NCBI RefSeq assembly: GCF_030695525.1
Contig: NZ_JAUYSS010000061.1
Coordinates: 1 to 64,000 of the forward strand
Direction of reading: 5' to 3'
DNA: 64,000 nucleotides
Source of the DNA: Daejeonella sp.
GTDB lineage: Bacteria; Bacteroidota; Bacteroidia; Sphingobacteriales; Sphingobacteriaceae
A program made the position numbers and the translations under genes. This document shows, in pieces, positions 1 to 64,000 of the stretch (position 1 is the stretch's first letter; the number at the start of each line of letters is the position of its first letter). The notes beneath the pieces are model-generated. The model saw only the letters and a list, made by a program, of their open reading frames with translations, had not been told where the DNA came from and did no database searches.

Positions 1-571
1 GCCTTTAGGCGGGTTGTAATCGGCGTGATTAATTCGGGCTTCAGCCCCACATATAGCAGGTTAGAAAATAACGTAAACCGGTGCTTCAGCGCCGACAACA
101 TTTAATCGGGCTGAAGCCCGATGCGGGTGTTCCGGTATAAACGGATTATTTTGGGCTGAAGCCTTGAATATCCCCCTTGTATACCCCGCTTAAAAGCGGG
201 GCCTATTGAGCGAGTGCGCTAACAGCCGGGCTTGCTTTTTGAAATCAGGAAATAAAATCGTTCACGATACTTTTTAAAAGGATATTTTTAAACATTTTAT
301 TTTAACCGGACAACAGTGATGAGCAAATTAGCAAATGCGCCCTTAAATTCGCCTTCCCTTATTAGATACAATTGATGGATAGATCAGTTTTAATTGGTAA
401 TTCTGAAGTTCTTAAACCCGATTGGAGCGGATACCGGCCTGTGGTTAAGGCCTGTGTAGTATGAGCGAAAAGCGGGACTGCCTTTAAAAAGTACACTGCA
501 GTATATTTCAAAATGATATAAACCAATTTGAAACTACAAATTAGCAACTCAAACCAAATTCTTAAATAACG
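1..571. other. Non-coding spacer with dispersed short palindromes
   Basis: No convincing gene is seen here. The first 200 bases carry a cluster of GC-rich palindromes sharing a GCTTCAGC/GCTGAAGC core: 35-48, 79-94, 107-120 (cgggctgaagcccg, perfect), 153-163, and a different one at 184-201 (ccccgct/agcgggg). They look like REP-type intergenic palindromes and not a single terminator, because there are several and no T-tract follows. The rest is AT-rich with no recognised site. Confidence 0.6.
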
Positions 572-802
572 TGAACTCGACAAAATATAAAAAACCGCAT
601 ACCTGCCTGCCGGCAGAGAAATATAGCATTTTAAAGCTGCCAGATTTATTTTAGACACAGATTTCTTTAAGCTTTGTTACACACAATATGATTTACAATC
701 TATTTTTCCTTTAAAGCATAATATATTCAATCTATGTGGTTAGATATTGATCTTTAAATATTTATATATCAAACTCACGTTAAATAAATTGTATCGAACT
801 CA
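572..802. repeat. MITE-like dispersed repeat, copy 1
   Basis: This 231-bp block is a diverged copy of 7966-8159. Shared segments in the same order are the start tgaRctcgac, a hairpin-forming ctgcctgccggcag, acattttagacacagat-like DNA, cctttaaagcataata, attcaatctatgtggtta, and the end atcgaact. The ends are imperfect inverted repeats (tgaactcgac versus the reverse complement tgagttcgat). No open frame is conserved between the copies. It is best read as a non-autonomous element. No clear target duplication is seen for this copy. Confidence 0.65.
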
Positions 803-874
803 GATTAATTTAATTCTTCAGATAAATTGGCTGATTTAATTCTTAATTTCAATTTAGAAAACAAACTATAAAAA

Positions 875-2236
875 ATGAATCTTTCAAATAAACTCAGGTC
901 TCTCATTTTGCTGGCACTGATTCTGCCTGTGCTGGTATCATTTAAAGAAGACCCAAAGCGGGTAGAAAATAAGGCAGAAATGCTGCAAAAAGAGGGCTTC
1001 GTACCTCTCTTTAACGGGAAAGACCTGAAAGGTTGGAAGGGTTTGGTTGCAGACCCGATAAAGAGATCGAAAATGGACGCTAAAACCTTAGCTGAAGCAC
1101 AAAAGAAGGCTGATGCAGAAATGCGGGATAGCTGGAAAGTGGTGAATGGCGAGCTTCAATTTACAGGGCATGGAAATAATATTACCACAATAAAGAAATA
1201 TGGTGATTTTGAAATGCTGGTCGATTGGAAAATTATTAATAATGGCACTCTGGACGGTGATGCAGGTATTTACCTGAGAGGTACTCCTCAGGTACAAATT
1301 TGGGATAATGCGAATTTAAAAGTTGGGGCACAGGTTGGTTCAGGTGGTTTGTACAATAATAAGGAGCATGAAAGTAAGCCGCTCACGGTAGCTGACAAAA
1401 AATTGGATGAGTGGAATACCTTCCATATTATTATGAAAGCCGATCGTGTTACTGTATACCTTAACGATGTACTCGTAACTGATAATGTGATTCTTGAAAA
1501 TTACTGGGACAGAAGTATACCCATATTTGCTGAAGAACAAATAGAATTACAGGCACATGGCTCACCTATTGCCTACCGGAATATTTACATCAAGGAACTT
1601 CCACGCGTAAAACCATTCCAGCTGAGTGCTCAGGAAAAGAAGGATGGTTTTAAGGTATTGTTTGATGGAACGAATATGCACAGCTGGATAGGTAATACCA
1701 GGGATTATATCACCGAAGATGGTAATATGGCTGTTATTCCGAAACCTGGCAAAAGTGCTCTGGGTAATAACTTATTCTCCAGAGAAGAATTCAGTGATTT
1801 TGTATTGCGTTTTGAGTTTCAACTAACTCCTGGTGCGAACAATGGTTTGGGCATCCGCTCTCCTATAACCGGCGATGCAGCTTATGAAGGAATGGAATTG
1901 CAAATACTGGATAATGATGCTCCTGTTTATAAGGATTTGAAAGTTTATCAGTATCACGGTTCTATCTATGGTACTTTACCTGCAAAAAGAGGCTATCTGA
2001 AACCTGTGGGCGAATGGAATTATCAGGAGGTAATTGTTCAGGGACCAAAGATCAAGGTCATCTTAAACGGTACCGAAATACTTGATGCGGATATTACGGA
2101 TGCCAGAAAAAATGGTGCAGCCGACGGGCTGAAACATCCGGGCTTATTACGAGACAGTGGGCATATCGGTTTTCTTGGGCATGGAAATCCGCTGAAGTTC
2201 AGAAATATCAGGATCAAGGATTTGAGTGCGAAATAA
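875..2236 (+). CDS. DUF1080 (3-keto-disaccharide hydrolase) family protein, two domains
   Basis: A 453-residue exported protein with an N-terminal signal sequence (about residues 1-22, hydrophobic LILLALILPVLVS) and no lipobox Cys. Two tandem DUF1080 domains are visible, each opening with the family signature: FVPLFNGKDLKGWKG near residue 42 and FKVLFDGTNMHSWIG near residue 260. The fold is a concanavalin-like beta sandwich; characterised members act on 3-keto-glycosides, cleaving the glycosidic bond after C3 oxidation. The next gene encodes a Tat-exported Gfo/Idh/MocA oxidoreductase, which fits a periplasmic oxidise-then-cleave sugar pathway. Substrate is not deducible. ATG start follows an A-rich leader; no Shine-Dalgarno is needed in this phylum. 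Confidence 0.9.
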   Translation: MNLSNKLRSLILLALILPVLVSFKEDPKRVENKAEMLQKEGFVPLFNGKDLKGWKGLVADPIKRSKMDAKTLAEAQKKADAEMRDSWKVVNGELQFTGHGNNITTIKKYGDFEMLVDWKIINNGTLDGDAGIYLRGTPQVQIWDNANLKVGAQVGSGGLYNNKEHESKPLTVADKKLDEWNTFHIIMKADRVTVYLNDVLVTDNVILENYWDRSIPIFAEEQIELQAHGSPIAYRNIYIKELPRVKPFQLSAQEKKDGFKVLFDGTNMHSWIGNTRDYITEDGNMAVIPKPGKSALGNNLFSREEFSDFVLRFEFQLTPGANNGLGIRSPITGDAAYEGMELQILDNDAPVYKDLKVYQYHGSIYGTLPAKRGYLKPVGEWNYQEVIVQGPKIKVILNGTEILDADITDARKNGAADGLKHPGLLRDSGHIGFLGHGNPLKFRNIRIKDLSAK

Positions 2237-2303
2237 TTAGAATTACTGGGTATGCTAACTGTGGAATGTATTATTAAAGATGAGTAACAACTATTAAACT
2301 TGG

Positions 2304-2340
2304 TATCTCACATCTCACATCTCATATCTCACATCTCATT
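2304..2340. repeat. Short word array (tatctcacatctca type)
   Basis: An array of about four 7-8 bp words (ctcacat, ctcatat) fills the gap between the DUF1080 gene and the oxidoreductase gene. The same words in reverse complement (gagatgtgagatatgag) occur at 34895-34942 and 53733-53760. It may have spread as a simple dispersed repeat; no function is evident. Confidence 0.6.
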
Positions 2341-2346
2341 AAGTAT

Positions 2347-3633
2347 ATGAAATTAAATTCAACCCGTAGGGATTTTATCAGGAAGACAGGCATTGCCGGT
2401 ATGGGAATGTTGATGTTACCTGGAATGCTGCGTAAAGTAGCTGCAAGTGACCGCTTACGCGTTGCCCATATTGGTCTGGGTGGAATGGGCAATGCGCATA
2501 TGAAGTGGTTTTCGGCAATTCCGGAAGTTGAAATTGTGGCTTTGTGTGACGTGGATCAGCTTCATTTAGATTCCACGATGAAAACCCTGGACACCCTTCG
2601 TCCCGGACATAAAGCTCAGGCTTACAAAGATTTCAGACATATATTGGATCGTAAGGATATTGATGCCATAAGCTGTGCTACTCCGGATCATTGGCATAGT
2701 CAGATTGCAACGTTGGCATTTAAGGCCGGTAAAGATGTGTATGGTGAAAAGCCCCTTTCGTATGATGTTAAAGGAGGCGAAGAAATGCTTAAGAACTTAA
2801 AGCGTTACGACCGGATTTTCCAATTGGGTACGCAGATTCATGCAGGCGATAATTATCATCGTGTGGTGGAACTTGTTCGCTCGGGAATCCTGGGTAAAAT
2901 TCATACCATTCGTTTATGGAAAACCGGTGTTCCACCCGATTTTGGTCCGGCAGCCTACCAGCCGGTTCCAAAGAATTTGGATTGGGATATGTGGCTTGGC
3001 CCGGCTCCTGTATCTGAATATGATCCTCAACGCTGTCATTTTAATTGGCGTTATTTTTCTGACTATGGACATGGTGTCTTCGGTGATTTCTGGTCGCATA
3101 TCGCTGATGTTGCTTATTGGGCACTCCAGCCTCAGGGCTTAAAAAGCATCCACGCCAGAGGTGAGCAAAATACCGGTATTTCCAATGTTCAGCGTTGGAT
3201 TGATGTGGATTATGAGTATGAAGATTTAAATGTTTACTGGACGAGCATGGTTCCAAATGTTCCGGGAGCTGCCACCCGTTCTAATATTGGAGCTTATTTT
3301 GAGGGAGATAAGGGTACTTTGATTTGCGATTATAATACCCATGAGGTTCGGATAGGAGGAGAGCTTGTGTCTGATCTGGCTCATGTTCCGGTCACAATTG
3401 AACGTTCACCGGGTCATCAGCAGAATTTTGTGAATGCAGTTAAATCACGTACACAACCCGAGTCTAATCTGGAATATGCCCGTAAACTTACATTGCCTAT
3501 GCACCTCGGACTAATATCCTATAAATCAGGTAGAAAGCTGGAATGGAATGATAGAAGGGAGCGGTTTGTACACGACAGAGAGGCGAATCAGCTATTATCG
3601 AGGGAAAATCGGAAGGAATGGGATTTGACGTAA
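2347..3633 (+). CDS. Tat-exported Gfo/Idh/MocA family oxidoreductase
   Basis: A 428-residue NAD(P)-dependent sugar oxidoreductase with a twin-arginine signal (STRRDFIRKTG at residues 5-15 followed by GMGMLML), so it should be folded with cofactor and exported to the periplasm. The Rossmann glycine motif IGLGGMG follows near residue 43, and the EKP motif that carries the catalytic lysine is near residue 135 (YGEKPLSYD). The C-terminal half is the alpha/beta substrate domain. It lies 110 bp downstream of the DUF1080 gene on the same strand, and the pair probably handles C3 oxidation and cleavage of a glycoside. TatC is encoded at 22120-22995. Confidence 0.9.
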   Translation: MKLNSTRRDFIRKTGIAGMGMLMLPGMLRKVAASDRLRVAHIGLGGMGNAHMKWFSAIPEVEIVALCDVDQLHLDSTMKTLDTLRPGHKAQAYKDFRHILDRKDIDAISCATPDHWHSQIATLAFKAGKDVYGEKPLSYDVKGGEEMLKNLKRYDRIFQLGTQIHAGDNYHRVVELVRSGILGKIHTIRLWKTGVPPDFGPAAYQPVPKNLDWDMWLGPAPVSEYDPQRCHFNWRYFSDYGHGVFGDFWSHIADVAYWALQPQGLKSIHARGEQNTGISNVQRWIDVDYEYEDLNVYWTSMVPNVPGAATRSNIGAYFEGDKGTLICDYNTHEVRIGGELVSDLAHVPVTIERSPGHQQNFVNAVKSRTQPESNLEYARKLTLPMHLGLISYKSGRKLEWNDRRERFVHDREANQLLSRENRKEWDLT

Positions 3634-4030
3634 GGTGTTTGGGGGATGGTGAGAAGGTCGGGGTCTTCGATATAATTACAATAAGTGTTTAAAGAATGGG
3701 GTCGTGGCTTTCGAGATAATGACAATCAATGCTTACAAAATGAGGCTGCCCTTAGCGGGCTTGACCCCAATGTCATTAAGTTAAGGATTACGATCCTGAC
3801 GAATTCAGGATCTCCTCCATTATTAGAAAAATTGCATTGTCATTCTGGCGAAGGCCAGAACCTCCTGCCCTTAACTTAATGACATTTGCCTTGACCCCAT
3901 GTTATTATTTAAGGATTGGGAGGTTCCAGCCTTCGAGGGATGATAAATCGGGAGGTGGGTTCCAGCTTTCGCTGGAATGACAAATTTTAGTGGGAGGTAT
4001 AGGGAGATTCCAGCCTTCGCTGGAATCGTC
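3634..4030. repeat. REP-like palindrome cluster, left of GIY-YIG gene
   Basis: No gene. Contains several versions of a palindrome with core ccagcgaaggctgg: 3843-3860 (ttctggcgaaggccagaa), a decayed copy at 3919-3942, 3960-3977, and 4006-4027 (gattccagccttcgctggaatc). An 18-bp perfect inverted repeat, aatgtcattaagttaagg at 3769-3786 and its complement at 3869-3886, encloses the first palindrome. The last three copies run in the opposite orientation to those on the other side of the nuclease gene. Confidence 0.75.
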
Positions 4031-4035
4031 TCAGG

Positions 4036-4338
4036 TTACTTACTTCTTTTGATGAACCAATCCGCGGCAAGATCATGCCAATCTGGGTTATGTTTTTCAA
4101 TCAGATTATTTTTCCATGATCGTTGCCAGGTCTTTAATTGTTTTTCTCTGGCGATGGCTAAGTTCACGTCAGTAAACTTTTCAAACCACACCAGTTTAGT
4201 ACAATTATACTTACTCGTGAATCCATAAACGAGCTTCCGTTTATGCTCGTATACTCTTCTGCGGATATTGTTAGTAAAACCGATGTACAAAACATTATGA
4301 TAAGTATTTGTAAGCATGTAAACATAATATTCCCTCAT
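4036..4338 (-). CDS. GIY-YIG single-domain nuclease
   Basis: A 100-residue protein that is almost entirely a GIY-YIG nuclease fold: first motif as YYVYMLTNT near the N terminus, second as VLYIGFTNNIRRRVYEHK, with the conserved Arg after YIG and a Glu in AREKQLKTW that would bind metal. It resembles the small stand-alone UPF0213/YhbQ-like group and not homing enzymes with added DNA-binding domains. The start is set at the Met of MREYYVYML because a longer reading adds only five unconserved residues. The gene is embedded on both sides in REP-like palindromes in inverted orientation, suggesting it may act on or spread with them. Cellular role unknown. Confidence 0.85.
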   Translation of the reverse strand: MREYYVYMLTNTYHNVLYIGFTNNIRRRVYEHKRKLVYGFTSKYNCTKLVWFEKFTDVNLAIAREKQLKTWQRSWKNNLIEKHNPDWHDLAADWFIKRSK

Positions 4339-4353
4339 TCTCCAAAACTGCAA

Positions 4354-4829
4354 TCCCCGAAATACATAAAGTCAAAAAATGAGTAAAAGGTCTACATCAT
4401 TTATCATACGGTTCCGCATTTCGATTCCAGCGAAGGCTGGAATCTCCTGCCTCTAAGCCACACTTGTCATTCCTGCGAAAGCAGGAACCTCCTTACCCTT
4501 AGCAACCATTGTCATCCGATAAAATCGGATCTCGCGAGGGCGAGAAACCCCACAATCCTTCAAACGTAGTCATACAATAAAATCGGTTCGCACGAAGGCT
4601 GTTTCTCCTGAATCCCAACTAACTTTGTCAGAACTACGAATTGTGAACCTCTCCAATACCCCACAAGCAATTTTAATCCAAAGAGCCTAGCCGCACTCTT
4701 AAATAATGACATTGGACTTGACCCGTTACCTCTCTTCATCACCCAGCAATCCATTGTAATATCGGAACTGAACCAAATCGTAACATCATCCTAATGGCAT
4801 CTCAGAGTTAGACCATTTTCAAATTGCCC
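4354..4829. repeat. REP-like palindrome cluster, right of GIY-YIG gene
   Basis: No gene. Holds gattccagcgaaggctggaatc (perfect palindrome, 4423-4444), attcctgcgaaagcaggaac (4469-4488), and a variant hairpin atccgat-aaa-atcggat (4514-4530), each followed by a ctcctgcc or ctccttacc-type tail. Further decayed pieces run to about 4760, including aatgacatt and ttgaccc words also seen at 3760-3900. A 64-codon reading frame here (4560-4754, minus) has no support. Confidence 0.7.
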
Positions 4830-5324
4830 CTATTTCCTAAACCTCTGATACACCCAGCCAAGCAATAATACTGCCCCCACAACCACCCAAACCTGCCAAC
4901 CATTAAACCTGTCCTTTTCAACAGATTTAGAATTGTTGATCTGCCTGGACGCCAGCTTTCTGATCATCTTAGATCTTGTCTCTTTACCTTCGGAAACCAT
5001 AAGCACAGTGCTATCACTTACCCGGTTTAGCTGCCTGATTGAACCTATAATCTCTACCTTAGCTGCCTTGCCAATAAAACCCCTTTCCACAGAAAATTGA
5101 AAACTGTCCCTCGGGAAAATCGTAATCTGATAAACCTGCCCGATAGAGTCCCTGACAAAGCGGGCATGGGAGAAATGTATAGTTTCCTGCTCCCGGATCA
5201 GCGTATCTGTTTGTTCAAGCCGTGTGAGCTGATTCAGCTGGCGGTTTGAAAATTTAGTTGTGCGGCATGCGTACTGGACAGACATGATTAATATCATGCC
5301 CGCCAGTAAAATGAAGTTTTTCAT
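4830..5324 (-). CDS. U-spanin-like protein (N-terminal lipobox-like signal, C-terminal membrane anchor)
   Basis: A 164-residue protein not recognised by name. It has a hydrophobic N-terminal signal ending in a Cys at residue 20 (MSVQYAC, a loose lipobox with Gln at -3), a polar charged middle of about 115 residues, and one C-terminal membrane helix (about 142-160, WVVVGAVLLLGWVY) followed by a short basic tail QRFRK. Lipoprotein signal plus C-terminal helix is the topology of phage unimolecular spanins, which fuse inner and outer membranes in lysis. It is the last gene of a minus-strand cassette after a CHAP endolysin-like and a holin-like gene, which fits. Function is inferred from topology and context, not from sequence identity. 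Confidence 0.55.
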   Translation of the reverse strand: MKNFILLAGMILIMSVQYACRTTKFSNRQLNQLTRLEQTDTLIREQETIHFSHARFVRDSIGQVYQITIFPRDSFQFSVERGFIGKAAKVEIIGSIRQLNRVSDSTVLMVSEGKETRSKMIRKLASRQINNSKSVEKDRFNGWQVWVVVGAVLLLGWVYQRFRK

Positions 5325-5446
5325 AAGGATACAATTAGTTTTTTAATGCTTATCTGATTATTGTCTCGCCTGCATATGCCGTATCAGACACCTATCCATT
5401 TCCGACCTTGCCGGAAATGTGACCGCTTATTCCTTTTATTAGTGTT

Positions 5447-5736
5447 CCCATGATCTTTCTTTTTTAATAATTGATATAGCGTGCCACCCGGTAAATACTC
5501 CTGACAGGGCGCCGTTTGCGGTAGACCCCATCGCCTTCAGGGTTGCCGGATATATTTGTGTTGCCCTCTACGGTAATCAGCCAGGTTCCATCCCATGATC
5601 TTTCTTTTTTAATAATTGATATAGCGCGCCACCCGGTAAATGCTCCTGACGGGGCGCCGTTTGCGGTAGACCCCATCGCCTTCAGGGTGGCCGGATGTAT
5701 TAGTGTTGCCCTCAACGGTGATCAGCCAGGTTCCAT
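5447..5736. repeat. 145-bp tandem duplication at the 3' end of the CHAP gene
   Basis: Two head-to-tail copies, 5447-5591 and 5592-5736, about 90 percent alike with a constant offset of 145 bases (for example ggttgccgga at 5541 and ggtggccgga at 5686). A partial third start (ccca at 5737) marks the original junction. Because 145 is not a multiple of three, the second reading of the C terminus falls outside the CHAP frame. Confidence 0.9.
5464..5597 (-). pseudogene. Orphan duplicate of the CHAP protein C terminus
   Basis: This piece re-encodes the last 44 or so residues of the upstream CHAP protein (SWDGTWLITVEGNTNISG through VARYINY) but lies after that gene's stop codon and lacks the catalytic part. 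It arose from the 145-bp duplication. An accidental frame through both copies gives 83 codons starting inside the real gene; I do not regard that as a separate gene. Confidence 0.75.
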
Positions 5737-6472
5737 CCCATGAATCGATAAATCCCACATGAGCAATCCTTTTTTTCTCAGGGAAATAGATGCCGAAGAC
5801 GTCGCCGGTAGTAGGGGTTATCTGTTGTCTGTTACCTGTTGTCTGTCTGGTCGGATAGGTATATGGTACGTGTCCTTGTTCCTTGCTCCATGCTCTTTGT
5901 TCAGATACAGGGCTTTCCGCTTTTATCTTTCCGCTTTCAGCCCTTAGCCAATTGTTACCTGTTATCTGTCTGGTTGGATAGGCACTATCGGTTTCTAATA
6001 CGCTTGGTGGGCGTCTTGGTTCCTGGTTCTTGGTTCCTGATTCTCTACTCCAAATTACTCTTGAAGCAGTAAATAAAGATGGTGACCACCCCGTCTGCGG
6101 ATTAGCAACCCCCGCTTTCCCGAAGACCCAGCACACGAATGCTGCACACCAGGGATTACCTTTCGTAAGGTTTACATAGTGTAGATACTTCTCCACTTCC
6201 GGTCCGCGATTTAATCCAGATTCCCGTACCCCGATCTGTGAATCATAAACCTGTTTAACTCTTGCGATGATATCAGAATGATCCTCTTTGAATATTTTGT
6301 TCAGGGAATATCCTCCAAGGCCTTGCCCTAAATTATTCTGGATTCTTGCCTGGCCAGCAGGCAGGATGATTTCTGGATACAGGCTCTCCTTTATAGAATA
6401 GCTATCAATATCAAAATGAATGCAAATAAAAGTGAGCAGTAAAAGCCAAGAAAGATGATTACTTTTTGCCAT
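5609..6472 (-). CDS. CHAP/TIGR02594-type amidase, endolysin-like
   Basis: A 287-residue protein with an N-terminal hydrophobic segment (residues 8-20) and a CHAP-like NlpC/P60 fold. The nucleophile is Cys109 in GNPWCAAFVCW, the base is His238 in KRIAHVGF, and a polar residue follows in VEGN near 254. These enzymes cleave peptidoglycan peptide bonds. Between Cys and His about 80 residues (142-222) of low-complexity, charge-rich sequence are inserted, with two copies of a YPTRQTTGN-like word, while flanking domain sequence looks intact. The start codon lies inside the upstream membrane-protein gene (82-base overlap), and no later Met is available. The 3' end is duplicated downstream. Probable endolysin of a lysis-like cassette. 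Confidence 0.75.
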   Translation of the reverse strand: MAKSNHLSWLLLLTFICIHFDIDSYSIKESLYPEIILPAGQARIQNNLGQGLGGYSLNKIFKEDHSDIIARVKQVYDSQIGVRESGLNRGPEVEKYLHYVNLTKGNPWCAAFVCWVFGKAGVANPQTGWSPSLFTASRVIWSRESGTKNQEPRRPPSVLETDSAYPTRQITGNNWLRAESGKIKAESPVSEQRAWSKEQGHVPYTYPTRQTTGNRQQITPTTGDVFGIYFPEKKRIAHVGFIDSWDGTWLITVEGNTNTSGHPEGDGVYRKRRPVRSIYRVARYINY

Positions 6473-6756
6473 GACTGTAAGGATTTAAAATTGGTTTCAA
6501 AATGAAATTCAGAATAAGTGGCAAACAATGGCCAGATAGTCTTGATAAGCCACCAGGTGCTCAGCTTGAAAATTAGCATCGCCAATACGGCCATTAAAAT
6601 TGCGCTTAATGCACCCGGGTCTATTGGAGCGGCACTTTCATCAAAGCTGCGGACTAACTGTGGGAAAATGGCAAACAGGAGTAAAACAAGCCCAATGCCC
6701 AGGTATTCTTTTCTCAGGATCTGACCTGCAGAAAATATTGATTTTAAATATTCCAT
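6391..6756 (-). CDS. Holin-like three-helix membrane protein
   Basis: A 121-residue protein, not identified by family. Three hydrophobic segments are visible: about 18-36 (YLGIGLVLLLFAIFPQLV), 49-73 (ALSAILMAVLAMLIFKLSTWWL) and 97-120 (QKVIIFLGFYCSLLFAFILILIAIL). Size, short loops and the position just ahead of a CHAP peptidase are those of a class I holin. Its last 82 bases overlap the start of the CHAP gene in another frame, and both frames encode hydrophobic helices there. It follows the DUF6266 gene by 56 bases. Alternative reading: a generic small membrane protein of unknown role. Confidence 0.6.
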   Translation of the reverse strand: MEYLKSIFSAGQILRKEYLGIGLVLLLFAIFPQLVRSFDESAAPIDPGALSAILMAVLAMLIFKLSTWWLIKTIWPLFATYSEFHFETNFKSLQSWQKVIIFLGFYCSLLFAFILILIAIL

Positions 6757-6812
6757 GATTTTTAATTTTGATTTTAAATACTGCGGCGGTTTTACCCGCC
6801 GCAGTTCTTTTG

Positions 6813-7454
6813 TTAAACAATCACGACTTCACCCGCGAAATAGCTTTCGGAGATCTTCTTCTCACCTCTATCAGTGAAAAAGTAATAGATAACCAGATTC
6901 TGACCAATCATATTCTCTTCCATTGTAATCAGCATTTCTCCTTCAGATCGCAGAACATTGTCCAGACCATGGATGTAAATATTGGTTTCAGGTTCATAGA
7001 TCAAAACCGTGATTACATCATCCGCAAATGCATTGTATTTATTGGTCTGTGGAGTCCAGCTTACCTTCAAAATGCCTCCACCCTCTGCCGAAGCAGACCC
7101 TTTTGCTATCGCAAGTGGACCGTAGGCAAGTTTGACAGCTGCATAATCGACGGCATAGTCCGGATAATCTCCCAAAATTGCCTGAGCCAGCACCTGTTTG
7201 AGTGCCATATTAAAACCCATTGCCCTTCCTTCGCGGAGACTGTTACAAGTAACATTCAGCAGATCTTTGATAGGCTTTAAGAATTTTACAGCCACTGAAA
7301 ACTTTGCCCGCTGTTCAATCTGGCCTTGAGTAGAAGGTTTGTTGCTTTTCTTTGGTCGCCCTTTGATGTATTCGACCCCTTTCCAACTGCTTCCAATCAC
7401 ACTCCCGGCCTTGCCGGAGAAGCCACCATTGGCTCCTTGTTTTATTCTTCCCAT
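6813..7454 (-). CDS. DUF6266 family protein
   Basis: A 213-residue protein with the characteristic DUF6266 N terminus (MGRIKQGANGGFSGKAGSVIG, then SWKGVEYIKGRPKKSNKP). No signal peptide or membrane helix. The N-terminal third is basic and glycine rich; the remainder alternates beta-prone and charged stretches, and the segment SWTPQTNKYNAFADD resembles a fibronectin-like or small beta domain. The family is common in Sphingobacteriia but has no known function. It is first in a cassette with holin-, endolysin- and u-spanin-like genes and sits 67 or so bases downstream of a near-consensus promoter, so it is presumably made with the lysis genes, perhaps as the released or structural product (inference). 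Confidence 0.8.
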   Translation of the reverse strand: MGRIKQGANGGFSGKAGSVIGSSWKGVEYIKGRPKKSNKPSTQGQIEQRAKFSVAVKFLKPIKDLLNVTCNSLREGRAMGFNMALKQVLAQAILGDYPDYAVDYAAVKLAYGPLAIAKGSASAEGGGILKVSWTPQTNKYNAFADDVITVLIYEPETNIYIHGLDNVLRSEGEMLITMEENMIGQNLVIYYFFTDRGEKKISESYFAGEVVIV

Positions 7455-7527
7455 AATGTTTAAATTTTAAATGTTTAAAAATTAATTAATTAGGATTTGC
7501 ATCTACCGGTATAGCTGATATCCGGGT

Positions 7528-7559
7528 CAAACGTAGATGTGAATTCCAGATTCCCCAAA
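7528..7559 (-). promoter_or_regulatory. Promoter of the DUF6266/lysis-like cassette
   Basis: On the minus strand TTTG (7559-7556), a 20-base spacer, then TACGTTTG (7535-7528), a full match to the Bacteroidota -33/-7 consensus TTTG and TAnnTTTG. Predicted start of transcription is near 7521, leaving a leader of about 67 bases before the DUF6266 start. Confidence 0.75.
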
Positions 7560-7965
7560 AAATGACCCGAATTGACTAGTAAGTGACATCTGAGCGATAT
7601 TTGAGTGACATGTGTAGGAATAAGTCCTTAGTTTGTTATCCCGATTTATGTATCTGAATATTGACTGACTAATCCCAGAGCAGTATTGTGTTCGGCAGAT
7701 TTTTGCTATTCGTTTACATCCCGGGCTTTGCCAGCCATACTAATGTCGAACTTGTGTCAAACTTGAGACAGGCATTTCAAGAGCCTGAGACGAACACCAC
7801 CCGAACCGGACTCGAACCGGACTCGAGCATGACCCGAACGCCACTCGAACACGACTCGAACAGAAGGGCAGTTTTCCCGAAGGATTGGATCGATTTCCCG
7901 AACGCGACTCGAATAAAGGAGACTTTTCTCGAACAAGACAGTTTATCGGAAAGATTAGGTTAACC
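7560..7965. repeat. Spacer with an 11-bp tandem array (core at 7788-7864)
   Basis: Seven consecutive 11-bp units of the form a-c-y-c-g-a-a-c plus three variable bases lie at 7788-7864 (for example actcgaaccgg at 7810 and actcgaacacg at 7843). Weaker units continue to about 7940. The period equals one helical turn and is not a multiple of three, so the frame running through it (7688-7963, GTG start) shows no protein repeat and is not called as a gene. Before it, gagtgacat-like words recur at about 7580-7612. Could be a protein-binding array; function unknown. Confidence 0.7.
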
Positions 7966-8159
7966 TGAGCTCGACTTAATATTTAAAAAACCGCATACCT
8001 GCCTGCCGGCAGGGAAACATAGTATTTTATAGCTTCTAACCTACATTTTAGACACAGATAGCCTTGAAGCTTCGCTTCAATCTATGTTTCCTTTAAAGCA
8101 TAATAAATTCAATCTATGTGGTTAAATCTTAATCTTTAGATAGTTTAATATCGAACTTA
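7966..8159. repeat. MITE-like dispersed repeat, copy 2
   Basis: A 194-bp copy of the element at 572-802, same orientation, starting tgagctcgac and ending atcgaactta. It is flanked by a 9-bp direct repeat ttaggttaa (7955-7963 and 8162-8170), which looks like a target-site duplication. Inner sequence contains the ctgcctgccggcag hairpin and a second inverted pair around gaagcttcgcttc. No coding capacity. Confidence 0.7.
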
Positions 8160-8193
8160 TGTTAGGTTAAATATTTGCCAGAGGGAATCCTCT

Positions 8194-8505
8194 TTACTTC
8201 AGGAAATAATTCCTTAGAGCCTCAATCTGGGAAAGGTCAAACCAGTTTTGTTTTCCAATACGGATAGGGGTAAATATCTCTGATTTAATATTCCGGGATA
8301 AGGTGCTCTTGCTGAAATTGAGTATTTCCCTGACTTGGTTTGAATTGATGAGCTGTCCAAGGGTTTCAATATCAAGTTTTGATTTTCTCAGCTTTTCTGT
8401 AGGATGAAAATCAGCAGTTCCGCAGCCCCGAATTTCCTGCAGCATTTCCTCATTCAGCTCCACGAGCCGGTCGATTGACTTGATGAGGTGATCCAGTTTG
8501 TTCAC
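8194..8505 (-). CDS. Helix-turn-helix (excisionase/MerR-like) protein
   Basis: A 103-residue protein with a short N-terminal helical segment (IDRLVELNEEMLQEI, about 11-25) and a C-terminal winged HTH (about 50-100: QLINSNQVREILNFSKSTLSRNIK, then a wing FTPIRIGKQNWFDLSQIEALRNYF). This is the arrangement of HTH_17/excisionase-like DNA-binding proteins common on Bacteroidota mobile elements. It sits alone between a MITE-like repeat and a membrane-anchored XRE regulator, with no integrase nearby. DNA binding is confident; target and role are unknown. Confidence 0.75.
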   Translation of the reverse strand: MNKLDHLIKSIDRLVELNEEMLQEIRGCGTADFHPTEKLRKSKLDIETLGQLINSNQVREILNFSKSTLSRNIKSEIFTPIRIGKQNWFDLSQIEALRNYFLK

Positions 8506-8931
8506 GATTTGAGAATTTGCTGATATAAAATTGCACTGAAAGCTCTGAAAATGTTATTCATTGCAGTAATAATTCATCAAAATGGAGAAATAAAAAAATA
8601 GTCCGGAATTGCTGAGAAGATAATTTTCGATCAAAGAAATTTCATGACCAGCAAGCCCAATAGATCTGCAAAAGCAAGTATTCAGGGCTCACAATAATTA
8701 TCAGGCCTTGTTGTGGATTTATTTCTGCTTTGGGGATTTATTTAAAGACAGGGAAAAACCTCGTTTTCGGGCTCATTGCATTGATTTTTGAATTTTAAGG
8801 AGGGATCAGCTATAGGATTGGGTATTGCAGAAGGATATCTGTTTAATTATTTTTAATATACAAAACGCTGTGCTTATGTGAATTAAAAATTAAAAATTAA
8901 ACATCTATCATCTACCCCAAAACCCCAAACT
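8506..8931. other. AT-rich divergent spacer, nothing recognised
   Basis: This 426-bp gap separates the two oppositely transcribed HTH genes and should contain both promoters. I found no TAnnTTTG box with a matching TTTG, no hairpin terminator and no open frame. A short direct repeat attaaaa occurs just before the XRE gene (8883-8900). Confidence 0.5.
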
Positions 8932-9417
8932 ATGAAAAATTTCCACTTTGGAGAAAATCTCCGCATGATGCGCAATTACAGAGGCTACACCCAGGAAGCC
9001 ATGGCAAAAGATCTTAACATGTCGCAGGGTACCTATTCTAAAATCGAATACAATGCTGATCAGCCGGATATTGATATGATCAACAAACTGGCAGAAATCC
9101 TCAGTTTTAAACCTAAAGACTTAATTTCTACCAATTGGTATGCTGATGAATTTAATTGCAGTACTAATACAAACCGGACTATTGCCATTCTTAACCGAAG
9201 AGGGCAGATTGCTTATATTTTTCTCCTTCTGGTTGCCTGGTCAGACATGAGCAATGGCGTGATCGATGGGGCAGAGCTAAAATCAATCGATTTAAAGCTT
9301 TTTTGGGCGGCTATTCTCGGGCTTGGAGTCTTCTTTTTCCATTATTTTTCTGTGATACGCGTGGAGGTGAAGGTTCAGAATGGGAGATTTACTGGGGAGG
9401 ATAAAGGGGGGATTTGA
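8932..9417 (+). CDS. XRE-family regulator with C-terminal membrane segments
   Basis: A 161-residue protein. Residues 8-62 form a Cro/CI-type HTH (LRMMRNYRGYTQEAMAKDLNMSQ, then SKIEYNADQPDIDMINKLAEIL). After a linker there are two hydrophobic stretches (about 92-104 and 121-142, FWAAILGLGVFFFHYFSVI), so the DNA-binding domain is probably tethered to the inner membrane on the cytoplasmic side. Such regulators may sense membrane or envelope state. It lies in the accessory region next to another HTH gene and a HicAB pair. Target genes unknown. Confidence 0.8.
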   Translation: MKNFHFGENLRMMRNYRGYTQEAMAKDLNMSQGTYSKIEYNADQPDIDMINKLAEILSFKPKDLISTNWYADEFNCSTNTNRTIAILNRRGQIAYIFLLLVAWSDMSNGVIDGAELKSIDLKLFWAAILGLGVFFFHYFSVIRVEVKVQNGRFTGEDKGGI

Positions 9418-9634
9418 TGAGAGGTTCTGTATTTGTGGTTTTGCAATTTGAGGAGCCCATGTTATTTATTTTAAAAGAAACTCCTAAGTAATTTGGGAAT
9501 TACTTATATAAAGCCTCAGCCACCAGCATATTATACTGAATGTTTGATAGATTTCACAGACCATGCTTAATACCTAAACCAAATGGGCATTTATCGAAAA
9601 GTAATATTTGGAAGCCAATTATTACAAATAATCA

Positions 9635-9666
9635 TTTGCAATAATGTTAACAATTCTTTACATTTG
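9635..9666 (+). promoter_or_regulatory. Promoter of hicAB
   Basis: TTTG at 9635-9638, a 20-base spacer, and TACATTTG at 9659-9666 match the Bacteroidota -33/-7 consensus exactly. Predicted transcription start is near 9673, about 34 bases before the hicA ATG. The surrounding AT-rich stretch (gttaacaattc) could hold an autoregulatory operator. Confidence 0.75.
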
Positions 9667-9706
9667 ATTAATAGTCATTAACCTGATTCATTTAATTAAC
9701 CAATAG

Positions 9707-9898
9707 ATGAAATGTTCAGAACTACTACGGTTGTTAAAGAAAGCGGGTTGGATCGTTATTCGAGAAGGTAAAGGCAGTCACAAAATATTATCACATCCGG
9801 ATAAACCTGACAATATTATCACATTTCCTGATCATGGATCGGATGAAATGTCTAAAGGTTTAGCTGAGAAGTTTAAAAAACAAGCAGGACTAAAATAA
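9707..9898 (+). CDS. hicA: HicA-like type II toxin (mRNA interferase)
   Basis: A 63-residue double-stranded-RNA-binding-fold toxin. Visible family features are the N-terminal MKCSELLRLLKKAGW helix, the catalytic His25 in REGKGSHKIL, and the C-terminal FPDHGSDEMSKGLAEKFKKQAGL that packs on the sheet. HicA cleaves mRNA and tmRNA independently of ribosomes when not bound by HicB. It lies 136 bases upstream of the antitoxin, wider than the usual near-contact, behind a full-consensus promoter. Length is normal for the family. Confidence 0.9.
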   Translation: MKCSELLRLLKKAGWIVIREGKGSHKILSHPDKPDNIITFPDHGSDEMSKGLAEKFKKQAGLK

Positions 9899-9925
9899 AC
9901 TCTGCTATTAAAAATAATCACAGGT

Positions 9926-9947
9926 TCTACTTACTGGTGAAAGTAGA
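9926..9947. promoter_or_regulatory. Inverted repeat between hicA and hicB
   Basis: tctactt (9926-9932) and aagtaga (9941-9947) form a 7-bp inverted repeat with an 8-base gap in the unusually long intercistronic region. It could be an operator for the HTH of HicB or an RNA hairpin that sets toxin/antitoxin ratio. No independent evidence. Confidence 0.3.
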
Positions 9948-10034
9948 CACGGCATCCCGGTGATCAGGGATTGAACTCATGCTTATACAAACAAAGTGTA
10001 AAGCATACAATCAGCCACAAATTTTGGCACAGAC

Positions 10035-10433
10035 ATGGCAGGCAAGATCGTTTTCACAGTTGAAAAGACCTCAACAGGCTTTTCAGCATTCGCTCAAGAT
10101 TTCGAAACTTATCCGGTAGGTACAACTGGCAATACCTTTACAGAACTGAAGGAAAATATTGTTGATGCCTTAAATTTACACAACGAACATCGAGGGTTAA
10201 AGATCGTAACTGAAGATGAGGTGTCAATTCAAGTTGATATCCCGCAATTCTTTCAATATTATAGTATAATAAATGCAAAAGCATTAAGTGAAAGAGTTGG
10301 CATTAACCCCTCCGTCCTTTCAATGTATGTAAATGGCCATAGAAAACCATCACCAAAGCAAGTCGAAAAGATTTTAACAGGAATTAGGGAAATTGGCAAA
10401 GAATTGTCAAGCCTTGACATGGTTGACGCTTAA
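10035..10433 (+). CDS. hicB: HicB-like antitoxin with C-terminal HTH
   Basis: A 132-residue antitoxin. The N-terminal half is the degenerate RNase H-like HicB fold (IVFTVEKTSTGFSAFAQDFETYPVGTTGNTFTELKENIVDALNL), which masks the toxin; the C-terminal part (about 82-118, AKALSERVGINPSVLSMYVNGHRKPSPKQVEKIL) is an XRE-type HTH for autoregulation. The first half should occupy HicA and the second the promoter ahead of hicA. A short AT-rich spacer with an inverted repeat precedes it. The HTH type matches the longer HicB subfamily. Confidence 0.88.
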   Translation: MAGKIVFTVEKTSTGFSAFAQDFETYPVGTTGNTFTELKENIVDALNLHNEHRGLKIVTEDEVSIQVDIPQFFQYYSIINAKALSERVGINPSVLSMYVNGHRKPSPKQVEKILTGIREIGKELSSLDMVDA

Positions 10434-10516
10434 TATCGCTTTTGCTTTTCATTTCAAAACTTTTTAGCACTGCCATGGCACACAATTGAGTCTGACTTTA
10501 TTAAAAGCATAAAAAC

Positions 10517-11509
10517 CTAGATACTTACCCAAAGCCCACTTCCAGAACTCTTAAACACCGCCTCAATCACCAGCATATTATTAAGTGCATCTTCAAGCGG
10601 GGTAGGAACTTCTGTATTGTCAAGTATTGCTTTAGAGAAAAGATCACCCTGAATCGTATACTGATCACAGACTTCAAAGGTAATTTCCTCCGTCTTATCA
10701 GAGGTATGAAGCCACAATTTCGTTGGTTTATCCGGTGGGGCATTAAATGGGATTTCTATTTCTATACCGCCCGTATCACCAAAAATATTAACCCTTTGAA
10801 ATGGTACTATTTGCGTTGAACAGGTAAATGTTGAAGTACCACTTGAAAAATCAAGTATTCCCGAGGCCATTCGGTCCGTTTTAAATTTCGGATCGAACTC
10901 AACAAGTCCGTACACCCGTTTGGGCTCCTCGCCGAAAATAAACCGTGATAAGGAAATGCAATAACAACCAATATCCATCAGGCCTCCTCCTCCAAAATCG
11001 GGGTTATGCCGAATATTATTAGGATCTGTATTATAATATGAGAAAAAAGTCTGAATGGTTTTAAGCTTTCCGATATACCCCTCTTCCACCAGTTTTTTGG
11101 CTTTTTGCCATTGGGGGTGATGCCGGTACATAAAAGCCTCCATGATTTTTAATCCCGGTTTACCTTTTGAAGCCTCAATCAGTCTTAGGGCTTCCTTACT
11201 GGAGAGCCCAACAGGTTTTTCCAGCAGCACATGTTTACCGGCCTCCATGGCCTTGATTGCCCAGTCCACATGCATATGGTTAGGTAAAGGAATATAGACC
11301 GCATCAATCTCAGAGTCTGACAATAGGTCATCATATGAACCATAAGCTTTTGGAATGTCAAGCAAATTGGCCGCTTTTTTGGCCTCATTCAAATCCCGGG
11401 AGGCTATTGCGGCAATTTCACAGTATTTTCCCTGCTTCATAGCAGGAATAACTTTTACTACTCCGATCTTTGCGGTGCTAAGTATCCCCCAGCGAATTTT
11501 AGATTTCAT
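10517..11509 (-). CDS. Gfo/Idh/MocA family oxidoreductase (cytoplasmic)
   Basis: A 330-residue NAD(P)-dependent dehydrogenase without signal peptide, so cytoplasmic. The N-terminal Rossmann domain has WGILSTAKIG near residue 8, DAVYIPLPNHMHVDW near 70, and the EKP motif in GKHVLLEKPVGLSSKEA near 93-100. The C-terminal domain (MEAFMYRHHPQW onward) is typical for the group of glucose-fructose oxidoreductase and dihydrodiol dehydrogenase homologues. It follows the MFS transporter gene by about 70 bases in the same direction, so transport and oxidation of the same sugar-like compound is likely. The ATG is preferred over a TTG two codons earlier. Confidence 0.88.
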   Translation of the reverse strand: MKSKIRWGILSTAKIGVVKVIPAMKQGKYCEIAAIASRDLNEAKKAANLLDIPKAYGSYDDLLSDSEIDAVYIPLPNHMHVDWAIKAMEAGKHVLLEKPVGLSSKEALRLIEASKGKPGLKIMEAFMYRHHPQWQKAKKLVEEGYIGKLKTIQTFFSYYNTDPNNIRHNPDFGGGGLMDIGCYCISLSRFIFGEEPKRVYGLVEFDPKFKTDRMASGILDFSSGTSTFTCSTQIVPFQRVNIFGDTGGIEIEIPFNAPPDKPTKLWLHTSDKTEEITFEVCDQYTIQGDLFSKAILDNTEVPTPLEDALNNMLVIEAVFKSSGSGLWVSI

Positions 11510-11580
11510 TATCAATTACCAATTATCAATTACGAATTTCCTATTTTCCATTCTCCATTCTCCCTTCTCCATTCACATTT

Positions 11581-12816
11581 CTATTTATTCTCCGCCTCTG
11601 CCTTCACAACTTTCTTAGGTTCTCGGAAGAAGATAACAAAGACTACAAGTACAGCTACCGAACCCCAGGCCGGGTAGATCCAGATATTATACCAGTCATG
11701 CGCAATATTACCAATTGGCTCAGCCAGTGTATGGATTGCCTGAGAACTTCCGGCAAGGTGAGTGCCAACAAAGGCGCCTACTCCCCACAGTATAAATGCT
11801 ATTAGTCCCTGAGCAGCACCGCGCATTCTTTCATTGGCTTCATCATCCACATAAAGTTGTCCGGCAATAAATAGAAAGTCATAACAAACACCATGAAGTA
11901 AAATTGCACTGAATACCATGACTGTCTGCATTGAAACTGCATCGACACTTCCTGCTAAGAGGAAATAGCGTGCTGCCCAGGCCAGAATCCCGATAAAGAT
12001 GGTCTTCTTATAACCAAGTCTGCTCAGCATAAATGGTAGCAGAATAAGAAAAATAACATCCGAGACCTGAGCCAATGACATTTTAGCTGCACTAAATTCC
12101 CATCCCAATTCTGTTACATACAAATTCATGTTCACAAAGTAAAAATAGAGCGGGATACAGATCAGGAACATACATACAATGAAAATGGCGAATGATGGTT
12201 TTTTCAGAAGCGCCAATGCATCTAGACCCAAAATTTCGCTCATGCTTACATCCTTGCCTGTTTTCATTGGAGGAGTATGGGGTAATGTGAGTGAGAATAA
12301 GCCGAAAATAATTGAAGTTGCTCCGGCAACATAAAACTGAACTGCTGATTGTTCACCTTTAAACACAACACTAAGAGTAATACCTGCAGCAATCCAGCCG
12401 ATTGATGAAAGCGTTTTAACTAATGGAAAATCACGTTTTTGGTTATCCAGATGGCGCAATGACAGGGAATTACCCAGTGCCAGTGTAGGCACAAAAGTGC
12501 AGCAATAGATAATCAGCATCGGGTAGAATGAACTGAACGTTGTCATCATCGGGAGGGCGAATAGCATCAATCCACCCGTAATTCCAAGGAAAGCCAGAAG
12601 CTTCTCGGATGCGAAATACCTGTCTGCAAGTAATCCAACCAGAAATGGTGCAATCATCGCTCCAATAGCGAAGGCACCATAGGCAAGCCCAATCTGTCCG
12701 CCATCAAATTGAAGTGTCTTGCTAAGGTATGTCCCCATACTGACATACCAGGAGCCCCAGATGAAATATTGGAGAAACATAAAAAATGCTAGTTTGGTTT
12801 TGAGCTGTGCTTGCAT
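11581..12816 (-). CDS. MFS transporter, nucleoside:H+ symporter (NupG/XapB) type
   Basis: A 411-residue protein with about 12 membrane helices. The N terminus (KLAFFMFLQYFIWGSWYVSMGTYL) and the loop FLVGLLADRYFASEKLLAFLG are characteristic of the nucleoside/H+ symporter branch of the MFS, which in Bacteroidota is often linked to Gfo/Idh/MocA genes and may carry sugars or nucleosides. It is the first gene of a two-gene minus-strand operon with the oxidoreductase, and is divergent from an AraC regulator that probably controls it. Substrate not determinable. Confidence 0.88.
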   Translation of the reverse strand: MQAQLKTKLAFFMFLQYFIWGSWYVSMGTYLSKTLQFDGGQIGLAYGAFAIGAMIAPFLVGLLADRYFASEKLLAFLGITGGLMLFALPMMTTFSSFYPMLIIYCCTFVPTLALGNSLSLRHLDNQKRDFPLVKTLSSIGWIAAGITLSVVFKGEQSAVQFYVAGATSIIFGLFSLTLPHTPPMKTGKDVSMSEILGLDALALLKKPSFAIFIVCMFLICIPLYFYFVNMNLYVTELGWEFSAAKMSLAQVSDVIFLILLPFMLSRLGYKKTIFIGILAWAARYFLLAGSVDAVSMQTVMVFSAILLHGVCYDFLFIAGQLYVDDEANERMRGAAQGLIAFILWGVGAFVGTHLAGSSQAIHTLAEPIGNIAHDWYNIWIYPAWGSVAVLVVFVIFFREPKKVVKAEAENK

Positions 12817-13158
12817 GGCGGTTTTTTATTTGAATGTTTAAGTATATAGTTTTCTTAAGAAATTAATTACAAATTATTTATTCAGCTAACTAAAATAACA
12901 TTTATCATTAAACTTAAGGTCATTATAAATTCTATCTGATAAATATATTCATGATTAAAAATTATTAAACAAAAGTCAATTTATTTTTCTGGAATTCTCA
13001 GTAATAAAGTATTATACTTCCTACTATTTATCAAAACTATCTTACCTGAGGGCATTTTTCTGCTACTTTTATTTACATTTATGATACTATTTTCTATAAA
13101 TTCAATTTCTATTGATTTTATAGTTTAAATTAGTTTAGGTCATTAAAAAGATTTTATC
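12817..13158. other. Divergent regulatory spacer, MFS operon / araC-type gene
   Basis: This 342-bp very AT-rich gap between the transporter operon and the AraC-type gene should hold both promoters and an AraC operator. One isolated minus-strand -7 box, TAGTTTTG, is at 13039-13032 and a near match tacattta at about 13073 on the plus strand, but neither has a correctly spaced TTTG. No gene or clear direct repeat found. Confidence 0.4.
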
Positions 13159-14094
13159 ATGAAAGCTTTACAGTATCACATTCCGCTAGAGTTAGATAAA
13201 TCGTTCATTATATTCAAGGAAGAAGGGCCATTTTTCCCTTGTCCCTGGCATTTTCACTCTGAATATGAATTGGTATTGGTCAACAAAAGTACCGGCGTCC
13301 GCCAGGTTGGAGATCATATAGGATATTTTATGGAAGGTGATCTTGTTTTGATGGGGCCTTCCCTCCCGCATCTTTGGACCAATGATCCGAAATATTTTAA
13401 AGGGAAGGCTAATCTAACTGCAGAGGCAACTGTTATTCATTTCGTCGAAAATTTTTTGGGAAAAGAATTTTATAACCTACCCGAGATTGAGCCTATCAAT
13501 AACCTTTTAAAACTATCGAAACATGGGATGGTAATAAGAGGCAATACGAGGAATAAAATTGCTGCTTTAATGCAGGACATGCAGACAATGAGTGGAATTC
13601 AGCGGCTTGCTTCCTTATTGTCAATCTTCGATATTTTGTGTGCAAGTAATGAGTATGAACTTCTGGCAAGCCCTGGTTATCTCAAATACGGACTGTTGGA
13701 TTGTTCTGATAAGTTCAGTAAGGTAAATGCTTACATTCTGCGGAATTTTGATCATGATATCACGCTTAATGAAGTAGCATCTGTAGCGAATATGGCAGTA
13801 AGTACTTTTTGCAACTATTTTAAAGAGCATTACAGGGTTACTTTTGTTGAGTACCTGAATAAGGTGAGGGTTGGACATGCCTGCAAACTATTAGGGGAAC
13901 TGGATGAGAATGTGGTTGAAATTGCATACAAATGTGGCTTTAATAACCTGGCCAATTTTAACAGACAATTCAGGAAGATTAAAAATATGACACCAAGTGA
14001 ATATCGAAGGACATCAAATGTCAATGTGCCTCAGGTTGGCAGTACGGGTAGATGGCTGGTGATATCTAATAGAACTTCGGTGGAGTGTGCGTGA
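13159..14094 (+). CDS. AraC-family transcriptional regulator
   Basis: A 311-residue activator. The N-terminal cupin domain is visible (CPWHFHSEYELVLVNKSTGVRQVGD, then GDLVLMGPSLPHLW), which binds a small effector. The C-terminal AraC domain has two HTH units (about 193-295: HDITLNEVASVANMAVSTFCNYFK and NVVEIAYKCGFNNLANFNRQFRKIKNMTPSEYR), the second with the classic conserved motif. It is divergent from the MFS/oxidoreductase operon, which it most likely induces in response to a sugar. The C-terminal tail of about 20 residues is not conserved. Confidence 0.9.
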   Translation: MKALQYHIPLELDKSFIIFKEEGPFFPCPWHFHSEYELVLVNKSTGVRQVGDHIGYFMEGDLVLMGPSLPHLWTNDPKYFKGKANLTAEATVIHFVENFLGKEFYNLPEIEPINNLLKLSKHGMVIRGNTRNKIAALMQDMQTMSGIQRLASLLSIFDILCASNEYELLASPGYLKYGLLDCSDKFSKVNAYILRNFDHDITLNEVASVANMAVSTFCNYFKEHYRVTFVEYLNKVRVGHACKLLGELDENVVEIAYKCGFNNLANFNRQFRKIKNMTPSEYRRTSNVNVPQVGSTGRWLVISNRTSVECA

Positions 14095-14100
14095 AATAGG

Positions 14101-14196
14101 TATCAGGTATCAGGTATCAGGACTGATACTACTCATTTGACATTTAGTAGTATATTTCCAACAACCAACAACTAACAACCAACAACTAACCAACCA
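14101..14196. repeat. Two word arrays between araC-type gene and lutB-like gene
   Basis: At 14101-14120 the word tatcagg repeats about three times. At 14158-14196 the words caacaac, caactaac and aaccaac alternate; this second array runs into the 3' end of the lutB-like gene, supplying its last three codons and its stop (14186-14188). The same CAAC/CTAAC words bound the four-helix-bundle gene at 49.6-50.05 kb. Confidence 0.65.
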
Positions 14197-15571
14197 ATTT
14201 ATCTTTCTCTTTCCACTGCTTACTGAATGATTTTTCAGTCAGTTTGGGAAGTTCACGGTGTTTCCCCCAGCTTTTCTTAAAGAAAGTCCGGAGCATTAAA
14301 TTTTTGAATTTACCCCCGAACATATCCATCGTTTTTCTCTTCAACATTCCCGTTTTCCAGCCTTTCCATCCCATGTTTTCTGTAAAATCACTTAATCCCT
14401 GCTGAACGGAATCCCTTCTGTTCAACAAGAGCATTTTATGAATATCGATCTTAACAGGGCATACCTCGGTGCATTTTCCACAGAGGCTTGAAGCATAGCT
14501 TAAATGCTTGAATTCTTTCATTCCGGCCATGTGCGGTGTGATGATTGAACCAATCGGGCCGCTGTATGTAGTTTCATAGGTATGGCCACCTATGTTTTTA
14601 TAGACGGGGCATGCATTCAAACAAGCACCGCAGCGTATGCAGTAGAGGGCCTGTCGCTGCTCCTTTTGGGCAAGCAAATTGGTACGACCATTGTCAAGTA
14701 AAATTACATACATTTCCTCTGGTCCGTCACTTTCATTTCCTTGTCGTGGACCACCCAGAATTGTATTGTAAACAGTCAGATTTTGTCCGGTACCATGGCT
14801 TGATAATATCGGCCAGAACAGATCCAGATCATTCATTGTAGGAATGACTTTTTCAATTCCGACTATTGCGATATGGATTTTTGGGAAAGTAGTGGTTAAC
14901 CTCGCATTTCCTTCATTCTCTGTCAGGGCGATACTGCCGCTATCTGCAATCAGGAAATTCCCACCGGTAATACCAATATCATAGGAAGTGTATTTTTCCC
15001 TTAACAACTCCCGGGCTTTCATCGTAAGCTGTTCCGGTGTGGAATCTATCGCTGTTCCGAATTTTTCATGGAACAATTTCGCGATATCTTCCTTGCTCAG
15101 GTGCATGGCAGGAGTGACAATATGATAAGGCTTTTGTCCCAGCAGTTGTACAATGTACTCCCCAAGGTCACTTTCCAGTGCGTCAATATGATTCTTTTCC
15201 AGAAATTCATTCAAATGAATTTCTTCGGTAGCCATAGATTTGGATTTGATTACGGTTTTTGCTCCGGCTTTTTTGATGATCCGGAGGATTTCATTCTGAG
15301 CTTCTTCTATATCATTCGCCCAAATTACTTTGCCTCCCTTTCTCTGGAAATTCGATTCAAACTCCGGAAGAAGTTTGTCGAGATTTTCCATAACCTTCCA
15401 TTTTATGGTATGAGCTTTCCGTTTGGAATTTTCAAGATTGGCAAGTTTTGATAATCCCCGTTCAACAGCAACATGATATTTACCAATGTTATAATTGATG
15501 ATACGGCGATGATCGAGATCAAAGGCTTTAGTATCTGAGGTATGTATGAAATCGGTGGCTAACTTGCTCAT
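14186..15571 (-). CDS. lutB: LutB/LldF-like iron-sulfur protein (lactate utilisation type)
   Basis: A 461-residue protein with an N-terminal LUD domain (about 70-300; HTGxx-type region GITGGNFLIADSGSIALTENEGNARL) and two ferredoxin-type 4Fe-4S motifs: CIRCGACLNACPVY and CGKCTEVCPVKI, then a C-terminal DUF3390-like tail. In the LutABC system this subunit relays electrons during L-lactate oxidation to pyruvate. No lutA or lutC lies next to it in the window, so partners must be elsewhere or the role differs. The stop codon and last codons fall in a CAAC-type word array. Confidence 0.88.
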   Translation of the reverse strand: MSKLATDFIHTSDTKAFDLDHRRIINYNIGKYHVAVERGLSKLANLENSKRKAHTIKWKVMENLDKLLPEFESNFQRKGGKVIWANDIEEAQNEILRIIKKAGAKTVIKSKSMATEEIHLNEFLEKNHIDALESDLGEYIVQLLGQKPYHIVTPAMHLSKEDIAKLFHEKFGTAIDSTPEQLTMKARELLREKYTSYDIGITGGNFLIADSGSIALTENEGNARLTTTFPKIHIAIVGIEKVIPTMNDLDLFWPILSSHGTGQNLTVYNTILGGPRQGNESDGPEEMYVILLDNGRTNLLAQKEQRQALYCIRCGACLNACPVYKNIGGHTYETTYSGPIGSIITPHMAGMKEFKHLSYASSLCGKCTEVCPVKIDIHKMLLLNRRDSVQQGLSDFTENMGWKGWKTGMLKRKTMDMFGGKFKNLMLRTFFKKSWGKHRELPKLTEKSFSKQWKEKDKLVG

Positions 15572-15812
15572 TATGCGAATCTAAGTATTTTGAACTTAAA
15601 CTCCCTTTTCTGTCCAAAATTTTGAACAAATCGAAATATTTGAAAATAATTTTCACCTGCTTGTAACGAAGGTTGAGTTCCCAACGTCTATATAAATGTG
15701 ACAATCAGAATTTAAAAGGTCTTGTGATGCTAAAGATGTTCAATATTCCGGATTGTTGACCATTCTTCCATAAAAAGAAGATTGGGTCGTACTTATTATA
15801 ATTTTATACAAG

Positions 15813-16463
15813 ATGAAAAATTTTATTAAATTAATTTTACCGGGCCTCTTACTATTAGCCTCCTGTAGTTCAAAAGTCTACAAAGACAAAACCTTTTTTT
15901 CAAAAGCTGAACCTGGTACCCAAATCTTAGCAGTACTTCCTGCTGAAGTAATATTTACAGGCAATTTGCCAAAGAATTGGGGACCTGATCGTGTTTCCCA
16001 AATGGAGCTTGAGCAAAGTGGCCAAATTCAGGAATCTCTTTATGATGACCTTTTATTCCGTGCTACCAGCAGCCGGGTGCGAAATAAATGGAGCGTAAAG
16101 CTGATGGATTTTCGCTTAATAAACAGTAAGCTTGAAGAGAATGGAATTTCAATAAGGGACTCATGGAAAGTCCCATCTGCTGAATTAGCAAAGATTCTTG
16201 GTGTGGATATGATCATCCGTACAAGGGTACAGAATAACCGCATAATGTCTGAAGCGGCTGCAGCCGGCATTAATGTTGGTGTTTCTGTTTTGCGTGATGT
16301 CATAAGCAGTAGCTCAGGGCCAGTTTATGTACCCCGGGCACGTGCCAGTGAGAATGATATGAGTCTTTCTTTATACCATTCTTCAAAACCAGAAGCAGTT
16401 TCCAGAATTAGTTCTGAGAGAAAATTAAGGGTTAGAAAACTTCCTGTTTACGTGAAGAATTAA
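15813..16463 (+). CDS. Hypothetical lipoprotein
   Basis: A 216-residue protein I do not recognise. The signal peptide ends in a clear lipobox LLLASC (Cys 18 or so), so it should be anchored in the outer or inner membrane. Residues 35-130 look like a mixed alpha/beta domain similar in feel to LpoB/GNA1162-type lipoproteins (VLPAEVIFTGNLP, AKILGVDMIIRTRVQ). The C-terminal 60 residues are basic and serine rich. It stands alone, followed by another lipoprotein gene 117 bases on. Confidence 0.75.
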   Translation: MKNFIKLILPGLLLLASCSSKVYKDKTFFSKAEPGTQILAVLPAEVIFTGNLPKNWGPDRVSQMELEQSGQIQESLYDDLLFRATSSRVRNKWSVKLMDFRLINSKLEENGISIRDSWKVPSAELAKILGVDMIIRTRVQNNRIMSEAAAAGINVGVSVLRDVISSSSGPVYVPRARASENDMSLSLYHSSKPEAVSRISSERKLRVRKLPVYVKN

Positions 16464-16580
16464 AAACCATCCGGATCCAGGTCCGGTCTCAATTAACAAT
16501 TTTTTATTTTTTAAAAAACACCCTTCTGGTGCAGGAACCCTATTGACTTAGGTAGCCAGGAATGGTAAAAAATCAATCAA

Positions 16581-18095
16581 ATGAAATCAATAAATTTAAA
16601 TTTTATTTACCTTTTGAGCCTTCTAATCGGCTTTAGTTCATGCGTGAAAGAGGAGAATAGCCTGCAACTGCCGGTTCCTCAGGAAATGAATACATTCAGA
16701 ATTATGCTGGATACACTTCCTGATGGATCTTCTTATGATACTTCAGACTTATTCGCTTTTGTAACGATTAAGAGTGATAGGAATGAAGAAGTTTTGAGTA
16801 ATAAAAAACTGAGTATCAGCTTCAACGGAAAGTATGTCACAGAGAAAATTAAGCTTGATGCAGGGAATTATAAAGTCAGCAGTTTTATAATCAGTAATGG
16901 GGCTAACTTCACCAGGTTTGCTGCACCCAGGGCTAATTCCCTAAAAGCTTCGGAAGTAGAAAAGCCTTTGAACATCAGTTTTAAACTCGAAAATACTGAT
17001 ATTTTTGATCTTCCTGTTGAAGTCGCTAAAGTTCTGAATGATGATAAAGCAGAGAATTTTGGATATCAAACAGCTGATTTCAAAGTTCAAACCATTGATG
17101 AGAATATATTCATTAAGTTAAAACTTCAGGCTGTAATCAGGGTAGGGGATATTATTTATGATAATGTACCCGCTCTATTCAAGCTCAGCAGTTGGGATTC
17201 AAAGGGGATTGTGAGTGAGAAGGATACTTTGCTAGCTGGAGGAGTAAATGAGATATTCCTGCCAAAATCTGGTGTAAAATATCAGGTTAAACTGAGTAAA
17301 TGGGGAGTTTCAGATGAGATGACCATCAATAAAGATCAGATTAATGAAGCTGTTGTTTATACTTTGGGAGGAGCTAAGTCACCCAAAAAGTTACGTCTTG
17401 AAGAGCAATTTACCTTCACCCAGGCGGGATATATGCCCTCTGGCAAAACAATTTACAGTTATGATCCAAACGGTAATCTTAAGAAAATTGAATATTATGA
17501 TAAACTTCCGCAGTTTAGTGACCTGCGTTTAGCATGGTCTAAAGTTTATGTTTATTCGAATGATAAGCTAAGTAAGATTAACTATATCAATGATAAGGGG
17601 AGCGCGGTAGGCTATCTGGAGCTAACTTACAATACAGAAGGCACAAAGATCATAAAGATGAAGGAAGTGAATTATGATCAGACTACCAATGTTCAGGTTG
17701 AGTATCAGTTCCCTACAGGATATGCAAGGATTAACTTAAAATATTCCTTCTCTAATGGCAACACGATGGATTACATTCAGAAAATCATTGGAGGCAACAG
17801 AACAGAAGACTCTGCCAGCAGTCCGGGAGGGGGTGAAAGCGGAATCTATCAATATGATTTCAATATCAATCCGTATGTGCACCTTAATATGCCAAATATT
17901 TATCTTTCGAATTTACCTAAGAATAACCTGGTGAATCAGAAGAAAACATATTCAGGAAGTATTCCCTCGGCGGAACCGTATAAATTTGAGTACAGTTATG
18001 ATGATGAAGGCTATCCAAAAGAATTAATAAAAAGTTTTAAAAACTATTTAAATGGAGAGCATTTGTTTAAGATCAAAACGGTGTATAGCTATTGA
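16581..18095 (+). CDS. Hypothetical lipoprotein with YD-repeat-like C-terminal region
   Basis: A 504-residue protein with signal peptide and lipobox (LIGFSSC). Residues 40-190 resemble the DUF4493/FimA-like beta domains of Bacteroidota surface lipoproteins (FVTIKSDRNEEVLSNKKLSISFNGKYV). Residues 270-504 carry loosely repeated YD-type segments: YSYDPNGNLKKIEYYDKL, YVYSNDKLSKINYINDKG, YSYDDEGYPKELIKSF, as in RHS-like proteins. Probably exposed on the outer surface. Function unknown; no partner susC/susD genes nearby. Confidence 0.75.
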   Translation: MKSINLNFIYLLSLLIGFSSCVKEENSLQLPVPQEMNTFRIMLDTLPDGSSYDTSDLFAFVTIKSDRNEEVLSNKKLSISFNGKYVTEKIKLDAGNYKVSSFIISNGANFTRFAAPRANSLKASEVEKPLNISFKLENTDIFDLPVEVAKVLNDDKAENFGYQTADFKVQTIDENIFIKLKLQAVIRVGDIIYDNVPALFKLSSWDSKGIVSEKDTLLAGGVNEIFLPKSGVKYQVKLSKWGVSDEMTINKDQINEAVVYTLGGAKSPKKLRLEEQFTFTQAGYMPSGKTIYSYDPNGNLKKIEYYDKLPQFSDLRLAWSKVYVYSNDKLSKINYINDKGSAVGYLELTYNTEGTKIIKMKEVNYDQTTNVQVEYQFPTGYARINLKYSFSNGNTMDYIQKIIGGNRTEDSASSPGGGESGIYQYDFNINPYVHLNMPNIYLSNLPKNNLVNQKKTYSGSIPSAEPYKFEYSYDDEGYPKELIKSFKNYLNGEHLFKIKTVYSY

Positions 18096-18127
18096 TGTTC
18101 TTTTTCGATCAATATTCCATTAAGAGA

Positions 18128-18160
18128 GCGGATTCATTGATTTTGAGTCCGCCCTTTTGT
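18128..18160 (+). terminator. Terminator after the YD-repeat lipoprotein gene
   Basis: A 9-bp stem gcggattca (18128-18136) with tgagtccgc (18144-18152), one G-U pair, followed by ccttttgt. The U-tract is short, so efficiency is uncertain. It lies between converging genes. Confidence 0.55.
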
Positions 18161-18199
18161 CATTGCGAATTTGAAATGAGTCTTATTTTGAATCGTAAT

Positions 18200-19693
18200 T
18201 TAATCCTTTACATCAACTACCGGCCTTTTATCCCGCATAACCAGATCCCAGCCGGTGTAGTATGCTAGTTGTGCCCTTTTTGCCAGAAGCTCAAAATTGA
18301 TCTTGCTGATTTCGTCACTACCCTTGTGATAGTCATCATGCTTGCCATTGTAATAAAATATAACCGGAACTCCGTTTTTAGCGAAGTTGTAATGGTCTGA
18401 CCAGTAATAGATCTGGTCATCGGGGGCATTGTGTTTATAATCGATTTTCAGTTTTGTGTAAATAGCATTGGCATTTTCACTGATCTTATACAAATCGGTA
18501 CTCAGCCGATCAGCCCCAACCAGAAAGCAGTAATTGCTTGAATCCGGCGAGTTTAAATAATCAGTTCCTATTCTGCCTATCATATCTACATTCAGGTTAG
18601 TGATGGTTTTTGCAAACGGGAAGACAGGATTGAGCGCATAATATTCAGAACCCAACAGGTTTTTTTCCTCTCCGGTAAACATCAGAAACAGAATACTTCT
18701 CCTTGGGCCATTTCCATCATTTTTTGCTTTGGCAAAGGCCCTTGCAATTGCCAGAACTCCTGAAGTACCTGAAGCATCGTCATCAGCGCCGTTAAATACT
18801 TTGTCTTTTCCTCCATCAGGATTCATTCCAATATGATCATAATGGGCAGAGTAAACAAGCAGTTCATCTTTCAGGTCTGTTCCTTCCAGAAAACCGAGAA
18901 CATTGGATGATTTGAGTCCTCTTTTCACAGGCTCATAATTCAATTTAACATCAGCTTTAATTAGCTGTGATCCATTGTCTGCATTTAGTTCTCCAAATGT
19001 TTTGCCGGATCTGCTCAGGATCTTATCTGCAATTTCAGATCCTATTTGAATGACTCCCGGGGTATTTGCCCGCATTGGAACACTTTCCCTAATCCCATTT
19101 TTAACACTTAGGCTTGCACCTGCTAGATGCGAATGCTGGGGCTTGGTGGTGTCGAAATTTACTGCTATGATCAATGTAGGTTTTTTATTCTTTATAAAGT
19201 TCAGCCTCTTGTTTATTTCAGCGGTTTCTCCCTCTTGCTTCAGTAAAACAACTTTATCTGCTATAGTTGTGTTTTTAAGATCTGATTCTGTTCCAGATCC
19301 TATGAAAATGATCTCATCAGTATTAATTATTTTTGCTTCTCCACTTCCGCTGAATGTAAAATCGGTTAAGTATTGTAGTTTCTTGCCGTTTACCTCCAAT
19401 GAATTGACAATTATAGATGTTTCGATTAATTCAACATCCTGTAGGTAGGAACCCTTAACAGGGGCAGTTAGTTTCAACTTCTTAAACTCTCTGGCAAGAT
19501 AAGCTGCAGCCATTTCAGCTCCGCGTTTTCCTGTTTCTCTGCCTTCATATTTATCAGAAGCGAGAACTTTTAGATGTTTTTTGGTTCTTTTTGCTGTTAT
19601 CTCGGCAGCAAATTTTTGTGCAGCAGGATCCTGAGCAAAGCATTGAATCGAAATGACTGCGGAAAGTATAAAGCTAGTTAGTTGTCTTTTCAT
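18200..19693 (-). CDS. M28 family metallopeptidase (copy A)
   Basis: A 497-residue secreted aminopeptidase-like enzyme with signal peptide (MKRQLTSFILSAVISIQCFAQ). The two-zinc M28 centre is complete: YSAHYDHIGMN, FNGADDDASGTSGVL, FTGEEKNLLGSEYY, NLNVDMIGR and HDDYHKGSDE. An inserted protease-associated-like domain (about 90-240) precedes the catalytic part. It is about 60 percent alike to the gene at 19997-21604 by eye and in the same orientation, so the two are tandem duplicates. Probably degrades peptides in the periplasm or outside the cell. Confidence 0.9.
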   Translation of the reverse strand: MKRQLTSFILSAVISIQCFAQDPAAQKFAAEITAKRTKKHLKVLASDKYEGRETGKRGAEMAAAYLAREFKKLKLTAPVKGSYLQDVELIETSIIVNSLEVNGKKLQYLTDFTFSGSGEAKIINTDEIIFIGSGTESDLKNTTIADKVVLLKQEGETAEINKRLNFIKNKKPTLIIAVNFDTTKPQHSHLAGASLSVKNGIRESVPMRANTPGVIQIGSEIADKILSRSGKTFGELNADNGSQLIKADVKLNYEPVKRGLKSSNVLGFLEGTDLKDELLVYSAHYDHIGMNPDGGKDKVFNGADDDASGTSGVLAIARAFAKAKNDGNGPRRSILFLMFTGEEKNLLGSEYYALNPVFPFAKTITNLNVDMIGRIGTDYLNSPDSSNYCFLVGADRLSTDLYKISENANAIYTKLKIDYKHNAPDDQIYYWSDHYNFAKNGVPVIFYYNGKHDDYHKGSDEISKINFELLAKRAQLAYYTGWDLVMRDKRPVVDVKD

Positions 19694-19996
19694 TGTTTAT
19701 CGAATTCAGGATTGATCCACCGTGTATCTATTTGATAAGTCTTGTTTTTATTAGGTTCAATGACCCGGAAAGGGTCAAATGTTTATAGCATTTGGTTAAC
19801 ACGAAAATCCCGACCCCGAAGCTGGTCGCATGTGTCGCTTTATTTCATGCGACCACCTTCGGTGGTCGGGGAATGGTATTTTATTGCATTTCTATAAACA
19901 TGCGACCACCTTTGGGGTCGTTTATACACCTGACATACACAATGAAATCCTTGAGTATATGGCAGGGGCAAGGTTTTTCATTTTCTTGTTTCCAGA
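19694..19996. repeat. REP-like element between the two M28 genes
   Basis: This 303-bp gap contains three related palindromic units: cgaccccgaagctggtcgcat (from 19811), an inverted partner catgcgaccacc-ttc-ggtggtcggg (19846-19870; perfect hairpin at 19851-19867), and a third unit tgcgaccacctttggggtcg (19901-19920). Two inverted units close together resemble a bacterial interspersed mosaic element. Two frames across it (19792-20075) are not supported as genes. Confidence 0.65.
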
Positions 19997-21604
19997 CTAT
20001 CGCGTAGCCGGCATATCATTTTTGACATCTACAACCGGTCTTTTATCCCGGTTCAAAAGATCCCATCCGGTATAGTAAACGAGATGTGCACGTTTAGTAA
20101 GCAATTCAAAATTTATCTTGCTCACTTCGTCACTCGGTTTGTGATAATCTTCATGCACGCCATTAAAATAAAATACAATGGGAACACCATTCTTTGCAAA
20201 ATTATAATGATCTGAACGATAATAGATACGTTCAGGATCATTTGGATCGTTGTATTTATAATCAATCTTCATTTTGGTATAAACAGCATTGGCATTCTCG
20301 CTGATCTTATGAAGATCAGTACTCATTTTATCAGAACCGATCAGATAGCAGTAATTTGCAGAATCAGCGGTGCCTTTGTATAATTCACCGGTTCTTCCGA
20401 TCATATCAATATTCAGATTGGTAATGGTATTGGCCATAGGGAAAACCGGATTAAGAGAGTAATACTCTGAGCCTAACAGGCCTTTCTCTTCACCTGTTAC
20501 CATTAAGAACAAAACACTCCTGCGGGGGCCATGGCCTGCTTTTTTGGCTTTGGCGTAGGCTCTTGCAATGTTCAGTACACCGGTGGTACCTGATCCGTCA
20601 TCATCAGCACCATTGTTAACTTTGTCGGCACCACCATCAGTTGTCAGTCCGATATGATCATAATGGGCTGAATAAACCACCAGTTCATCCTTAAGGTCGC
20701 TGCCTTCCAGATATCCCATTACGTTCACCGATCTTACTTCTTTATTCACCGGGCCATAATTCATTAAAATCTGAGATTTCAGAACCTGAGATTGTGGTGT
20801 GCCACTTTTATCTATTGCTGATTTCAGGGCTTCATAGTTCTTTCCTGAATTTTTCAGGATTTGATTGGCTACCTCCGGTGTAATACTTACAAGTGCAGTA
20901 CTTCCGGGGCGATTATTTGTTGAAACTATTGATTCCTTTTTAATACTCAACCTGCCAGTCCTTGGGGAATAGGCTTGAAGGGCAGCGCTTACATCCGGGC
21001 TCACTGCCAGAATAAGGGAAGGGTTTTTACTTGTTACATATTGAAGACGTTTAAACCGGCTGGTACTCCAGTCGGATACTTTTGAGGTTTTGCTGATTGC
21101 AGAAACTCCATTGTTCATCGGCTCTCCTTTATTAATCATTAAAACCACTTTTCCGGCTATATCAGTGTTTTTAAGGTCATCGTAATTTTCTGCGCCAATT
21201 CCATAGCCTATAAATACAATTTCGCTTGCATCGATTGATTTAGCGTCACCACTGCCTGTAAATAGAAATTCTTTTCCCAGACTTAAAGTTTTACCGTTTG
21301 TGGTAAAGGAAGTGACATCAAAAGAGGTTTCAAGCAGTGGAACATCCTGAAAATAGGATCCATTAACCGGTGCAATTAACTTTAATTTTTTGAATTCTTT
21401 GGCGATGTATTTGGCTGCTTTTTCTGCACCTGGTTTACCGGTTTCCCTTCCCTCAAACTTATCAGAAGCAAGTATGTTGAGATGTTTTTTCGCATTTTTT
21501 ACATTGATTTGCTCTGCAAACTTTTGTGCATTCGGATCCTGAGCGAATGCCTGTGTTGCAACACAGAGCAGAAATAGCGCCCAGATTGTTTTTTTTGAAA
21601 TCAT
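19997..21604 (-). CDS. M28 family metallopeptidase (copy B)
   Basis: A 535-residue secreted metallopeptidase, paralogue of the preceding M28 gene. Signal peptide MISKKTIWALFLLCVATQAFAQ. Zinc ligands are visible in YSAHYDHIGLT, NNGADDDGSGTTGVL, VTGEEKGLLGSEYY, NIDMIGRTGE and HEDYHKPSDE. It is longer than copy A in the inserted domain between about residues 120 and 280 (for example GAENYDDLKNTDIAGKVVLM), which resembles a protease-associated domain. The two genes are separated by a REP-like element and probably arose by tandem duplication. Confidence 0.9.
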   Translation of the reverse strand: MISKKTIWALFLLCVATQAFAQDPNAQKFAEQINVKNAKKHLNILASDKFEGRETGKPGAEKAAKYIAKEFKKLKLIAPVNGSYFQDVPLLETSFDVTSFTTNGKTLSLGKEFLFTGSGDAKSIDASEIVFIGYGIGAENYDDLKNTDIAGKVVLMINKGEPMNNGVSAISKTSKVSDWSTSRFKRLQYVTSKNPSLILAVSPDVSAALQAYSPRTGRLSIKKESIVSTNNRPGSTALVSITPEVANQILKNSGKNYEALKSAIDKSGTPQSQVLKSQILMNYGPVNKEVRSVNVMGYLEGSDLKDELVVYSAHYDHIGLTTDGGADKVNNGADDDGSGTTGVLNIARAYAKAKKAGHGPRRSVLFLMVTGEEKGLLGSEYYSLNPVFPMANTITNLNIDMIGRTGELYKGTADSANYCYLIGSDKMSTDLHKISENANAVYTKMKIDYKYNDPNDPERIYYRSDHYNFAKNGVPIVFYFNGVHEDYHKPSDEVSKINFELLTKRAHLVYYTGWDLLNRDKRPVVDVKNDMPATR

Positions 21605-21628
21605 ATTTTCTTGGTTAGTTTAAAATTA

Positions 21629-22063
21629 TCAGCAGGAGATTTTATTCACCCTGTTCGCATGGCGGCCTCCTTCAAATTCTGTATTGATAAATTTCATGCA
21701 GATCTGTCTGGCCAGCTCAGGGCTAATAAATCTCGCCGGGATACATAAAACATTGGCATTGTTATGAGATCTTGCCAGTTCGGCAAGTTCTTCATTCCAG
21801 CAGATTGCTGCTCTGATACCCTGATGTTTATTGGCTGTGATGGCTACCCCATTAGCGCTTCCACAGATCAATATGCCGATCGTAAATTCCGCTTTCTCAA
21901 CCGCACTGGCGACGGGATGTGCAAAATCAGGATAGTCAACGGAGTCGGCACTGTAGGTACCAAAGTCTTTTACGCTATATTCTTTCAGTAACTCAATAAG
22001 CATGCTCTTGTACTCAAAACCTGCGTGATCAGCTCCGATTGCAATTGATATATGTTGGTTCAT
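21629..22063 (-). CDS. rpiB: Ribose-5-phosphate isomerase B
   Basis: A 144-residue RpiB/LacAB-type isomerase that interconverts ribose 5-phosphate and ribulose 5-phosphate. Visible features are the N-terminal IAIGADHAGFEYK, SVDYPDFAHPVA, the catalytic Cys in GILICGSANGVAITANK, the LARSHNNANVLCIPARF strand and the C-terminal FEGGRHANRVNKI. Full family length. Located between the M28 gene and tatC, all on the minus strand. Confidence 0.95.
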   Translation of the reverse strand: MNQHISIAIGADHAGFEYKSMLIELLKEYSVKDFGTYSADSVDYPDFAHPVASAVEKAEFTIGILICGSANGVAITANKHQGIRAAICWNEELAELARSHNNANVLCIPARFISPELARQICMKFINTEFEGGRHANRVNKISC

Positions 22064-22119
22064 CTCTTTAAATCTTAATTTAATAAACTATAATAATTGA
22101 ATTATTGAGAATTTTTCAA

Positions 22120-22995
22120 TTAGTCCTTATAAAATTCTATTTCAGCTTTTTTCTTATTACTGGCCACCTTAGCCGAAACGTAAATGCTTAATTCATAAAG
22201 TAAGAACAGAGGGAAACTAACTGTAAGCATGGTCACAAGATCAGGGGTAGGGGTAACTATTGCGGCAATAATTAATATGATCACCGTTGCATACCTTCTG
22301 GAAGACCGCATAAACTCCGGGGTCATAATTCCCAGTTTTGAAAGGATATAGATAATGATTGGTAGTTCGAATGTGATCGCAGCCCCGATAGTCAGGGTAG
22401 CAACAACAGAGAAATAGGAAGAAATGGTGATCTGGTTGTTGATGATCGAACTGACTTCATAATTCGTTAAGAAATTAATCGAAAGTGGTGCAATAATATA
22501 ATAACCAAAGGAAAGGCCAATTATAAACAGCAAGGATGCCCAGAATACAAAACCGGTTGCTGATTTACGTTCATTCTCATGAAGAGCGGGTTTTACGAAT
22601 CGCCATATTTCAAATAAAAGGTAAGGTACACCCAGTACAATTCCTATCATTAAGGAAGAATTGAGTTGCAGAGTAAACTGTCCGCCAAGTTCTGTATTTA
22701 TGATATTAAAACTGAGTTTCTTTACACAAAAGTCTGCACCCAGGTTGAACTTTTCGGTGGCTGCACACATCATTCTGTAAGTCCAGAAATCGGTACGGCC
22801 CGGACCCATAATGATCTGGTCAAATATAAAATCGTAAAATGTGAAGGCAAGTATAGTAAAGGTTACAATGGCAATAGAAGCCCTGATCAGATGCCCCCTG
22901 AGGACATCCAGATGGTCAAAAAAAGACATTTCGGCTTCAATGGTTTTACCTTTCTCCTTGATAGCCTTTACCAGGTCAGTACGTTCCTCACTCAT
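22120..22995 (-). CDS. tatC: Sec-independent protein translocase TatC
   Basis: A 291-residue TatC. The signature N terminus SFFDHLDVLRGHLIRASIA, six membrane helices, the FKPALHENERKSATGF loop and PTPDLVTMLTVSFPLFLLYELSIY near the end are all present. TatC recognises the twin-arginine motif of folded cargo; one likely client, the Tat-type oxidoreductase at 2347, is in this window. An extra 20-residue hydrophilic N terminus is usual for this phylum. tatA is not in the window. A -7-like box TATTTTTG sits just upstream at 23013-23006. Confidence 0.95.
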   Translation of the reverse strand: MSEERTDLVKAIKEKGKTIEAEMSFFDHLDVLRGHLIRASIAIVTFTILAFTFYDFIFDQIIMGPGRTDFWTYRMMCAATEKFNLGADFCVKKLSFNIINTELGGQFTLQLNSSLMIGIVLGVPYLLFEIWRFVKPALHENERKSATGFVFWASLLFIIGLSFGYYIIAPLSINFLTNYEVSSIINNQITISSYFSVVATLTIGAAITFELPIIIYILSKLGIMTPEFMRSSRRYATVIILIIAAIVTPTPDLVTMLTVSFPLFLLYELSIYVSAKVASNKKKAEIEFYKD

Positions 22996-23131
22996 AATTT
23001 TAAAACAAAAATACCATTCTGTTTAATTTTGGAATGGTATTCAGTGGATATTTAATAAGCATCAATCTATTGTGACATTCAGCTACGAAAAAAGATAGTA
23101 TATTGTGTTTAACCCTCATATTGATCACTAT

Positions 23132-24472
23132 TTATTCCGTAAGGTCGAAGCTGTCCATAAATTTGGTGGTAAAATTACCTGCACGGAAATTGGGGTCTTT
23201 CATCAACCTTAAATGGAAAGGGATGGTAGTTTTTACTCCTTCAATTACGAACTCACTCAAGGAACGTTCCATCGTACAAATCGCCTCTTCCCGGGTTTGC
23301 GCGACACAGATCAGTTTAGCGATCATTGAATCATAGTTTGGAGGAATCTGATAACCGGCATATACATGGGTATCAACCCTTACTCCATGGCCGCCCGGTG
23401 AATGGAAATTGGTAATTAGTCCGGGAGATGGCCTGAAATTATTGAAGGGGTCTTCAGCATTGATACGGCATTCAATTGCATGCATTTCAGGGATATAATT
23501 TTTCCCGGAAATCGGAATTCCAGAAGCTACTTTAATCTGTTCTTTGATCAGGTCGAAATTAATTACCTCTTCTGTAACCGGATGCTCTACCTGTATACGG
23601 GTATTCATTTCCATGAAGTAGAAGTTGCGGTGTTTATCTACCAGAAATTCCACTGTGCCAGCCCCTTCGTAATTTACAGCCATGGCTCCTTTAATGGCGG
23701 CATCACCCATTTTTTCACGCAGCTCCGGGGTCATAAATGGTGAAGGGGATTCTTCCACCAATTTCTGATGTCTGCGTTGAATGGAGCAATCACGTTCAGA
23801 GAGATGGCATACCTTACCATATTGATCTCCAATTACCTGAATCTCAATATGACGCGGATCTTCGACATATTTTTCAAGATATAATCCGTCATTTCCAAAT
23901 GCAGCTGCTGATTCCTGACGTGCTGAATCCCAGGCAGGCTCGAACTCAGCATCGTTCCATACAATACGCATTCCACGGCCACCACCACCGGCTGTAGCTT
24001 TCAGGATAATCGGATAACCAATCTCATTTGCAATTTTAATACCCTCTTTTACATCAGATAATAAACCTTCAGAACCCGGAATAGTTGGAACACCGGCCTT
24101 TTTCATAGTTTCTTTTGCCGATGCTTTATCGCCCATACCATTGATCTGGTCGGCAGTAGCGCCTATAAATTTAATGCCGTATTCGTGACAAATTGCCGAA
24201 AATTTCGCATTTTCAGACAAAAAGCCATAACCGGGATGGATAGCATCTGCATTTGTTAATTCTGCTGCAGATATGATATTGGGTATACTTAGGTAAGAGT
24301 CTTTACTTGGTGGCGGACCAATACAAACTGCTTCATCGGCAAACCGTACATGTAAACTATGGCGGTCGGCAGTTGAATAAACAGCTACGGTTTTCACGCC
24401 CATTTCCTTACAGGTACGGATAATCCGAAGAGCTATTTCACCACGATTTGCAATAAGTATTTTTTTAAACAT
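23132..24472 (-). CDS. accC: Acetyl-CoA carboxylase, biotin carboxylase subunit
   Basis: A 446-residue biotin carboxylase catalysing ATP- and bicarbonate-dependent carboxylation of biotin on AccB in fatty acid synthesis. ATP-grasp features are clear: [16 protein letters not shown] at the N terminus, the glycine loop [14 protein letters not shown], the [14 protein letters not shown] strand, [20 protein letters not shown] and [14 protein letters not shown]. Full length. It is the last gene of the plsX-fabH-accB-accC run, 88 bases after accB, with a word array in the gap. Confidence 0.97.
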
Positions 24473-24479
24473 GCTTTTT

Positions 24480-24516
24480 CAATTTGAAAATTTGAAAATT
24501 TGATAATTTGAAAATG
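24480..24516. repeat. Word array aatttgaaaa between accB and accC
   Basis: About four copies of aatttgaaa/aatttgataa in tandem within an operon gap, followed by cttcaaat words. One of several unrelated word families in the spacers of this window. Confidence 0.6.
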
Positions 24517-24560
24517 AAGATTTTAATAATCTTCAAATCTTCAAATCGTTAATTTTCAAA

Positions 24561-25037
24561 TCAGATAGGTTCCACCAAAAATAATGGCTGATCATATTCT
24601 ACAGGGCTCGCATTATCTACCAGCACTTTTACGATACGGCCTGAAATTTCAGATTCGATTTCATTAAAAAGTTTCATTGCTTCAATGATACAAACTATCT
24701 GTCCGGCTTTAATTTCATCTCCAACATTTACAAAAATGGGCTTATCAGGACTGGAAGACCTGTAAAAAGTGCCAATCATTGGTGATTTGACAGTTATGTA
24801 GTTTGAATTTTCCTCCTTTGCAGGGGCGGCTGCAGGTTTAGCATCTGCCAGAACTGAAGGTGTTGCTACAACTGCCGGAGTAGATGTGGCCTGAATTTGC
24901 TGAGCTGCCTGTACCTGATAGATCGGAGGCTGATTGGTTTTTATGGTAATTTTAAAATCTTCCTGCTCAATAGAAACTTCATTTACCCCAGATCTGGAAA
25001 CAAATTTAATAAGCTCCTGAATTTGTTTAATATCCAT
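24561..25037 (-). CDS. accB: Acetyl-CoA carboxylase biotin carboxyl carrier protein
   Basis: A 158-residue BCCP. The C-terminal biotinyl domain (about 80-157) has the biotinylation motif EAMKLFNEIESE, with the lysine modified by BirA, and the thumb-containing SPMIGTFYRSSSPDKPIFVNVGDEI. The N-terminal MDIKQIQELIKFVSRSGVNEVSIEQ helix and an Ala/Pro-rich linker are typical. It carries carboxybiotin between AccC and the carboxyltransferase. Sits between fabH and accC in one operon. Confidence 0.96.
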   Translation of the reverse strand: MDIKQIQELIKFVSRSGVNEVSIEQEDFKITIKTNQPPIYQVQAAQQIQATSTPAVVATPSVLADAKPAAAPAKEENSNYITVKSPMIGTFYRSSSPDKPIFVNVGDEIKAGQIVCIIEAMKLFNEIESEISGRIVKVLVDNASPVEYDQPLFLVEPI

Positions 25038-25112
25038 TTTGTTTAGTTTATGTGGACGATTTTAATCTAAAATTATGATAAAAATATTAAGAAACGATGT
25101 TGATTTATTTTT

Positions 25113-26099
25113 TTAGTAAGCCCATTTCAAATACACTGAACCCCATGTGAATCCACCTCCAAATGCTGCCAGGATCAGATTGTCACCTTTCTTGAGTTTG
25201 CTCTCCCATTCCCATAAACACAGTGGAATAGTACCGTTTGTCGTATTACCGTATTTCTCAATATTGATCATCACTTTTTCGGGAGCAATACCGCAGCGAT
25301 TGCTTGTAGCATCAATAATTCGCTTATTGGCCTGATGTGGAACCAGCCAGTCTACATCTTCCGAGAGCAGATTATTTTTTTCCATGATCTCAGCAGCAAC
25401 ATCCGCCATATTGGTTACGGCAAATTTGAAAACAGCCTGACCTTCCTGGAACAGAAAGTGCTCATCATTATCAACCGTTTCATGACTTGCAGGTCTTAAT
25501 GAACCCCCGGCTTTCTGACATAAATAGGGGCCTCCTGATCCATCACTCTTAAGTACTGAATCAATTACTCCGAAACCCTCTGTATTTGGTTCAAGTAAAA
25601 CAGCACCACATCCATCACCGAAAATGATGCAGCTTGTACGGTCTTTATAATTGATGATAGAAGACATTTTATCGCCTCCAACCACCAAAACTTTCTGATG
25701 TTTGCCTGTTTCAATGAACTGAGAACCTGTTGCCAGTCCGTATAGAAAACCTGAACATGCAGCATTGAGGTCATATCCCCAGGCATTCTTAGCCCCGATT
25801 TTGTGTGCAAGGATATTCGCTGAGGCCGGAAACATCATGTCGGGTGTCGTAGTACAGAAAATAATAAGGTCAATTTCTTCTGCACTAATCCCGCGTTTTT
25901 CTAGCAATCCCTTTACGGCATACGTAGCCATATCTGAGGTTCCAAGATCTCCTTTAAGGATGCGGCGTTCTTTAATGCCAGTACGACTGGTAATCCATTC
26001 ATCATTGGTTTCAACCATTCCTTCCAGTTCCTTATTGGTAAGAATATATTCGGGAACGAAAGCATTAACGGCTGTTATTGCAGCATGAACTTTAGACAT
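25113..26099 (-). CDS. fabH: Beta-ketoacyl-ACP synthase III
   Basis: A 328-residue KAS III that condenses acetyl-CoA with malonyl-ACP to start fatty acid synthesis. The catalytic Cys is in [12 protein letters not shown], the His in [13 protein letters not shown], and the Asn in [11 protein letters not shown]; the N-terminal [16 protein letters not shown] is characteristic. The start is taken at [11 protein letters not shown] (26099) because the longer reading from 26159 would run 44 bases into plsX and adds an unconserved stretch. The gap from plsX is then 16 bases, consistent with one operon. Confidence 0.95.
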
Positions 26100-26115
26100 G
26101 ATAGATTGGAAATAA

Positions 26116-27051
26116 TTATTTAAAAGCTTCTTTGATCTTATCGACGAACTGACTTTCAATCATTGTTCGTGATAAAAGTACCATATTTTTAATTGCTTCC
26201 GGACTTGATATGCCGTGGCCAATCAGAACAGGCGCATTTACCCCCAAAATCGGACTGCCTCCATATTGTTCATAATTGAAACGGTCGAAGAATTCATCTT
26301 TAAATCCTTTTTTGAGTGTAAGAATATAAAAAGTTTCGGCTAATTTCAACATGACATTTCCCGTAAAGCCATCACAGACTATAACATCGGCTTTTTCGTT
26401 AAACAAATCCCGGCCTTCAATATTGCCTATGAAATTGATATCAGATTTTTGCAGCAGAGGGAATGTGGATTGGGTAAGAACATTTCCCTTTTCTTCCTCT
26501 TCACCCAGATTCATCAAACCCACTTTGGGGTTTTGAATATGGTAGACATGTTCTGCATATAAACTACCTAAGATACCAAACTGAGCCAGAACTTCAGGTT
26601 TGCAATCGGCGTTAGCCCCAACATCCAGCATGATTCCAAAGCCGGATTTTAATTTAGGTACATTGGTTGCAACTGCGGGACGAATTACCCCCGGAACGGG
26701 TTTGACACTAAATATAGCTCCTACTAACATCGCCCCGGTATTACCTGCCGATGAAAAAGAGTCTATTTTACCTTCTTTGAGATAATGAAATCCCAGACTG
26801 ATACTTGAGTTAGGCTTCTGTAGTACCGATTTTGTTCCATGTTCTCCCATGCCGATCATTTCGGTGGTATGAACAAATTCGAAAACATCAGGATCGGTTC
26901 CGGCTTCTGTTATAAATGGCAGAGCCTGATCTTTATCCCCGAAAAGTACTAATTTTTGGTCTGCCGATAAGGCTTTTTGAGCTTCTATTGCACCCAAAAC
27001 TGCTGCTTTGGGAGCAAAATCTCCACCCATTATATCTAAGCCAATCTTCAT
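26116..27051 (-). CDS. plsX: Phosphate acyltransferase PlsX
   Basis: A 311-residue PlsX, which converts acyl-ACP to acyl-phosphate in phospholipid synthesis. Visible are [21 protein letters not shown], the [12 protein letters not shown] motif, [13 protein letters not shown]-like [23 protein letters not shown], and [11 protein letters not shown]. The gene follows rpmF by 14 bases and precedes fabH, the order found in many bacteria (yceD-rpmF-plsX-fabH). Confidence 0.96.
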
Positions 27052-27065
27052 ATCAGAATGGTAAC

Positions 27066-27257
27066 TTAGGCAATAGAGGTATTTTCAATTACCAGCTTTC
27101 CGTTGTAATACAAGTTACCGTCAACTGTATATGCACGATGAGGTAAATGTACTGCACCAGTAGTTTGGCAGGTAGTTAAACCTGGAGCAACTGCTTTATA
27201 GTGAGTTCTTCTTTTATCTCTTCTTGATTTGGATATTTTCCGTTTTGGATGTGCCAT
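27066..27257 (-). CDS. rpmF: 50S ribosomal protein L32
   Basis: A 63-residue L32 with the conserved start [21 protein letters not shown] and the following [16 protein letters not shown]-like region ([16 protein letters not shown]). The zinc-ribbon cysteines found in some L32 proteins are absent except C19-type CQTTG, so this is the Zn-free form usual here. It belongs to the large ribosomal subunit and is placed between yceD and plsX. Confidence 0.96.
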
Positions 27258-27278
27258 TTGTTCCTATGTATTAATTTA

Positions 27279-27821
27279 TTACTTTTTTATTTTCTTTAAT
27301 GCTTCCCACCTTGGGTCGGCAATTTCTTCTTCTTCTTCAACTTCTTTTGGCCCGGGAGCCAGTTGCTGTAGTTTGGCAATCATTTCAAGATCGCACCATT
27401 CTGTATTGCCTTCATCATTACAGCGATTAATGTATGGTACTGCAAGGTTGATGAATTCATAGATCAGTGTTGCTACATTGATCTCAGTTTCATTTCTTTT
27501 CAACATCATTATCTCTTCGGTATCATCCTCAAGATCTTCGTTTCCGTTCAATTTAACAATCTGCCTCTCCTTTATTTCAACAGAATAAGGATAATCAGCA
27601 AGGCAAACATCACAACCCAGTTTCATCTCACCTGAAATATGGAAATGCAGGATCATCATTGTTTCCTGCTTATCCAGTTCAAGTTCTACACTAAGACATC
27701 CGCTCTTAACCAGGGAGTATTCAAACTCATTAAAAAAAGCATCATCTACTTCGAATTCAAAATGGTGAACTCCAAGTTTTAATCCGGTAAACGGAATGCT
27801 ATATTGCTGTAACGATTTCAA
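27279..27821 (-). CDS. yceD: YceD/DUF177 family protein
   Basis: A 180-residue DUF177 protein. The family motif around LGCDVCLADYPYSVEI (a CxxC-like region reduced to DVC), the acidic stretch NGNEDLEDDTEE and the conserved ATLIYEFINLAVPYINRC (normally exxxLxLPxxPxH) are visible. The family is linked to 23S rRNA accumulation and is almost always just upstream of rpmF, as here with a 21-base gap. C terminus is acidic then basic. Confidence 0.9.
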   Translation of the reverse strand: MKSLQQYSIPFTGLKLGVHHFEFEVDDAFFNEFEYSLVKSGCLSVELELDKQETMMILHFHISGEMKLGCDVCLADYPYSVEIKERQIVKLNGNEDLEDDTEEIMMLKRNETEINVATLIYEFINLAVPYINRCNDEGNTEWCDLEMIAKLQQLAPGPKEVEEEEEIADPRWEALKKIKK

Positions 27822-27840
27822 AGCACGCCAATTGAGCCTG

Positions 27841-27848
27841 CAAATTTA
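27841..27848 (-). promoter_or_regulatory. Candidate -7 box for the yceD-rpmF-plsX-fabH-accBC run
   Basis: TAAATTTG on the minus strand fits the TAnnTTTG consensus and lies 20 bases upstream of the yceD start. No good -33 TTTG stands at the expected distance (the position reads TGTT), so support is partial. Confidence 0.4.
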
Positions 27849-27935
27849 GGAAAATTTATTTAGTTGCTAACAGTTTTTTAAAAATGAAATGATCAGCCAG
27901 CCTAAAAGCTTCGGTTTTATCGTTATGAAGACTTT

Positions 27936-28991
27936 TTAATCCCTGTCTTTTGAAAATTTACTCAGTTTCAAGGGATTTGAGCTGAGTTCAGTACTTTCTC
28001 TTCTGTACTTAACAATTTTGATTGCAGTGAATAATGCCTCCCTGAACGAGTTTGCTGATGCCTGATTTTTTCCTGCGATATCATATCCTGTGCCATGGTC
28101 CGGAGAAGTTCGGACAACAGGTAAACCAGCAGTGAAATTAACCCCGCTGTGAAATGCGATCTGTTTGAAAGGTATTAAACCCTGATCATGGTACATCGCC
28201 AGGACAGCATCGAACTGTGTATAGGTATGTGCTGCAAAGAAACCATCTGCTGCATAAGGGCCAAAAGCAAAGATTCCCTGTGCATTAGCTTCGGTAATGG
28301 CGGGGGTGATTATCTCCAGTTCTTCTTTTCCAATCAAACCCATATCTCCTGCATGTGGATTTAATCCTAATACTGCAATTTTTGGTTTTTGAATCCAGAA
28401 ATCCTTTTTGAGGCTTTGATTCATCAAGCTTAATTTTGAGAGGATCTTTTCTTTACTAATCTTTTCAGGCACCTCATTCACCGGAATATGCCCGGTAACA
28501 ACGCCTACCCGGATATCTTCACTCACCAGAAACATGAGGGAATCTTCAGAATTAGTCTTTGCCTGAATATATTCTGTATGACCCGCAAACTGGAAATCAC
28601 CACTTTGAATGTTATGCTTATTGATTGGTGCGGTAACCAGGGCTTCTGTTTTGCCCGCTATCAAATCATCCAATGCCCTTTCAAGCGATATGAATGCATA
28701 TTTCCCTCCGGTAGGGGTGCTGGTGCCTAATTCGATACGTACATCTTCCTCCCAGCAGTTAATCATATTAGCGCGTTTGTTATGCGCTTCCTCCGGACTG
28801 TTGATTACATTGAAATTAAACTCATTGACATCCATTGTTTTACGATGGAAAGATGCGACTTTGGTATGTCCGTATACAATGGGAGTGCAATAGTCCATGA
28901 TTTTACTATCCATCAGAGTTTTAATAATAACCTCTAATCCGATCCCGTTAACATCGCCTATTGAAATTCCAATTTTAATTTTATCACTCAT
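27936..28991 (-). CDS. pdxA: 4-hydroxythreonine-4-phosphate dehydrogenase
   Basis: A 351-residue PdxA, which oxidises 4-phosphohydroxy-L-threonine in pyridoxal phosphate synthesis. Characteristic segments are GISIGDVNGIGLEVIIK at the N terminus, VTAPINKHNIQSGDFQFAGHTEY with the metal/substrate His, GLNPHAGDMGLIGKEE, AMYHDQGLIPFKQIAF and RTSPDHGTGYDIAG. Metal-binding histidines are all present. Placed upstream of yceD on the same strand with a 114-base gap, so probably its own transcript or the head of the operon. Confidence 0.96.
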   Translation of the reverse strand: MSDKIKIGISIGDVNGIGLEVIIKTLMDSKIMDYCTPIVYGHTKVASFHRKTMDVNEFNFNVINSPEEAHNKRANMINCWEEDVRIELGTSTPTGGKYAFISLERALDDLIAGKTEALVTAPINKHNIQSGDFQFAGHTEYIQAKTNSEDSLMFLVSEDIRVGVVTGHIPVNEVPEKISKEKILSKLSLMNQSLKKDFWIQKPKIAVLGLNPHAGDMGLIGKEELEIITPAITEANAQGIFAFGPYAADGFFAAHTYTQFDAVLAMYHDQGLIPFKQIAFHSGVNFTAGLPVVRTSPDHGTGYDIAGKNQASANSFREALFTAIKIVKYRRESTELSSNPLKLSKFSKDRD

Positions 28992-29333
28992 TCCTGCTTG
29001 CCCGTTTATTGAAAATAATTAACGCAAAATAAAGACTTTAATCCCAAACTCCAATTAAGTTGTAAGTAGTAAGTTATAGGTTATAAATTTTAAGTAATTG
29101 ATAATTGATAGTTGACAATTGACAATGAAAGGAATTCCCATATTAATGAACTATCTAAAGAGTTGTAAGTTATAGGTTTTAAGTTTCGGATTATCATCAT
29201 TGATTGAGAAATCCTTTCAAAGGAGTACGATCTCATTGACAAATAGACAAATTAACTCATCGACAAATTCATTTTCAAATTTGCTAATTCCCTGAACCTC
29301 TTTTTTCCGTAATTTGCGCCAAATGCAGCGCAT
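28992..29333. other. Divergent spacer pdxA / rsmA with word arrays
   Basis: A 342-bp gap with no gene. It is largely made of short words: gtaagttataggtt (two runs, 29056-29081 and 29164-29182), aattgataattgatagttgac (29096-29125) and caaattaactcatcgacaaatt (29245-29270). It must include both promoters; no full TTTG-N20-TAnnTTTG pair was found. Confidence 0.5.
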
Positions 29334-30125
29334 ATGAGTTTAGTAAAGGCAAAGAAGCATCTCGGACAACATTTTTTAACCGATAAAAACATCGCAGAAA
29401 AGATTGTAAACAGTCTGCAGGCTGGCAATCAGTATAAGCAGGTTTTGGAGGTTGGTCCGGGGATGGGAATTCTTTCCGACTTTTTGCTGGCTAATAAGGA
29501 TCTGGAAACCTATCTGATCGATATTGACACTGAATCTTATGAATTTTTGAAAAAAAAATATTCAAATCTTGGTGAGCGCTTGATTAATGGAGATTTTTTA
29601 CAACTGGATTTTGCGGCAGTATTTCCCGGAAAATTCGGTATCATAGGTAATTTCCCCTACAATATTTCATCGCAGATACTCTTCAAGGTACTGGATAACC
29701 GGGATCAGGTAGTTGAACTGGTTGGAATGTTTCAAAAGGAAGTGGCCCAGCGTTGCGCAGAAAAGCCGGGAAGCAAAGAGTATGGTATTTTAAGTGTTTT
29801 TCTGCAGGCCTATTATAAGGTCGAATATCTCTTTTCTGTTAAACCGGGTGTATTTAACCCACCGCCAAAGGTTACATCGGCAGTAATACGCCTAACCCGT
29901 AATGATGTTGAAAAGTTGGGTTGTGATGAAAAGTTATTCTGGCAGGTTGTAAAAGCCGGCTTTAACCAACGCCGTAAAACGTTGAGAAATGCATTATCCT
30001 CTCTTGTAAGTAAGGAGAGCATGACTAATGACCCCATGTTCGACCTTCGTGCTGAGCGGCTGAGTGTAGATGATTTTGTTAAAATGACGAACCTGGTCAG
30101 TACGTCGAGAACAATAACAGAATGA
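29334..30125 (+). CDS. rsmA: 16S rRNA dimethyladenosine methyltransferase
   Basis: A 263-residue KsgA/RsmA, which dimethylates two adjacent adenosines near the 3' end of 16S rRNA. SAM-binding and catalytic motifs are clear: KKHLGQHFLTDKNIAEKIV, LEVGPGMGIL, INGDFLQLDF and the catalytic IGNFPYNISSQILFK. The C-terminal RNA-binding domain includes FNQRRKTLRNALSS. Its stop overlaps the start of the next gene by four bases (ATGA), indicating translational coupling. Confidence 0.97.
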   Translation: MSLVKAKKHLGQHFLTDKNIAEKIVNSLQAGNQYKQVLEVGPGMGILSDFLLANKDLETYLIDIDTESYEFLKKKYSNLGERLINGDFLQLDFAAVFPGKFGIIGNFPYNISSQILFKVLDNRDQVVELVGMFQKEVAQRCAEKPGSKEYGILSVFLQAYYKVEYLFSVKPGVFNPPPKVTSAVIRLTRNDVEKLGCDEKLFWQVVKAGFNQRRKTLRNALSSLVSKESMTNDPMFDLRAERLSVDDFVKMTNLVSTSRTITE

Positions 30126-31057
30126 ATAAAAGAATACTGATTGCAGACAATTTGCATCCTGCCTTTAAAATTGAGGCAGAAAAACTGGGCTATGTTTGCG
30201 ATGATCTGCCATTAATCAGCAGAAGCGAAACTCTGGAGGTTCTCAAAAATTATTCAGGACTAGCGATTCGTACCAGGTTTCAGATAGACCGGGAAGTAAT
30301 TGATGCAGGTTCAAATCTTAAATTTATTGCCAGAGCTGGTGCAGGAATGGATAATGTGGATGAGGAGTATGCCAAATCAAAGAAAATAATCTGTATCAAT
30401 GCACCAGAAGGAAACCGGGATGCGGTGGCAGAACATGTTATTGGTATGCTGCTTTCATTGCTCAATAATCTTAGAAAAGCGGATAGCGAAGTGCGAAATG
30501 GTATTTGGGACAGGGAAGCTAACAGAGGTTGGGAATTAAAAGGCAGAACACTCGCAATTATTGGATATGGAAATACCGGACAAATGCTTGCCCGCAAACT
30601 TTCAGGTTTTCAGGTAAAGGTGATAGCTTATGATAAATATAAAACCGGCTTTTCAGATCAGTTTGTTGAGGAAGTAAGTATGGAACAAGTTGTTAGACAG
30701 GCAGATATTCTAAGTTTTCATATTCCGCTGACCTACGAAACGAGACAGCTCTTTAACGGGGAATATCTTTTCCATTTCAAAAAGCCGATAATTCTTTTAA
30801 ATGCTTCAAGGGGTGAAGTGGTAAATACGAAGGCGGTTTTGAGCGGAATACGCAATGGTAAAATAAGCGCCGCCGGCCTTGATGTACTCGAAATTGAAAA
30901 GTTTCCTGCTTTAGGGGAGCAGGAATGGTATAATGAATTGAAGGATTGTCCAAACTTAATTTTAAGTCCCCACGTGGCTGGCTGGACCCATGAATCTTAC
31001 CGAAAAATTTCAGAAGTGCTTGCCGAAAAGCTAAAACAACTTTCTTTTGTTGACTGA
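30122..31057 (+). CDS. D-isomer-specific 2-hydroxyacid dehydrogenase (SerA-like)
   Basis: A 311-residue NAD-dependent dehydrogenase of the phosphoglycerate-dehydrogenase family. Visible are the arginine in LAIRTRFQID, the nucleotide-binding IIGYGNTGQMLARKL, the substrate-site NASRGEVVNTKAV, the catalytic acid region and His in LSPHVAGWTHES. It lacks the C-terminal ACT domain of long SerA proteins; short forms without ACT are common. Whether it is the serine-pathway enzyme or acts on another hydroxyacid is open. It overlaps rsmA by four bases. Confidence 0.88.
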   Translation: MNKRILIADNLHPAFKIEAEKLGYVCDDLPLISRSETLEVLKNYSGLAIRTRFQIDREVIDAGSNLKFIARAGAGMDNVDEEYAKSKKIICINAPEGNRDAVAEHVIGMLLSLLNNLRKADSEVRNGIWDREANRGWELKGRTLAIIGYGNTGQMLARKLSGFQVKVIAYDKYKTGFSDQFVEEVSMEQVVRQADILSFHIPLTYETRQLFNGEYLFHFKKPIILLNASRGEVVNTKAVLSGIRNGKISAAGLDVLEIEKFPALGEQEWYNELKDCPNLILSPHVAGWTHESYRKISEVLAEKLKQLSFVD

Positions 31058-31157
31058 TAATGAGGAGATTATAACTCATTATCATACTTCTTCTCGGATT
31101 TCATCATAGAAATTTGGAAATCTAAAATCAAAAATATTATCTTCGTAATAATACGAG

Positions 31158-31200
31158 CAAGACTATATTGGCTTAAGCCAACATAGTCTTGTTTGTTTTT
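31158..31200 (+). terminator. Rho-independent terminator after the hydroxyacid dehydrogenase gene
   Basis: A 15-bp stem caagactatattggc / gccaacatagtcttg (31158-31172 and 31177-31191) with one G-U pair, a ttaa loop, followed by tttgttttt. Strong hairpin and U-tract; it closes the rsmA transcript ahead of greA. Confidence 0.9.
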
Positions 31201-31227
31201 TAGAGTTTATCATAAAATGTGAGAGAT

Positions 31228-31701
31228 ATGACGGAAGTAACTTATTATACCCGGGAAGGATTAGAAAAACTTAAAGAAGAGCTTCATTTATTAAAAACTG
31301 TAGGCCGTTCACAGATTTCAAAAGCAATTGCTGAAGCCAGGGATAAGGGCGATTTGTCTGAGAATGCTGAGTATGATGCTGCAAAAGAGGCTCAGGGCCA
31401 TCATGAATCTAAAATTTCAAAGCTTACGAATGTATTGGCGAATGCCCGTTTGATCGATGAATCAAAGCTGGACTCGTCAAAAGTACTTGCCTTGTCTATT
31501 GTGAAGATTAAAAACACGAAGAATGGAGCAATAATGACTTATCAGTTGGTCTCTGAATCTGAAGCCGACCTTAAAACAGGTAAAATTTCAGTAAAATCTC
31601 CTATAGCCCAGGGATTATTGGGTAAATCTGTAGGAGAGAAAGCGGAGATTGTTGTTCCGGCAGGTAAAATTGAGTTCGAGATCATTGAAATCAGCAGATA
31701 A
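31228..31701 (+). CDS. greA: Transcription elongation factor GreA
   Basis: A 157-residue GreA, which stimulates RNA cleavage by backtracked RNA polymerase. The N-terminal coiled coil (about 1-75) is recognisable: MTEVTYYTREGLEKLKEELHLL, ISKAIAEARDKGDLSENAEYDAAKEAQG with the acidic tip, and the C-terminal FKBP-like domain ends SPIAQGLLGKSVGEKAEIVVPAG. The ATG at 31228 is preferred over a GTG three codons upstream because the resulting length is normal. Confidence 0.95.
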   Translation: MTEVTYYTREGLEKLKEELHLLKTVGRSQISKAIAEARDKGDLSENAEYDAAKEAQGHHESKISKLTNVLANARLIDESKLDSSKVLALSIVKIKNTKNGAIMTYQLVSESEADLKTGKISVKSPIAQGLLGKSVGEKAEIVVPAGKIEFEIIEISR

Positions 31702-31733
31702 TTAATACCTGATTAGAATATAAACCAAATCAT

Positions 31734-32126
31734 ATGGAATCAATCTTCTCAAAAATCATAGCCGGCGATATTCCTTCATATAAGGTCGCTGAGACATTAG
31801 AATACCTTGCCTTTCTGGATGTTAATCCGCTTACTGAAGGACATGTATTGGTTATTCCTAAAAAGGAGGTGGATTATATTTTTGACCTGGATAGTGAAAC
31901 GTATGTTGGCCTGATGATGTTTGCTCAAATTGTTGCGGCTGGTTTAAAAAAGGCTGTTTCATGTAAGCGGATTGGGGTTTCTGTCATTGGCCTGGAAGTG
32001 CCACATACACACATTCATCTTATCCCGATCAACAGTATGGACGATATGAATTTTAGTCGACCCAAACTAAACTTCACCGAAGAAGAGTTTGAAGCAATAG
32101 CAGAAAAAATTAAGGAGCAACTTTAA
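31734..32126 (+). CDS. HIT family nucleotide-binding protein
   Basis: A 130-residue histidine-triad protein (Hint/PKCI-like). The motif VPHTHIHLIPI carries the catalytic His triad, and the N-terminal MESIFSKIIAGDIPSYKVAE and VLVIPKKEVDYIFDL fit the Hint branch. Such proteins hydrolyse purine nucleotide phosphoramidates or act on adenylated intermediates. It lies 33 bases after greA, so likely cotranscribed, and its stop is only two bases from the converging ruvC stop. Confidence 0.92.
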   Translation: MESIFSKIIAGDIPSYKVAETLEYLAFLDVNPLTEGHVLVIPKKEVDYIFDLDSETYVGLMMFAQIVAAGLKKAVSCKRIGVSVIGLEVPHTHIHLIPINSMDDMNFSRPKLNFTEEEFEAIAEKIKEQL

Positions 32127-32128
32127 GT

Positions 32129-32704
32129 TTATTTAATCCGTTTCTGATTATCCTTTGCAAAAGCATCCCAGCCCGAATAGTTTTTTTTGCTTCCGGAGCT
32201 GCTGATTTTCTGAAATGAATGACAGACTGCAACCGCTAAACCATCCGTTGCATCGAGAAATTCAGGCGTTTCGCTGAACTTTAATAGTGTTTTTAGCATA
32301 GCTGCCACTTGCTCTTTAGAAGAATTGCCGTTGCCGGTGATGGACTGTTTGATCTTTCGGGGTGAATATTCAAAAATGGGAAGACTGCGCGATAATGCTG
32401 CAGCCATGGCTACGCCCTGAGCCCGGCCCAGTTTCAGCATTACCTGGATGTTTTTCCCATAGAAGGGCGCTTCAATTGCCAGACAATCCGGGCTATATTG
32501 ATCAATAAGTAAAACGGTTTTTTCAAAAATATGTTTGAGTTTCAAAGGATGATCATCCAGGTGCTGGAGTTTTACTACACCCATACAGACCAAATCAACA
32601 GAACTTTTGACCTCCTTGACTATTCCATAACCCATAACACTGGTTCCCGGGTCAATTCCAAGGATTATGCGCTCATTTGATTTTTCTTTTAACATGCCAG
32701 ACAA
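32129..32704 (-). CDS. ruvC: Crossover junction endodeoxyribonuclease RuvC
   Basis: A 191-residue RuvC resolvase that cuts Holliday junctions. The acidic catalytic site is complete: [16 protein letters not shown] (first Asp), [23 protein letters not shown] (Glu), and the C-terminal [12 protein letters not shown] (Asp pair). The C-terminal extension of about 30 basic residues ([22 protein letters not shown]) is longer than in Escherichia coli. Start could be at the first Met or three codons later (MLKEKSNE). Confidence 0.95.
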
Positions 32705-32802
32705 TATTAAGGAATTACGCGCTTTTTAATGTTTTTAAGGCAATACAATTTCAAAATTTAAATACAAGGAGCTTTTGCTTAACATTGCATAAATAAATTA
32801 TT

Positions 32803-33777
32803 TTGAACAGCCGTACCAAAAAGATTATAAGCATTTGTATTAAGGTCGCCATTTTAGGTCTGGCATCCTGGTATATTTATAACAGGCTTAGTAATAATAG
32901 TGGTCTTAGCGATTTCAGGATGTTACTCAAGAAGCTGGATCCGGAAAGTGTATGGATAGTAATGTCCAGTATTTTTTTATTGATGTTGCTGAACTGGTTT
33001 CTGGAAGCCCTGAAATGGAAATTCCTGGTTCAGAAAATAGAACTAATCAGTACCTGGAAGGCTGTTGAATCTGTCTTTTGCGGTTTAACATGGGCAGTTT
33101 TCACACCAAACAGGATTGGTGAATATGGCGGGAGGGTCTTTTTCCTGTCCCCAAATAAGCGGATTAAGGGAGCTGTCGCAATGACCGTTGGGGCTTTCGG
33201 GCAACTGGTACTGTTCAATGTGCTCGGGGCACTGGCACTCAGGTGGTTTGTTTTTCGTTTTATGGATCTCAATCCCCTCATGAATTTAAGTATCTCCATA
33301 TTGGCCATTGTTTTCAGTGGTTTTTTTCTGCTTTTCTATTTCAATATTCATTGGATTAATGGGCTCTTGTCAAAAATAAAGTTCATGAAGCCTTACAAGC
33401 GTTTTTTCATTATTTTCTCGAAATTTAAGGTTTCGGAGCTTTTGCAGATCTTAATGTATAACCTGTCACGTACCCTGGTCTTTAGCACACAATATTTTCT
33501 GATTATTCATTTACTGATCCCCGAAATAGATCCGTTTGATATGCTTTTGATATTGTTTATCTTTTACTTTATTCAATCTTCAATGCCTTCCCTTGACCTC
33601 CTTGATATAGGTTTAAGGGCAACAACCGCTGCTTACTTTTTTTCTTTTGTAACCGATCAGGAAATTGCAGTGATGGCAGCAGTTGCAAGTATATGGCTGA
33701 TTAATTTAATTATTCCGGCTATTTTAGGGTCCGTTTTCGTTTTAAAACTCAATTTCTTTGGTAGTCGTCGTAATTAG
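32803..33777 (+). CDS. YbhN/LPG-synthase-type membrane protein
   Basis: A 324-residue integral membrane protein with about 7-8 helices, of the lysylphosphatidylglycerol synthase transmembrane (UPF0104/YbhN) family; recognisable parts are FLEALKWKFLVQKI, WAVFTPNRIGEYGGRVFFL and FIQSSMPSLDLLDIGLRATTAAYFF. Such proteins are flippase-like and often accompany glycosyltransferases. No ATG is available near the conserved start, so TTG at 32803 is used; the next Met is residue 41. It overlaps the glycosyltransferase gene by 20 bases. Confidence 0.85.
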   Translation: MNSRTKKIISICIKVAILGLASWYIYNRLSNNSGLSDFRMLLKKLDPESVWIVMSSIFLLMLLNWFLEALKWKFLVQKIELISTWKAVESVFCGLTWAVFTPNRIGEYGGRVFFLSPNKRIKGAVAMTVGAFGQLVLFNVLGALALRWFVFRFMDLNPLMNLSISILAIVFSGFFLLFYFNIHWINGLLSKIKFMKPYKRFFIIFSKFKVSELLQILMYNLSRTLVFSTQYFLIIHLLIPEIDPFDMLLILFIFYFIQSSMPSLDLLDIGLRATTAAYFFSFVTDQEIAVMAAVASIWLINLIIPAILGSVFVLKLNFFGSRRN

Positions 33778-34891
33778 TATCATTTCAATTGCTCTGGCCC
33801 TTGCCTATTTGGGTCTGGTTTTATTTCTGCGTAGGGGCTGGCTGGCTGTGGAAACGTTTAACCTAAATAGAACTCGTTTTAAAACTACCGTCAGTATTTT
33901 GATTGCAGCCAGAAATGAGGAAGATAAAATTTTCAATACTATTAACGATATTCTCTTACAGGATTATCCTGCTGATTTAATGGAATTAATTGTTGTTGAT
34001 GACCACTCGTCCGACCGGACCTCTGAAATCGTACTTTCTTTTGCCGGCAGGGGTGTAAAACTGATTGTGTTGAACGAAAATGAACCATTGAATTCATACA
34101 AAAAGAAGGCAATAACCGAGGCAATAAAGCTTTCGGATTCAGAACTTATTATTACAACTGATGCAGATTGCAGAATGTCACCGGCCTGGCTAAAAACCAT
34201 TATCGGATTTTATGAGTCGGGGAATTATAAAATGATCTCCTCGCCGGTAATCTATTTTGAAGAAAAGAGCAAATTTGAAGAAATGCAAACTCTGGACTTT
34301 CTTTTTTTGTCGGGTTTGGGTGCCGCCGGAATTGGAAATGGTATGCCTTCTACCTGTAGCGGGGCTAATCTCGCTTATCGCAGGGAAGTGTTTTATGAGC
34401 TAAAAGGATTTCAGGGTATTGATGAGCTGGCCTCAGGGGATGATGAACTCTTTCTTCATAAAGTGGCATCGGCTTATCCTGGTGGGATAGGTTTTTGTAA
34501 ATCGCGGGATGCGATAGTATATACCCATGCAAAATCAAGCCTGAGTGAATTTATTCAGCAACGAAAACGCTGGGCATCAAAAAGCACCAAATATAAAAAC
34601 AAGGCAATAGTTTTGATAGGTGTATCGGTGTGGATATTTAATTTCATGATTTTCCTGAGTTCAATTCTGGGCTTTTTCAATCCTTTTTTCTGGTATTTGT
34701 GTTTAATATGCATCAGCATAAAGGCTCTGGCAGAAATGTCATTACTAATACCGCTTTGCAGTTTTGCCAATAGAAGTAAATTACTGTGGTATGTTCCAAT
34801 ATTGACTGTGCTCCATATGTTCTATCTGATGTATATTGGAATCGCCGGAAACTCAGGTAAATACAATTGGAAGGGACGCATGGTGCGGTAG
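33758..34891 (+). CDS. Family 2 glycosyltransferase, membrane-anchored
   Basis: A 377-residue GT2 enzyme. One N-terminal helix (residues 1-24), then the GT-A catalytic domain: VSILIAARNEEDKI, LIVVDDHSSDRTSEI, TTDADCRMSPAWL (DxD-like), and the acceptor-site region ELASGDDELFLHKV followed by QQRKRWASK (a QxxRW motif). The C terminus has two or three membrane helices. QxxRW marks processive or lipid-sugar enzymes. It starts with TTG inside the end of the YbhN-like gene, so the two are coupled, perhaps in polyprenyl or lipid glycosylation. Substrate unknown. Confidence 0.85.
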   Translation: MVVVVISIISIALALAYLGLVLFLRRGWLAVETFNLNRTRFKTTVSILIAARNEEDKIFNTINDILLQDYPADLMELIVVDDHSSDRTSEIVLSFAGRGVKLIVLNENEPLNSYKKKAITEAIKLSDSELIITTDADCRMSPAWLKTIIGFYESGNYKMISSPVIYFEEKSKFEEMQTLDFLFLSGLGAAGIGNGMPSTCSGANLAYRREVFYELKGFQGIDELASGDDELFLHKVASAYPGGIGFCKSRDAIVYTHAKSSLSEFIQQRKRWASKSTKYKNKAIVLIGVSVWIFNFMIFLSSILGFFNPFFWYLCLICISIKALAEMSLLIPLCSFANRSKLLWYVPILTVLHMFYLMYIGIAGNSGKYNWKGRMVR

Positions 34892-34894
34892 AAT

Positions 34895-34942
34895 TGAGAT
34901 GTGAGATATGAGATGTGAGATATGAGATGTGAGATATGAGAG
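34895..34942. repeat. Word array gagatgtgagatatgag
   Basis: Three nearly perfect 16-bp units (gagatgtgagatatga) directly after the glycosyltransferase stop codon. Same words as at 2304-2340 (opposite strand) and 53733-53760. Confidence 0.8.
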
Positions 34943-35018
34943 AAATCATGTAGATAGCAAAGCCCGGGATCAGTTACAAGATCTGAGTCATATAGCCATA
35001 AAACCCGATTCCTGATTG

Positions 35019-35026
35019 TAAGTTTG
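35019..35026 (+). promoter_or_regulatory. Candidate -7 box of the RsbU-like gene
   Basis: TAAGTTTG matches TAnnTTTG and would give a transcript starting near 35033, 40 bases before the TTG start. No TTTG stands at the -33 position. Confidence 0.35.
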
Positions 35027-35072
35027 GATTAATTACTTAATTTTAGATGTCGCTGCCTTCAATAGTAAAGTC

Positions 35073-36317
35073 TTGCAAAGAAAATCAACAACAACATTAA
35101 ATGATGAAAGCGAGTTAATTCAACTCTTGCTAAAGCGTCAGGCTGAATTAAATTCTTTACTTGAAATTACTCAAGCTATCAACATCAATAGTCCCTCCTC
35201 AGTTTTGTTCGAAATGCTGGAGGTTATTCTGAATGTCCACTTAAAGATTGGCAAAATTCGCCTTCTGGTTAAGGAAGGAGAGCATTTCTATTGTGCAACG
35301 CGCTTCGGGGGTGAATTTGAAAATGCAAAAACATTGCAGCAAACCTACCTTGCTCTGATCGACTTAAGAAATATTTCCTCTTTGGGCTCCCATCATGATC
35401 CCTTAATAAACAAATACGAATATTTTGTTCCGGTATATCACAATCAGGAGCTTCTGGCTTTCGTTTTGATTGGCGACTTTGACACCAGTCAGAATCTGCT
35501 CAGTAGTGATCTCAATTTCATTCAGACTCTAATCAATGTGATTGTTGTTGCCCTTGAGAATAAGAAACTTCTGAAGGAAAGGGTAGGAAGAGAACGCTTA
35601 CAACGTGATATGGAACTGGCTGTTGAAGTGCAGGGGATGCTTATCCCAAGACGATTACCAAAATCCGGTGCGATAGAAGTCGGTGCTACCTATCTGCCGA
35701 ATGAGAATATTGGTGGTGACTATTTTGATTTTATTAAGTTGGGCACTCATGAATATCTATGGTGTATTGCGGATGCATCAGGGAAAGGGGTTTCTGCTGC
35801 ATTACTGATGGCAAATTTGCAGGCCAGTTTAAGAGCCTGGGCTTCAGTAGAGAGGAATCTCATTAAGCTGACAGAACGATTGAACGAAATTGTTTACTCA
35901 AATACTAACGGAGAACGCTTTGTAACCCTATTTCTTGGACTATTTAATGAGCAAACCAGGGAATTGCAGTATGTAAATGCAGGACATAATCCTTCGGTTT
36001 TGATAATGGATGGACAGGTGAAATTTTTGAAAGAGGGTACTACTATTATCGGTGCTTTTGATATCCTTCCAACAATACATTTGGGCCGGGAAACCCTGGC
36101 TTCCGGGAGTATAATATTCAATTATACTGATGGTCTGGTTGAAAGCCCTAATGAGGAAGTATATATTTCTGATCTTGAACTGGTTTCGCATTTACGGGAA
36201 AGTTCCCATCTGGAGGTGGATAGCCTCAATGAAAATATATTAAGGAGTATTCAAACATTTAATAATGCGAAGATGAATTCAGATGATATCACCCTTTTAA
36301 CCATAAGGATAACTTAG
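35073..36317 (+). CDS. GAF-domain PP2C (SpoIIE/RsbU-type) phosphatase
   Basis: A 414-residue cytoplasmic protein. Residues 15-170 form a GAF-like sensor domain (LLKRQAELNSLLEITQAININSPS onward); residues 185-414 are a SpoIIE-type PP2C phosphatase with VQGMLIPRRLP, the metal-binding NENIGGDYFDFIKL and YLWCIADASGKGVSAALLMANLQA, NAGHNPSVL and FNYTDGLVESPNEEVY. Such enzymes dephosphorylate anti-sigma-antagonist proteins or response partners. No anti-sigma factor or antagonist gene is next to it. Start is TTG; an upstream ATG at 35047 is out of frame. Confidence 0.88.
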   Translation: MQRKSTTTLNDESELIQLLLKRQAELNSLLEITQAININSPSSVLFEMLEVILNVHLKIGKIRLLVKEGEHFYCATRFGGEFENAKTLQQTYLALIDLRNISSLGSHHDPLINKYEYFVPVYHNQELLAFVLIGDFDTSQNLLSSDLNFIQTLINVIVVALENKKLLKERVGRERLQRDMELAVEVQGMLIPRRLPKSGAIEVGATYLPNENIGGDYFDFIKLGTHEYLWCIADASGKGVSAALLMANLQASLRAWASVERNLIKLTERLNEIVYSNTNGERFVTLFLGLFNEQTRELQYVNAGHNPSVLIMDGQVKFLKEGTTIIGAFDILPTIHLGRETLASGSIIFNYTDGLVESPNEEVYISDLELVSHLRESSHLEVDSLNENILRSIQTFNNAKMNSDDITLLTIRIT

Positions 36318-36340
36318 TGATTTCGTTATAAACTGATATT

Positions 36341-36940
36341 ATGCTTCTACCTTACTTTCAGCAGGGATTAATTGAAGCGGGCTGCGATGAGGCAGGACGC
36401 GGATGTCTGGCAGGTCCGGTTTTCGCCGCTGCCGTAATTTTACCTGAAAGCTTTTCGCATCCTCTGCTTAACGATTCTAAGAAAATAAATGAAAATGATC
36501 GTTTTGAACTTCGTAATATGGTTGAACGTGAAGCATTGGCATTTGCCGTCGCATCAGTAGATCATTCAGAAATTGACAAAATCAACATATTGAATGCTTC
36601 GATCAAGGCGATGCATCTTGCACTTGGGCAACTCAGTATTCGACCGGGTTTCATTATTATAGATGGTAACCGATTTAAACCCTTTCAGGATGTAACTCAT
36701 CAGTGCATCATCAAGGGAGACAGTAAGTACTATTCAATTGCAGCAGCTTCAATTCTGGCTAAAACCTACCGGGATGAATACATGCTAAACCTGGGAGCAG
36801 AATATCCACAATATGACTGGAAAAGAAATAAAGGTTATCCTACCATTCAGCATAGAAATGCAGTTATTGCTAATGGTCTGTCCCCATTTCATCGCAAAAC
36901 TTTCAGGATCAGCGATCCCCAGCTTAGCCTTGCATTATAG
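36341..36940 (+). CDS. rnhB: Ribonuclease HII
   Basis: A 199-residue RNase HII removing ribonucleotides from DNA-RNA hybrids. The catalytic acids are in EAGCDEAGRGCLAGPVFAAAV (DE motif), FIIIDGNRF and the C-terminal SILAKTYRDEYM; YDWKRNKGYPTIQHRNAV is the conserved C-terminal loop. Full length for the family. It follows the RsbU-like gene by 23 bases. Confidence 0.96.
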   Translation: MLLPYFQQGLIEAGCDEAGRGCLAGPVFAAAVILPESFSHPLLNDSKKINENDRFELRNMVEREALAFAVASVDHSEIDKINILNASIKAMHLALGQLSIRPGFIIIDGNRFKPFQDVTHQCIIKGDSKYYSIAAASILAKTYRDEYMLNLGAEYPQYDWKRNKGYPTIQHRNAVIANGLSPFHRKTFRISDPQLSLAL

Positions 36941-37027
36941 TTTCTGAAAAAAAGATTATCCGGAAATTAAAGCTTAGCATTTAACCGTTTTTAGTTAATT
37001 TGGCGCAATCAAAATACATTCGTAATA

Positions 37028-38104
37028 ATGAAAAGTGTTGCTTTAAATGATATCCATATCGCCCTTGGCGCTAAAATGGTACCTTTTGCCGGGTTTAATA
37101 TGCCTGTTCAATACAGTGGGATTAACATCGAACACGAAACAGTCAGAAATGGTGTGGGAGTATTTGATGTAAGTCATATGGGCGAATTTATCCTGAAAGG
37201 CGCGGGTGCATTAGATCTTATCCAAAGTCTATGCTCAAATGACGCTTCCACACTGTTTGATGGTAAGGTGCAATATTCGTGTTTGCCAAACGAGCAAGGT
37301 GGAATAGTTGATGATTTGCTGGTTTATCGAATAGATGAAAAAACATACATGCTGGTTGTAAATGCCTCGAATATTGATAAGGACTGGGAATGGATTTCAA
37401 AGCATAATAAAGGTGCTGTGGAGATGAAGAATATTTCAGATCAGACTTCATTGCTGGCAGTACAGGGTCCAAAAGCTGCTGAAGCTTTACAAAATTTGAC
37501 GGAGCTTAATTTGGCTTCTATGGATTATTATACATTTAAGAAGGGAGTTTTTGCCGGGATCGAAAATGTATTGATATCTGCAACAGGATATACCGGAGCA
37601 GGAGGTTTCGAGTTATATTTTGATAAAAAGGATTCTGAACATATCTGGAATGAAGTTTTCAGAGCCGGTGAACCTTTTGGGATTAAACCAGTCGGACTCG
37701 CAGCAAGGGATACACTTCGACTGGAGATGGGATTTTGCCTTTATGGGAATGACATTGACGATTCAACTTCTCCAATAGAGGCTGGTCTGGGTTGGATTAC
37801 CAAATTCAGTAAGAACTTTGTCAATTCGGAAAATCTTGCAGCGCAGAAGGAAAAAGGAGTTGAACGTAAGCTGATTGGATTTGAAATGATTGAAAGAGGA
37901 ATTCCGCGACATGATTATGAGATCCTTGATGTAGCTGGCACTGTAATTGGTAAGGTAACTTCGGGTACTCAATCGCCAAGCCTGCAAAAGGGCATAGGTA
38001 TGGGTTATGTTAAAACAGCCTTCTCAAAAGTTGGGACGGATATTTATATAAAAATCAGAGATAATAAAGTGTTAGCAAGGGTAGTAAAAATGCCTTTTAA
38101 ATAA
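37028..38104 (+). CDS. gcvT: Glycine cleavage system T protein
   Basis: A 358-residue aminomethyltransferase that passes the methylene group from the lipoylated H protein to tetrahydrofolate. Visible: [27 protein letters not shown] with the catalytic Asp, [11 protein letters not shown], the folate-binding [13 protein letters not shown], and [19 protein letters not shown]-terminal beta barrel has [16 protein letters not shown]. gcvH and gcvP are not in the window. Confidence 0.96.
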
Positions 38105-38121
38105 TCATCCCGCTCCAAAGA

Positions 38122-38838
38122 ATGCAAAAACGTAACCTCGAAGTTTGTCTCACGCCTGCTCTGCTACATCTTCATGATTTCTCAAACAGTATTGTTGTTG
38201 TAATTGATATTTTCAGAGCAACTTCCTCTATTTGTTATGGTATCGAAAATGGGGCAGAATCAATCATTCCGGTTGCTACGATCGAAGCATGTGAATCCTA
38301 TAGAAATTCTGATTATCTGCTTGCTGCAGAGCGTAACGGTGAGGTGGTGGATGGTTTTGATTTTGGCAATTCCCCTTTCTCCTATACGGAAGATAAGGTA
38401 AATGGTAAAACAATTGTATTGACCACAACCAATGGCACGCACGCCATCAATATGTCGCGAGGAGCCCATAAGATCATAATTGGTTCTTTTTTAAACCTTG
38501 CCTCCCTCTGCGACTGGCTAAAAAACCAGCCCAATGATATCCTGCTGTTATGTTCCGGCTGGAAGGATAAAGTTAATCTTGAAGATACCTTATTTGCTGG
38601 AGGGGTGGTTCATTACCTCAGAGAGGATAACTATGCTTTGGACGATGCAGGTATAGCATCCGAAGATTTGTATATCATGGCAAAGGATGATCTAAACACT
38701 TACCTGAAGAAAACTTCACATAGTGAGCGCCTGAAAAAACTGGGGATAGAAGAAGATATTAAATTTTGTCTGAACCTGAATATTACCAAAGAAATTCCGG
38801 TACTTGATGGTGAAAGATTGATTAAAATGGTTATTTGA
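38122..38838 (+). CDS. comB: 2-phosphosulfolactate phosphatase family protein
   Basis: A 238-residue ComB-family Mg-dependent phosphatase. The family motif VVVIDIFRATSSICYGIENGAESI, the LAAERNGEVVDGFDFGNSP loop, VLTTTNGTHAI and LCSGWKDKVNLEDTLFAG are all visible. ComB hydrolyses 2-phosphosulfolactate in coenzyme M synthesis; in Bacteroidota, which lack coenzyme M, a role in sulfonate or sulfonolipid metabolism is possible (inference). It follows gcvT by 17 bases. Confidence 0.88.
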   Translation: MQKRNLEVCLTPALLHLHDFSNSIVVVIDIFRATSSICYGIENGAESIIPVATIEACESYRNSDYLLAAERNGEVVDGFDFGNSPFSYTEDKVNGKTIVLTTTNGTHAINMSRGAHKIIIGSFLNLASLCDWLKNQPNDILLLCSGWKDKVNLEDTLFAGGVVHYLREDNYALDDAGIASEDLYIMAKDDLNTYLKKTSHSERLKKLGIEEDIKFCLNLNITKEIPVLDGERLIKMVI

Positions 38839-38840
38839 TT

Positions 38841-38907
38841 AAGGCTGACAGGGTATCAAAGCTGACAAGGTATCAAGGCTGACAGGGTTTAAAACCCTGT
38901 CAGCCTT
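38841..38907. terminator. Bidirectional palindrome after comB (ctgacaggg family)
   Basis: Two half-units (gctgacagggtatcaa, agctgacaaggtatcaa) are followed by a 16-bp perfect hairpin aaggctgacagggttt / aaaccctgtcagcctt (38875-38907). It reaches into the stop codon of the converging mazG-like gene. A close relative occurs at 47368-47402, so this is a dispersed palindrome acting here as a likely terminator for both genes. Confidence 0.75.
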
Positions 38908-39232
38908 ATTTCAACTTCTCATTATTCTTATGCCTGTCGGCATCCCTGATATTTTTTTTCTCCATATTTTTACTTAGTGCTTCGGTCAGATCCACACCTG
39001 TTTGATTGGCAAGGCAAATCAGAACAAATAGCACATCGGCCAGTTCATCCCCCAGATCATGCCCTTCATCTGATTTTTTGAAGGATTGTTCCCCATATTT
39101 TCTGGCCATGATTCGGGCCACCTCACCAACTTCCTCCATCAGGATAGCGGTATTCGTCAGTTCATTAAAATAGCGAACCCCGGTTGTTTTGATCCATTGG
39201 TCAACCGTTTCCTGTGCTTCTTGTATTGTCAT
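38906..39232 (-). CDS. MazG-like nucleotide pyrophosphohydrolase
   Basis: A 108-residue single-domain MazG-type all-alpha NTP pyrophosphatase. The EExxE-type metal site is visible in LMEEVGEVARIMARKYGEQ and the second acidic helix in HDLGDELADVLFVLICLANQTGVDL. It probably removes non-canonical or damaged nucleotides. It ends in NKNEKLK over a palindromic terminator and lies 11 bases after dtd on the same strand, so cotranscribed with rsgA-dtd. Confidence 0.92.
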   Translation of the reverse strand: MTIQEAQETVDQWIKTTGVRYFNELTNTAILMEEVGEVARIMARKYGEQSFKKSDEGHDLGDELADVLFVLICLANQTGVDLTEALSKNMEKKNIRDADRHKNNEKLK

Positions 39233-39243
39233 CCGTTTTATAA

Positions 39244-39696
39244 TTATTCTCTTGATTTGGAATCCATAATGATGGTTACCGGGCCATCATTAACCAGGCT
39301 GATCTGCATATCTGCTCCAAAAACCCCGGTCTGGATCCTTGTTCCGCTAAGCTCACCCAACTCCCGGATCATTTTTTCATACATCGGAATTGCTATATCC
39401 GGCTTTGCTGAGCGCGTAAATCCGGGGCGATTCCCCTTTTTTGTCGAGGTAAACAAGGTAAATTGACTGACCAGCAAAATATTGCCCCGGACATCAGCTA
39501 ATGCTTTATTCATTAATCCATGTTCATCCGAGAAGATCCTCATGTTTGTGATCTTCTGTGCCAGCCAATTTAAATCTTCCTCGGTATCACTGTCTTCAAT
39601 ACCCAGCAGAATCATAAATCCCAGTCCAATCTCCCCACTGATCTTCCCTTCAATACTGCAGGATGCGCTGCTGACCCGCTGGATTATTGCTCTCAT
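39244..39696 (-). CDS. dtd: D-aminoacyl-tRNA deacylase
   Basis: A 150-residue Dtd, which frees tRNA from D-amino acids. Signature segments: MRAIIQRVSSASCSIEGKISGEI, FMILLGIEDSDTEEDLNWLAQKI, the SQFTLFTSTKKGNRPGF active-site motif, and VNDGPVTIIMDS at the C terminus (cross-subunit Gly-cisPro). Only one base separates it from rsgA, giving an rsgA-dtd-mazG-like operon. Confidence 0.96.
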   Translation of the reverse strand: MRAIIQRVSSASCSIEGKISGEIGLGFMILLGIEDSDTEEDLNWLAQKITNMRIFSDEHGLMNKALADVRGNILLVSQFTLFTSTKKGNRPGFTRSAKPDIAIPMYEKMIRELGELSGTRIQTGVFGADMQISLVNDGPVTIIMDSKSRE

Positions 39697-39697
39697 A

Positions 39698-40618
39698 TTA
39701 TGCTCTTGTATCGTTATTGTTGTATATGCTTAAATAACTGTCGTATCTGGAAGGTTCGAGTTCCCCAACTTCCAAAGCATCTAAAACTGCACATCCTGGT
39801 TCATTAATATGCCTGCAATTATTAAATCGGCAATCATCCATCAACCTTCTGATCTCAGGAAACAAACGACCGAGTTCCTGTTTCTCAATATCGAAAACAC
39901 CTAGTTCACGTATCCCCGGCGTATCAATCAGATATCCGCCGAAAGGCAGCCCGAACATCTCCGCAAAAGTTGTGGTGTGTTTCCCCTTATCACTCCAGTC
40001 GGATATCTCTGCAGTTTTAAGTTTAGAACCGGGGAGCAATGCATTGATCAGCGTTGATTTTCCAACCCCGGAATGACCGCTGACCAGCGTTACTTTATCT
40101 TTCAAAAGTTCCCTTAACTGATCCAGATTAGTCGCTTTTAATGCCGAAACACTGTAACAGGGGTAACCGGCTTGCTCATAGATGGATTGGTATTGCTTTA
40201 AAATATCCAGACCTTCATTACTGAACAGGTCAAGTTTGTTAAATATTAATTTGGCTGGAATACCATATGCTTCGGCAGTGACCAGAAAGCGGTCGATAAA
40301 TCCGAGGGAAGTTCGGGGAGAAGCCAGGGTAACAATCAGAAAAGCCTGATCTAAATTAGCTGCAATAATCTGTGACTGCTTCGACAGGTTAACAGACTTA
40401 CGGATAATATAATTCTTTCTTGGCTCAAGTTCGGTGATAAGCCCCGTTCCCTGGTCAGGCTCCGGTTCAACTGTGACCCGGTCGCCTACAGCTATGGGAT
40501 TAGTAGTTTTAATATCCAGCGTACGAAATTTACCCTTGATACGGCATTTTATAGCCTTCCCCTCATCGGTTTGAACCTCATACCAGCTTCCTGTTGATTT
40601 TATAACTAATCCCTTCAT
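39698..40618 (-). CDS. rsgA: Ribosome small subunit-dependent GTPase A
   Basis: A 306-residue RsgA/YjeQ GTPase for late 30S maturation. Domains in order: N-terminal OB fold (1-70), a circularly permuted GTPase with G4 NKLDLF, G1 GHSGVGKSTLINALLPG and G3 DTPGIRELG, and a C-terminal zinc-binding region CRFNNCRHINEPGC. Full length. First gene of an rsgA-dtd-mazG-like run, divergent from the thr leader. Confidence 0.96.
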   Translation of the reverse strand: MKGLVIKSTGSWYEVQTDEGKAIKCRIKGKFRTLDIKTTNPIAVGDRVTVEPEPDQGTGLITELEPRKNYIIRKSVNLSKQSQIIAANLDQAFLIVTLASPRTSLGFIDRFLVTAEAYGIPAKLIFNKLDLFSNEGLDILKQYQSIYEQAGYPCYSVSALKATNLDQLRELLKDKVTLVSGHSGVGKSTLINALLPGSKLKTAEISDWSDKGKHTTTFAEMFGLPFGGYLIDTPGIRELGVFDIEKQELGRLFPEIRRLMDDCRFNNCRHINEPGCAVLDALEVGELEPSRYDSYLSIYNNNDTRA

Positions 40619-40773
40619 TTGATCACTAAAGATAGCCCTTCATTACGTTATCAATAATCATATAGCCTATATTTTATCGTTTTGACAAAAAATAATGTGT
40701 AAATAAAATAAATTCACAAGAATTTGCGAATTCAAAAATTAAAACCGTTATTTACGCCACAATAAAAAAAGAA

Positions 40774-40851
40774 ATGATTATAACTTTTTATACCACAACA
40801 ACAACTACCACCACCACGCTGATGTTTGGGGAAGGTAAATGTATGGTGTAA
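40774..40851 (+). CDS. thrL: Threonine operon leader peptide (attenuator peptide)
   Basis: A 25-codon frame, MIITFY followed by nine consecutive Thr codons (40792-40818) and LMFGEGKCMV, stop TAA. Ten Thr and two Ile codons in 25 is far beyond chance, and the product controlled is thrABC. As in enteric thr attenuators, ribosome stalling at the Thr run under Thr-tRNA shortage should leave the segment ggggaagg (40828-40835) free. That segment repeats the 3' arm of the terminator and can pair with its 5' arm instead, giving an antiterminator. With ample threonine the ribosome reaches the stop, covers it, and the terminator forms. Confidence 0.9.
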   Translation: MIITFYTTTTTTTTTLMFGEGKCMV

Positions 40852-40871
40852 ATTTAACATAAAACATCAAA

Positions 40872-40909
40872 AACGCCTTCCTCCGACAAAGGGGAAGGCG
40901 TTTTTTTTT
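40872..40909 (+). terminator. Thr attenuator terminator
   Basis: Stem aacgccttcc (40872-40881) with ggaaggcgtt (40893-40902), loop rich in purines, followed by nine T residues (40901-40909). It sits 54 bases before thrA. The 5' arm can alternatively pair with ggggaagg at 40828-40835 inside the leader frame, with one G-U pair. Confidence 0.92.
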
Positions 40910-40962
40910 ATAAAAATTCAGGAAATCCCGCACATGCGGGACTTATAAATTAGTATACAGTA

Positions 40963-43419
40963 ATGAAGGTTTTAAAGTTTGGGGGTACCTCAGTTGGATC
41001 GGTTGAATCGATCAGTAAATTATTGCAGATTATTGAAAAGGAAAGGATGCAATCTGGAAATCCGGTCATTGTTCTTTCGGCTATGAGCGGAGTTACAAAC
41101 CTTTTGTCGGCAATGGCAGATAAGGCCGCTCAGGGTGGTACTTTCAGTAATGAATTAAAGGAGCTGGAAGAACGCCATTTTGAGGTGATTAAAGAACTTC
41201 TGGCCGTGCCTAAACAAAATCCTGTATTCACAAAGCTTCGTATCCTTTTCAATGAACTGGAAGATCTGTTGCAGGGGGTAATGATTCTTCGCGAATTAAC
41301 TCCGCGTACCCGTGACCTGGTTCTAAGCTATGGTGAGCGTTGTTCAACGTTTATGATCAGTAAGATTGCCGGACAGAAATCAGATGAAGATGTTTATGTG
41401 AATGCAGCTGATGTAATTAAAACGGACAGCACTTTTGGTCAGGCGCGGGTTAATATGGAACTTACTGAGCTCCTGATCAGGGATTTTTACAATAAGAATA
41501 AAGGTAAAATGCTGTTCGTTACCGGTTTTATCGCAAGTAATGATGAGGGTAGAATAACTACTCTGGGAAGAGGTGGAAGCGATTATACCGCTGCCATCTT
41601 TGGTTCAGCCCTCAATGCAGAGGAGATTGAGATATGGACCGATGTAAACGGAATGATGACTGCAGATCCGCGCATGGTAAAAAAGGCATTTTCATTACCT
41701 GAACTTTCCTATACCGAGGCTATGGAACTTTCTTTCTTTGGAGCGAAGGTGATATACCCACCAACTATGATTCCTGCTTTCATGAAGAAAATTCCGATTG
41801 TAATCAGGAATACTTTCGAGCCTGAATTCCCGGGTTCGGTGATCAGACACGACTGTGAAAATTCAGGACTTGCTATCAAAGGAATTTCTTCAATTAATGA
41901 TATCAGTATTATAAATATTGAAGGAAGTGGTATGGTTGGGAAAGCAGGCTTCAGCGGGCGATTGTTTTCCCTGCTGGCACGTGAGCAAATCAATGTTATT
42001 CTGATCACTCAGTCTTCTTCAGAACACAGTATCACTTTTGCAATACATCCATCTGATGCGGCTAGAGCACAACATTTAATCGAGCAGGAATTTGAACTGG
42101 AGTTGCTCGCAAAAAAGATCGAGGCACCTGTTTTTGAACAGGGTCTTTCGGTTCTCGCCATCGTTGGGGAAAACATGAAACAAACTCCCGGGATTTCCGG
42201 AAAGCTTTTCCATGCCCTGGGACGAAATGGAATCAATGTCAGGGCGATTGCCCAGGGATCTTCGGAGTACAATATTTCGGTGGTAATCTCCAAAGAAGAT
42301 TTGAATAAAGGCCTAAATGCGGTTCATGATGCGTTCTTTGTTGAATTAAATAAAACTTTGCACGTGTTCTGTCTCGGAACCGGAAATATTGGAACTACTT
42401 TGTTCAAACAATTATTGGAACATAGAGATTTCCTTCAGAAGCACAATGGAATCCAGATCAAAGTGGTCGGCATCAGTAATACCCGCAAAATGATCTTTAA
42501 TGCAGAAGGTATTAAACTTGAAAACTGGCAGGATACGCTGCAGAAAGAAGGTGAACTGGCTGACCTGTCACTTTTCGTAGAGAGGATGAAACTAATGAAC
42601 CTTCCAAACTGTGTTTTTGCAGATAATACAGCAAGCTTAAAACCCATTGAGCATTACAAGGAGATATTCAGTTCAAATATTTCCATCGTAACCTGCAATA
42701 AAATTGGCAATTCTTCTTCATTCGAACAGTACAAGCTGTTCAGGGATACGGCAAGACTGCATGGGGTTGATTTTTTCTATGAAACTAATGTTGGTGCCGG
42801 ACTTCCAATCGTGAAGACACTAAAAGACCTGATGATTAGCGGAGACCGGATTCTGAGCATTGAGGCGATACTTTCAGGAACGATTTCCTACATTTTTAAT
42901 AATTACAAAGGTGATGTAACCTTCCACGATATTGTGAAGCAGGCTCAGGAGAAGGGATTTACAGAGCCTGATCCGCGTGATGACCTTCGTGGTACAGATT
43001 TTATGAGAAAGATGCTTATTCTTGCCCGCGATGCCGGGTATGAACTTGAAGCTGCAGATGTTGAGATTGAAAGCATGCTTCCTGAATCATGTCTTAATGC
43101 AGAGAGTGTAGATGATTTTTACAGGACTTTGCTGACAGAGAATAGCTTTTTTGAAGATATGAAAAGACGGGCAGAACATGAAAAGAAGGTACTTAGATAT
43201 ATTGGTAAACTCGAGAATGGTAAGGTAAAGATTGGGCTCCAGATGGTTGATGATGCACATCCATTTTATGCCCTATCGGGAAGTGATAACATCATTTCAT
43301 TCATTACCGATCGCTATAAGGAAAGGCCAATGGTTGTTAAAGGTCCGGGTGCCGGTGCCGAAGTTACTGCAGCTGGTGTGTTCGCAGATATTGTTCATGT
43401 TGGAGCTAATAAATTCTGA
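40963..43419 (+). CDS. thrA: Bifunctional aspartate kinase / homoserine dehydrogenase
   Basis: An 818-residue fused enzyme catalysing the first and third steps of the threonine branch. Aspartate kinase at 1-290 (KVLKFGGTSVGSVESI, TLGRGGSDYTAAIFG), two ACT regulatory units at about 310-455 (GMVGKAGFSGRLFSLLAREQINVILI and GKLFHALGRNGINVRAIAQGSSE), then homoserine dehydrogenase to the end (VFCLGTGNIGTTLFKQLL, TNVGAGLPIVKTL, GTDFMRKMLILARDAGY). Threonine feedback through ACT is expected. First gene of thrABC under the Thr leader. Confidence 0.97.
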   Translation: MKVLKFGGTSVGSVESISKLLQIIEKERMQSGNPVIVLSAMSGVTNLLSAMADKAAQGGTFSNELKELEERHFEVIKELLAVPKQNPVFTKLRILFNELEDLLQGVMILRELTPRTRDLVLSYGERCSTFMISKIAGQKSDEDVYVNAADVIKTDSTFGQARVNMELTELLIRDFYNKNKGKMLFVTGFIASNDEGRITTLGRGGSDYTAAIFGSALNAEEIEIWTDVNGMMTADPRMVKKAFSLPELSYTEAMELSFFGAKVIYPPTMIPAFMKKIPIVIRNTFEPEFPGSVIRHDCENSGLAIKGISSINDISIINIEGSGMVGKAGFSGRLFSLLAREQINVILITQSSSEHSITFAIHPSDAARAQHLIEQEFELELLAKKIEAPVFEQGLSVLAIVGENMKQTPGISGKLFHALGRNGINVRAIAQGSSEYNISVVISKEDLNKGLNAVHDAFFVELNKTLHVFCLGTGNIGTTLFKQLLEHRDFLQKHNGIQIKVVGISNTRKMIFNAEGIKLENWQDTLQKEGELADLSLFVERMKLMNLPNCVFADNTASLKPIEHYKEIFSSNISIVTCNKIGNSSSFEQYKLFRDTARLHGVDFFYETNVGAGLPIVKTLKDLMISGDRILSIEAILSGTISYIFNNYKGDVTFHDIVKQAQEKGFTEPDPRDDLRGTDFMRKMLILARDAGYELEAADVEIESMLPESCLNAESVDDFYRTLLTENSFFEDMKRRAEHEKKVLRYIGKLENGKVKIGLQMVDDAHPFYALSGSDNIISFITDRYKERPMVVKGPGAGAEVTAAGVFADIVHVGANKF

Positions 43420-43489
43420 TAGCACCTGATTATTTTAATATTTTTGATCGTTCGGCTTTAGCAGGATTTTCAGGAGACAGTAAATAAAT

Positions 43490-44425
43490 ATGAATAGATC
43501 AGTAAAAGTTTTTGCACCTGCAACAGTAGCCAATGTGGTTTGCGGTTACGATGTATTGGGTTTCGCGGTGAATGCGCCTGGCGATGAGGTGATCATGCGT
43601 TTCAGGGATAAACCAGGGGTAATTATCACAAAAATAAGCGGTGATGATGGACGTCTGCCATATGATCCGGCTAAGAACACGGTAAGTGTCAGTGTGCAGC
43701 ATTACCTGAATCATATTGGTCGCAGTGATGTAGGTGTTGAGATTGAGTTGTATAAAAAGATGCCTATTGGCAGCGGACTGGGATCAAGCTCTGCAAGTAC
43801 AGTTGCTGGTTTGTTTGCAATTAATACTTTGATGGACAGTCCTTTGACAAAAATGGAACTTGTTCCTTTTGCGATGAAAGGAGAGGAGTTGGCCTGCGGA
43901 TACGGACATGCAGATAATGTCGCTCCGGCTCTGCTCGGAGGTTTTGTCCTCATCCGCAGTTATGAGCCATTGGATATTATTCAGCTTCCTTTTCCTGAAG
44001 AGCTGTATTGCTCTATCGTTTTTCCGCAGGTTGATGTGCCGACACGCGATGCAAGGCAGATTATTAGGAGCAAGATATTGTTGAAGGATGCTGTTGTTCA
44101 GTGGGGCAATGTTGCCGGACTGGTTAGTGGTTTGTATACCAAAAACATAGACCTGATTGCCAGAAGTATGAAGGATGTGATTGTTGAGCCTGTCAGGTCG
44201 ATTTTAATCCCTGATTTTTACAGATTAAGAGAAATTGCGATGGAGAATGGGGCATTGAGTTTTGGGATATCCGGTTCTGGACCATCCGTTTTTACATTTA
44301 CCAGAAATGATGAAGATGCCCGCCGGATCAATGAAAAATTGCAGGCACATTTCAGATGGCTGGATACAGAAAGTATTGCATACAGGTCACCGATTAATGC
44401 TGAGGGGCCAATAATTTTAGATTAA
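43490..44425 (+). CDS. thrB: Homoserine kinase
   Basis: A 311-residue GHMP kinase that phosphorylates homoserine. Motifs: VKVFAPATVANVVCGYDVLGFAV at the N terminus, the ATP loop KKMPIGSGLGSSSASTVAGLFA, and the C-terminal GALSFGISGSGPSVFTF. It is 70 bases after thrA and its stop overlaps the thrC start by one base, indicating coupling. Confidence 0.97.
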   Translation: MNRSVKVFAPATVANVVCGYDVLGFAVNAPGDEVIMRFRDKPGVIITKISGDDGRLPYDPAKNTVSVSVQHYLNHIGRSDVGVEIELYKKMPIGSGLGSSSASTVAGLFAINTLMDSPLTKMELVPFAMKGEELACGYGHADNVAPALLGGFVLIRSYEPLDIIQLPFPEELYCSIVFPQVDVPTRDARQIIRSKILLKDAVVQWGNVAGLVSGLYTKNIDLIARSMKDVIVEPVRSILIPDFYRLREIAMENGALSFGISGSGPSVFTFTRNDEDARRINEKLQAHFRWLDTESIAYRSPINAEGPIILD

Positions 44426-45732
44426 TGATTTTATACAGTACCAATAATAAAGAATTAAGAGTTCCTTTTAAAGAAGGTGTTTTCAATAGTTTACCCGCCG
44501 ACAAGGGATTATATATGCCGGTAAATATCCCTGTGTTGGATCCGGAATTTATTGCTGATCTGCACAAGTATAGCTTGCCAGAAATTGCTTTCAGGGTGTC
44601 TAAAGCAATTCTGAATGGTGCAATTCCCGAAACCGATCTGAAGGCTATTATCGATGATGCGATCAATTTCGATGCTCCTGTTGTTGAACTTTCAGAACAA
44701 ATAAATGTGCTGGAACTGTTTCATGGTCCTTCACTTGCATTCAAAGATTTCGGTGCCAGGTTCATGAGCCGTGTGATGAGTTATTTTTTGAAAGAGGGTG
44801 AGCAACAACTGGATGTACTGGTAGCCACATCTGGAGATACAGGTGGGGCGGTGGCCTTGGGATTTCTGGGTGTTCCAAACGTAAGGGTAACTATTTTATT
44901 TCCAAAAGGAAAGGTAAGTCCGATACAGGAGCTCCAGTTAACTACCAACGGACAAAACATTCGTGCGATTGAGATCGATGGCACCTTTGATGATTGCCAG
45001 GCCCTGGTAAAACGTGCATTCAATGACCCTGAACTGAAGGAGAAATTTCGCCTTACCTCAGCTAATTCTATCAATATTTCAAGACTTATCCCTCAGACAT
45101 TCTATTATTTTTATGCCTATGCTCAAATTCAGCGTAAGGGGTTTAAGGAAGTAGTTTTTTCTGTCCCTAGCGGTAATTTTGGAAATATTGGAGCTGGTTT
45201 GCTTGCCTGGAAGATGGGGCTGCCTGTCAGGCAGTTTATAGCTGCTACCAATATTAATGATACAGTTCCGGCATTTCTCCGAACCGGGGTTTATCAGGCT
45301 AAGCCGAGTGTTCAAACCTGGTCAAATGCAATGGATGTAGGCGATCCAAGTAACTGGGTAAGGATTATGGATTTGTTTAAAGGTGAAACTGCAGATCTGA
45401 AAAAACTTCTTACTGCCTATACTTTTACAGACGAAGAAACGCTAAATGCAATTGAAAAGGTTTATAGAGAGCAACATTATATTATGTGTCCGCATACAGC
45501 CATTGCCTGGCTGGCATCAAAGCAATGGTTAAAGGATCATCCGGTTGAAAGCGCCGAACTTGTATTTCTTTCAACTGCGCATCCATGTAAGTTTCCTGAT
45601 ATTTTTTCAAAGGAGATAGCTGGCAATATTGAGGTGCCATTACAGGTGCAGGAACTTGAAGGCCGGGAAAGACTCGCAATTACATTGGGCCGGGATTTTG
45701 AAGGCTTTAAGAATTATTTACTGGACAGCTAA
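44425..45732 (+). CDS. thrC: Threonine synthase
   Basis: A 435-residue PLP enzyme converting O-phosphohomoserine to threonine. The PLP lysine is in HGPSLAFKDFGARFM; phosphate-binding residues in VATSGDTGGAVALGF and SVPSGNFGNIGAG; the N terminus MILYSTNNKELRVPFKEGVF is typical of the long (ThrC type 2) form. Last gene of thrABC; no strong terminator follows. Confidence 0.97.
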   Translation: MILYSTNNKELRVPFKEGVFNSLPADKGLYMPVNIPVLDPEFIADLHKYSLPEIAFRVSKAILNGAIPETDLKAIIDDAINFDAPVVELSEQINVLELFHGPSLAFKDFGARFMSRVMSYFLKEGEQQLDVLVATSGDTGGAVALGFLGVPNVRVTILFPKGKVSPIQELQLTTNGQNIRAIEIDGTFDDCQALVKRAFNDPELKEKFRLTSANSINISRLIPQTFYYFYAYAQIQRKGFKEVVFSVPSGNFGNIGAGLLAWKMGLPVRQFIAATNINDTVPAFLRTGVYQAKPSVQTWSNAMDVGDPSNWVRIMDLFKGETADLKKLLTAYTFTDEETLNAIEKVYREQHYIMCPHTAIAWLASKQWLKDHPVESAELVFLSTAHPCKFPDIFSKEIAGNIEVPLQVQELEGRERLAITLGRDFEGFKNYLLDS

Positions 45733-45852
45733 TTGCTTAAATTGATTAATTTCAGATTGAAAATTTTCTGTTTCTTAGTGTTTTAGCCAGGTAAAGTAAA
45801 CAGATAACATGCAATAAACATATTAATTGCGAAAAAATCGTACTTTAAGGTT

Positions 45853-46122
45853 ATGAGCAAATTTCATATTCCTGAGAATACTATCTATATCTGTATGGGT
45901 AGCAAATGTTCTAAACGGGGCAGCAGGGAAATGTATAAAAATCTGAAGCATTACCTGAAGGGTAAGGGAGTAAAAGACGAAATTGAGCTTATTATTACCG
46001 AATGTACAGACCGATGTAAATTTGCTCCGGTTCTGGCTGCCCAGCCTGCGAATATATGGCTGAAGGAATATACCTCGAAAGACGTACTTAAATTACTTGA
46101 GGAGATCTCAGGAGATAATTGA
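45853..46122 (+). CDS. Thioredoxin-like [2Fe-2S] ferredoxin-domain protein
   Basis: An 89-residue protein with four cysteines at 14, 19, 51 and 55 (ICMGSKCSKRGS and TECTDRCKFAP), the spacing of thioredoxin-like 2Fe-2S ferredoxins such as NuoE and the Shethna-type proteins. Likely a small electron carrier, or a metal-binding protein related to (2Fe-2S) domain proteins next to metabolic genes. It stands alone between thrC and a converging FG-GAP gene whose stop is six bases away. Confidence 0.85.
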   Translation: MSKFHIPENTIYICMGSKCSKRGSREMYKNLKHYLKGKGVKDEIELIITECTDRCKFAPVLAAQPANIWLKEYTSKDVLKLLEEISGDN

Positions 46123-46128
46123 TTTAAG

Positions 46129-47364
46129 CTATTCCCGTGGCATTTTGCCAAGCAGCAACCTGGCTTGAGTTCCCCAGCCACCAATAAAAGCATCCGGGAT
46201 ACCATCTTTATTCACATCGCCGATACAAATACCCCATGAACGCCCATGAGTCTCCTCAGGAATGACTTCTTTGCTCATATCGGTAAATTTACCATCCCCA
46301 TTATTTTTGTAAGCCCTGACCTTGTCCGCATTAAAACCTGGAATAGTAATAGCACTCAGTAAAATATCCGGATGGCCATCACCATCGAAATCGATCACAT
46401 TAGCTGCATAGGTAGAGAATTTATTTTCGGGCATTCTGTTGCGACTTTCATCTTTAAAAAAGCCCTTACCATTATTGATCAAGAGTCTGGCTTGTGGATC
46501 TTTGTCCCATTTTCCGCCATTATTTGTAAGATTAGCAAAGAGAATATCCTGATCACCATCTCCATCGGCATCGAACAGAACAATTTCGCGTGTATGAAGA
46601 GGAACAAGAAGCTCAAGTTGATTGGATTTTTCTGTAAAATTCCCCTTTCCGTTGTTTATATATAATCTGTTTGGTGGGATTTCATTCCCTACGATCATAT
46701 CCAGATCACCATCGGCATCCAGATCTGCAAGTTTAATATCCTGTGTAGCGTCATTTATTTCCGGTAGGTATGATTTAGTGCGATCTGAAAAACTTCCCGG
46801 CTTTAGTTTGTTGTTCAGCCATAGAAAATTTTGCCCTTTTGAACCAGAGTTGCCAACCAAAATATCTGTCAGACCATCCCCGTCAACATCTGCAACAGCC
46901 AGACCATTCCCTTCACTTTTCGACGGGAGCTCATCGCTGAGATCCTGAAAAGTACCATCACCATTGCCCAGATATAGTTCCGGAGTCTGGTCATCTTCTG
47001 CTACAAAAATAGCATCAAGATTACCATCATTATTGAAGTCGCTGAGACGTACATGTTCTGTATCGTTCTTCACCTCCCGAAATACTCCCTGCTTCCAGGT
47101 GAATCTGCCATTACCATCATTCAGATACAATCTGTTAACATCATTTTCTACGGCTATGACAATATCCAGATCCCCATCATTATCAATATCCCCGAATGCT
47201 GCATCCAGGGAATGTAGATTTGGAGCCTGTGGTAGGTGAGTAAGTGTTACATCCTCAAAATAAGCTGTTGAAAATACTCCGGAAGTATTCGGGCTTGAGG
47301 GTGCACATGCCAGGTAGATGATCAGTGCCGGGGCGGAGAAAATAAATAGCCGGGATCGTTTCAT
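46129..47364 (-). CDS. FG-GAP/VCBS repeat lipoprotein
   Basis: A 411-residue lipoprotein (signal MKRSRLFIFSAPALIIYLAC with lipobox) built of about seven repeats, each with a calcium-binding DxDxDG motif: DIDNDGDLD, DFNNDGNLD, DVDGDGLTD, DLDADGDLD, DADGDGDQD, DFDGDGHPD, DVNKDGIPD. Seven repeats suggest a single beta propeller like an integrin head, probably on the outer surface. Ligand unknown. A ctgacaggg-family palindrome lies just upstream of its start. Confidence 0.88.
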   Translation of the reverse strand: MKRSRLFIFSAPALIIYLACAPSSPNTSGVFSTAYFEDVTLTHLPQAPNLHSLDAAFGDIDNDGDLDIVIAVENDVNRLYLNDGNGRFTWKQGVFREVKNDTEHVRLSDFNNDGNLDAIFVAEDDQTPELYLGNGDGTFQDLSDELPSKSEGNGLAVADVDGDGLTDILVGNSGSKGQNFLWLNNKLKPGSFSDRTKSYLPEINDATQDIKLADLDADGDLDMIVGNEIPPNRLYINNGKGNFTEKSNQLELLVPLHTREIVLFDADGDGDQDILFANLTNNGGKWDKDPQARLLINNGKGFFKDESRNRMPENKFSTYAANVIDFDGDGHPDILLSAITIPGFNADKVRAYKNNGDGKFTDMSKEVIPEETHGRSWGICIGDVNKDGIPDAFIGGWGTQARLLLGKMPRE

Positions 47365-47367
47365 ACT

Positions 47368-47402
47368 TAACGCTGACAGGGTTTTAAACCCTGTCAGCGT
47401 TA
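47368..47402. repeat. Palindrome of the ctgacaggg family
   Basis: Perfect 17-bp inverted repeat (taacgctgacagggttt and its complement) with a one-base centre, three bases upstream of the FG-GAP start codon. Its core is the same as the terminator-like palindrome at 38875-38907. In this position it cannot terminate the FG-GAP gene and would form a hairpin over its ribosome entry site if transcribed. Confidence 0.8.
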
Positions 47403-47492
47403 GCTAAATTACCAAAACTTATACAATAAGTTATAAGAAATTAGTGAACGGTAGATATGATTGATCTAATGGTTGATTTTTATATAAGTGTT

Positions 47493-47518
47493 AAAGGCTG
47501 CCTTTTCAGACAGCCTTT
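47493..47518 (-). terminator. Hairpin after ferritin gene
   Basis: aaaggctg (47493-47500) and cagccttt (47511-47518) form an 8-bp stem four bases beyond the ferritin stop. The T-run on the minus strand is only three long, so it is a moderate terminator. Confidence 0.5.
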
Positions 47519-47521
47519 GTA

Positions 47522-48049
47522 TTATTCAGCAGAATATTTAATATTCCCGATATTTTTATCAATGTCCCAGTAACCTGTTCCGCTTTCACCGATAATATCG
47601 AATAGTTCCAAGGCCCTGCGAGCTATATATTCTTCCTCCCGCTGCTCTCTCAGGAACCAGTTTAGGAATTCAAGTGTTACATAATCCTGCTCTTTATGGC
47701 AGCGGGCGACGATATTTTTAAATGACTGTGTGATTGCAATTTCCTGATCAAGTGCATCTTCGAACACTTCGCGGAAGGTGCTGAATTCATTTTTAATATT
47801 GTTGACTTCTGGCGATATTGCGGTACCTCCCATATCAAGAATGTACTTATATATTTTTAACTGGTGATCTCTCTCTTCATTAGATTGTTTGAAGAAAAAG
47901 TCGGCTGATCCCTCGAAACCATTACGGTCACACCAGGAAGCCATTGATAAATAGATGGCCGAGGAATGTGCTTCTTTTTTTACCTGCTGGTTAAGCAGCG
48001 TTTCTATCTCTGCAGAAAGCAGGGTTTTAATTCGCATCAAATCTTTCAT
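47522..48049 (-). CDS. ftnA: Ferritin
   Basis: A 175-residue non-haem ferritin for iron storage. Ferroxidase ligands are visible: NQQVKKEAHSSAIYLSMASW, FFFKQSNEERDHQLKIYKYI (EExxH) and LEFLNWFLREQREEEYIARRAL. Four long helices of normal length. Start could be the first Met or M5 (MRIKTLLSAEIE). A TAATTTTG -7 box lies at 48085-48078, 28 bases upstream. Confidence 0.93.
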   Translation of the reverse strand: MKDLMRIKTLLSAEIETLLNQQVKKEAHSSAIYLSMASWCDRNGFEGSADFFFKQSNEERDHQLKIYKYILDMGGTAISPEVNNIKNEFSTFREVFEDALDQEIAITQSFKNIVARCHKEQDYVTLEFLNWFLREQREEEYIARRALELFDIIGESGTGYWDIDKNIGNIKYSAE

Positions 48050-48077
48050 AACTTAAATATTTTACTGTTTGTTAATA

Positions 48078-48085
48078 CAAAATTA
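48078..48085 (-). promoter_or_regulatory. Candidate -7 box of the ferritin gene
   Basis: TAATTTTG fits TAnnTTTG and would start transcription about 22 bases upstream of the ferritin ATG. No TTTG at the -33 distance, so only half the consensus is present. Confidence 0.4.
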
Positions 48086-48137
48086 AGTAAATAAGCAGAA
48101 GGTAGTTGATCTTTGGATAATATGGAGTTAATCTAAA

Positions 48138-48497
48138 TTAAGAAACTACCAAACGGTTAAGGCAATCCGTGATAATATGATTAAGTCTGAACATGGTAAA
48201 GGCACCATGGAGTATTTCTTTGAGGTAGATTATCTCGATTCCCGACAGCACATAACAGTTATCCTTTAACAGGATTATTTCGATATCAGCGTGCTCAATT
48301 AATGTACACATATGTCCGAGGTCAACCTTGTCAATTATTTTTTTCAGATCACTGAGTGATTGAAAGCTAAGTTTAGAGGTTTTTCCTGAGAAACTAAGAA
48401 AGAGGCAATTTTCTTTGTCAGATTGATAAACACCACCTTTCGAAGTAATAAATACTTCGATTAATTCAGTTGAAGTGATGGGGTTCTCTATTAACAT
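48138..48497 (-). CDS. Hypothetical protein, 119 residues
   Basis: Not recognised. A small soluble protein with no signal peptide or membrane helix, two Cys, and an alternating beta pattern (ENCLFLSFSGKTSKLSFQSL, IEIILLKDNCYVLSG) ending in a helix (IYLKEILHGAFTMFRLNHIITDCLNRL). It lies downstream of metF on the same strand with a 116-base gap, and upstream of ferritin. Coding is likely from length and codon use, but no function can be offered. Confidence 0.6.
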   Translation of the reverse strand: MLIENPITSTELIEVFITSKGGVYQSDKENCLFLSFSGKTSKLSFQSLSDLKKIIDKVDLGHMCTLIEHADIEIILLKDNCYVLSGIEIIYLKEILHGAFTMFRLNHIITDCLNRLVVS

Positions 48498-48613
48498 TGA
48501 AATACAAAGATCACATTATTTAGAAACAATCCAAATAAATATAAAAATTATTTTCCTAGCCTTTGTAATGCAGAATGGATTTCGTTCGTCATCCGGTCTG
48601 TATGATTTTTTTA

Positions 48614-49570
48614 TTAAAATATTGCTTCTGCAATACGCTTGGTTGGACCGGGATTACTCATTGTATAAAAGTGCAATACCGGCGCCCCAACTTTCATTAA
48701 TTCTTTACACTGAGCAATCATATGTTCAATTCCAACTTCTTTTACCTCTTTTTCTGATTTGCATTTTTGAACAGCTTCACTAAGTTCCTCCGGCAAATCG
48801 ATATGAAAAATTTTCGGAAGGCTGATTAATTGTTTGGAAGAAGTAATTGGTTTTAATCCGGGTATAATCGGAACGTTTATTCCGTTTTCGCGGCATAAAG
48901 CAACAAAATTAATATACTTGGTATTGTCGAAGAACATCTGGGTCACGATAAATTCTGCCCCCATTTCAATTTTCTTTTTCAGAAAGCCAAAGTCTGTTTT
49001 CATGTTTGGCGCTTCAAAGTGTTTTTCGGGATATCCGGCTACACCGATACAAAATTTGGTCTTATAAGCAGTGTCGTAATCTTCATGAAGGTAAACCCCA
49101 TTATTCATATTGACCACTTGTTCTAATAGATCAGTCGCATAAGTATGTCCTCCTGGCGTAGGAATAAATCCTGAATCAGCATGACGGGCATCTCCTCGTA
49201 AAACCAGAACGTTATCTATGCCTAAAAACTGCAGGTCGATCAGGGTATTTTCAGTTTCTTCCTTAGTAAATCCTCCGCAAATCAGATGAGGCACCGCATC
49301 CACATTGTAGCGATTCATGATCGAGGCGCAAATAGCTACGGTTCCGGGGCGTTTACGATAGGAAACCTTTTCCAGCAGTCCATTGCTATGCTGTTTATAG
49401 ATATAATCCTCTCTATGATAGGTTACATCAATAAAGGGCGGGTTAAAGTCCATCAACGGATCTATGGCATCATAAATACCCTGTATACTCTGCCCTTTTA
49501 AAGGTGGCAGAAGCTCGAAAGAGAAAAGTGTTTTGCCTTTGGCGTTTTTTATGTGATCGGTGATTTTCAT
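48614..49570 (-). CDS. metF: 5,10-methylenetetrahydrofolate reductase
   Basis: A 318-residue MetF, the FAD enzyme making 5-methyl-THF for MetH. Visible: FSFELLPPLKG (Glu), FIDVTYHREDY, NVLVLRGDARHADSGF, KIEMGAEFIVTQMFFDN (FAD/folate site) and PGLKPI. Same strand as metH, with a small four-helix-bundle gene in between; all three should be under the SAM-I riboswitch upstream of metH. Confidence 0.95.
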   Translation of the reverse strand: MKITDHIKNAKGKTLFSFELLPPLKGQSIQGIYDAIDPLMDFNPPFIDVTYHREDYIYKQHSNGLLEKVSYRKRPGTVAICASIMNRYNVDAVPHLICGGFTKEETENTLIDLQFLGIDNVLVLRGDARHADSGFIPTPGGHTYATDLLEQVVNMNNGVYLHEDYDTAYKTKFCIGVAGYPEKHFEAPNMKTDFGFLKKKIEMGAEFIVTQMFFDNTKYINFVALCRENGINVPIIPGLKPITSSKQLISLPKIFHIDLPEELSEAVQKCKSEKEVKEVGIEHMIAQCKELMKVGAPVLHFYTMSNPGPTKRIAEAIF

Positions 49571-49575
49571 GCCTG

Positions 49576-50049
49576 CTAGTTGGTTGGTGGTTAGTAGGTT
49601 AGATTTTATCTACTCCCCATAAAACTAAATACTTATTTGCTATTCTTGTTTATCATTATTGTACCTAATGAAACCATTTAATAATTTACCTAATGCTTCA
49701 ATTTTTGTGAGGCAGGTTGATAATTGAACTTCTGTGATGTATGATAGGTCTTTTGAAATATAAAGTTGTGTTTCCAATTCATATAATGAACCTCTGGCGA
49801 TGGATAAAAATTGTACAGTCTCTTCTTTATATTGTCTTCCACAACCTTCTGCTATATTGGATGGCACAGAAACAACGCATCGTCTTATCTGTGAAACTAT
49901 CCCAAATTGTTCAGATTTCGGGAAGGTAGCAGTCAATTCATAAACATGTGAAGCTAATGCACGGGAATGTTTCCATACATCCAACTCCGTATATTTCTGA
50001 TAAGCACTCATTACAAATCCAACCAACTAACAACTAACCAACAACTAGT
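49576..50049. mobile_element. Putative cassette bounded by inverted CAAC-word repeats, carrying a four-helix-bundle gene
   Basis: The left arm (49576-49602, starts ctagttggttggtggttag) and the right arm (50019-50049, ends caactagt) are imperfect inverted repeats of about 27-31 bp, both opening with ctagt read inward. They enclose exactly one gene. The right arm contains the metH stop codon (50045-50047). Related words occur at 14158-14196. No transposase is present, so mobility would be in trans or historical. Confidence 0.45.
49640..50008 (-). CDS. Four-helix bundle (S23/IVP-like) protein
   Basis: A 122-residue protein of the four-helix bundle family first seen as 23S rRNA intervening-sequence proteins and related to diversity-generating-retroelement Avd. 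Visible: YTELDVWKHSRALASHVYELTATFPKSEQFGIVSQIRRCVVSVPSNIAEGCGR, then LSIARGSLYELETQLYISKDL. Basic patches suggest nucleic-acid binding. The start is placed at MSAYQKYTELDVW; six more upstream residues look unconserved. It is inserted between metH and metF inside inverted word arrays. Role unknown. Confidence 0.88.
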   Translation of the reverse strand, partial: SAYQKYTELDVWKHSRALASHVYELTATFPKSEQFGIVSQIRRCVVSVPSNIAEGCGRQYKEETVQFLSIARGSLYELETQLYISKDLSYITEVQLSTCLTKIEALGKLLNGFIRYNNDKQE

Positions 50050-53000
50050 ACCCCAAATTCGGGCTCAACCATCGCTCCGTTTCCTCTACTGTCATCCCCT
50101 TTCGAAGGGCATAATCTTCTACCTGATCCTTGCTGATTTTGCCTAATCCGAAGTAGCGGGATTGCGGATGGGCAAAATAATAGCCGCTGACTGCTGCGGT
50201 AGGATACATTGCAAAACTCTCAGTCAAATGAATTCCGGTTGCCTTTTCTGCATCAAGTATATCGAACAGCGTTGCTTTTTCGGTATGATCCGGACAGGCG
50301 GGATATCCCGGGGCCGGACGAATGCCTCTGTATTTTTCCTTGATCAAATCTTCAGAACTAAGCGATTCATCATTCGAATAGGCCCAGAATTCTTTTCTAA
50401 CCAGCTCATGCATACGCTCTGCAAATGCCTCTGCAAGGCGATCTGCGAGGGCTTTTACCATGATACTGTTATAATCATCAAAGTTCTTTTCAAACTCGGC
50501 TACCAGTTCATCACAGCCTATTCCTGTGGTAACCGCGAATCCGCCCCAGTAATCAGCAATGCCCGATTCTTTTGGAGCAATAAAGTCTGAAAGGGCATAA
50601 TAGGGCTCACCAGCTGCTTTCTCTGCCTGTTGCCGAAGTGTATGGATGGTTCTGTAAACCTGTGTTCTGCTCTCATCAGTATAAAGTTCGATGTCATCGC
50701 CTACAGAATTTGCCGGCCAGAAACCAATCACCGCATTGGCTTTCAAAGATTTGTCGGCAATGATCTTGTCGAGCAAAATTCTGGCCTCGTCATAGAGTTT
50801 TTTTGCTTCCGCACCAACAAAATCATCTTGAAAAATACGCGGGTAACTTCCTCTCAACTCCCAGGTATGGAAAAAAGGTGTCCAGTCGATATAAGGTACC
50901 AGTTCTTCTAAAGAAAAATCAACAAATGACCTGGTTCCAAGGAATGTAGGTTTTGATGCAACAGCCGCATTCAAATCAATTTGAAACTTGCCTGCCCTTA
51001 CCTCTTCAATAGTTTTAAAGCGTTTGTCTGATTGCTTGTTTAAATGGGCCTCTCTTGCTTTTGAATATTCATTATGAATGGTTGTGATATATTCCCCACG
51101 GTTTTCATCACTCATCAGGGTACTGCATACCGTAACACTTCTCGAAGCATCAAGCACATGTACGGATGGACCTGAATAATTTGGAGCCACCTTCACCGCT
51201 GCATGAATTCTGGAAGTAGTTGCACCACCAATAATTAATGGAATCGTAAATCCTTCCCTTTCCATTTCTTTTGCGAAATGAACCATTTCATCCAGAGATG
51301 GGGTAATCAGTCCGCTGAGACCGATTATATCTACATTTTCAGCTTTTGCTGTTTCAATAATTTTCTGTGCAGGAACCATTACTCCCAGGTCAATGACCTC
51401 AAAATTATTACAGGCCAGAACAACCCCGACAATATTTTTACCAATATCATGAACGTCGCCTTTTACTGTCGCCAGTAATACTTTTCCTGCATTTTTGCGC
51501 TGGTTACTATCAGCATTATTCAGTTTTTCTTCCTCGATGAAAGGTAATAAGTAAGCCACTGCCTTCTTCATTACCCTGGCCGATTTTACCACCTGAGGAA
51601 GGAACATCTTACCCTGTCCAAACAGATCACCCACAATACCCATCCCGTCCATCAATGGTCCTTCAATAACCTCGAGGGGCTTAGCATATTTCTGACGTGC
51701 TTCTTCTACATCGTCATCCAGGTAGTCGATGATGCCTTTTACCAGCGAGTGTGATAAGCGCTCTTCCACACTTGCATTGCGCCATGCCTCATCCTTTACA
51801 ATAATTTTACCGGTGGTTTTAATCGTTTCGGCAAAATCAACCAGGCGCTCTGTGGCGTCTGGGCGGCGATTTAGCAGCACATCTTCAACCAATTCCAGCA
51901 AATCTTTAGGTATTTCTTCATACACTTCAAGCATGCCGGCATTGACAATACCCATATCCAGTCCGGCTTTAATTGCATGGTAAAGGAACGCGGAGTGCAT
52001 TGCCTCACGGACGGTATTATTCCCCCTGAAAGAGAATGAAATGTTACTTACTCCGCCACTTACCTTGGCAAGCGGAAGGTTTTGTTTGATCCAGCGGGTG
52101 GCTTCAATGAAGTCTACTGCATAGTTATTATGCTCTTCCAGTCCGGTAGCAACCGTCAAAATATTCGGATCAAAAATAATATCTTGCGGAGGAAAGTTGA
52201 CCTCATTAACCAGAATATTATACGATCTCTGACAAATTTCCTTACGTCTTTCGAGTGAATCAGCCTGTCCGGCTTCATCAAATGCCATTACAACTACTGC
52301 AGCTCCATATTGGCGGATTTTCCCCGCATAAGTTTTAAAAGCCTCTTCCCCTTCTTTCAAAGAGATTGAATTCACAATCCCCTTTCCCTGAAGACATTTT
52401 AATCCGGCTTCAATTACCGTCCATTTAGATGAATCCACCATGATGGGCAGTTTGGAGATATCAGGTTCAGAAGCAATCAGGTTAAGGAATTTAACCATTG
52501 CTGCTTCAGAGTCGAGCATTCCTTCATCCATATTGATGTCAATGATCTGAGCACCACCTTCAACCTGCTGACGAGCAACAGAAAGTGCTGTATCGAAATC
52601 GCCGCTAAGAATCAGTTTAGAGAATTTCGGAGATCCTGTGATATTGGTACGCTCACCTATATTTACAAAGTTCGTTTCGGGAGTCAGTGTAACCGGCTCA
52701 AGTCCGCTAAGCCTAAGAAAAGGTTCAGGAGAAGCAGGGATCCTTGGCGAAAATTTTGCTGCTTTTTCAGCAATACATTTAATGTGTTCAGGAGTTGTAC
52801 CACAGCAACCACCTACAATATTGACAAAGCCGTTTTCCATGAAATCTTCAACCAAATGAGCAGTTTCATGGGGCAGTTCATCATAAGCTCCAAACTCATT
52901 GGGTAGTCCGGCGTTCGGATAGGCGGAAATAAAACAGTCCGCTTTTTGAGAGAGTTCTTCAATATGCGGACGCATATCTTTTGCTCCAAGCGCACAATTT

Positions 53001-53719
53001 AGTCCTATACTTAATAAATTTGCATGACTCAATGAGTTTAAAAATGCCTCAACGGTCTGGCCGGATAAGGTTCTTCCACTGGCATCCGTAATTGTTCCCG
53101 AGATCATGATATCGATCTTCCTGCCGCTCTCGTTCTCATAATTCTTCGCTGCAAAAAGCGCGGCTTTGGTGATGAGTGTATCCGTAATTGTTTCGAAAAG
53201 CAATACATCAGCCCCTCCTTCAATCAGGCCCTTAACCTGCTCATAATAAGCATCTACCAATTCGTCAAAAGTAACGGCCCGATAACCGGGATCATTAACA
53301 TCCGGAGACATGGAAGCCATTTTCGTTGTGGGACCGAGGGCACCGGCAACAAAACGGGGTTTATCAGGATTTTTCAGCGTGTACTCATGGGCGATTTCTT
53401 TGGCAATTCGTGCACCTTCAAAACTCATTTCATACGACAGATCTTCCATCTGGTAGTCGGCCATCGAAATGCGTTGGGTGCTGAATGTATTCGTTTCAAT
53501 GATATCGGCACCAGCTTCAAGGTATTCGGCATGGATTGCTTTGATGATATCCGGACGGGTAATGTTAAGCAGGTCATTATTACCTCTTACATCACATGGA
53601 TGATCTTTAAATCGTTCACCCCTGAAATCATCTTCTGTTAACTGATAGCGTTGAATCATGGTGCCCATAGCACCATCAATTACTAGTATTCGTTTTTGTA
53701 ATTCTTCTCTAATGTTCAT
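50045..53719 (-). CDS. metH: Cobalamin-dependent methionine synthase
   Basis: A 1224-residue MetH. Modules in order: homocysteine-binding barrel ([17 protein letters not shown]; zinc Cys in GLNCALGA and [11 protein letters not shown]), pterin-binding domain ([14 protein letters not shown]), cobalamin cap and B12 domain with the lower-ligand motif [12 protein letters not shown], and AdoMet reactivation domain ([26 protein letters not shown]). It methylates homocysteine using methyl-THF. Start set at [13 protein letters not shown]; the 25 residues of upstream reading come from a repeat array. A SAM-I riboswitch lies 150 bases upstream. Confidence 0.97.
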
Positions 53720-53732
53720 ATATAATTTAGAC

Positions 53733-53827
53733 ATGAGATATGAGATGTGAGATATGAGATAAAACTGATGAAATGCAATGATTTTTGCATACATAAGTCT
53801 GATATCTCAAATCTAATGTCTCATATC
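53733..53827. repeat. Word arrays upstream of metH (gatatgagatgtgag)
   Basis: tgagatatgagatgtgagatat words at 53733-53760 and, in the other orientation, tatctcaaatctaatgtctc at 53802-53825. Same family as at 2304 and 34895. They lie in the leader between the riboswitch and metH and can fold back on each other. Confidence 0.65.
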
Positions 53828-53870
53828 TACAAACAGGCTTATCTTCGAAAAGTCGGTATTTATTGACTCT

Positions 53871-53970
53871 CACTTATCTGTTCCCGCACATGCGGGATAG
53901 AATGTAGCACCTTATTAGCACAGGTTGCTAAGATTTCTCAGGGTCTAATCCCTCCATCTTTCTGAATAAG
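53871..53970 (-). ncRNA. SAM-I (S-box) riboswitch
   Basis: Read on the minus strand from 53970: cttattcagaaagatggag, gga-ttaga-ccctgagaaat, cttagcaacctg, gctaataaggtgctacattc, a hairpin cccgcatgtgcggg, and agataagtg. These are the conserved S-box blocks in order (P1, GGAGGGA, GCAACC, AAGGTGCTA, AGATAAG), P1 closing between cttatt and agataag. It should sense S-adenosylmethionine and reduce metH (and the downstream four-helix-bundle gene and metF) when SAM is plentiful. I see no clear terminator hairpin, so the expression platform is uncertain. Confidence 0.92.
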
Positions 53971-53975
53971 CAGTG

Positions 53976-54007
53976 CAAAAGTGCAAGATATTTTGATGAA
54001 ATGCAAA
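53976..54007 (-). promoter_or_regulatory. Promoter of the SAM-riboswitch transcript
   Basis: On the minus strand TTTG (54007-54004), a 20-base spacer and CACTTTTG (53983-53976), one mismatch from the Bacteroidota consensus. The predicted start falls at the 5' edge of the riboswitch (about 53970), which supports both calls. Confidence 0.7.
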
Positions 54008-54017
54008 TACAGCTTGT

Positions 54018-54136
54018 TTATCAGTTAGCTGTTGTCAGTTTCCTGTTATCAGTTACCTGTTAACAGTTAGCTTTTATCAGTTGCCGGTCAGCTGTGTGTA
54101 AACTAGATTTCGCAGTTAACAGATAACTGGTAACAT
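54018..54136. repeat. Word array cagttacctgttaacag type
   Basis: Roughly ten words such as atcagttagctg, cagtttcctgttatcag, ttacctgttaacag and agttaacagataactgg, many of them mutually inverted, between the riboswitch promoter and the converging 3' end of the Bax-inhibitor gene. Related words (gttacctgttgtctgt) occur inside the CHAP coding sequence at 5830-5960. Confidence 0.65.
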
Positions 54137-54140
54137 TTAT

Positions 54141-54881
54141 TTACTTCCGGCTTCCGAACAGGCGAAGTAGCATCAAAAACAGATTGATAAAATCCAGATA
54201 AAGGGTTAATGCACCCATGATCACCATTTTATTGGCAGATGCATCACCATATTCTATTCCGGCAGCTATACGTTTCAGACGCTGCATATCATAGGCGGTT
54301 AATCCTACAAACAAGGCTACGCCTATAAAACTGATGATATAATCTAATTGACTGCTACCCAAAAAGAAGTTAACAATGCTCGCTATAATAATTCCAACCA
54401 GAGCCATCATCAGGATGGGGCCAAATTTTGTCAGATCAGTCTCAGTAGTGTATCCGGCGAAAGCCATCACTGCGAAAAGCAGGGATGCAGAAATAAAGCA
54501 GCCCAGAACAGAAGATGAGGTGTAAACAAGCAAAATATAACTTAAACTAATGCCTGTTATGGCCGAGTAAAGAACAAAAATAAGGGCCAATGCAGGAAAA
54601 GAAAGACGATTCATTCCGAAGGACATGACCATCACAAATGCTAAAGGAGCGAACATTGCAATTGTACCTAAAGTGGTTCTGCCTCCACTTATCGGGTCGA
54701 TCAGCATGCTGAGTAATGCCTCATCGGTAGAGAAGAAATACGCAAAAGCTGCAGAAAGACCCAGGGCTATGAACATCCATAGAAATACATTCGGAATAAA
54801 ATTTGCTGAAGTAATGGCTCCTTCACGCTGAACAATCGGATCGTTGATATATGGATAGCTGGTTTCTTTTTCTGACATCAT
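54141..54881 (-). CDS. Bax inhibitor-1 / YccA family membrane protein
   Basis: A 246-residue BI-1-like protein with about seven helices, the conserved acidic residue in the sixth-seventh helix region AYDMQRLKRIAAG and VGLTAYD, and the C-terminal ALTLYLDFINLFLMLLRLFG. Members form pH-sensitive Ca2+ leak channels or interact with FtsH. The second Met (MSEKE) may be the true start. Divergent from the dapB-like gene. Confidence 0.92.
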   Translation of the reverse strand: MMSEKETSYPYINDPIVQREGAITSANFIPNVFLWMFIALGLSAAFAYFFSTDEALLSMLIDPISGGRTTLGTIAMFAPLAFVMVMSFGMNRLSFPALALIFVLYSAITGISLSYILLVYTSSSVLGCFISASLLFAVMAFAGYTTETDLTKFGPILMMALVGIIIASIVNFFLGSSQLDYIISFIGVALFVGLTAYDMQRLKRIAAGIEYGDASANKMVIMGALTLYLDFINLFLMLLRLFGSRK

Positions 54882-54970
54882 TTTTAATTTTTTTTATAAA
54901 TTTAATAAAATTCGGGCTGATATCTGCATATTGTGTAACAAGGCAAATGCTTTGATTAAATGAAGGGGAT

Positions 54971-55735
54971 ATGAAAGTTGGATTGATAGGTTTCGGGAAA
55001 ACAGGAAGGGCAGTTGCAAATGTCATCTTACAAAACAATGGATTTTGCCTTGAATGGGTCCTTCGAAAAAGTACAATCCTTGAAAATAGAAGAGTTTCCG
55101 AATTTTTGGGGTTGCAATCAGACGATCCCGGGTTAATTTATTCGAGTACAACAATAAGTATTTCTGAGCTTCTTGACCAGCATCCTGTAGATATAATTAT
55201 TGATTTCTCTTCCCAAACAGGCCTCTATGCTTATGCTGAAATTGCAGGCGAACGTAAGATTAAGATTATTTCTGCGGTTTCACATTATGGTGAAAATGAA
55301 AATAAATTACTGAAAGAAATTTCCAATAACACAGTGGTATTTTGGAGCCCTAATATTACACTTGGAGTTAATTACCTCTTATTTGCTGCGAGGTTTCTTA
55401 AAAAAATTGCCCCCTGGGTTGATATTGAAATTGTTGAAGAGCATTTTAAAGGGAAAGAAGGAGTTTCAGGTACGGCAATTAAGATAGCGGAAGCTTTGGA
55501 CATAGAAAAAACGGATATTAATTCAGTAAGAGCAGGAGGTATTGTGGGTAAGCACGAGGTAATTTTTGGCTTCCCGTATCAAACAGTAAGGATTATTCAT
55601 GAGTCTATTTCAAGAGAGGCTTTTGGGAATGGGGTATTGTTTGTCGCAGAAAACTTATCGGATAAAATGCCGGGTATGTACAATTTCGAGGATATTTTAC
55701 TCCCTTATTTTTCAATGGGAAGTATAAAAAGTTAA
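54971..55735 (+). CDS. Divergent dihydrodipicolinate reductase (DapB-like)
   Basis: A 254-residue protein with the Bacteroidota DapB layout: nucleotide motif KVGLIGFGKTGRAVA, IIDFSSQTGLYAYAEI, ISAVSHYGENEN, SPNITLGVNYLLFAARF and the active-site region IEIVEEHFKGKEGVSGTA near 153-168, then GGIVGKHEVIFG. The usual EHHxxKxDAPSGTA reads EHFKGKEGVSGTA: one of the paired His is Phe159 and DAPS has become EGVS, while His158, Lys162 and SGTA remain. It may be a second, altered copy acting on a related substrate, or still a working DapB. No dapA or lysine genes are nearby. Confidence 0.8.
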   Translation: MKVGLIGFGKTGRAVANVILQNNGFCLEWVLRKSTILENRRVSEFLGLQSDDPGLIYSSTTISISELLDQHPVDIIIDFSSQTGLYAYAEIAGERKIKIISAVSHYGENENKLLKEISNNTVVFWSPNITLGVNYLLFAARFLKKIAPWVDIEIVEEHFKGKEGVSGTAIKIAEALDIEKTDINSVRAGGIVGKHEVIFGFPYQTVRIIHESISREAFGNGVLFVAENLSDKMPGMYNFEDILLPYFSMGSIKS

Positions 55736-55758
55736 ATGCGGTCTTAGAATTATTAAGG

Positions 55759-56263
55759 TGAGTTCGATTTAAAATCTTGCTGGGGTAAATCTAGATTGAA
55801 GATTTTTTCTTGTTTTAGAAAGCAGGGTCTGTGCCTTTTCGGTCCTGACAATCCCGTGTTCTGCCCTAGTTTTTTGCGGCAGATTTAGTAGATGTCATGA
55901 AATTCTTAAGCAAAAAAGCTAGAGCTGCCACCCGGGTTTATTACGAATGGCAAATGGTCCTTTTGCCGGGCTGTCCGTCCCGATGAAAAACAGCACCGGG
56001 TAAAATAAACCTTGCCGGAGGAGGTAGCTTCCGGCTATATCCCTGTGGTTGGTGTTATCACCAACCAATGATATGATCGTGCTTGGTACGGTGAACACTG
56101 ACCAGAGGGGAACGAGATTTCATGCCGGAAATACTCCGGAGGAAAGGGCTGAACTAACCCAAAACACACATGTATTGGTTTCAAAAATTAAATTATTTTG
56201 ACTTTAGAGCCTTATCTTAACAATGATAACCGTATTATTTTACCCTTCTTTATATCGAACTCA
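55759..56263. mobile_element. Structured-RNA-like element bounded by 15-bp inverted repeats
   Basis: A non-coding 505-bp block whose ends tgagttcgatttaaa (55759-55773) and tttatatcgaactca (56249-56263) are inverted repeats with 14 of 15 matches; similar ends bound the MITE-like copies at 572 and 7966. Inside are four hairpins in a row: gccgga/tccggc (56014-56035), ggttggtg/caccaacc with a ttat loop (56047-56066), tggta-cggtg/cactg-acca (56084-56104), and ccgga/tccgg (56125-56139), ending ggaggaaaggg. This resembles the RNA part of a group II intron or another structured RNA, but no domain V is seen. GC content is higher than the flanks. Confidence 0.5.
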
Positions 56264-56294
56264 GTTTATAAAGATCATAGTCCAGGCAAGCCGA

Positions 56295-56861
56295 TTAGTT
56301 TAATCTTCGGCTTAATGCCATTTCCACTTCTTTGAATAATTGAACGGGTTTTAGATTCCGCCATGCCATATCATCCAGATTGCCGCCAAAGTTGATGTAA
56401 TAATCAATATTGTTGCGCTTGAATTCACTGATTACATGTTCCCTGAAATTAATGCCCGCAATCCAGCCTTCCTCCACATCCTGAAACCATTCTTCGTAAT
56501 AACAGTCATCAGATGAATGAAAATTAAGTATGTTTTCTCCAATCAGGATAAATTTATCGATTCCTTCAATGACCATCAGATCTAGAATTTCCCGTTTTAG
56601 GGTCATTATATCATTGTGAAGGGCATCGTTCCATTCGCCTATGAACTCGATAATCGCATAACCTTTTTCATAATCGGCGTAAAGAACCTTAAGGTACAAG
56701 GTTTGTGAACCAAAGAAATCCCACTGAGGATGGATCAGATAATTATAGATCTGTTTATCGAATTCAAACTCATTATAGTTAGTTTCAAAAAATGGTGAAA
56801 GTGCATCTTCAGACGCAATATAATCGTCTCTCCAGCGGTAATATGGTTCTATTTCATGCAT
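56295..56861 (-). CDS. Hypothetical conserved protein downstream of murQ
   Basis: A 188-residue soluble, acidic, aromatic-rich protein, not recognised. No signal or membrane helix. It contains many Trp/Tyr (PYYRWRDDYIASEDALSPFFETNYNEF, CYYEEWFQDVEEGWIAG) and an ordered beta/alpha pattern (KFILIGENILNFHSSDD). It lies 8 bases after murQ on the same strand, so they are cotranscribed; a role linked to cell-wall recycling is possible only by association. Confidence 0.75.
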   Translation of the reverse strand: MHEIEPYYRWRDDYIASEDALSPFFETNYNEFEFDKQIYNYLIHPQWDFFGSQTLYLKVLYADYEKGYAIIEFIGEWNDALHNDIMTLKREILDLMVIEGIDKFILIGENILNFHSSDDCYYEEWFQDVEEGWIAGINFREHVISEFKRNNIDYYINFGGNLDDMAWRNLKPVQLFKEVEMALSRRLN

Positions 56862-56869
56862 CTTTGATC

Positions 56870-57685
56870 TTATAGTTCTGACGATGCGGCATTATCAACA
56901 GCTTTACGGACACTTCCGTATCTTTCAAGAAGTTTTTGAGCTGTACCTGAATCCAGACCGGTTGCCTGCATTACCATGTTAACTGCACGCCCAACAAGTT
57001 TTACATTACTTAAACGCATATCAACCATTTTATTACCTTTTACCCGCCCCAGCCGAATCATTGTTGAAGTACTGATCATATTCAGGACAAGTTTTTGAGC
57101 TGTTCCGGATTTCATTCGGGTTGAACCTGTCACGAATTCGGGGCCGACAACAACCTCAATCGGATGTTTGGCTATAGCAGCTACCGGACTTCCCGAATTG
57201 CAAACGATGCAAGCTGTTTCTAATCCATATTCATTCGCCATTTTCAATCCTCCGATGACGTATGGGGTAGTTCCTGATGCGGCAATTCCAATCAAAACAT
57301 CTTTATCAGAGATATTAAATGCCTGCAAGTCTTTCCAGGCCTGCTCGCTATTATCTTCCGCATTTTCAACAGCTTTCCGGATTGCTTTATCTCCGCCGGC
57401 AATAATTCCAACTACCATATCAAATGGTACACCATAGGTAGGAGGGCATTCTGAGGCGTCGAGTATGCCAAGACGACCACTAGTTCCTGCACCTATATAA
57501 AACAAACGTCCGCCATTGCTCATTTTGTCGACAATTATATTCACCACTTTTTCAATAGCCGGAATTGATTTCTCAACGGCAAGTGGTACAGTTTTATCTT
57601 CCTTATTTATGCCCTGCAGTAACTCTGCGACGGACATTTTTTCGAGATCTTTATAATTTGAATCCTGTTCAGTAGTTCTATTCAT
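56870..57685 (-). CDS. murQ: N-acetylmuramic acid 6-phosphate etherase
   Basis: A 271-residue SIS-domain lyase that splits the D-lactyl ether of MurNAc-6-phosphate in peptidoglycan recycling. Visible: MSVAELLQGINKEDKTVPLAVE, FYIGAGTSGRLGILDASECPPTYGV, IIAGGDKAIRKAVENAED (catalytic Glu), GIAASGTTPYVIGGL and GSTRMKSGTAQKLVLNMIST. Usual length is about 300, so this is a slightly short C terminus. No murK or anmK beside it; a hypothetical gene follows. Confidence 0.94.
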   Translation of the reverse strand: MNRTTEQDSNYKDLEKMSVAELLQGINKEDKTVPLAVEKSIPAIEKVVNIIVDKMSNGGRLFYIGAGTSGRLGILDASECPPTYGVPFDMVVGIIAGGDKAIRKAVENAEDNSEQAWKDLQAFNISDKDVLIGIAASGTTPYVIGGLKMANEYGLETACIVCNSGSPVAAIAKHPIEVVVGPEFVTGSTRMKSGTAQKLVLNMISTSTMIRLGRVKGNKMVDMRLSNVKLVGRAVNMVMQATGLDSGTAQKLLERYGSVRKAVDNAASSEL

Positions 57686-57747
57686 CTTTATATTTTGCGA
57701 TTACAAAAATCGGAATATTATCTTTTAGCTAATCAATTATTTTGCAA

Positions 57748-57780
57748 TAAAAAAACCCGCACTGAATTTTCAGGGCGGGT
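57748..57780 (-). terminator. Terminator of the TonB-receptor gene
   Basis: Minus-strand stem acccgc-cctga / tcagt-gcgggt (57755-57780) with an att loop, followed by seven U (plus-strand a-run 57748-57754). It lies 25 bases beyond the receptor stop and is a textbook intrinsic terminator. Confidence 0.88.
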
Positions 57781-57804
57781 GCTAATTTTTAGTAAGTATT
57801 TATC

Positions 57805-60015
57805 CTATAGAAATATCTCAAAACCGGCTGTAATTAATCTAGGTAGTCCAACTCTGATTCCTTCAGGTCTTCTGCTACTGATAAATCTTTGGTCTGTGAG
57901 GTTTTTTACAGACAGGTTCAGGTTGGCATTGGTTTTGGGAATTCGGAAATAAGTATTTGCATCAACAATATATCTGCTGCCAATCTTTCCGGTTCTTCCA
58001 TTTGCAGATGGAAGCTCACTATTGATCTCATCTGTAAACTGTGAACCAATATAATTCCCGGAAATCCTGAATCCAAAACCATTCTGCAGATTTATACCTG
58101 CAGCATTCCAGATCATCAGATTTACTGCATATGGCAGTTTGTTTTCTTTTACATTAACTGTGCTGCCATTTACTGTAATGAAGCGGTCATTACTGTATTC
58201 AGAATTTTGAACCGTGATGCTGCTTTCGAAGGTATAAGAATTCTTTTGTCCTGCGATCTTCCCAAAATCAATATGAAAGCCGGCTTCAATACCTTTGTGC
58301 AGGGTCTGTCCTCCATTAACTACACCACTGGCATTTGAATTCCCCGATGAATTGGAAACAGGGATGATCTGATTCTGGAAGTCCAGAATAAAACCGGTTA
58401 ATTCGGCATTGAAATAGTCATTAAACTTAATCCGGGTACCCAGCTCATAATTGGTACTCAGTTCAGCATCCAGGTTATATGGTACACCTGTGGCTGTAAT
58501 TGCATCTTTAATTCTGGGTGGGGCAAAGCCTTTATGAACCCCTGCGAAAAGATTGATCCGATCATTGGCTGAATAGTTGATGCCCGCTCCCGGGATCAAA
58601 GCCATGGTATTGTCTTTAGCCAGAATGCTGGTGTCTCTGATTACGTTGTTTACGCCATTAATGCGGTATCTGCCACGAAGTATTTCCCTTTCGTAATCAA
58701 AATTCTCCAGTCTAAGTCCGGCATTTATTGAAAATTTTTCGCTCAGTTCGAATCTGTTCTGTGCATAGGCACTAAATGCATAGCCGGTTCTTACCTCTTT
58801 ATCCCTCAAAGTTCCTGCAGCAGAATTTGCATTGCTTCCCACAATAAACTGCTCATCGGCTTTTTCATATAAATACCTTGCACCTGTTTCCAGTACGTTG
58901 TTGATAGAGAACAAATTGTGTTTAACACTCAAGCGGGGCTCTAATCCCGCAACCTGAAACTGCCTGTTACGATTACCTGTTGAGTTTAACATATAAACAG
59001 CCCCATTACTTATAGCCGGATTTCCCCATTGCACACCTGTTTGGTTTGCAGCAGTTGGACTGAATGAGAAATCCTGTCTTTGCCAGTCGCGGGTTGTTGT
59101 ATAGGCAAAAGCAGTTGTTTTCAGACTGATATTTTCGTTAAGTTCAAGCTGGTGAGTAAGACTTCCGGATAGGCGTTTTACCGGAAGATTATCGTAAGGA
59201 GACATCCTGACAAAATCCTGATCACCCTGATTGAACATGGTTTGTGTTAGACCTATATAGGTTGAGTTGGATTGCTCCTCGTAATAGCCAAGTTTAAGCC
59301 CGAGGTTTGATTTTGAACTTAATTCGTATCTGATTTTAGCCGAAAGGTCATTCAGTCTGAATTGTGTCGGGCCTAAGTCGTCTGCTCTTTTATGGAGATA
59401 GGAAACTAGAATTCCGGCTTTCCCAATGGTATTCCCATAGCTTCCAAAACCCGAGAAAAATCCTCCTTTTGCACCTGAAATTTTGATGCGGGTAATTTCC
59501 TGCGAAGGGGGATCAGCAGTGAAAAAATTGACTATACCACCAATGGTTTGCGGACCGTATAGGATTTGCCCGCTGCCTTTCAGAATTTCTATTCCAGACA
59601 TCTTGTCGATTGATGGAGTGAAATACATCTCAGGCTCACCATAAGGGCCCAGGGCAATAGGTATACCATCTTCAAGCATCAGCACATTTCGGCTTCTGTC
59701 GGGATCGAGTCCGCGGATACTGATATTCAAACGTAATCCCGCACCTTCCTCATCAACCACATTTACTCCGGTTACCTTGCGTAAAACCTCATTGGACGTA
59801 AGTGGAGCTGTCAATCGTATTTCTCGTGAATTCAAGACCGTTGCTGAGCCAGGAACTTTGCTGATTAATCCGTCCCGTTTTCCAATGATCACAATCTGGG
59901 GCATTTCAATAATGGTACTGTCGGCAAGTTTTAACCTTTCATCGGCTTTTTTAACTTGAGCAGCCGCGCTCTGGATAATTGTCAATATAAACAATAGAGC
60001 TAAAATTCGATTCAT
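57805..60015 (-). CDS. TonB-dependent outer-membrane receptor, FecA-like
   Basis: A 736-residue outer-membrane beta barrel with signal peptide (MNRILALLFILTIIQSAAAQ). The plug (about 45-165) shows VPGSATVLNSREIRL, RKVTGVNVVDEEGAGLRLNISIRGLDPDRSRNVLMLEDGIPI and the end-of-plug ILYGPQTIGGIVNFFT; then 22 or so strands ending in a terminal aromatic (ITAGFEIFL). Sequence feel is ferric-citrate/siderophore FecA type. The start is taken at MNRIL because it starts the signal peptide. No fecR/sigma pair is nearby; followed by a strong terminator. Confidence 0.93.
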   Translation of the reverse strand: MNRILALLFILTIIQSAAAQVKKADERLKLADSTIIEMPQIVIIGKRDGLISKVPGSATVLNSREIRLTAPLTSNEVLRKVTGVNVVDEEGAGLRLNISIRGLDPDRSRNVLMLEDGIPIALGPYGEPEMYFTPSIDKMSGIEILKGSGQILYGPQTIGGIVNFFTADPPSQEITRIKISGAKGGFFSGFGSYGNTIGKAGILVSYLHKRADDLGPTQFRLNDLSAKIRYELSSKSNLGLKLGYYEEQSNSTYIGLTQTMFNQGDQDFVRMSPYDNLPVKRLSGSLTHQLELNENISLKTTAFAYTTTRDWQRQDFSFSPTAANQTGVQWGNPAISNGAVYMLNSTGNRNRQFQVAGLEPRLSVKHNLFSINNVLETGARYLYEKADEQFIVGSNANSAAGTLRDKEVRTGYAFSAYAQNRFELSEKFSINAGLRLENFDYEREILRGRYRINGVNNVIRDTSILAKDNTMALIPGAGINYSANDRINLFAGVHKGFAPPRIKDAITATGVPYNLDAELSTNYELGTRIKFNDYFNAELTGFILDFQNQIIPVSNSSGNSNASGVVNGGQTLHKGIEAGFHIDFGKIAGQKNSYTFESSITVQNSEYSNDRFITVNGSTVNVKENKLPYAVNLMIWNAAGINLQNGFGFRISGNYIGSQFTDEINSELPSANGRTGKIGSRYIVDANTYFRIPKTNANLNLSVKNLTDQRFISSRRPEGIRVGLPRLITAGFEIFL

Positions 60016-60097
60016 TTTATTTAGACTAATTTTAAATTGCTGCAATATTACAAATGATATTTAAAAAAATCAAATTATTTAGAATGATTATTGATAA

Positions 60098-60105
60098 TAT
60101 TTTTG
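60098..60105 (+). promoter_or_regulatory. Candidate -7 box of the S41 protease gene
   Basis: TATTTTTG matches TAnnTTTG, giving a 50-base leader before the ATG. The -33 position reads atta and lacks TTTG. Confidence 0.35.
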
Positions 60106-60163
60106 ATCTTTAATTTCTGCACTTAAGCCACTTGAAATTCAATAGATTTGACGTCTGAAAACG

Positions 60164-61801
60164 ATGAAAGCCAGAACCAGAAAAAATGTTTTATTTGCCG
60201 CCGGGTATTCGGCCGTGTTGATTGCTGGATTATGGCTTGGACCTAAACTTGTTCGTGAAAATCAGAACTCAAAAAATGGTTCTTTCTTATCTTTCGGTCT
60301 GTCGGGCCGTTCGTCCAAAGTTGATAAGGTAATCCGTATTATAAATGAGAATTATGTTGATTCTGTGAAGCTGGATACAGTTGAAAACATGGCCATACAA
60401 GAGATATTAAAGAATCTCGACCCTCATTCTGCCTACCTTGCTCCGCAAGATGCCAAACGCCTCAGTGATGACCTGGAAGGCAATTTCAATGGTATAGGGA
60501 TCGAATATTATATATTGAATGATACTTTGCTAATTACTTCTGTGAAACAGGACGGTCCGGCTTTTAAGGCAGGAATAAAGCATGGGGATAAGATTCTGGC
60601 GATCAACAGGAAAACCATAGCCGGGATACAAGTTAGCTCAAGGCATATTGTAGCTCAGATCAGAGGCAAGAGGGGCTCAGCAGTTGAATTACTGGTTAAA
60701 CGTGATACAGCCAGGAAGAGCTATACTATATTGCGCGACAGAATTATTATCAGCAGTATTGATGCGGCATATATGCTTAGCGGACAGAGCGGTTATATCA
60801 AGATTGGCAGATTCGGAGCAAGAACTGATGAGGATTTCAAAATCAGTCTGTTGAAATTGAAGAAACAGGGAATGAAGAATCTGGTTCTGGATCTGAGGGA
60901 TAATGGTGGAGGATACCTTAATTCGGCCACAGCGCTTGCTGATGAATTTCTGGGCGATCAGCAATTAATAGTATATACCCAGGGCTTACACGAACCCCGA
61001 ACTGATTATTTTGCCAGTTCAAAAGGTGATTTTCAGGATGGTAAACTGGTGGTGCTTATTGATGAGAATACTGCTTCGGCAAGTGAGATCATTGCAGGAG
61101 CTGTACAGGATCTTGAGCGCGGAACAATCATTGGAAGGCGTTCTTTCGGGAAAGGTCTTGTTCAGGAACAATTTGATTTTGGAGATGGTTCTGCCTTAAA
61201 TCTGACCATTGCACGATATTATACGGCATCAGGCAGATCAATTCAGAAGTCGTACAAGAAGGGTAATGTTGCTTATTACAGCGAGATAAAAGATCGTTAC
61301 CTGAATGGAGAACTAAGTTCCGATGGGAAAGCCTTCAACGATTCACTAAATAATAATAGCAAAATCTATACCACCAAATCGGGTAAAGTTTTATACGGCG
61401 GTGGCGGCATTATGCCCGACATTTACATTCCGGTAGATACCACAGGATATACAAATCTCTATTATGAGCTGTCCGGGAAAGGGATATTGAATGATGTGCT
61501 GTATAACCATTTGCTCAAACAAAATCAAACTTACCATTCAACAGAGGAGCTGATAAAAAAATTCAGACTGAGTGATCAGGATATTGTAAAACTAAGCCAG
61601 ATGGCCGCCAAACGAGATATTAAGGCAGGGAAAAACCAGATCGATTCGTCCAGAAAGGAAATCGAAACCCAACTCAGAGCCTTATTAGCCCGATACCATT
61701 TTGGGGATGAAGGATTCTACAAAGTATTAAATTCAGGTGATCCGGCTATAAGCCGTTCGCTGGAGGTTTTGAAAGATCCTTCTATTGCAGCAGGCTATTG
61801 A
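60164..61801 (+). CDS. S41 family C-terminal processing protease
   Basis: A 545-residue periplasmic protease with an N-terminal anchor helix (VLFAAGYSAVLIAGLWLG). A PDZ domain at about 95-180 (GNFNGIGIEYYILNDTLLITSV, GPAFKAGIKHGDKILAING-like) precedes the S41 catalytic core: LDLRDNGGGYLNSATALADEF, the nucleophile Ser in DENTASASEIIAGAVQD (near 307) and the Lys in GRRSFGKGLVQEQF. A C-terminal extension of about 130 residues follows. It removes C-terminal tails from exported proteins. Three prime end overlaps a small converging lipoprotein gene by seven bases. Confidence 0.95.
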   Translation: MKARTRKNVLFAAGYSAVLIAGLWLGPKLVRENQNSKNGSFLSFGLSGRSSKVDKVIRIINENYVDSVKLDTVENMAIQEILKNLDPHSAYLAPQDAKRLSDDLEGNFNGIGIEYYILNDTLLITSVKQDGPAFKAGIKHGDKILAINRKTIAGIQVSSRHIVAQIRGKRGSAVELLVKRDTARKSYTILRDRIIISSIDAAYMLSGQSGYIKIGRFGARTDEDFKISLLKLKKQGMKNLVLDLRDNGGGYLNSATALADEFLGDQQLIVYTQGLHEPRTDYFASSKGDFQDGKLVVLIDENTASASEIIAGAVQDLERGTIIGRRSFGKGLVQEQFDFGDGSALNLTIARYYTASGRSIQKSYKKGNVAYYSEIKDRYLNGELSSDGKAFNDSLNNNSKIYTTKSGKVLYGGGGIMPDIYIPVDTTGYTNLYYELSGKGILNDVLYNHLLKQNQTYHSTEELIKKFRLSDQDIVKLSQMAAKRDIKAGKNQIDSSRKEIETQLRALLARYHFGDEGFYKVLNSGDPAISRSLEVLKDPSIAAGY

Positions 61802-61986
61802 ATCGAATCGACTGTAATGGTGTCCTGAATTAGTGAGTCGGCTTCCATCGCAGCGTTCAGCATAGAATCTGCTGCAGCTACTTCGGCAAGTGAATCCTGT
61901 CTTGCTTTTTCTGCCTGATCAGCACCGCTGTTACATGAAACTGCAAATAAACTGGCTGCAATAATTGTAAAAAATAATCTCTTCAT
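61795..61986 (-). CDS. Small lipoprotein, 63 residues
   Basis: A short acidic lipoprotein with a clear lipobox (SLFAVSC, Cys18), then a 45-residue tail of Ala/Asp/Ser/Glu (EKARQDSLAEVAAADSMLNAAMEADSL) predicted helical. It converges on the S41 gene with a 7-base overlap and lies 28 bases upstream-side of der, whose stop it follows in the same direction. Likely real because of the lipobox and its coding start; role unknown. Confidence 0.72.
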   Translation of the reverse strand: MKRLFFTIIAASLFAVSCNSGADQAEKARQDSLAEVAAADSMLNAAMEADSLIQDTITVDSIQ

Positions 61987-62013
61987 GATTAAAATTTTTA
62001 ATTTTTATAATAA

Positions 62014-63315
62014 TTATTTTTGTCTAAAGAAAATCTGAATTGGAACTCCGGTGAAATCAAAATGCTCGCGAAGTTTATTTTCGATAAAACGTTTGTAAGG
62101 TTCTTTAATATATTGTGGCAAGTTACAAAAGAAAGCAAACATTGGCGAAGTCGCATTGATCTGTGTTACATATTTGATCTTGACATATTTCCCTTTTACA
62201 GCGGGTGGCGGGAAGTTTTCAATGATCGGTAACATCACATCATTCAATTTTGAGGTAGGGATCTTTTTAAGTTTATTTTCATAAACCTTTGAAGCGGCCT
62301 CCAGGGATTTATAAATCCTTTGCTTTTCTATTACAGATGTAAATACGATGGGCACATCTGTAAATGGAGCAATTTTATCATAAATCTGTTCTTCAAATAC
62401 CCCAGTGGTTTTCGTGTTTTTCTCAATAAGGTCCCACTTGTTAACGAGGATCACAACACCCTTTTTATTTTTTTCGGCCAGGTGGAAGATATTGATATCC
62501 TGCGATTCAATGCCTTCAACAGCATCAATCATCAGAATGATCACATCAGCTTCCTCCAGCGCCTTGATCGTTCGCATCACCGAGTAGAACTCAATGTTCT
62601 CTTTAACTTTCGTTTTCTTACGCAAACCAGCGGTATCAATCAGCATGAACTCGTGTCCGAACTGTTTGTAATGAATATGTATCGAATCGCGGGTAGTACC
62701 TGCGATTGGCGTAACAATATTTCTTTCCTTGCCAATCAGGGCATTGATCAGGGATGATTTACCTACATTGGGGCGACCAACGATGGCATATTTTGGAAGA
62801 TGATTTTCATCTTCAGCTTCTTCTTCAAAGTGCTTGATCACTTCATCAAGCAGTTCACCGGTACCTGAGCCCGACATGGAAGAAAGCGGGTATATTTCAC
62901 CTAAACCAAGGCTGTAGAATACGCTGGCATCCGTTATGCGCTGGTTATTATCTACCTTATTCACCACGACGAAGACCGGTTTTTTACTGCGGCGAAGAAG
63001 TTTGGCAATATCATCATCAAGATCGGTCACGCCTGTAACCACATCAACCATAAAAAGTATGACTGTAGCTTCCTCAATAGCGATTACCACCTGTTCACGA
63101 ATGGCGGCCTCAAACACGTCGTCAGAGTGCGCCACATAGCCGCCGGTATCAATTACTGTAAAATGCTTATCGGTCCACTCAGCGATTCCGTAATGCCTGT
63201 CGCGGGTTACTCCGCTAAAGTCATCCACAATTGCTTTACGCGTTTCGGTTAATCTGTTATATAATGTAGATTTCCCTACATTGGGGCGGCCTACGATTGC
63301 TACTATATTACTCAT
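62014..63315 (-). CDS. der: Ribosome biogenesis GTPase Der (EngA)
   Basis: A 433-residue double GTPase for 50S assembly. Two tandem G domains: G1 [19 protein letters not shown] with DTGGYV and NKVD, and G1 [18 protein letters not shown] with [13 protein letters not shown] and NKWDLI; a C-terminal KH-like domain follows ([21 protein letters not shown]). The start is set at [12 protein letters not shown]; the extra upstream residues come from a word-rich spacer. Full length. Confidence 0.96.
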
Positions 63316-63533
63316 TTGCTTTTGATCCAAGATCCAAGAGCTAAGATGCAAGACAATTAAGACTTACTCCACTCGCACTTTAACCTGATATGTTATATTT
63401 ATTATTTTAAGAGCCTGCAATTCTTGATTCCTGGCTATATTTAATCCTCGTATCAAGAATATCTTCAATATTCTATTCCGACAATTTTAACTATTCGTAA
63501 ATCATCTCAATACTCAATACTCTCTACTCAATA

Positions 63534-64000
63534 CTAGTCCTCGTATCCAAACGATTTCAAATAATTCTTCCTGTTTCTCCAGTCGGGTATAACCTTCACG
63601 AACATTTCCAGGAACACTTTTTTCTGAAGGAATTCTTCCATATCCTTACGGGCATAGGTTCCAACCTTTTTCAGCATTTCACCTGCTTTACCTATGATGA
63701 TGTTCTTTTGCGAATCACGTTCCACAATAATCTCAGAACTGATGCGGATAATCTTCGGTTCATCTTTGAAAGCGGTGATGATTACTTCGGTGCTGTATGG
63801 AATCTCTTTATCGTATAATTTGAATACTTTTTCGCGGATAATCTCCGAAACAAAAAAGCGTTCGTTCTTATCAGTCAGTGTATCTTTATCATAAAAGGCC
63901 GGATGCTCAGGCAGATTATCAAGAATGAACTGCATAACCGCGGGAACATTATGATCATGAAGTGCCGAAACTGCAAAAATCGCTTTCGGGTTCAATTTTT
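63534..64000 (-). CDS. era: GTPase Era, C-terminal part (runs off the window)
   Basis: The 3' 155 codons of a minus-strand gene that continues beyond the window. The end of the GTPase fold (KAIFAVSALHDHNVPAVMQFIL) and the complete KH domain (RFFVSEIIREKVFKLYDKEIPYSTEV, VERDSQKNIIIGKAGEMLKKVGTYARKDMEEFL) match Era, which binds 16S rRNA near its 3' end. The TTG near the window edge is an internal codon. der lies 218 bases downstream, the usual Era-Der pairing in this phylum. Confidence 0.92.
   Translation of the reverse strand, partial: KLNPKAIFAVSALHDHNVPAVMQFILDNLPEHPAFYDKDTLTDKNERFFVSEIIREKVFKLYDKEIPYSTEVIITAFKDEPKIIRISSEIIVERDSQKNIIIGKAGEMLKKVGTYARKDMEEFLQKKVFLEMFVKVIPDWRNRKNYLKSFGYED

Follow-up and report, generated by a model that had tools for sequence, protein, structure and literature searches.

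Gene set and control region

The window analysed here, 64,000 nucleotides of a Daejeonella sp. contig (NZ_JAUYSS010000061.1), carries a group of genes that a first-pass annotation, made from the letters alone, had described as a DUF6266 gene joined to a complete lysis cassette. All four ORFs were found on the minus strand at the claimed place, 4830-7454, and what had been seen of their products held (Table 1). The near-consensus promoter proposed upstream is also present, and the element is kept in the sister locus L060; we take TTTG ... TACGTTTG at 7528-7559 to be the Bacteroidota promoter consensus, and it is absent from the output of a sigma-70 scan. The unit is, as we now annotate it, wider than first described, in that it takes in an HTH gene as candidate regulator, a palindrome that resembles an operator and, among relatives, a second family of candidate cargo.

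Table 1. Features of the locus, in coordinates of the window
Feature	Position	Strand	Basis
DUF6266 protein, 213 aa, candidate cargo	6813-7454	-	PF19781, E 5.8e-38
Three-helix membrane protein, 121 aa, holin candidate	6391-6756	-	three hydropathy segments
CHAP endolysin, 287 aa, signal-like N-terminus	5609-6472	-	PHROG endolysin E 4e-17; Cys109/His238 invariant
145-bp tandem duplication of CHAP 3' end	5446-5735	-	two copies, 94% identical
Remnant of second DUF6266 gene	5350-5451	-	comparison with intact second gene of L060
u-Spanin-like lipoprotein, 164 aa, lipobox-like SVQYAC	4830-5324	-	Cys20 invariant; C-terminal helix
Promoter, Bacteroidota type, TTTG ... TACGTTTG	7528-7559	-	sequence; same element in L060
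TACCGGTA palindrome, operator-like, just 3' of -7 element	7504-7511	.	recurrent in relatives
HTH_17-like small protein, candidate regulator, 103 aa (83 aa from internal start)	8194-8505	-	HTH profile matches

The genes for the 121-residue protein and the CHAP enzyme overlap by 82 nt. The first pass had missed this overlap, and likewise the gene remnant, the tandem duplication, the HTH gene and the palindrome. A second DUF6266 gene stood between the CHAP and lipoprotein genes; an internal deletion has left only its first and last residues, and it is intact in L060 (7697-8332). The two copies of the duplicated CHAP 3' end differ at 8 of 145 positions, and a search for terminal repeats covered 4000-8600 of the window. 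Having lost its second DUF6266 gene, the window copy may be decaying.

The DUF6266 assignment is firm (130.9 bits against a cut-off of 23.4), and the catalytic pair Cys109/His238 proposed for the CHAP-type enzyme is invariant in an 18-row alignment. The 287-residue protein matches the CHAP domain at E 4.3e-4, below the Pfam cut-off; its N-terminal segment in the window is hydrophobic by eye and below the 19-residue hydropathy cut-off, and a search of the PDB by sequence returned one weak match (E 0.58). For the 121-residue protein, the three predicted helices were recovered and no holin-family match was significant, the best being Holin_SPP1 in Pfam (E 0.062) and phrog_263 in PHROG (E 0.1). 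We therefore refer to it as a holin candidate, an identity that rests on gene position: its gene lies directly upstream of CHAP in 41 of 80 CHAP-bearing IMG/VR contigs, a count of relatives at E<=1e-3 with near copies included. A start codon giving the 82-nt overlap is found in 29/49 DUF6266 rows, 16/17 FN210 rows (FN210 being an FN3-tipped family of ~210 aa), 6/7 other rows and 16/39 viral rows.

A layout resembling that of u-spanins, claimed for the 164-residue protein, stands in part. Cys20, to which the lipid anchor that the first pass made a condition of its reading would be attached, is invariant in both a 14-row and a 20-row alignment and a hydrophobic helix closes the protein, but the box in the window, QYAC, is off consensus. 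The Gln at -3 that had been flagged as an imperfection is indeed exceptional: of the 82 relatives counted, none but the window and L060 show it, and Leu, Val or Ile stands at this place in 51 (a small residue at -1 being part of the test). A downstream gene with a lipobox and C-terminal helix follows the cassette in 41/49 DUF6266, 16/17 FN210, 3/7 other and 22/39 viral rows, 7 of the 17 failing viral rows being at contig edges; the mirror test upstream of the cassettes was passed by 1 of 112. According to one account (PMC6139136), u-spanins combine an N-terminal lipoprotein signal, a C-terminal membrane helix, the absence of Cys after the lipobox and some strands between. The structural model of the 164-residue protein, at a mean pLDDT of only 64.7, places strands within residues 53-95, long helices as well, and a helix at 143-163. 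The protein resembles T1 gp11, a u-spanin, in layout, with a predicted lipoprotein signal, a C-terminal helix, no later Cys and, in this low-confidence model, some strands in the middle, and we call it unimolecular-spanin-like.

The region upstream separates chromosomal cassettes from those of phages and prophages. TAnnTTTG lies within 200 bp upstream of 41/71 chromosomal but 1/41 phage or prophage cassettes, and the TACCGGTA palindrome upstream of 25/71 and 0/41, leaving 46 chromosomal cassettes without an exact copy. Among DUF6266 loci, an exact TACCGGTA copy within 200 bp upstream marks 14 of 26 that are lysis-linked but 1 of 39 that are solitary. GTACCGGTAC alone is not specific: 9 sites were counted genome-wide, and its reversed control has 6. 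A profile search for same-strand upstream relatives of the HTH protein was positive for 49/71 chromosomal and 0/41 phage or prophage cassettes, 22 chromosomal cassettes having no detected HTH gene in place. The protein itself matches HTH_17 at E 0.0051, below the Pfam cut-off, the mad1 HTH model of PADLOC at E 6.2e-6 and, weakly, the excisionase/regulator family phrog_66 at E 6.4e-5; we treat it as a candidate regulator of the cassette beside it, and in our preferred reading as a likely one. On the opposite strand, an HTH match also occurs in the viral row L164.

Kinship with phage lysis cassettes

On the evidence of gene order in viral contigs, the final three of the four genes constitute a phage-type lysis cassette. 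Tailed phages of Bacteroidota hosts, exemplified by the Mucilaginibacter prophage L106/L128, encode members of these holin-candidate and CHAP families, arranged as in the chromosomal cassettes, with the difference that the L106/L128 cassette sits behind tail genes whereas the chromosomal cassettes lie outside phage. The phage copies also occur without the upstream HTH gene, palindrome and DUF6266 that chromosomal copies often have. The statement that no other phage genes lie near the set was borne out among the families listed: terminase, portal, capsid and tail families are absent among 25 of the 39 PHROG families matched by the 44 other ORFs of the window. When ORFs flanking the chromosomal cassettes were compared with the ORFs of 83 viral stretches, 5 of 521 matched, in 3 of 71 loci; the same comparison for the prophage L114 gave 8 of 15 flanking ORFs matching viral-contig ORFs. 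A full prophage around the set in related genomes was one of the refuting observations named in the first-pass annotation; phage genes were seen only around cassettes without DUF6266 (L106, L114, L126-L128 and L241). L241 looks the same as the viral L135, with which it shares the start of the spanin gene.

In a tree of the cassettes, the 71 chromosomal members fall on one side and the 41 phage or prophage members on the other side of a branch with an SH-aLRT of 98. Twelve of one set of 58 loci are not in it; as far as checked, they duplicate the sequence of a row already present or lack a separate holin or CHAP ORF. We infer that the chromosomal cassette descends from phage, a direction that the tree does not prove, since it is unrooted and was built by a quick method; a midpoint root leaves chromosomal rows on both sides. 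In a smaller tree, a starred set of 25 rows comprised 24 DUF6266 rows and L113 (99/93), and an AU test that rejected a single clade of 25 'DUF6266' rows included the mislabelled viral row L182. Comparison of the window with L060 gave dN/dS values of 0.17 for DUF6266, 0.12 for the holin candidate and 0.28 for CHAP, and most cassette genes are, as far as these ratios tell, under purifying selection; the value for the lipoprotein, 0.61, indicates weak constraint.

DUF6266 and the other co-encoded proteins

An AlphaFold2 model of the DUF6266 protein (mean pLDDT 92.5) consists of an N-terminal hairpin and two helices followed by a C-terminal FN3-like domain. Residues 113-213 resemble FN3 domains, the closest with a Z of 10.9 and an rmsd of 1.9 over 90 residues, and such domains make up the chief matches of the model among solved structures; by sequence, the PDB holds no DUF6266 match at E<=1. 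Searches with tblastn found no DUF6266 in 50,697 phage records (E<=0.1) or in 72,556 plasmid records (1e-3), and the name was not found in the literature searched. That DUF6266 is itself a phage protein was considered and rejected: 80 viral contigs yield one weak antisense match (L182, E 0.0028, treated as chance) and none at 1e-3.

The proposed tie between DUF6266 and its neighbours survives only within limits. The set recurs in Sphingobacteriaceae, and cassettes are present, for example, in Pedobacter insulae DSM 18684 and Daejeonella lutea DSM 22385, but 43 of 61 mapped DUF6266 loci (excluding the contig-edge fragments L097 and L098) are without a holin or CHAP gene, and DUF6266 is therefore not dependent on the cassette. 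Likewise, 32 of 68 DUF6266-bearing genomes of Sphingobacteriaceae have no holin match. Of 36 solitary DUF6266 rows, 28 group together on a branch of their own within the family (SH-aLRT 85). Another domain, DUF5675, is encoded downstream of DUF6266 in five loci as a second kind of partner, assigned by Pfam in two and by eye in three.

Counted together, candidate cargo proteins (DUF6266, V189 or FN210) are present in 66/71 chromosomal but 2/41 phage or prophage cassettes, the HTH, V189 and FN210 profiles having been run alike over all rows. The two exceptions are viral contigs (L139 and L167) whose FN210-profile matches sit in 612-residue proteins. V189 cross-matches DUF6266 members and is thus counted as a relative of DUF6266. 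FN210 as a distant DUF6266 was rejected at an hhalign probability of 0.1%, obtained with a 21-row alignment in which a small number of unrelated ORFs were present; the FN210 profile used afterwards was built from 17 rows. A co-encoded DUF6266 gene usually comes first in the operon, and co-encoded proteins as a whole occupy several operon positions. On the tree of cassettes the cargo types are intermingled, with five changes for FN210, four of them forced by starred branches. DUF6266, V189 and FN210 proteins have no obvious signal peptide.

A proposed lysis-based release module and its alternatives

These observations bear on the earlier suggestion that the locus is a domesticated lysis-based release device. 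A phage-type cassette without phage, joined to DUF6266 and recurring, speaks for it, but the link of DUF6266 to the cassette is not a general one. In its revised form, we think it probable that the set is a family-specific lysis/release module with exchangeable cargo, akin to type 10 secretion systems (T10SS), in which lysis, regulation and release would each be as its genes imply. On this view, a phage lysis cassette would have settled in the chromosome of Sphingobacteriaceae as an operon that has a promoter of its own, a palindrome resembling an operator and, close by, a small HTH protein as its likely regulator, and that also encodes one or two further proteins (DUF6266, V189 or the FN3-tipped ~210-aa protein). 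Upon induction, perhaps in some cells only, the endolysin would enter the periplasm, the holin would trigger, and the spanin-like protein would break or fuse the outer layers; proteins made from the same transcript could then leave the cell, as in lytic type 10 secretion. Phage kinship, flanks nearly free of phage genes, the split of the tree, the separate control region, the exchange of cargo and low dN/dS support the release reading, which is weakened by the many solitary DUF6266 loci, the genomes without a holin match, the dN/dS of the lipoprotein, the holin call by position, the loss of a DUF6266 gene from the window copy, the chromosomal cassettes without an exact palindrome or an HTH gene, the lack of a root to the tree and the below-cut-off N-terminal segment of the window's CHAP protein.

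An unlikely competitor is a device for altruistic death or anti-phage defence, in which the lysis genes would kill the cell in response to a signal and the DUF6266 and FN3 proteins, in place of being cargo, would sense lysis or hold it back. The cassette has its own control region, DUF6266 is usually operon-first, as an inhibitor might be, and the HTH protein matches the HTH model mad1 of a defence system, perhaps for no other reason than a common type of HTH. Replacement of the cargo by a family without recognisable kinship, at several operon positions, would however be odd for a specific inhibitor of holin or endolysin, and DUF6266 occurs without lysis genes. In PADLOC, no match at E<=0.1 was obtained for the lysis proteins, for DUF6266 or for one FN210 protein, and one V189 protein gave a weak match (0.022, Specificity_I). 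Copy number raises a further thought, with five holin matches in the present genome and as many as eleven in a relative. The cassettes might belong to a selfish or addictive element that multiplies by copying; lysis would then be its toxin, and the HTH protein an excisionase or a repressor, in keeping with the weak phrog_66 match. We regard this as improbable; no integrase belonging to a cassette came to notice, and a transposase-like ORF (by eye) that lies between holin and CHAP in L123 looks instead like an insertion into the cassette.

Two readings that keep closer to a phage fare worse still. The DUF6266 and FN3 proteins might build an unrecognised particle that lysis frees, as could be read from the best BFVD matches, which include viral and tail proteins with FN3 domains, and from the two viral contigs with a long FN210-matching protein near the cassette. 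We give this little credence, because no packaging, capsid or tail family appears among the 25 of 39 matched PHROG families of the window, viral matches in the flanks are few and solved-structure matches are chiefly to the FN3 domain. Least credible is a decayed prophage remnant whose lysis genes were kept by chance. The deleted gene and duplicated 3' end of the window copy agree with it, but a similar order recurs in many genera, most gene pairs have a dN/dS far under 1, the upstream signature is absent from phage copies and viral flank matches are almost nil; on the 25 PHROG families listed for the window and the flank comparison, we rejected it.

The closest known systems are the T10SS, which one account (PMC13284979) describes as a phage-derived holin and peptidoglycan hydrolase, in some cases with spanins, linked to cargo and a regulator; the same text names Serratia, Yersinia, Salmonella and Clostridioides as sources, and lytic versus non-lytic action as disputed. 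The likeness of the present module to Serratia chiWXYZ, the release of YenTc in Yersinia entomophaga, and ChiH/ChiP and TtsA in Salmonella lies in the layout of holin candidate, hydrolase, candidate cargo and candidate regulator. A phage-derived holin candidate and hydrolase fit by order, overlap and tree, with a presumed direction of descent, and the location outside a prophage fits the flank comparison. The module differs in belonging to another phylum, in having one spanin-like protein as opposed to the two-component ChiY/ChiZ, and in co-encoding small, FN3-tipped proteins in place of chitinases or toxins. In the literature searched, no paper mentions the T10SS together with Sphingobacteria or Sphingobacteriaceae, and some mention it together with a Bacteroides or Bacteroidota name.

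The recurrence of the cassette outside phage, together with small proteins and often with control elements of its own, suggests that these bacteria use controlled self-lysis to let those proteins out. More tentatively, and short of what we would call probable, it could be a family-specific, multi-copy system of Sphingobacteriaceae in which one captured phage module under an HTH switch gave rise to many paralogous cassettes with swapped FN3-tipped cargo of at least two sequence families that show no recognisable kinship, a Bacteroidota counterpart of the T10SS in which proteins would be exported by the programmed lysis of some of the cells. If true, this spanin-bearing, phage-free and multi-copy version in another phylum, with small cargo that can be exchanged and a site resembling an operator, would make it possible to test independently how lysis genes of phages turn into devices for secretion or death, and it would provide the first functional handle on DUF6266.

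Lysis cassettes and DUF6266 genes across the family

The four-gene set proposed in the first-pass annotation (DUF6266, a three-helix holin candidate, a CHAP endolysin and a lipoprotein carrying a helix at its C-terminus) is present on the minus strand of the window, in the order HTH gene, promoter, palindrome, DUF6266, three-helix protein, CHAP endolysin, second-DUF6266 remnant and lipoprotein. The nearest copy, from Sphingobacteriales bacterium 16-39-50 (L060/L101), shares this gene order, with a complete second DUF6266 gene downstream of CHAP and ahead of the lipoprotein gene. The window copy of that gene is reduced to its two ends, and the 3' end of the CHAP gene is present in duplicate. 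dN/dS between the window and L060 was 0.17 for DUF6266, 0.12 for the holin, 0.28 for CHAP, 0.33 for the HTH gene and 0.61 for the lipoprotein, and 0.03 to 0.35 in other pairs, two being saturated and giving no value. The source genome (4.2 Mb in 73 contigs, the window beginning contig C50) holds nine DUF6266 and five holin-candidate matches.

Coordinates of features in the window and in related loci
Feature	Locus	Position	Strand
Cassette region, HTH gene to lipoprotein	window	8505-4830	minus
Holin candidate, 121 aa	window	6391-6756	minus
CHAP endolysin	window	5609-6472	minus
CHAP loop between catalytic blocks	window	~5825-6050	
Lipoprotein, 164 aa	window	4830-5324	minus
Array of 11-bp repeats between HTH gene and promoter	window	7781-7861	
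GIY-YIG gene	window	4036-4353	minus
Perfect 26-nt inverted repeats flanking GIY-YIG gene	window	4003-4028, 4422-4447	
HicA gene (PF07927), then HTH-domain gene, HicB-like by eye	window	9707-10433	
DUF6266 gene followed by DUF5675 (Pfam)	L058	6228-6710	
DUF6266 gene followed by DUF5675 (Pfam)	L064	1741-2280	
Near-identical short ORFs ~240 bp apart, partly masked, between holin and second DUF6266 gene	L050	7081-8606	
ORF resembling a transposase (by eye) between holin and CHAP	L123	8883-10367	

Near the cassette, the GIY-YIG gene and its repeats (4003-4447) resemble a small mobile unit, and the HicA and HicB-like genes, ~2 kb away, are a probable toxin-antitoxin pair.

DUF6266 is present in 18 of 60 relatives. 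In locus maps drawn by simple ORF calling and hydropathy, holin and/or CHAP genes adjoin it in 18 of 61 mapped DUF6266 loci, so that the suggested tie to lysis neighbours holds for these and fails for the remainder. The holin candidate's named carriers, at 25 loci, belong to Daejeonella, Pedobacter, Mucilaginibacter, Olivibacter and further Sphingobacteriaceae. Among 151 genomes of the family it was found in 38 and DUF6266 in 68; 36 of the 38 carry both (odds ratio 46, Fisher p ~1e-13, uncorrected for kinship and taking both draws as the same genomes, as their handles suggest). DUF6266, its relative V189 or the FN3-tipped family FN210 accompanies 69 of the 77 holin matches from this search: 18 of 19 earlier matches (exception L120) and 51 of 58 further loci picked irrespective of DUF6266. 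The latter exceptions are L210 (contig edge), L214, L223, L236, L240 (a DUF6266 fragment, without CHAP), L241 (apparently identical to viral L135) and L260, whose 252-aa protein has an N-terminal pattern similar by eye and no Pfam match at 0.1. A class-wide draw yielded holin matches in 3 of 247 genomes; the one outside the family adjoins a capsid-like gene (by eye). A single relative, G061, has eleven holin matches (L233, L251, L253, L256, L258, L259, L261, L263-L266); ten belong to FN210-bearing cassettes, and DUF6266 accompanies the eleventh.

Chromosomal and phage cassettes

The holin candidate lies directly 5' of CHAP in 41 of the best 80 of 428 CHAP-family IMG/VR contigs (E<=1e-3), a count that takes in near copies. 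Viral L128, which is also found within Mucilaginibacter lappiensis (L106), has a tape-measure-like gene upstream. A start codon yielding an 82-nt holin/CHAP overlap occurs in 29/49 DUF6266, 16/17 FN210, 6/7 other and 16/39 viral rows; in the remaining viral rows the overlap is mostly 70 to 115 nt, three lacking one under the start-codon rule. A lipoprotein-plus-C-terminal-helix gene follows in 41/49, 16/17, 3/7 and 22/39, respectively; as controls, 1/112 upstream positions and 54/1247 other ORFs were positive. In L123, holin and CHAP are separated.

A holin+CHAP tree of 112 rows, built by a quick method, has a branch (SH-aLRT 98) splitting 39 viral and 2 prophage cassettes from 71 chromosomal ones, the latter a mixture of DUF6266-selected and holin-selected loci. 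An HTH gene lies upstream in 49/71 chromosomal versus 0/41 phage/prophage cassettes. Within 200 bp 5' of the first gene, the palindrome TACCGGTA occurs in 25/71 versus 0/41 and a TAnnTTTG element in 41/71 versus 1/41; because the scan of phage rows covers the DNA directly 5' of the holin gene, they may have a promoter further up. Candidate cargo proteins occur in 66/71 chromosomal versus 2/41 phage/prophage cassettes. The earlier reading that no phage surrounds the cassette agrees with the flanks of the chromosomal copies: viral ORFs, from a reference of 83 stretches around CHAP or holin rather than whole phages, match 5 of 521 flanking ORFs (>=120 aa) of chromosomal cassettes, from 3 of 71 loci, versus 8/15 in prophage L114 and 11/14 in L106, itself part of the reference.

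Co-encoded proteins as candidate cargo

The DUF6266 structure model (mean pLDDT 92.5) predicts a hairpin and two helices in the N-terminal half and an FN3-like fold at residues 113-213 (best Z 10.9). FN210 matches fn3 weakly to clearly (best 5.1e-8; above the Pfam cut-off in 1/6), and kinship between FN210 and DUF6266 was not detectable. Their cassettes are intermingled on the 112-row tree, with five FN210 label changes, four forced by starred branches. Two families without detectable kinship take up equivalent positions in a single putative lysis machinery, and this is our main ground for naming these proteins candidate cargo; by eye, neither has an obvious N-terminal signal peptide.

The exact palindrome is found in 14/26 lysis-linked, 2/5 DUF5675-linked (two of the five at contig edges) and 1/39 solitary DUF6266 loci, and a single branch (SH-aLRT 85) takes in 28 of 36 solitary rows. 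DUF5675 replaces the lysis cassette in L058 and L064 and, by eye, in L059, L095 and L096; L058 and L059 share the same palindrome upstream. The short ORFs of L050 form a tandem-like expansion.

A putative lysis-based release mechanism

The HTH protein is a candidate regulator of the cassette. In a PADLOC scan of eight proteins (threshold 0.1) it matched mad1 (6.2e-6) and V189 matched weakly (0.022); the others had no match at 0.1. Because its N-terminus is hydrophobic (by eye) in phage and chromosomal copies, the CHAP enzyme may traverse the membrane unaided, with the holin as trigger; the window segment falls under the hydropathy cut-off. The loop between the CHAP catalytic blocks is repeat-like and very variable in length among relatives (L010, L047, L048, L089).

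The 164-aa spanin-like protein would break the outer membrane. It resembles u-spanins by published criteria (PMC6139136), in its lipoprotein signal, its C-terminal helix and the lack of Cys past Cys20; its strands come from a low-confidence model. The lipobox, QYAC, is unusual, as first noted, but not disqualifying, since the same paper describes the unusual AWAC box of gp11, the phage T1 u-spanin, as functional. By analogy with the type 10 secretion system, as described in PMC13284979, the module would work in a T10SS-like manner.
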